15,944 nucleotides of DNA. Origin: an uncultured Clostridia bacterium. GTDB lineage: Bacteria; Bacillota; Clostridia; Peptostreptococcales; Anaerovoracaceae. Location: positions 1 through 15,944 of the forward strand of contig CAKQNZ010000034.1 of NCBI GenBank assembly GCA_934255435.1, read 5' to 3'. Position 1 is the stretch's first letter. Each line of letters opens with the position of its first letter. Positions 1-15,944 of this stretch are shown piece by piece. Position numbers and translations under genes: made by a program. The notes beneath the pieces are model-generated. The model did not search any database. It worked only from the letters and a program-made list of their open reading frames with translations, and had not been told where the DNA came from.

Positions 1-1160
1 GCATAGTTATATTGCGTACCACCGATAAACAGTTCCGTGTTTTCATAGTTATAGGTCTCGCCGCTGGCAAAGCCTGCTATTGCTATCCTGTGGTCCACAT
101 CGTCATCGGTGCCTGCGATACCGTCCGCACCCTTTGCTTTTTCAGCTACCGCACTGCTGAAAGAAGTTACAGCTTCCTTCAGTGCCTCAAGTTTCGTGGT
201 GCTGCTGTCTGCCCTTGTGTAAAAAGTGTATCCAGGGTCTGTGTTCTGGCCTGTGGATGTGCCGATGGTGTGGCGATCACCACTGATGTCAGTGTAAGAA
301 TAGATGTAGCTGTTGCTGCCCCATGAGTGTTCTACGCTTACTTTATAATAGTCGCCATTGCTGTCTTTGTAATACATAGGGCCCCGACGATCGTTGTAAT
401 TTCCGTTAGTTTTATTTCTGGTGATCTCGGTGTAATGATACCCGAAGGACTTGCCCATACTTCCTGACTGATCCAGTACCAGCACTATGTCCGTCGGAAT
501 GTCTTCCGTCACCGTAGTCGTGGTGATCGCCCCCGTGACATATGATTCAAGGCGTATCCTGTAAGTCCCGTCGTCATTTTTCACAGCGGTCTTCCTCGTC
601 ACTACGCCGTCGCTTGTGACCCGTTCCGGGTCTTTGCTCTCTGCCGATGCCTTTGCTTTTCTGGCTGACTGAGATCTGCCGTTTACCGGTTCAAGGAACG
701 GTGCTGCTTTTGTAAAGTCCACGGTCCTGAAATCCGGCAGTGTTGTTTCGTCAGCATCAGAAGATGCTGTGTCTTCGCTTTTGCTGTGCTGCGCTGCATA
801 CGCTTTCAGTGCTTCATACTGCTGCTGACTCAGCTTTCTTATTTCGGATCCCTTTTCTTCATCGCTGTCAAGGGATACAAGATAGCGGTACTGTTCCTCC
901 GTGGTCACTTTCGTTATGTCACTGCTGCCAGGTTCATGCACAACGCTTTCTGTTTTCCTGACTGATGGTTCCTCTGTCTGGTGTGTCTCCGCTGCAGTTT
1001 CTTCAATGGGAATACTGTCTGACAGCTGCTCTGCTGTAGTCTCTTCGGTGGTTATCGTATCCTGGGCGGCCGCATCTCCCGATACCAGCGTGAAAGCGGA
1101 CAGTATCATGGACATGCAAAGAACGAGGGACAGTATCCTGCTTTTTTTCGATTTTTTCAT
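1..1160 (-). CDS. Secreted von Willebrand factor A domain surface protein, 3' end outside window
   Basis: The frame is open from an ATG at 1160 to the window edge, giving about 386 N-terminal residues; the C-terminus is missing. A GGAGGAG ribosome binding site lies just upstream of the ATG. The start MKKSKKSR followed by a hydrophobic stretch (ILSLVLCMSMILSAFTLV) is a classical signal peptide. Residues about 35-190 are Glu/Ser/Thr-rich and look like a stalk. A vWA domain then begins with the strand IVLVLDQSGSMG, which carries the MIDAS pattern DxSxS at D230, S232 and S234; a second core strand (HRIAIAGFAS) follows near residue 370. Family knowledge: such proteins are usually cell-wall-anchored adhesins or pilus components, often with Cna-B repeats and a sorting signal, but that part is not visible. 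It is the last visible gene of the sipW/TasA-like operon, only 17 bp after the preceding gene, so a role as partner or tip of the fibre is inferred. Confidence 0.85.
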   Translation of the reverse strand, partial: MKKSKKSRILSLVLCMSMILSAFTLVSGDAAAQDTITTEETTAEQLSDSIPIEETAAETHQTEEPSVRKTESVVHEPGSSDITKVTTEEQYRYLVSLDSDEEKGSEIRKLSQQQYEALKAYAAQHSKSEDTASSDADETTLPDFRTVDFTKAAPFLEPVNGRSQSARKAKASAESKDPERVTSDGVVTRKTAVKNDDGTYRIRLESYVTGAITTTTVTEDIPTDIVLVLDQSGSMGKSFGYHYTEITRNKTNGNYNDRRGPMYYKDSNGDYYKVSVEHSWGSNSYIYSYTDISGDRHTIGTSTGQNTDPGYTFYTRADSSTTKLEALKEAVTSFSSAVAEKAKGADGIAGTDDDVDHRIAIAGFASGETYNYENTELFIGGTQYNY

Positions 1161-1177
1161 GCTCTCTCCTCCTTCAC

Positions 1178-1756
1178 TTATTTTTCCGCATCAGGCCAGC
1201 CCGCTGCAGTGAACACATTGCTGCCGTTGTTTTTCACCTGCACCGCCTGTGCGCTGACTTTGATGACGGCTTTGCTGTCCTGATACATGTTTCCCATGGC
1301 AGGGTCGAAACTGACGTTCCTGAACAGGGCCTCAGTAGTTTCACCGGCTGCCAGGGGCTCATTGTAGTAATAGTATCCGTCGTCGCCACAGGTCCACCGG
1401 CTGCTGTCGTAGTCCAGCGTTATCAGCTGCGGATCGGCTGTGCCGGATGCGCCCTCGGCCAGATGTATGGACTGCGCCACACTTACTCTTATGTATGCCG
1501 CCTCGCCTCCGGTGTTCTCGATCCTGACTATCTTGGAAACTTTCTGCCCCGGCATCACGTTGTAGATGTCCCGGGACTCTTCGAAAGGGATCTCTGCATC
1601 ATCAACAAGTGCAGTTTCCTGAAGCTCGATCCTGATGTTGCCGGTGGTCACCACATTCCTGGCGGTGTCAGCGGTGCTGAAATATGCGATAGTCGTGTAT
1701 ATCATCACCGAAATGCACAACGCCAGGACTGCTCCGGCTGCGATTTTCTTTTTCAT
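1178..1756 (-). CDS. TasA/camelysin-like protein with SipW-type signal peptide (third subunit)
   Basis: This 192-residue protein begins MKKKIAAGAVLALCISVMIYTTIAYFSTADT, a Lys-rich start, a long hydrophobic core and an AYFS/T-type cleavage region as in substrates of the SipW signal peptidase. Directly after it comes the family hallmark, N-V-V-T-T-G-N-I-R-I-E-L, equivalent to the NxFTxGxVxIxL strand of TasA and camelysin. The rest (residues 40-192) is predicted to be a beta-rich secreted domain, with a segment PGQKVSKIVRIENTGGEAAYIRVSV typical of the family's Ig-like fold. The start is supported by a GAGGAG site about 10 bases upstream. It sits between a 300-bp gap and the vWA gene. The subunit role in an extracellular fibre is inferred from homologous operons; it could also be an anchor protein like TapA. 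Confidence 0.82.
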   Translation of the reverse strand: MKKKIAAGAVLALCISVMIYTTIAYFSTADTARNVVTTGNIRIELQETALVDDAEIPFEESRDIYNVMPGQKVSKIVRIENTGGEAAYIRVSVAQSIHLAEGASGTADPQLITLDYDSSRWTCGDDGYYYYNEPLAAGETTEALFRNVSFDPAMGNMYQDSKAVIKVSAQAVQVKNNGSNVFTAAGWPDAEK

Positions 1757-2059
1757 AATCGGTAGCTCCTCTCAGTTTTTCAAATGTCGGTATGCCTCTT
1801 CATACAGGGCATATATTGATATCCGTGCAGCTGGGGTTGCAGACATAAAGCTCTGGCTGCAGATCATGTAAAGCTGCATCGGGGACTGCCTTCTCTACGC
1901 TGTACATAGAGCTGAAAGTTCTTTGCCAGCTGAAGCCGGTTAAAAATGCCTTTCTGCCCGGAGACCCGAAGGCAATCCGCAAAATGATCTCCTTGCCCTC
2001 GCCGGATATCCATATATACCCTGCTCCGCAGAGCAGGGATATGTCCACATCATGACTTT

Positions 2060-2767
2060 CTATTTGAATGCGTTATATGTTCCCGGAACGCCGAAGGAAG
2101 TATTGAGTGCTTCATAGGCGTCAGAGAATCCTGCAGCCTGTGTTCCTTCTGCGATGACTTTGATCTCCCAGTCTTCGCCAAGAGTTTCCTTGATCTTTGT
2201 TATGTCGTTATTCGTAACTTTTTTGTCGAGGTAGACCTGATGCATTGCCTTTTCAGCAGTAGTCTCACTGGCTTTGAGGGCTTTGCCGTAGGTGACTACA
2301 TATACGTTGTATTTCACGCCGTCTATGGTAGTCTCATAGTAGTTCCAGTCTCCCTGATACGGGTCGCCGGCTGTCTTCGACCAGTCCCACTTGTCTGCAC
2401 CTATGGAATCAGGTTCATAATTGAAGTGGAGCACATTCTTTCCGGCATCGAACTCTGTACTTCCATTGTCCAGGATCGACGGTATGGCGATATGTACACG
2501 TACATATGCGTCTTCAGACTCCAGTTCGTTCTTCACCATGACTTCCTTAGTGACTCCATTCTGTAAAGTACCGTCCTGTGCGCTGCCCGTTGCAGGTATC
2601 AGCTTTGAGTTCTGCTCGAAATTTTCCTCCAGAGAAATATCCACTTTTCCGGTAGTGAAAACGTTATCCTTTGCATCTGTGTCTGTAAAATATGCCAGTG
2701 ATGCGCCGATGATGCACGTCACCAGCAAAGCAGCCACAAGACTGCATGTTACTATTTTCTTTTTCAT
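2060..2767 (-). CDS. TasA-like fibre protein with SipW-type signal peptide (second subunit)
   Basis: This 235-residue protein starts MKKKIVTCSLVAALLVTCIIGASLAYFTDTD and continues with DNVFTTGKVDISLEE. The AYFTD cleavage region and the NxFTTGxVxIxLEE strand are the two strongest TasA/camelysin-family marks. Residues about 60-235 form a secreted domain with the strand SEDAYVRVHIAIP and a Trp/Tyr-rich middle (DKWDWSKTAGDPYQGDWNYYE). An AAAGGA site precedes the ATG. It follows the first TasA-like gene by 29 bp on the same strand, so the two are clearly co-transcribed. It is probably exported by Sec, cut by the SipW encoded upstream, and assembled on the cell surface; the fibre function is inferred from the family. 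Confidence 0.88.
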   Translation of the reverse strand: MKKKIVTCSLVAALLVTCIIGASLAYFTDTDAKDNVFTTGKVDISLEENFEQNSKLIPATGSAQDGTLQNGVTKEVMVKNELESEDAYVRVHIAIPSILDNGSTEFDAGKNVLHFNYEPDSIGADKWDWSKTAGDPYQGDWNYYETTIDGVKYNVYVVTYGKALKASETTAEKAMHQVYLDKKVTNNDITKIKETLGEDWEIKVIAEGTQAAGFSDAYEALNTSFGVPGTYNAFK

Positions 2768-2796
2768 ATGTTATCGTCCTTTCGTACATGTGCGCA

Positions 2797-3378
2797 TTAG
2801 TTCCATGCCGGTGCTGCATTCCATGCTTCCGCAGCTGTCCCGAATCCGTCAGCCTGTACTGCGTAGGCTTCTACTGTTATTGTCTTTCCTGCATGATCTG
2901 CAACCTTTGCATCATCCTTTACCTTGAAAGTATCGAATACTTTGATGTCCTGACCGGCAGTCACAGTTGTTCTGTAAGCGTAAACATTTGTCGCTCCGGC
3001 TACAGCTGTCCAGCCATTTGCTGCCATCTGTGCTGCAACGGTATCATCGGCTTCTATACCAGCGATCTCATCCACTACCTTGACGAACAGCCAGCTTTCT
3101 TCACTTCCTGCAGTTACGTGTACTGTTGGATCCTTTGTGTAGTTATGTCCGGGTATGAGCTTGTAAACGTTATCTTTTACTCTGGCTGCGCCTTCTACAG
3201 GAACTCCGGTCTCGTCTACCTTCTCCTCGTCCAGTGTGATATTCACATTACCTGCCGTGAATGTATTTGTCACTGTATCTGTCTTTGAGGTCAGATACGC
3301 CATTGTTCCCAGTACGCTCCCCACTACAAGTACCACTGCGGAAAGTACCGTAAAAAAAACTTTCTTCTTGCTTTTCAT
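2797..3378 (-). CDS. TasA-like fibre protein with SipW-type signal peptide (first subunit)
   Basis: This 193-residue protein begins MKSKKKVFFTVLSAVVLVVGSVLGTMAYLTSKTD and then TNTFTAGNVNITLDEE. AYLTSKTD followed by NTFTAGNVNITLDE is the standard junction of SipW-dependent proteins of Clostridia. A later block, YKLIPGHNYTKDPTVHV, resembles the strand that in this family precedes the conserved Ig-like core, and the C-terminus AWNAAPAWN is Trp-rich. The start has a strong AGGAGGAG ribosome binding site. It is the first subunit gene after sipW, 62 bp downstream. Its small size and place next to sipW suggest the major subunit; this is inference from gene order. Confidence 0.88.
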   Translation of the reverse strand: MKSKKKVFFTVLSAVVLVVGSVLGTMAYLTSKTDTVTNTFTAGNVNITLDEEKVDETGVPVEGAARVKDNVYKLIPGHNYTKDPTVHVTAGSEESWLFVKVVDEIAGIEADDTVAAQMAANGWTAVAGATNVYAYRTTVTAGQDIKVFDTFKVKDDAKVADHAGKTITVEAYAVQADGFGTAAEAWNAAPAWN

Positions 3379-3440
3379 GTTTATCTCCTCCTATGAAAAA
3401 ACCTGATATATCTGGGCGCTTTATTGCGTTGCCCACTTTT

Positions 3441-4130
3441 TTATTTGCTCCTGTCGTTTCCAGGACAGACAGAGCTATCGGTCACCACCGGTCTGCCGGT
3501 TTTCTTTGCTGTGACGTTCTGCACATGAGCTGAACGCTCCGGAGATAGTATTTTCTCCTCAGCAACCCCCTGTCCGCTATGCTCCCCGGAAGCACATTTC
3601 CGGCTTTTGCTCAGGCTGCCACGGCTGCCTTTGCTGCTTTCAAAGAGATCTGGCAGGAACGCCAGCAGTATTATCAGTGCTGCTGCTGCCAGCGCAAGGT
3701 ATCTGCCCGGCGGTTCCTTTACATATGCTGCAAAATAGCCGAGATACGGTATCGTGAATACCGGCTTTCCTATGAGATTTTTGAAATGCACAGGAGATGC
3801 GTCCGGATTTTCGTTGGCATCGCCCTTGGTATAGAAATACTGATTTTTTTCGTCGATCTTTATGACTCTGTGTGTTGCGACTGTAAGATTTTTGTCGAGA
3901 ATGAATGTTATAGGATCCCCTGTTTTTATATCCTGCGGGGCTGTCTTTTTCACATATATCAGCGAACCTGTATGATATGCCGGTTCCATGGAACCTGACA
4001 GGACGCTGTATGTCTGAAAACCGGCCGCCTTTGCCCCGACCAGCAGGACGACCATACCCACAGCAATGATCACAAGAAATGTTGTAACGGCAGAGTAGAT
4101 CTTCCTGCCTGATGTTTTGTTTTTCCCCAT
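3441..4130 (-). CDS. sipW: Signal peptidase I, SipW / ER type
   Basis: This 229-residue membrane protease removes the signal peptides of the three TasA-like proteins encoded downstream. An N-terminal membrane helix (about 12-33) leads into the catalytic segment VLSGSMEP with nucleophile S47. The second active-site region is ATHRVIKI with H87 where bacterial-type enzymes have lysine; the Ser-His pair is the mark of the ER-type branch that includes Bacillus SipW. A conserved acidic segment KGDANENPD follows (D104, D110). A second membrane helix lies at about 143-160. The tail beyond it, some 70 polar residues rich in Ser, Lys and Gly, is longer than usual for SipW. An AGGTGA site precedes the ATG. 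It is the first gene of the operon, with a likely promoter about 120 bp upstream. Confidence 0.93.
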   Translation of the reverse strand: MGKNKTSGRKIYSAVTTFLVIIAVGMVVLLVGAKAAGFQTYSVLSGSMEPAYHTGSLIYVKKTAPQDIKTGDPITFILDKNLTVATHRVIKIDEKNQYFYTKGDANENPDASPVHFKNLIGKPVFTIPYLGYFAAYVKEPPGRYLALAAAALIILLAFLPDLFESSKGSRGSLSKSRKCASGEHSGQGVAEEKILSPERSAHVQNVTAKKTGRPVVTDSSVCPGNDRSK

Positions 4131-4251
4131 TTTTTCACCTGTAAACCATATGTATTTGCTCCCTGTCTGAAATGCATCTGCTGAAATGTCAGTCGCTTCC
4201 GGAGGGACTGTGTGTGACTGGTCCGAAAAACAGACTTTATGGTCCGGGTGT

Positions 4252-4280
4252 ATTATAGTATATCGATAAGTACGAAAGCT
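4252..4280 (-). promoter_or_regulatory. Putative promoter of the sipW-TasA-like operon
   Basis: Read on the minus strand there is a perfect TATAAT at 4257-4252, about 120 bp before the sipW ATG. No good -35 hexamer stands 16-18 bases upstream (AGCTTT-like at best), which would fit an activator-dependent promoter. Two direct copies of CGGACCA lie 21 bp apart just at and after the expected start point (4246-4240 and 4225-4219), and a tandem 8-mer GCCGTCCA x2 lies further upstream (4333-4318). These could be regulator sites, but only the pattern is seen. Confidence 0.45.
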
Positions 4281-4402
4281 TGAAAATTGAACGATTCTTG
4301 ATATGCTGTGCTGCGACTGGACGGCTGGACGGCAAAGTCTGCCTTTTAGACTATATTTTTAAAATTTCTGTTTAGAATATATATTTTTCCATATTCCCCG
4401 CT

Positions 4403-5028
4403 TCACTCAACGAAAGAACGCAGTATGTGAGACACCAGGTTTTTCATATGCTTCCCGGTAAGGACGGCGGCCTTCAGGATATAGAGGTTTTGTTTAAGGA
4501 TAAATTACGGCGACCAGGTTTACCGGTCTTCCGAAGTTCGTTCCCCTTTCTCTGGCGATCCTTATACCTCCCGCCTGTCTACATCTCGTTTTCTCACGTT
4601 CGATATGAGCGACATACGATGCAGTACGAGGTCGCTATGGATCTGCTGGCTATGTCGTTTTCATTCTGTCTCGTATCCAGCAACAGCATGTCGGAAGCGA
4701 CTATACCGACTCCGTTCTGTCTGGTGATCATACGCTATTCTTTTATTATTTCATCATGATCTCTCCCAAAGCGGTCCAGACCCCTGATAACGATAACACC
4801 ACCGTTCCGGCATTTTTCAAGCATTTCGTGTATCACGCCGTAGTGATAGAAAATGCGGCCTCCGTATGCTCCCGCAGCCTTCAGCCAAATTCCGGAACTG
4901 TAGCCAGCTTTACACCTGCCAGGCTGCTTGTCCTGCTATATCCTGACCGCCGGTATCCCGAACCCGCTCAGTACATAGATCTGCCTGCCCGAAACCTGGT
5001 CTTTCGCTGAAACTCTCGTATAACCGTG
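4403..5028 (-). pseudogene. Decayed small serine recombinase (resolvase/invertase family)
   Basis: Reading the minus strand across frames restores most of a small resolvase of about 200 residues. From 5028 downward it gives HGYTRVSAKDQ, the catalytic serine block of the family (YxRVS), then FGIPAVRI-stop-QDKQPGR, which matches the usual 'G.p...iy.DKqSG' region. Further on come RGLDRFGRDHDEIIKE-stop and MITRQNGVGIVASDMLLLDTR. After a frameshift it reads IHSDLVL, and in another frame RQAGGIRIAREKGTNFGRP, ending with a helix-turn-helix-like REAYEKPGVSHILRSF. At least two in-frame stops (one replacing a Tyr or similar, one replacing the usual Trp) and two or more frameshifts are present, and no start codon is left in frame. 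It is therefore dead and marks an old mobile element. No partner transposase or inverted repeats were recognised. Confidence 0.85.
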
Positions 5029-5116
5029 ATCTCTGATCCGATCATCTCAATTCCGAATAATCATATCGTTATTATGACTAACCAAAAAACCTTATGCAAA
5101 GCTCAGGTACATTCGC

Positions 5117-5162
5117 AGGAGTGAGTGCCAGCTGAAGCCGGGGAAAATCCGCATCGCTCCTG
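5117..5162. repeat. Dispersed short repeat, copy 2, with inverted ends
   Basis: This segment contains GCCAGCTGAAGCCGG (5127-5141), identical to 1925-1939, and continues with a similar A-rich tail. Its ends CAGGAGTGA and TCGCTCCTG are inverted repeats with one wobble, so the transcript could fold into a long hairpin. It lies in the gene-free region upstream of the dead recombinase. The function is unknown. Confidence 0.5.
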
Positions 5163-5280
5163 TTGTATATGTATTTTTATTTTTCTGATCTGTATTTTAG
5201 TGTTAAATAAAGAATAGATATTATAGAAATCCCTGTTATATATAGAGTCTCGATCTGCAACAGGACCCCCTGCCCTGCTT

Positions 5281-5415
5281 TCACTGATCATGAGCCTCAT
5301 GCCCCTCTTTCAATACGTCTTGGAGATTATCATACTTTTCCAGCAGATTCAATACATATGCAACACAAAACGTCATCTTTGTATCAAACAACAGAATATC
5401 GGCAAATTGCAGGTT
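5281..5415 (-). pseudogene. Possible C-terminal remnant of an unidentified protein
   Basis: A minus-strand frame of about 43 codons ends at a TGA at 5283-5281 and reads FADILLFDTKMTFCVAYVLN and then LLEKYDNLQDVLKEGHEAHD. It has the look of a real amphipathic helical C-terminus, yet upstream the frame runs into a stop (TGA) and there is no ribosome binding site. It lies among repeats and next to the dead recombinase, so it is probably debris of a lost gene. The family is not recognised. Confidence 0.25.
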
Positions 5416-5505
5416 ATTTCACAGTTAGAAGCACTGCTCTCCGGCAGGTTGCCGGGACTGGACTTGACATTTTTCGTGACTTCACGACTCTGCTTATCCA
5501 CCGGC

Positions 5506-5551
5506 CGGATGGGTCGTTTTCGATACTTTTTCTCCCGGTTTCGTCCCATCT
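5506..5551. repeat. Solitary, internally deleted copy of the 94-bp repeat
   Basis: GGATGGGTCGTTTT is joined directly to CGATACTTTTTC. In the full repeats at 12052-12480 the same two blocks are separated by about 20 variable bases, so this copy looks like a deletion between A/T runs. The outer bases GATGGGTCG and CGTCCCATC form an inverted repeat with one mismatch. It has the same orientation as the array at 12052. Confidence 0.55.
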
Positions 5552-5632
5552 GCAGGGTTGCCCTCCCTTTGTGGCTTCACATCCTGCAGCATGCCAGCCG
5601 TTTTCATGGTCTAAGGATCTATACTTCAGATA

Positions 5633-5683
5633 CCGGCTGCTCTCCCGGATCGATATCCCGCAATCTGCTATATCAGCAGCCGG
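5633..5683 (-). terminator. Stem-loop at the 3' end of the nuclease-like gene
   Basis: A perfect 9-bp inverted repeat, CCGGCTGCT at 5633-5641 and AGCAGCCGG at 5675-5683, brackets the stop codon of the gene ending at 5668. Shorter complementary blocks lie inside the loop. There is no T run after it on the minus strand, so an intrinsic terminator is doubtful; it may stabilise the 3' end of the mRNA. Confidence 0.35.
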
Positions 5684-6465
5684 CTTTCTATGATCTGTCT
5701 GATGGTATTTTCAGACCGGATGTCTTCCTCGTATGTGCATATGAGGTTCGTATGCTGGACGAAGCCTTCCCGCCGGTACATTTCGATTTTGTGCATCGTT
5801 TTCTGGAAGTAGTCGCTGTTATCCATCAGTCCGAAATGTTCCCATAATATTTTCTGGTGGCTCCGTTTCAGTATCGTAAAATCCGGATAGAACACACCGC
5901 TGCCAAGGATCACCGGTGCTTCATATTTATAGATGATCCCGTATTCATCCAGGCAGTCCGCAATGGTCCTTTCTGATTTTGAGCGCACCATAAGACCTGA
6001 GCTGGTACGGTATATGAGACTGTCACTGTAACTTTCCATGATCGGAGTCTTTTCTTCAAGCCATTTTCTGTCCATTTCACTGAGGTCCATTCGTCTGCCA
6101 CCAAAAATCTGCTTTATCCGCTGGGTTTTATCTGTCCCGCTGCCGCTGCGTTTTCTTTTTATTTTCGATAGCGCCTTTTCTATTTCATAGCGGCATGTTT
6201 CGATATCTTCAAGTTCATTTTCTGCTATGTGCTTCCTGGCAAGTTCGATAGTCCTGCTGTCTCTGCGGCTGCAGCTTTTCTCGACTCCGCAGGTCTTGTG
6301 ATAGCATTTGAAACGTCCGCCATCGGTTTTTATGTAAAGTTTCCCCTCCGGGCATCCTGCCAGTTCATGCTGCAGTTCCTTTTTTCTGTCGGCAGCATAT
6401 TCGCAAAGAGTATCCAGCGCTGTCAGTATATTGCCGGGTGCCCCTGATGATAACCCATTTTGCAT
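5668..6465 (-). CDS. PD-(D/E)XK nuclease-like protein of unknown function
   Basis: The product has 265 residues from the chosen ATG at 6465. I chose it because AAGGAAAGGA stands 10-20 bases upstream, and because the longer frame from a TTG at 6600 overlaps a well-formed promoter. The N-terminal half (1-130) is charged and helical, with a segment GKLYIKTDGGRFKCYHK. The C-terminal half carries a nuclease-like core: SKSE (E165), YPDF (D195) and WEH (E209), spaced like the catalytic acids of PD-(D/E)XK enzymes. Similar stand-alone proteins are common in gut Clostridia and are usually left as hypothetical. A restriction or DNA-repair role would be guesswork. It is transcribed alone from its own promoter. 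Confidence 0.78.
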   Translation of the reverse strand: MQNGLSSGAPGNILTALDTLCEYAADRKKELQHELAGCPEGKLYIKTDGGRFKCYHKTCGVEKSCSRRDSRTIELARKHIAENELEDIETCRYEIEKALSKIKRKRSGSGTDKTQRIKQIFGGRRMDLSEMDRKWLEEKTPIMESYSDSLIYRTSSGLMVRSKSERTIADCLDEYGIIYKYEAPVILGSGVFYPDFTILKRSHQKILWEHFGLMDNSDYFQKTMHKIEMYRREGFVQHTNLICTYEEDIRSENTIRQIIESRLLI

Positions 6466-6571
6466 ATTTCTATTCCTTTCCTTGCTGAGAAATACTGATC
6501 TTCCGAGCACATCATGAAAAGCCTCCGTCATCAGGTTCCAGTCTTTATGCACATGAAAAATCATTTTACAT

Positions 6572-6600
6572 ATTTTACTATATATAGCATCCCTCGTCAA
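6572..6600 (-). promoter_or_regulatory. Sigma-A-type promoter of the nuclease-like gene
   Basis: On the minus strand TTGACG (6600-6595) and TAAAAT (6577-6572) are separated by exactly 17 bp. Transcription would begin near 6565, leaving a leader of about 100 bases before the ATG at 6465. This rules out the upstream TTG as translation start. Confidence 0.75.
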
Positions 6601-6990
6601 TTCCCTGATCGGTCCGCCGGAAACTTTCTGTTTTACTCACAATCCCAGCAAAAGTGAGCCACCAGCGCTTACACCCCAAAAGACTAATGCAGATTTTGTC
6701 TGTTTTGTCTATTCAGATACAGCCTTGGACAAAACGACACGGATAAAAGCCCTGTGACATCACCTTTTTTCCCGGCGAACCGCAGGTGAGTCGCCCGACA
6801 GAACGGACAGCAACGAACACAGTGAGTTGGAGTGAGCACCAGCGAACATTGCATGGTATTTTCCGCAAAACCAGGCATTACGCCACCACATGCCAAAACA
6901 CTGTCATGCTTGCACAAGCTGCATGGTATTTCCAAAGCATGCCATCATGCCCCAACCGGCAAAAATAATTATTCAATTCAATGAATATTC
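6601..6990. other. Gene-free spacer between divergent promoters
   Basis: No open frame here looks like a protein. The segment holds short imperfect repeats: GTGAGC(C)ACCAGCG appears near 6652 and 6833, and GCATGGTATTT appears near 6854 and 6921. GGAGTGAGCACCAGCGAAC resembles motifs in the gene-free zone at 12550-12820. Nothing else was recognised. Confidence 0.5.
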
Positions 6991-7019
6991 TTTAACTGAC
7001 ACTTTATTTGTGTTAAAAT
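6991..7019 (+). promoter_or_regulatory. Promoter of thrH
   Basis: TTTAAC (6991-6996) and TAAAAT (7014-7019) are 17 bp apart, and a TGT directly before the -10 makes it an extended -10 promoter. The start point would be about 7026, with the GGAGG ribosome binding site at 7041-7045. Confidence 0.6.
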
Positions 7020-7054
7020 TACCGTAATTATAATTTTTCCGGAGGTATTAAGTA

Positions 7055-7654
7055 ATGAATATCGTTTGTTTAGACATGGAAGGCGTGCTTATCCCTGAAA
7101 TCTGGATCGCATTCGCCGAAGCTACAGGAATCGAAGAACTCAAAAGGACCACCCGTGACGAGCCGGACTATGACAAGCTCATGCAGTACAGACTCGATAT
7201 ACTGAGAAAGCACAACCTGGGCATCAAGGAGATCCAGGAAACTATCAGCAAAATGGACCCTATCCCTGGTGCTAAAGAGTTCATCGATGAGCTCAAGAGC
7301 ATCACTCAGGTGATCATCATCAGCGACACTTTCGAACAGTTCGCTCAGCCTATGATGAAAAAGCTGGGGTGGCCGACTCTGTTCTGCAACTCACTGGAGA
7401 TCGCAGAAGACGGCACTATCACCAACTACAAAATGAGAGTCGAAAAATCAAAATACACGACCGTCAGAGCGCTGCAGTCCATCGGATTCGACACTATCGC
7501 CAGCGGCGACAGCCACAATGACATCGGCATGATACAGGCCAGCAAAGCAGGTTTCCTTTTCAAGAGCCCGGATTCCATCAAGGCAGAATATCCTGATATC
7601 CCTGCCTACGATGAATACGACGATCTGCTTGCGGCTATCAAAGAAGTTCTTTAA
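7055..7654 (+). CDS. thrH: ThrH-type phosphoserine phosphatase / homoserine phosphotransferase
   Basis: This 199-residue HAD-family enzyme is expected to act in the cytoplasm on phosphoserine and, as shown for Pseudomonas ThrH, to move the phosphate to homoserine. HAD motif I is CLDMEG, with nucleophile D7 and Glu at position 9 instead of the usual second Asp; this DxE form followed by VLIPEIWIAFAE is characteristic of ThrH rather than SerB. Motif II is IIISDT (S90), and motif IV is GDSHND (D152, D156), with a conserved lysine nearby (K131 or K133). Length equals that of ThrH. GGAGG lies 9 bases before the ATG. It is a single-gene unit with promoter and terminator. The serine/threonine link is from the family; activity here is inferred. 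Confidence 0.88.
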   Translation: MNIVCLDMEGVLIPEIWIAFAEATGIEELKRTTRDEPDYDKLMQYRLDILRKHNLGIKEIQETISKMDPIPGAKEFIDELKSITQVIIISDTFEQFAQPMMKKLGWPTLFCNSLEIAEDGTITNYKMRVEKSKYTTVRALQSIGFDTIASGDSHNDIGMIQASKAGFLFKSPDSIKAEYPDIPAYDEYDDLLAAIKEVL

Positions 7655-7726
7655 GACCGCCTGAAGCCGGCAAAACAGTGATACAGACACAGATCTGACA
7701 ACATCACATCCGGCAGGATACTTTAC

Positions 7727-7763
7727 GGCGGGAAGCTAACCAAAAGCTTTCCCGCCTTTTTTT
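7727..7763 (+). terminator. Intrinsic terminator after thrH
   Basis: GGCGGGAAGCT (7727-7737) pairs with AGCTTTCCCGCC (7745-7756), with one bulged base, and is followed by seven T residues. It ends the thrH transcript about 100 bp after the stop codon. Confidence 0.9.
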
Positions 7764-7818
7764 GTCCAGACTGTAACATCTGACGTCCGATATTGTTATA
7801 TAAAAGTAAGGAGGGAAT

Positions 7819-8331
7819 ATGAACAAAGAGCTTCTGCATGAACTTTACTTCATGTATGCAAAAGAAATCTATCTTTACCTTTATTCCCTCTGCAAAAACA
7901 GCTCCGCAGCCGAAGATCTGATGCACGATGTTTTCGTCCAGGCAATCATGGCCCTGAACGACGATCACCCCAACTTCCGTGCATGGCTTTACAAGGTAGC
8001 GCACAATCTTTGCATAAACAGGCTGCGAAAAGAGCAGAAGCTGGACTTCAGAGACGATATGTCAGAAGACAGTGCCGCCGGTATCACTGACGATATACTG
8101 ACAGACTTACTAAAAACAGAATATCACAGAACACTCTACAAATGCATGGACAGGCTCCCTGCCGTCCAGAAGGAAGTACTTTTCATGGAATATTTTTCCG
8201 AAATGAACAACAAGGACATTGCTGCAGCACTGGGGCTGAAGCCCAATAACGTCCGTGTCATAGCACACCGGGCGAGGAAAGAACTTAAATCAATGCTCGA
8301 AAAGGAAGAGGAGGTCGATGGTGAGCTTTAA
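7819..8331 (+). CDS. ECF-type RNA polymerase sigma factor
   Basis: This 170-residue protein has only the two core sigma-70 domains. Region 2 spans about 5-75 with AEDLMHDVFVQA (core binding and -10 recognition) and FRAWLYKVAHNLCINRLR. Region 4 spans about 105-160 with LPAVQKEVLFMEYFSEMNNKDIAAALG followed by the helix-turn-helix NNVRVIAHRARKEL. This length and layout are those of extracytoplasmic function sigma factors. AAGGAGG at 7808-7814 supports the ATG. The next gene, a membrane anti-sigma factor, overlaps it by 14 bp, so the two are coupled and the sigma factor is probably held inactive until a surface signal arrives. A TGTAAC block at 7772-7777 may be part of the promoter, but no convincing ECF -10 was found to show autoregulation. 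Target genes are not visible. Confidence 0.92.
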   Translation: MNKELLHELYFMYAKEIYLYLYSLCKNSSAAEDLMHDVFVQAIMALNDDHPNFRAWLYKVAHNLCINRLRKEQKLDFRDDMSEDSAAGITDDILTDLLKTEYHRTLYKCMDRLPAVQKEVLFMEYFSEMNNKDIAAALGLKPNNVRVIAHRARKELKSMLEKEEEVDGEL

Positions 8332-9541
8332 AGAATACCTTGAAAAATACAAAAATGGCACAGCAACCCCAGAAGAGAAGAAGCTGGTTGAAGAAGAACT
8401 GGAAAAGTTCGAAGCTCTGAACGATTTGGCTTACGATAATCTGACTGAAGAGATCAGCGACCTGGGCGGATCCGGACCTGACGACAGCGAAGATACAGCT
8501 GTTACCGCAGGAACCGAACGGGTCACCAGCGAAAGCCAGAAATTTACCAGAGCCATAAACCGTGAGATCAGAAAAACTTTTATCAGGATCGGGCTCTGTT
8601 CAGGTGCCGGAGTACTGGTGATACTGCTGTTCCTGATATTCGGACTTTCCCCGGTAATGAATCTCATGTACTACAATCCGGACGAAGCCCTCTGGACAGT
8701 TTCAAAAGACGATAACAGCTATGTTCCAAACCGGCTGTCTGTAGATATGGACGTATATACCGAGCTTCTGATACCCCTCAACAAATACACTTCATCCATG
8801 ACCATATCCCAGGGATTCGGCAGATACTATTTTACAGCCAACAAGACGGCATGGCATCCGGAATATGAGGAAAACACCACCATTGCCGGAGAGATAAGCC
8901 GCAGCAACCTTCAGATATTCACGCCTGACGTTCTGGAAAAGCCTTCTGACAACGTCATGGGACTTACTGACAAAAGCAATCAGGACAGTGTGATGTACGG
9001 CACCAGGCCGGAAGATGCAAAAGAAGAGATCAGACAACTCAAGGACAGCAAAAAACCTGTAAAGGCATATGTCACCCTCAGCAAAGACCTGACATATCCG
9101 CAGGTCCACAAACTCTGCATGAAATACGATCTGTTTTCCATATGGTGCGGTATAAGGCTTCCCGGCAACAAAATGGGATACGGCTTCACTACAGACACCA
9201 GCGGTGCATGTTACGAGAAGGACTGCCCACTCAACAAAAAATATCCGGAGCTGCTGTACTCGGATACGTCAGACGTAAGCAGTGACGACCCGAAGAAGCT
9301 GGCCGGTTTCTACAAAAAACATTTCACCAGCATGCTGCAGTACATGGCAGACAACCCGGAATTCGCCGAAATGATGGATAACAGCAGCTTTTTCGAAAAA
9401 AAAGACATCGATGAAATGGTGTCATACATAAATAAAAAAGGCATGAAAATATACGGCTTCGCAGTCTACGCCGACAAAGACACGCTGCTGAAGCTTTACG
9501 ATGAGAGCGATGTCTACGGCATACTCATCAATGCTGACTGA
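8318..9541 (+). CDS. Membrane anti-sigma factor (Sigma_reg N/C domain type)
   Basis: This 407-residue protein starts inside the end of the sigma gene. The cytoplasmic part begins FKEYLEKYKNGTATPEEKKLVEEELEKFE, typical of the N-terminal sigma-binding domain of this regulator family. One membrane helix lies at about 90-112 (IGLCSGAGVLVILLFLIFGL). The remaining 295 residues are outside the cell, with blocks such as NPDEALWTVSKDD and KPVKAYVTLSKDLTYPQVHKL that fit the family's sensor domain. The start has GGAGG just upstream, inside the sigma gene. Its role, inferred from context and architecture, is to bind the ECF sigma factor and release it on envelope stress. The signal is unknown. Confidence 0.85.
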   Translation: MVSFKEYLEKYKNGTATPEEKKLVEEELEKFEALNDLAYDNLTEEISDLGGSGPDDSEDTAVTAGTERVTSESQKFTRAINREIRKTFIRIGLCSGAGVLVILLFLIFGLSPVMNLMYYNPDEALWTVSKDDNSYVPNRLSVDMDVYTELLIPLNKYTSSMTISQGFGRYYFTANKTAWHPEYEENTTIAGEISRSNLQIFTPDVLEKPSDNVMGLTDKSNQDSVMYGTRPEDAKEEIRQLKDSKKPVKAYVTLSKDLTYPQVHKLCMKYDLFSIWCGIRLPGNKMGYGFTTDTSGACYEKDCPLNKKYPELLYSDTSDVSSDDPKKLAGFYKKHFTSMLQYMADNPEFAEMMDNSSFFEKKDIDEMVSYINKKGMKIYGFAVYADKDTLLKLYDESDVYGILINAD

Positions 9542-9549
9542 TGCCTGAA

Positions 9550-9577
9550 GGCCTGCCGGTGAGGTAGGTCTTTTTTT
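9550..9577 (+). terminator. Intrinsic terminator after the sigma/anti-sigma operon
   Basis: GGCCTGCC (9550-9557) can pair with GGTAGGTC (9563-9570) through a 5-base loop, with two G-U pairs, and is followed by seven T residues. It lies directly before the end of the converging ABC transporter gene. Confidence 0.75.
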
Positions 9578-9578
9578 G

Positions 9579-11690
9579 TCAGATCACACTGGTCTCGTAA
9601 AGTCTGTGATAAAGTCCCCCGGCTGCCATAAGCTGTTCATGGGTGCCGGATTCTTTTATTTCCCCGTCGTCGATGAGGATTATCCTGTCGGCATTCTTTA
9701 TTGTGGACAGTCTGTGAGCGATGAGTATGGATGTCCTGCCTTCAGACAATCTGTCGAAGGCCCCCTGTATCCTGGCTTCCGTCACGGTAACCACCGCCGA
9801 CGTCGCTTCGTCCAGTATCAGCACCGGTGGATTTTTCAGGAAGATCCTCGCTATGGAAACTCTCTGTTTCTGGCCTCCTGACAGCAGCACGCCACGCTCG
9901 CCAACATAGGAGCTGAACCCTTCCGGCATGTGCATTATGTCATCGTAGATCTCCGCTTTTTTCGCAGCCTCCACCACCTCGGCGTCGGTAGCGTCAGGTC
10001 TGCCGTATCTTATATTTTCCATGATGGTGTCCGGGAAAAGATACACATCCTGCTGAACGATGCCGATGCTGCGCCGCAGAGATGTTTTCGAAACATCCCG
10101 CACATCGTGTCCGTCAAGACGTATCACGCCGCTGTCCGCATCGTAGAATCTCGGGATCAGCTGGCACAGCGTGCTTTTGCCCCCTCCCGACGGTCCCACG
10201 ATAGCAACAGTCTCACCGGGGCTGATATGCAGATCGATGCCCCGCAGCACACTGTTTTCATCATCATAAGTAAATGTCACATCCTCCACATCTATACGAC
10301 CCTGCACGTTTTCCAGCACCACCGGATGCTCGGCCTCTCTGACCTGCGGCCTGCTGCGCATCAGATCGATGAAACGGTTCAGACCGGCGAATCCGTTCAT
10401 GAACATTTCCGTGAAATTCGACAGTTTCCTGATCGGGTTGATGAAAGTCCCTATATAAAGATAGAATGTTATCAGATCCACGTAATCCATCCGGCTGCGC
10501 ATGATGAGCCAGCCGCCCACTGCCATGATCACCACCGGCATGATGCACATGAAATACTCCAGTGACGAGTTGAACTTGCCGAAAGCCCTGTAGTTGTCGC
10601 ATTTCGCAGTCTTGAATCGTTCATTGGCTATTGAAAATTTGGCATAATCCACATCCTCATTGGCAAAGGCTTTAGATGTCCTGATGCCGGAAAGTCCCGA
10701 CTCGATCTCGCCGTTGATCTCCGCCATCTTTACCTTTACATTGCGGGAGGTTATCACCATGTTCCTGCGGAATGCCATCACCACCAGCAGGAATATCGGA
10801 ATGATTATAAGTATAACCAGCGCCAGTCTCCACTGGATCGGGAACATTATTATCAGGCTGCCGATTATAGTCACGACAGCTATGAAAAGGTCCTCTGGTC
10901 CGTGATGCGCCAGTTCTGTCAGTTCGAAAAGGTCGCCGGTCATGCGGTTCATCAGCTGGCCGGTCCTGTTCCTGTCAAAGAATTTGAAATCCAGGGTCTG
11001 CATATGTGCGAAAAGATCCTGTCTCATGTCCGCTTCGACACGCACTCCGAACATGTGTCCCCAGTAGGTTATGATGTAGTTCATGGCCGACCGCAGTATG
11101 AAGGCTATGGCTACGATCACCATCACTGTGAAAAATGTATGGAATTCCTTTCCCGGCAGCAGCTCGTTCATGGAGCGCCTTGCCACCAGAGGGAACATCA
11201 GGTCTATGAGGCACGCTACGAAAGCACAGGACAGATCCAGCAGGAACAGTTTCCAGTGGGGTCTGAAATATCCCAGGAAAGTCCGCATCGGCGGTCTGCT
11301 GAAATCTTTTCGCTGCCTGGCAGCACACTTCTGGTATGATGAAGCCCCCTTGGTTCCAGTCATGCCTTCCGAGCCCTTGCCATTCCCGGATACACGGTCA
11401 TTGTTTGCATTGCCGGCGTTTTCCGACACTCCGCCTTTGCCCGGCATTTCGCCGCCAGCTGTTGCCGCCCCATATTTGCGAACATCCCCGGTTCTCAGTG
11501 TATCACTTCTGTCTGGATTTCCACCGCCGCTGCAAGCCCTGTCTCTGTCCGTGCTTCCGATGGGCTCTGAGGCACTGTCTCCAGCTGGGTTTTCACTGCC
11601 GGCTACGGCAGCTCCACGTGGAGACTCTCCCGGCGTCACTCCAGTATTTCCATCTTTGTTGATTTTCTCTTTATCTCTGTCTTCTGTCAT
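9579..11690 (-). CDS. ABC exporter, fused permease and ATPase, with long N-terminal extension and variant D-loop
   Basis: This 703-residue protein is a half-transporter of the MsbA/BmrA type and should work as a dimer to export lipids, drugs or peptides. Residues 1-130 are a low-complexity Gly/Asn/Asp/Ser-rich tract not usual in the family. The membrane domain (about 135-445) has six expected helices. The ATPase domain (about 465-703) has Walker A GPSGGGKST (499-507), Q-loop VQQD, signature LSGGQ (603-607), Walker B VLILDE (623-628) with catalytic Glu, and H-loop H659. The D-loop reads SAVV (631-634) where nearly all ABC proteins have SALD. The ribosome binding site is poor: AAAGGA lies about 18 bases before the ATG, so the true start could be a later Met, for instance near residue 110 or 135. 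No partner transporter gene is adjacent. Substrate unknown. Confidence 0.9.
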   Translation of the reverse strand: MTEDRDKEKINKDGNTGVTPGESPRGAAVAGSENPAGDSASEPIGSTDRDRACSGGGNPDRSDTLRTGDVRKYGAATAGGEMPGKGGVSENAGNANNDRVSGNGKGSEGMTGTKGASSYQKCAARQRKDFSRPPMRTFLGYFRPHWKLFLLDLSCAFVACLIDLMFPLVARRSMNELLPGKEFHTFFTVMVIVAIAFILRSAMNYIITYWGHMFGVRVEADMRQDLFAHMQTLDFKFFDRNRTGQLMNRMTGDLFELTELAHHGPEDLFIAVVTIIGSLIIMFPIQWRLALVILIIIPIFLLVVMAFRRNMVITSRNVKVKMAEINGEIESGLSGIRTSKAFANEDVDYAKFSIANERFKTAKCDNYRAFGKFNSSLEYFMCIMPVVIMAVGGWLIMRSRMDYVDLITFYLYIGTFINPIRKLSNFTEMFMNGFAGLNRFIDLMRSRPQVREAEHPVVLENVQGRIDVEDVTFTYDDENSVLRGIDLHISPGETVAIVGPSGGGKSTLCQLIPRFYDADSGVIRLDGHDVRDVSKTSLRRSIGIVQQDVYLFPDTIMENIRYGRPDATDAEVVEAAKKAEIYDDIMHMPEGFSSYVGERGVLLSGGQKQRVSIARIFLKNPPVLILDEATSAVVTVTEARIQGAFDRLSEGRTSILIAHRLSTIKNADRIILIDDGEIKESGTHEQLMAAGGLYHRLYETSVI

Positions 11691-11691
11691 T

Positions 11692-11988
11692 TTATGATAT
11701 CGTAAATCCTTTCTGCTGCAATATATTTGTATCTGAAATTCCCCATAGCCGGCAGGAAATCAACTGCTCGCTCCCTGAATATCGGTGATCCGCCACCGTA
11801 TCACTCTCTTGGGTCCTGTACAGTTCCTCATAAAAAGTCCTGCTGTTATGAAGATCATTGTATCCACGTATTCTGTTTTCTTCAGTAGTAAAAGTGTCCA
11901 TTGAAGATCGTGCTATACTATATTTTTCTCCATCAGACCACGCTTCTATTCTTTGACTTCCAGTATCTGATATGAGTATATCACCCAC
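11692..11988 (-). CDS. Small ORF or gene remnant upstream of the ABC exporter
   Basis: An open frame of 98 codons with a GTG start ends 1 base before the ABC gene. Its middle part (EAWSDGEKYSIARSSMDTFT) reads like protein, and its bases are richer in A/T than the neighbours. In the same frame further upstream, beyond a TAA, the sequence VTVGPYASGGVL also looks protein-like, so this could be the tail of a longer, broken gene. No ribosome binding site supports the GTG. No family was recognised. Confidence 0.25.
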   Translation of the reverse strand: MGDILISDTGSQRIEAWSDGEKYSIARSSMDTFTTEENRIRGYNDLHNSRTFYEELYRTQESDTVADHRYSGSEQLISCRLWGISDTNILQQKGFTIS

Positions 11989-12051
11989 ACCGGCGATTTA
12001 CAACACTCCACCGCTTGCATATGGACCCACAGTAACAGTCAGGATTTTCGA

Positions 12052-12480
12052 GATGGGACGTTTTTGAAGAATCCTCCGTCGGTTTCGATACTTTCACGGA
12101 CCCGGCAGATGGGCTGCCGGCTGCCAGGGCAGTCACTCTCTCCGGAATGGGTCGTTTTTGAACAATTCTCCGCTGTTTTCGATACTTTCACGGACCCGGC
12201 AGATGGGTCGCCGGCTGCCAGGGCAGTCACTCTCTCCGGAATGGGTCGTTTTTGAAGAATTATCTGCCGGTTTCGATACTTTCACGGACCCGGCAGATGG
12301 GCTGCCGGCTGCCAGGGCAGTCACTCTCTCCGGAATGGGTCGTTTTTGAAGAATTATCTGCTGATTTCGATACTTTTTTCAGTCCGGATGGCCGAAATGC
12401 CGGCTGCTGAGGTGGTCTGCCTCTCTGTGATGGGTCGTTTTTGAACATGAACTTACTGATTTCTATACTTTTTCAGTCAT
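12052..12480. repeat. Tandem array A of a 94-bp repeat, four units plus a partial fifth
   Basis: Units begin at 12052, 12146, 12240, 12334 and 12429, that is at a period of 94, 94, 94 and 95 bp. Each opens with ATGGGTCGTTTTTGAA and carries TTTCGATACTTT about 16 bases later. Units 1 to 3 are nearly identical throughout; unit 4 diverges in its second half and unit 5 stops after the core. The second half of units 1 and 3 holds a perfect hairpin, CCGGCAG-ATGGG-CTGCCGG, which is broken in unit 2. The array fills most of the gap between the small ORF at 11692 and the zone before the ArsR gene. The short open frames inside it repeat with the period and are not genes. Confidence 0.92.
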
Positions 12481-12829
12481 GATGACTGTGCCATTGGTTG
12501 ATTGCCACTATCTAATTGTAATATCAGCCTGACCTGTAAAAAATGGCAGCAGTGGAGGAAATGACTCGTTGCACCAAAGGTGCGTTGTTCCAATGAGCTT
12601 GCGAGTTGTGGCAGGTTCCATGCAAAAGTTCCCTGGCTTCAGCTGGCTTGGAAAATGCGACAGCAGGGAGCGAAGCGAGTCGGAGCACCGAAGGTGCGTT
12701 GCGAGAGTTCCCCGGCCTTAGCCGTAATGGAACTCACCGCTCCGTTTTTCCAATCGGATCGCTATCTCCCCGGAAAAAAAGCAACGCTCACTTCGTTCAC
12801 TCCTACGCCTTCGCATGGTATGTTTCTTT
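12481..12829. other. Gene-free zone with short degenerate repeats
   Basis: No credible gene was seen. The segment holds two forms of CACC-AA-AGGTGCGTTG (near 12570 and 12685), the third copy of the dispersed repeat (GGCTTCAGCTGGC at 12635-12647, inverted relative to 1925) and quasi-palindromic runs such as GGAGCGAAGCGAGT and CGCTCACTTCGTTCACTCC. On the minus strand GTTGC is followed by seven T residues near 12776, which may serve as a weak end for the ArsR transcript. Confidence 0.5.
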
Positions 12830-13297
12830 CTATCTTTTTTCTGACTGCTCTTCCCGTAAGGACTCCTCCTCACTGCAACAGCAGCAGCACTCTACCGTAA
12901 CGTGTCCGGCTTCTGTCTGTGCCATTCCTCTGTGTCCCCTGAACACACCAATACATGATTCGAAAGCGTGAATGACAGCCCGCCTCCTGCGGAAAAATCC
13001 TGACATGATCTTTGTCAGTCCTTCTCTGTGCTTTTTCACGATGTTTTCAAGGAGCTGGCTGGCGTATTCGCAGCCGTCCTCGTTGATGGAATAATAGTTC
13101 CACTTGCCTTTCCTGCGGCTGCGGACTATCCCTGATTCGCAAAGTATCTTCATGTGGTGCGACAGCGTCGGCTGGGATATCTTCAGATCATCCAGCAGCA
13201 CACACGCACACTCCTCACCTTCGCAGAGGATCTCCAGGACCCTCACCCTGTTCTCATCAGTGAACGCCTTGAAAACCTTTATATATTCTGAGTTCAT
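12830..13297 (-). CDS. ArsR/SmtB-family repressor with a five-cysteine cluster near the C-terminus
   Basis: This 155-residue protein has the family's winged helix at about 5-95. It contains KAFTDENRVRVLEILCEGEECACVLLDDL with a Cys-x-Cys (C30, C32) in the position of the classical ArsR arsenic/antimony site. The recognition helix SQPTLSHHMKILCESGIV and the wing RRKGKWNYYS follow. After residue 100 there is an extension with HAFESC, two histidines and then five consecutive cysteines (C137-C141), followed by an acidic tail. Family knowledge: metal or metalloid binding releases the DNA. The inducer is unknown and no arsenic efflux or reductase gene is adjacent; the nearest same-strand gene upstream is the radical SAM gene. 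GGAGGT about 6 bases before the ATG supports the start. Confidence 0.87.
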   Translation of the reverse strand: MNSEYIKVFKAFTDENRVRVLEILCEGEECACVLLDDLKISQPTLSHHMKILCESGIVRSRRKGKWNYYSINEDGCEYASQLLENIVKKHREGLTKIMSGFFRRRRAVIHAFESCIGVFRGHRGMAQTEAGHVTVECCCCCSEEESLREEQSEKR

Positions 13298-13341
13298 ATC
13301 GCACCTCCATTGCGGTCGTTACACCTTATATCACTTCTGTT

Positions 13342-13370
13342 ATTTTATCGCTGAAACATGGCACTGTCTT
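13342..13370 (-). promoter_or_regulatory. Weak promoter of the ArsR gene
   Basis: On the minus strand AAGACA (13370-13365) and TAAAAT (13347-13342) are 17 bp apart, about 45 bp before the ATG. The -35 box is poor. ArsR proteins commonly repress themselves, but no clear operator palindrome was found here. Confidence 0.35.
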
Positions 13371-13722
13371 CAGTTTTTATATTACCAGGACCAGTCTTCC
13401 AGAGCTTCCCCTGCGGTCTGCAAAAAGCAAAAACTGCAGTTCATCGCACAATAACGCTCCACAACCATAGGGCCTGGATCAGTCTTATCGGACAACGACC
13501 CGGATGAACTGCCGTATGTAACTGGATCTCCGCAGCATCATACACCACCTGTATCTGCTGCTATCCCGCAAGGGCAGAGTACAGCCGACAGCAGTCTCTC
13601 GGTTACAGCTCCGTCACAGTAACCACTGTCGCCGGTCTTTTTTTCACCATCCCCGGAGTACATTTACTCTCGCTGTCATGCGCCACATCTGCATGTCAAT
13701 GCCGTCATGCAAAGGTCGCTTT
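13371..13722. other. Gene-free spacer between the ArsR and radical SAM genes
   Basis: No open frame with a ribosome binding site was seen on either strand. A GGTTAC/GTAACC inverted repeat lies near 13604-13626, and a run of seven T residues follows on the plus strand near 13640, with only a weak 5-bp hairpin before it. I see no clear terminator for the radical SAM gene. Confidence 0.4.
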
Positions 13723-14733
13723 CTAAATATCTATCTTCGTGCCGTTTCCTAACATTATATGCTCATATCCGGATTCTTTCAACAGTTCTCTGCATCTTCC
13801 GATGTCCCAGCCGCGATTTTCCTTGGTGTCGCTGGCAATGTCACGAGGGTTCACGCCTGACTCGGCACATACCATGTTGGCGCCGGACATATATCCCATG
13901 ATGTTCGGTTCGTGGACTGCCATGATCGGCATGCGCTTCATGGATGCAAAAGTCAGTATCTGCACAGCGATGATCTTTGAAAGTGTGAAAGGGCTGATCT
14001 CCAGTTTTCCTTCGAAGGGCGTTCCCGGCACGGATATCCTTTTCATAGCTCCGCACTGGAAAGTTTCCAGCTCACGGCTGAACAGGATATGCTCTGCCAT
14101 CTGCTCCGGCGTGTGTTCCGGTGCGATAGGTTCCAGCGCATCCAGGACTTCCAGTCCGGCTTTCTTTGCGTTCAGCATGGTCTGTTTGCGCTGCTGGGGG
14201 TCGATCCTCGTATCTGTGCCCTCGCCCAGACGCCAGCAGTGGTAGACGCCTGAAATACCGGCCTTTTTCATCTCGACGAAATCCTCGTATGACGTGTCTC
14301 CCACGTTGGAAAACATCAGGGTGCTGCCGTTGAGGTTCTGCCCTGCCAGCTTCACCGACTCCAGGAAATGTTCCAGATCGTACTTGTGCATCGCCATCAG
14401 GTAAAGGCCGTAGAGATCGCCGTTGTATGTGAATTCCTTTGTTTTCTGTATCACTGTTTCAGCATCCATGTGCATGGTACCGAACTGTGTATGATCCTCT
14501 GCGAATGAACAGAACGAACAGTTGGCTTCGCATGGCGCGCAGGCGATGCCTATCTGCCCGAAAAGATATCCGGTATTGCCGTTGCGGGCTCTGATGATCC
14601 CCGACGCAGCACCTCTCACTGCAAAAGCCTCCTCCGAGGCGTCGCCTACAGACAGCAGCGATATACATTCTGCCTTTGTCAGTTCCTGGCCTTCATAAGC
14701 TCTGTCTATTATCTTTCTTATTTCCTTGTCCAT
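13723..14733 (-). CDS. Radical SAM protein of the BioB/HydE/PylB group
   Basis: This 336-residue protein has the radical SAM cluster motif CEANCSFC, that is CxxxCxxC with C68, C72 and C75, expected to hold the [4Fe-4S] cluster that splits S-adenosylmethionine. An additional cysteine stands at C65. The TIM-barrel core runs to about residue 230. The C-terminal third, with GANMVCAESGVNPRDIASD, is the BATS-type region shared by biotin synthase, HydE, ThiH and PylB. The start ATG has GGAG upstream (AAGGAGAAAAATC). No biotin, hydrogenase or pyrrolysine gene is nearby, so biotin synthase should not be assumed. The reaction is unknown. It is driven by a strong promoter that overlaps an inverted repeat. 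Confidence 0.85.
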   Translation of the reverse strand: MDKEIRKIIDRAYEGQELTKAECISLLSVGDASEEAFAVRGAASGIIRARNGNTGYLFGQIGIACAPCEANCSFCSFAEDHTQFGTMHMDAETVIQKTKEFTYNGDLYGLYLMAMHKYDLEHFLESVKLAGQNLNGSTLMFSNVGDTSYEDFVEMKKAGISGVYHCWRLGEGTDTRIDPQQRKQTMLNAKKAGLEVLDALEPIAPEHTPEQMAEHILFSRELETFQCGAMKRISVPGTPFEGKLEISPFTLSKIIAVQILTFASMKRMPIMAVHEPNIMGYMSGANMVCAESGVNPRDIASDTKENRGWDIGRCRELLKESGYEHIMLGNGTKIDI

Positions 14734-14836
14734 GATTTTTCTCCTTCGTCTGCGCCCGGGGATCCCGACCCCGCAGGCTCCTGCATCGCACTACGGCTCA
14801 GCCCTCCGCTGCCGCCATTACTTACTTAATATATAA

Positions 14837-14878
14837 AGTATAGTAGATATATCGAAAAATTTCAATATATTTCGATAT
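14837..14878 (-). promoter_or_regulatory. Promoter and putative operator of the radical SAM gene
   Basis: On the minus strand TTGAAA (14865-14860) and TATACT (14842-14837) are 17 bp apart. A perfect 9-bp inverted repeat, ATATCGAAA at 14849-14857 and TTTCGATAT at 14870-14878, brackets the -35 box. A dimeric repressor bound there would block the promoter. The adjacent ArsR-family protein is a candidate, by inference only. Confidence 0.65.
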
Positions 14879-15059
14879 GTAACCGCCCGCCAGGACCCGT
14901 CTGCCGTGCGTATGAAAAATCAGGAAAAGCCTGCTGTTGTACAAAGTCCCTGCCCGTGACCGATGATAAAGGCGCAGGAGTAAGTGAAACGAACGATGCA
15001 ACGCATCAGCAAGGATACTAAGAAAAGAGACGAAATGGCAGGAGTAAAACCATGATAAC

Positions 15060-15352
15060 AACTCATTGGCTGCCATAAAGCGTCTCCTATGTCTCGTGAC
15101 TCTGCCACCATTCTTTGAAAAGTATCGTAACTCGCTGCTTTTCCTTCAAAAACGTCCCTTTCCAAAGAGCGTGACCGCCACGAACGCTGTCATCACTGCT
15201 GCCATACCTTGAAGTGTATCGAAAACAGCAGTTTCCCGGTCAAAAACGTCCCTTTTCGAAGTGTGTGACCGTCACGGCAGGCATTGATCCGGCAGCCCGG
15301 ACCGGAAAAGTATCGAAACAAGATACTTTTCTCTCAAAAACGTCCCATCCCA
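15060..15352. repeat. Tandem array B of the 94-bp repeat, inverted relative to array A
   Basis: CAAAAACGTCCC recurs with CGTCCC at 15153, 15247 and 15341, exactly 94 bp apart, and each copy is preceded by GTATCG(A/T)AA. Read on the minus strand the blocks match array A (GGGACGTTTTTGA and TTTCGATACTTT). The copies here differ more from one another than those of array A. In the unit ending at 15352 the core can fold into AAAAGTATC/GATACTTTT with a 7-base loop. A worn fourth unit may reach back to about 15060. The array lies directly upstream of the aroF leader promoter. Confidence 0.88.
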
Positions 15353-15475
15353 AAATGCAGGATCGCTTACAGATCACATCATCTGCCAGCAGAGCATCGT
15401 CGCACTATCCATTTGTGTCAAAACACAATGATCTTCATTTTTTTTATAGCTCCGCTACAATTTTTTCAAAAATAC

Positions 15476-15504
15476 TTTACATAGCCTGCATTCGGTGTTA
15501 TGAT
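15476..15504 (+). promoter_or_regulatory. Promoter of the aroF leader transcript
   Basis: TTTACA (15476-15481) and TATGAT (15499-15504) are separated by 17 bp, each one base from the sigma-A consensus. The start point is expected near 15511, about 47 bases before the leader ATG. Confidence 0.82.
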
Positions 15505-15557
15505 TTTAAATGATCATCAGAAAATCTAACGATCAATAAATCGAAGGGAAAAAAGCA

Positions 15558-15647
15558 ATGTTCAATAAGGCAGTATTTGCAGCAGAATATTTTTACTTTT
15601 ACTTTACTTTTTATAAGAGTAGAGTGAATTTCGCTGCAATGAGATAA
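15558..15647 (+). CDS. Phe/Tyr-rich attenuation leader peptide of aroF
   Basis: This 29-codon frame runs ATG to TAA, with AAGGG 9 bases upstream. Its residues 10-19 read EYFYFYFTFY: five Phe-type and four Tyr-type positions out of nine after the Glu allow for one Thr, and the peptide holds seven Phe and four Tyr in all. Codons are mainly TTT and TAC/TAT. It lies between the promoter and the terminator of the DAHP synthase gene, and the RNA can switch between alternative hairpins whose choice depends on where the ribosome stands. The peptide itself probably has no function; slow reading of its Phe and Tyr codons would signal shortage of charged tRNAs. Frame, site and structures are seen directly; the control mechanism is inferred from the classical pheA and trp leaders. 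Confidence 0.88.
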   Translation: MFNKAVFAAEYFYFYFTFYKSRVNFAAMR

Positions 15648-15722
15648 GACCTTAAAACAGAGCTTCAACCGAACGAAAAGGCAAACATCTCCGCAAGTGA
15701 AATTCACTTGCGGATTTTTTTT
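15579..15722 (+). promoter_or_regulatory. Ribosome-mediated transcription attenuator of aroF
   Basis: Four segments can be traced. Segment 1 (15579-15587, GCAGCAGAA) pairs with part of segment 2 (15630-15637, TTCGCTGC), with one bulge. Segment 2 (15623-15637, AGTGAATTTCGCTGC) pairs with segment 3 (15693-15708), with one bulged A and about 15 pairs. Segment 3 with segment 4 is the terminator. A ribosome stalled on the Phe/Tyr codons (15588-15614) covers segment 1, frees segment 2 to pair with 3 and lets transcription go on. A ribosome that reaches the stop codon covers segment 2 and the terminator forms. Confidence 0.82.
15690..15722 (+). terminator. Intrinsic terminator of the aroF attenuator
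   Basis: TCCGCAAGTGA (15690-15700) pairs perfectly with TCACTTGCGGA (15704-15714) through a 3-base loop and is followed by eight T residues. A second hairpin, GGTGCTGCA (15725-15733) with TGCAGCGCC (15752-15760), follows and has no T run. Confidence 0.93.
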
Positions 15723-15861
15723 AGGGTGCTGCACATTAAGGTGCACCAGGATGCAGCGCCATACAGGCCGCCGCCGGCCCGGTCTCAAAAGGGCGGACAA
15801 GACAACCCGTAAATATCAAACAGCTTAGAAACAAATGACAGACAGTCAATGGAGGTAGAAA

Positions 15862-15944
15862 ATGATAGTTATATTAAAGGACAACCCGGACCAGAAACAG
15901 CTTGACAACCTGATCTCATGGCTCAAAAGCATGAACCTGGACAT
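15862..15944 (+). CDS. aroF: 3-deoxy-7-phosphoheptulonate (DAHP) synthase, 5' end only
   Basis: Only 27 codons are in the window, reading MIVILKDNPDQKQLDNLISW and then LKSMNLD. A start MIVILK followed by a helix with a spaced acidic/basic pattern is the beginning of the ferredoxin-like regulatory domain that precedes the catalytic barrel in the AroF/TIGR01361-type DAHP synthase of Bacillota. The enzyme joins phosphoenolpyruvate and erythrose 4-phosphate, the first step to chorismate, Phe, Tyr and Trp. GGAGG stands 7 bases before the ATG. The call rests on a short stretch, but the Phe/Tyr leader upstream agrees with it strongly. Genes further downstream in the operon are outside the window. 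Confidence 0.78.
   Translation, partial: MIVILKDNPDQKQLDNLISWLKSMNLD

Follow-up and report, generated by a model that had tools for sequence, protein, structure and literature searches.

The window, by which we mean the whole 15,944-nucleotide stretch of DNA analysed here, closes on the plus strand with the first 27 codons of an aroF gene encoding DAHP synthase (15862–15944, cut at the window end), whose ATG (15862–15864) follows the ribosome binding site GGAGG (15851–15855). The 27 residues match those of the relative L038 at 26 positions, and the L038 gene scores above the cut-off for NCBIfam DAHP synthase models; the closest aroF start that we saw, in Bacillota bacterium isolate S1R_St_67 (genome G002, locus L005), agrees at 26 of 27 residues. 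Upstream on the same strand, a consensus scan predicts a promoter-like site, TTTACA-17-TATGAT with a TG before the -10 (extended -10; 15476–15504, 10 of 12 matches). A ribosome binding site, GAAGGGA (15544–15550), then lies 7 nt before the ATG at 15558 of a 29-codon leader reading frame (15558–15647) that reads MFNKAVFAAEYFYFYFTFYKSRVNFAAMR up to its stop and is conserved in relatives, the leader of G002 reading MLIKTFAAEYFYFYFTFFRGKVNFAAMG. Codons 11–19 form the run YFYFYFTFY (15588–15614), marked as the putative sensor by its sequence and by folding with a ribosome. An intrinsic terminator hairpin of 11 pairs with a loop of 3 (15690–15714), recovered by terminator scan, by folding and in relatives, is followed by eight Ts (15715–15722).

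Folding and comparison with relatives place three further segments in this region. Segment 1 (15577–15588) covers the codons of FAAEY and pairs with segment 2 (15619–15645), which consists of the codons of RVNFAAMR plus the first base of the stop codon and can pair with either segment 1 or segment 3. Segment 3 (15687–15711) begins just before the terminator and forms the antiterminator with segment 2; it spans the 5' arm, the loop and most of the 3' arm of the terminator, which refines the earlier segment picture. Every part that the initial annotation had named was found, namely the promoter, the ribosome binding site, the 29-codon leader, the mutually exclusive pairings, the 11-bp terminator with its T run and the aroF start. 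An Rfam scan of the window returned no family at the gathering score, and the T-box (RF00230) gave no match at that score. The gap between terminator and aroF (15723–15861, about 139 nt) is long for this leader family, in which most relatives have 20–130 nt and L038 has 202, and contains a predicted hairpin in the GGTGCTGCAC...GTGCAGCGCC region. Just upstream of the leader promoter lie three degenerate 81-nt direct repeats (15102–15370) spaced by exactly 94 nt, the later copies being 74% and 65% identical to the first.

The three pairings are mutually exclusive when the window is folded, and each is more stable than expected from shuffled sequence. The stretch holding pairing 1:2 (15575–15645) folds with -21.4 kcal/mol (z -5.2), that holding 2:3 (15612–15712) with -26.4 kcal/mol (z -4.5) and the terminator stretch (15650–15722) with -18.9 kcal/mol (z -3.8), with 0 of 200 shuffles as good in each case; for two longer stretches of the window, 3 and 1 of 200 shuffles were as good. 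We then folded the RNA with a stalled ribosome, omitting the RNA behind it and letting its leading edge reach 12 nt beyond the point where the A-site codon begins. Under these settings the probability of the terminator is 0.975 with codon 11 in the A site, falls to 0.004–0.141 at codons 12–19 (FYFYFTFY), is back at 0.999 for codon 20 and all later positions up to the stop, and rounds to 1.00 without a ribosome, such that the antiterminator is favoured solely while codons 12–19 of the F/Y run occupy the A site. Footprints of 6, 9, 15 and 18 nt keep this 8-codon block and shift it by one codon per 3 nt. The predicted behaviour is that of a switch: if either charged tRNA were scarce, a ribosome would stall in codons 12–19 and cover segment 1, freeing segment 2 to form the 2:3 antiterminator so that RNA polymerase reads through, whereas with both charged tRNAs ample the ribosome would reach the stop codon, mask segment 2 and let the terminator form. 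Without any ribosome, 1:2 would pair and the terminator would form too. Such a switch would require ribosome and polymerase to be coupled.

Aromatic leaders of this kind are widespread upstream of aroF. Our family-level set, the family being the one drawn around genome G001, held 120 aroF regions (10 from located genomes, 30 best family-level matches and 80 further ones); L040, which is below the DAHP synthase cut-off, and L057, which is without upstream sequence, were removed and the window was added, giving 119. A detector calling a frame of 10–60 codons in which a stretch of 10 residues contains 5 or more aromatic ones, and then a folded terminator that starts between -30 and +130 nt relative to the leader stop, found a leader and terminator in 75 of the 119 regions, in 2 of 119 dinucleotide shuffles, in 5 of 119 reverse complements and in 3 of the 355 upstream regions that were taken from other ORFs of L001–L030. 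Its folding-based terminator finder replaced a perfect-stem version (46/119), and it accepts the doubtful loci L099, L032 and, at class level, L184 while overlooking some loci that have runs (L069, L114, L127 and L043). At order level, 25 of the 30 best matches carry a leader and terminator, the leader being of another type (YYFNFYWGFYFFSASYFAW and similar), and at class level 13 of the 30 best matches and 21 of 40 further genes do (34 of 70 with an aromatic leader); the sets include near-identical relatives (e.g. L044, L046 and L088), so the draws are not independent. The aromatic leader, in which the initial annotation saw an attenuator unusual for Bacillota, is thus not unusual among the Clostridia aroF genes sampled. 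A leader sequence model gave 51 hits spread over 49 of the 197 family genomes; among 299 genomes of the phylum it recovered copies in 7, one of them G001.

Two features of the leader are maintained in its ten closest relatives, the aromatic run and the codons that pair. The columns of the run, the Thr column excepted, are 70–100% aromatic, with exchange of F and Y, and TAT and TAC occur 5:5 at Tyr 11 and 6:4 at Tyr 13. At codon 16 all ten have TTT for Phe, and at codon 15 eight of the ten have TAC for Tyr, a constraint explained by the pairing of both codons within the inner hairpin, which lies inside the run. The expectation that the run would be kept while the other leader residues vary held in these sequences, but the codons of the paired segments are invariant (GCA in segment 1; GTG, GCT and GCA in segment 2).

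The MAFFT alignment (A2) misplaced the terminator arm in part of its rows, and the pair counts therefore come from another alignment, whose fit used no information but the sequence; of its 58 rows, the 33 that are full-length were kept. Among these, standard pairs occupy 85% of cells in the outer 1:2 pairing, 77% in the inner hairpin, 80% in 2:3 and 87% in 3:4, as against at most 56% for registers slid by 1–3, or 55% if the inner hairpin is set aside. Shuffling one side reached the observed pairing in 42 of 300 trials for outer 1:2 and in none of 300 for the inner hairpin, 2:3 or 3:4, and reached the count of double-change pairs in 47, 0, 35 and 8 of 300 trials, respectively. For 2:3, the real register has 10 double-change pairs, the register slid by -1 has 12 and that slid by +3 has 10. 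All three pairings are hence kept, as the initial annotation had predicted, and of the covariation it expected in each, that of the terminator and of the inner hairpin is clear, that of 2:3 is modest and that of outer 1:2, whose core columns hardly vary in the 33 rows, is weak.

We also asked whether the alternative structures can be recognized in individual loci. The antiterminator duplex, taken as the best one between the stretch after the run and the first part of the terminator, was compared with shuffles of that stretch at p ≤ 0.05. It is better than the shuffles in 54 of 75 loci at family level, in 10 of 25 at order level and in 24 of 34 at class level; for 1:2 the corresponding counts are 29 of 75, 14 of 25 and 16 of 34. 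Equilibrium folding at full length shows the switch in 7 of the 75 family members, the window included. When the transcript is modelled as unfinished, with its end inside the 3' arm of the terminator, 55 of 75 have an antiterminator above 0.5 with the ribosome in the run and at less than half that value with it at the stop. Its mean under this model is 0.60 before the run, 0.69 in the run, 0.24 at the stop and 0.36 without a ribosome; given 0.60 before against 0.69 in the run, this model does not set the run apart from the codons ahead of it. Real spacers gave a mean of 0.69 compared with 0.39 for shuffled ones and were better at p ≤ 0.05 in 40 of 75.

The best evidence for attenuation comes from the genes behind the leaders. 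Operon genes of G001, G002 and G069 were named by their best NCBIfam matches, some of them below curated cut-offs; after aroF come tyrA, aroB, aroA, aroC, pheA (chorismate mutase/prephenate dehydratase) and a fused aroE-aroK, with aroB not found in the aroF operon of G001. We infer that the window's own operon, beyond 15944, likewise contains tyrA and pheA. Seven places located by the leader model lacked a listed aroF alongside, judged by coordinates, and were read individually. Two precede a lone pheA (G119 and G043), one precedes tyrA (G141), three are aroF leaders (G043, G183 and G193) and the seventh (G027) stops at a contig edge. The lone pheA genes, which have a PDT domain above cut-off, follow leaders with Phe-only runs (KFFFSFTF in G119, TFFFDSFTF in G043), and the leader before tyrA in G141 has YYYYYLF. 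The aroF leaders of the same two genomes are Tyr-rich (AYAYYYSYYYF in G119, AYAYYYSYWY in G043), and the aroF operon of G119 has tyrA and lacks prephenate dehydratase.

Forty further regions were then read, 20 of them picked partly for extreme leaders and 20 regardless of composition, and 44 leaders were tabulated. Operons with both tyrA and pheA have an F share of 0.29–0.75 and leaders with both residues in 28 of 28 cases, those with pheA and without tyrA have 0.86–1.00 (Phe leaders in 4 of 4), and those with tyrA and without pheA have 0.00–0.29, mostly Tyr, in 8 of 9, the ninth (G015) being at 0.50; three operons with neither gene have 0.00, 0.33 and 0.75. By rank tests on F share, tyrA-only operons lie below those with both genes (p = 4e-5) and pheA-only operons above them (p = 7e-4), in a sample that is partly biased and whose relatives are not independent. 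Restricted to the 20 composition-blind regions and the first three operons, the comparison retains three tyrA-only cases (p = 0.04) and no pheA-only case. G118 combines both situations, as its aroF operon, with pheA and without tyrA, has a Phe run and its separate tyrA stands behind the leader AAEYYYYRLY. Within this partly biased sampling, then, the leader codons appear to track operon content, and the mixed run in all operons with both genes strengthens the proposal that the window's leader senses both Phe and Tyr. Leaders are present at 2 of 6 lone pheA genes (those of G060, G015, G009 and G031 are without one) and at 2 of 4 lone tyrA genes (G009 and G031 are without one), a check that left out the second-operon heads of G057, G076, G090, G176 and G203; tyrA was not found in G042, and no leader was detected at the aroF-pheA pairs of G083 and G041 (L134 and L098).

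From these comparisons, the region is very probably a transcription attenuator in which the ribosome responds to the supply of charged tRNA-Phe and tRNA-Tyr and thereby controls a Phe/Tyr operon headed by aroF, as the initial annotation had proposed. This reading is favoured by the anatomy, by the sharply bounded 8 codons at the F/Y run for which folding predicts antitermination, by the recurrence of leader and terminator in 75 of 119 regions at low control rates, and by the agreement of leader composition with the genes of the operon, which extends to the leaders of split genes (G119, G043 and G118). It is also favoured by the lack of a known RNA family in the window and of a T-box at any of 34 class-level leader loci. 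As in a classical attenuator, a translatable leader carries a run of codons for the products of the pathway, exclusive 1:2, 2:3 and 3:4 pairings are kept in relatives, and in folding a stalled ribosome frees segment 2 while one at the stop masks it. Against it stand the small number of equilibrium switches (7/75), the before-run antiterminator value close to that in the run, the lone pheA (4 of 6 genomes) and tyrA (2 of 4) without leaders, the weak covariation of outer 1:2 and a 2:3 register that, slid by one, does as well in double changes.

A different kind of sensing would be arrest of the ribosome by the nascent leader peptide, in which the peptide sequence is read and not the decoding of codons, as in TnaC, an arrest-peptide sensor for Trp. 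The order-level leaders do share a rather constant core, WGFYFFSAxYFAW, as such a peptide might. We nevertheless regard arrest as very improbable, as F and Y interchange both in the window's group and in the order-level group, residues outside the codons of the paired segments vary in the window's group, and runs turn all-Phe or Tyr-rich with operon content; in the ten close relatives the run changes synonymously, and we did not see residues fixed beyond what pairing needs. 

It is slightly less probable still that an RNA aptamer, a T-box or an RNA-binding protein works the terminator and that the reading frame is incidental. T-boxes, which sense tRNA charging by reading the tRNA directly without a leader frame, do precede aroF elsewhere in Clostridia. 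The class-level scan covered all 70 loci. A T-box in the orientation of aroF lies upstream of the gene at 10 of the 36 loci without a leader (L182, L187, L194, L212, L213, L215, L218, L219, L220 and L233) and at none of the 34 with one (Fisher p = 0.001), with opposite-strand T-boxes in L156, L164 and L185. The family-level scan covered 14 leaderless loci, of which two (L080 and L089) have a T-box, and 10 leader loci, of which none has; in L080 and L089, a match to a tRNA gene on the opposite strand comes after the T-box, next to the leaderless aroF. T-box and leader thus look like alternatives at the same gene. Against this reading, neither the window nor 20 family-level loci (10 of them leader-bearing) gave an Rfam match, the frame, its start, the Shine-Dalgarno sequence and the aromatic codons are kept though the RNA sequence changes, and codon identity tracks operon content. 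A frame that arose by chance before the ordinary terminator of some upstream transcript is scarcely credible. Promoter and terminator motifs by themselves are frequent, with three promoter-like sites in the 745-base region against 1.4 expected and one terminator by motif alone against 0.7; however, the first gene upstream to have a Pfam match lies on the minus strand, the detector rarely fires on shuffles (2/119) or other ORFs (3/355), and conservation in relatives contradicts it.

The classical leader-peptide attenuators are those of pheA and trp in Proteobacteria. The leader described here resembles them in its sensor codons, its segments 1–4 and its terminator with a U run, and differs in its mixed Phe/Tyr (or Tyr-rich) run, its phylum, the absence of an Rfam match and the position of segments 1 and 2, both of which lie inside the frame as FAA codons. 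The T-box differs as well, as it is absent from the window, though it also precedes aroF in other Clostridia. We know of no Tyr-specific leader attenuator described before. Several related systems are in print. Trp attenuators are known in Actinobacteria (PMC1262725), and in C. glutamicum a Phe-Tyr-Phe leader precedes aroF, a DAHP synthase gene (PMC4046766), which by its description is set apart by its short run and actinobacterial origin. The uORFC-13-1 motif (PMC8632094), a proposed Phe uORF with at least one Phe before aroF that is described only from Acholeplasma and environmental sequences, shares the promoter, start codon, U-rich Phe coding and terminator upstream of aroF, and is set apart by its description, which mentions neither Tyr sensing nor a match with operon genes. 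His leaders precede his genes in Bacillus and Clostridium difficile (PMC2965389, PMC4833913) and S. aureus has a Leu-rich ilv-leu attenuator (PMC5794164); these are leader-peptide attenuators in Bacillota too, but for other amino acids and genes. With his and ilv-leu examples in print for Bacillota, and with aroF leaders on record for Acholeplasma and C. glutamicum, the initial annotation's view of such an attenuator as unusual needs correction. The suggestion of an undescribed leader family fares better in part: the mechanism itself is known, but in open-access literature, searched by titles and the starts of abstracts and with subscription papers mostly outside its scope, no description of a Clostridia aromatic leader family was found. 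As far as checked, the family appears to be new, as do its distribution among Clostridia and the match of codons to operons.

More broadly, we think it likely that aromatic attenuators form a large, undescribed set in Clostridia, with several leader types and a presence at about half of the sampled aroF genes. Gain or loss of pheA and tyrA by the operon would go with a re-tuning of the sensor codons to Phe, to Tyr or to the two together, Tyr-specific attenuators included. Such a set would replace T-boxes at the same gene and would imply that ribosomes keep close behind RNA polymerase in this part of Bacillota. The match of leader codons to operon genes amounts to a natural swap experiment, in that the sensor codons shift as expected where pheA and tyrA separate, and it tells what a leader reads ahead of bench work. 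As a rule (all-Phe, Tyr-rich or mixed run), it could let annotation predict the regulation of the aromatic pathway in many uncultured Clostridia. The leaders also offer test sites for the open question of how tightly translation is tied to transcription in Bacillota; the two are reportedly uncoupled in B. subtilis (work ascribed to Johnson et al., 2020), although ribosome-mediated attenuation of bmrCD has also been reported in the same species.

Other leader types were seen alongside this one. Leaders of the WGFYFFSAxYFAW type at order and class level (L151–L179, L185 and L206–L210) include Trp and precede a lone aroF or aroF-tyrA; their Trp codons may indicate sensing of all three aromatic amino acids. 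A third type, NYYYGxFxGLFTxFTGYFWR (L041, L042, L045, L047, L050, L052 and L071), belongs to a distinct aroF clade, and the operon of the one locus read (L300) is without tyrA and prephenate dehydratase.

The window contains several other genes. A radical SAM gene (13723–14733, minus strand) is the nearest upstream gene to the leader with a Pfam match; its product is 96% identical to one protein and 69% identical to a Clostridiales MAG protein (L001, G001). A contig scan with this single protein gave no loci, and a search with an alignment gave 30; in L001, no aroF was seen next to the radical SAM gene among ORFs of at least 150 aa. Its relatives, named biotin synthase by one source, are patchily distributed over Family XIII, Coriobacteriia, Treponema and archaeon-titled MAGs. 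A 310-aa reading frame at 5668–6600 on the minus strand has no Pfam match at 0.001. Between 1178 and 4130, a signal peptidase-like gene (3441–4130, minus strand) is followed by small secreted-looking genes, one of which (2797–3378, minus strand) has a weak camelysin match, a cluster that we take to be reminiscent of SipW/TasA clusters. Finally, 7819–9541 holds a sigma-70 family gene and, after it, a gene whose product has a sigma factor regulator domain.
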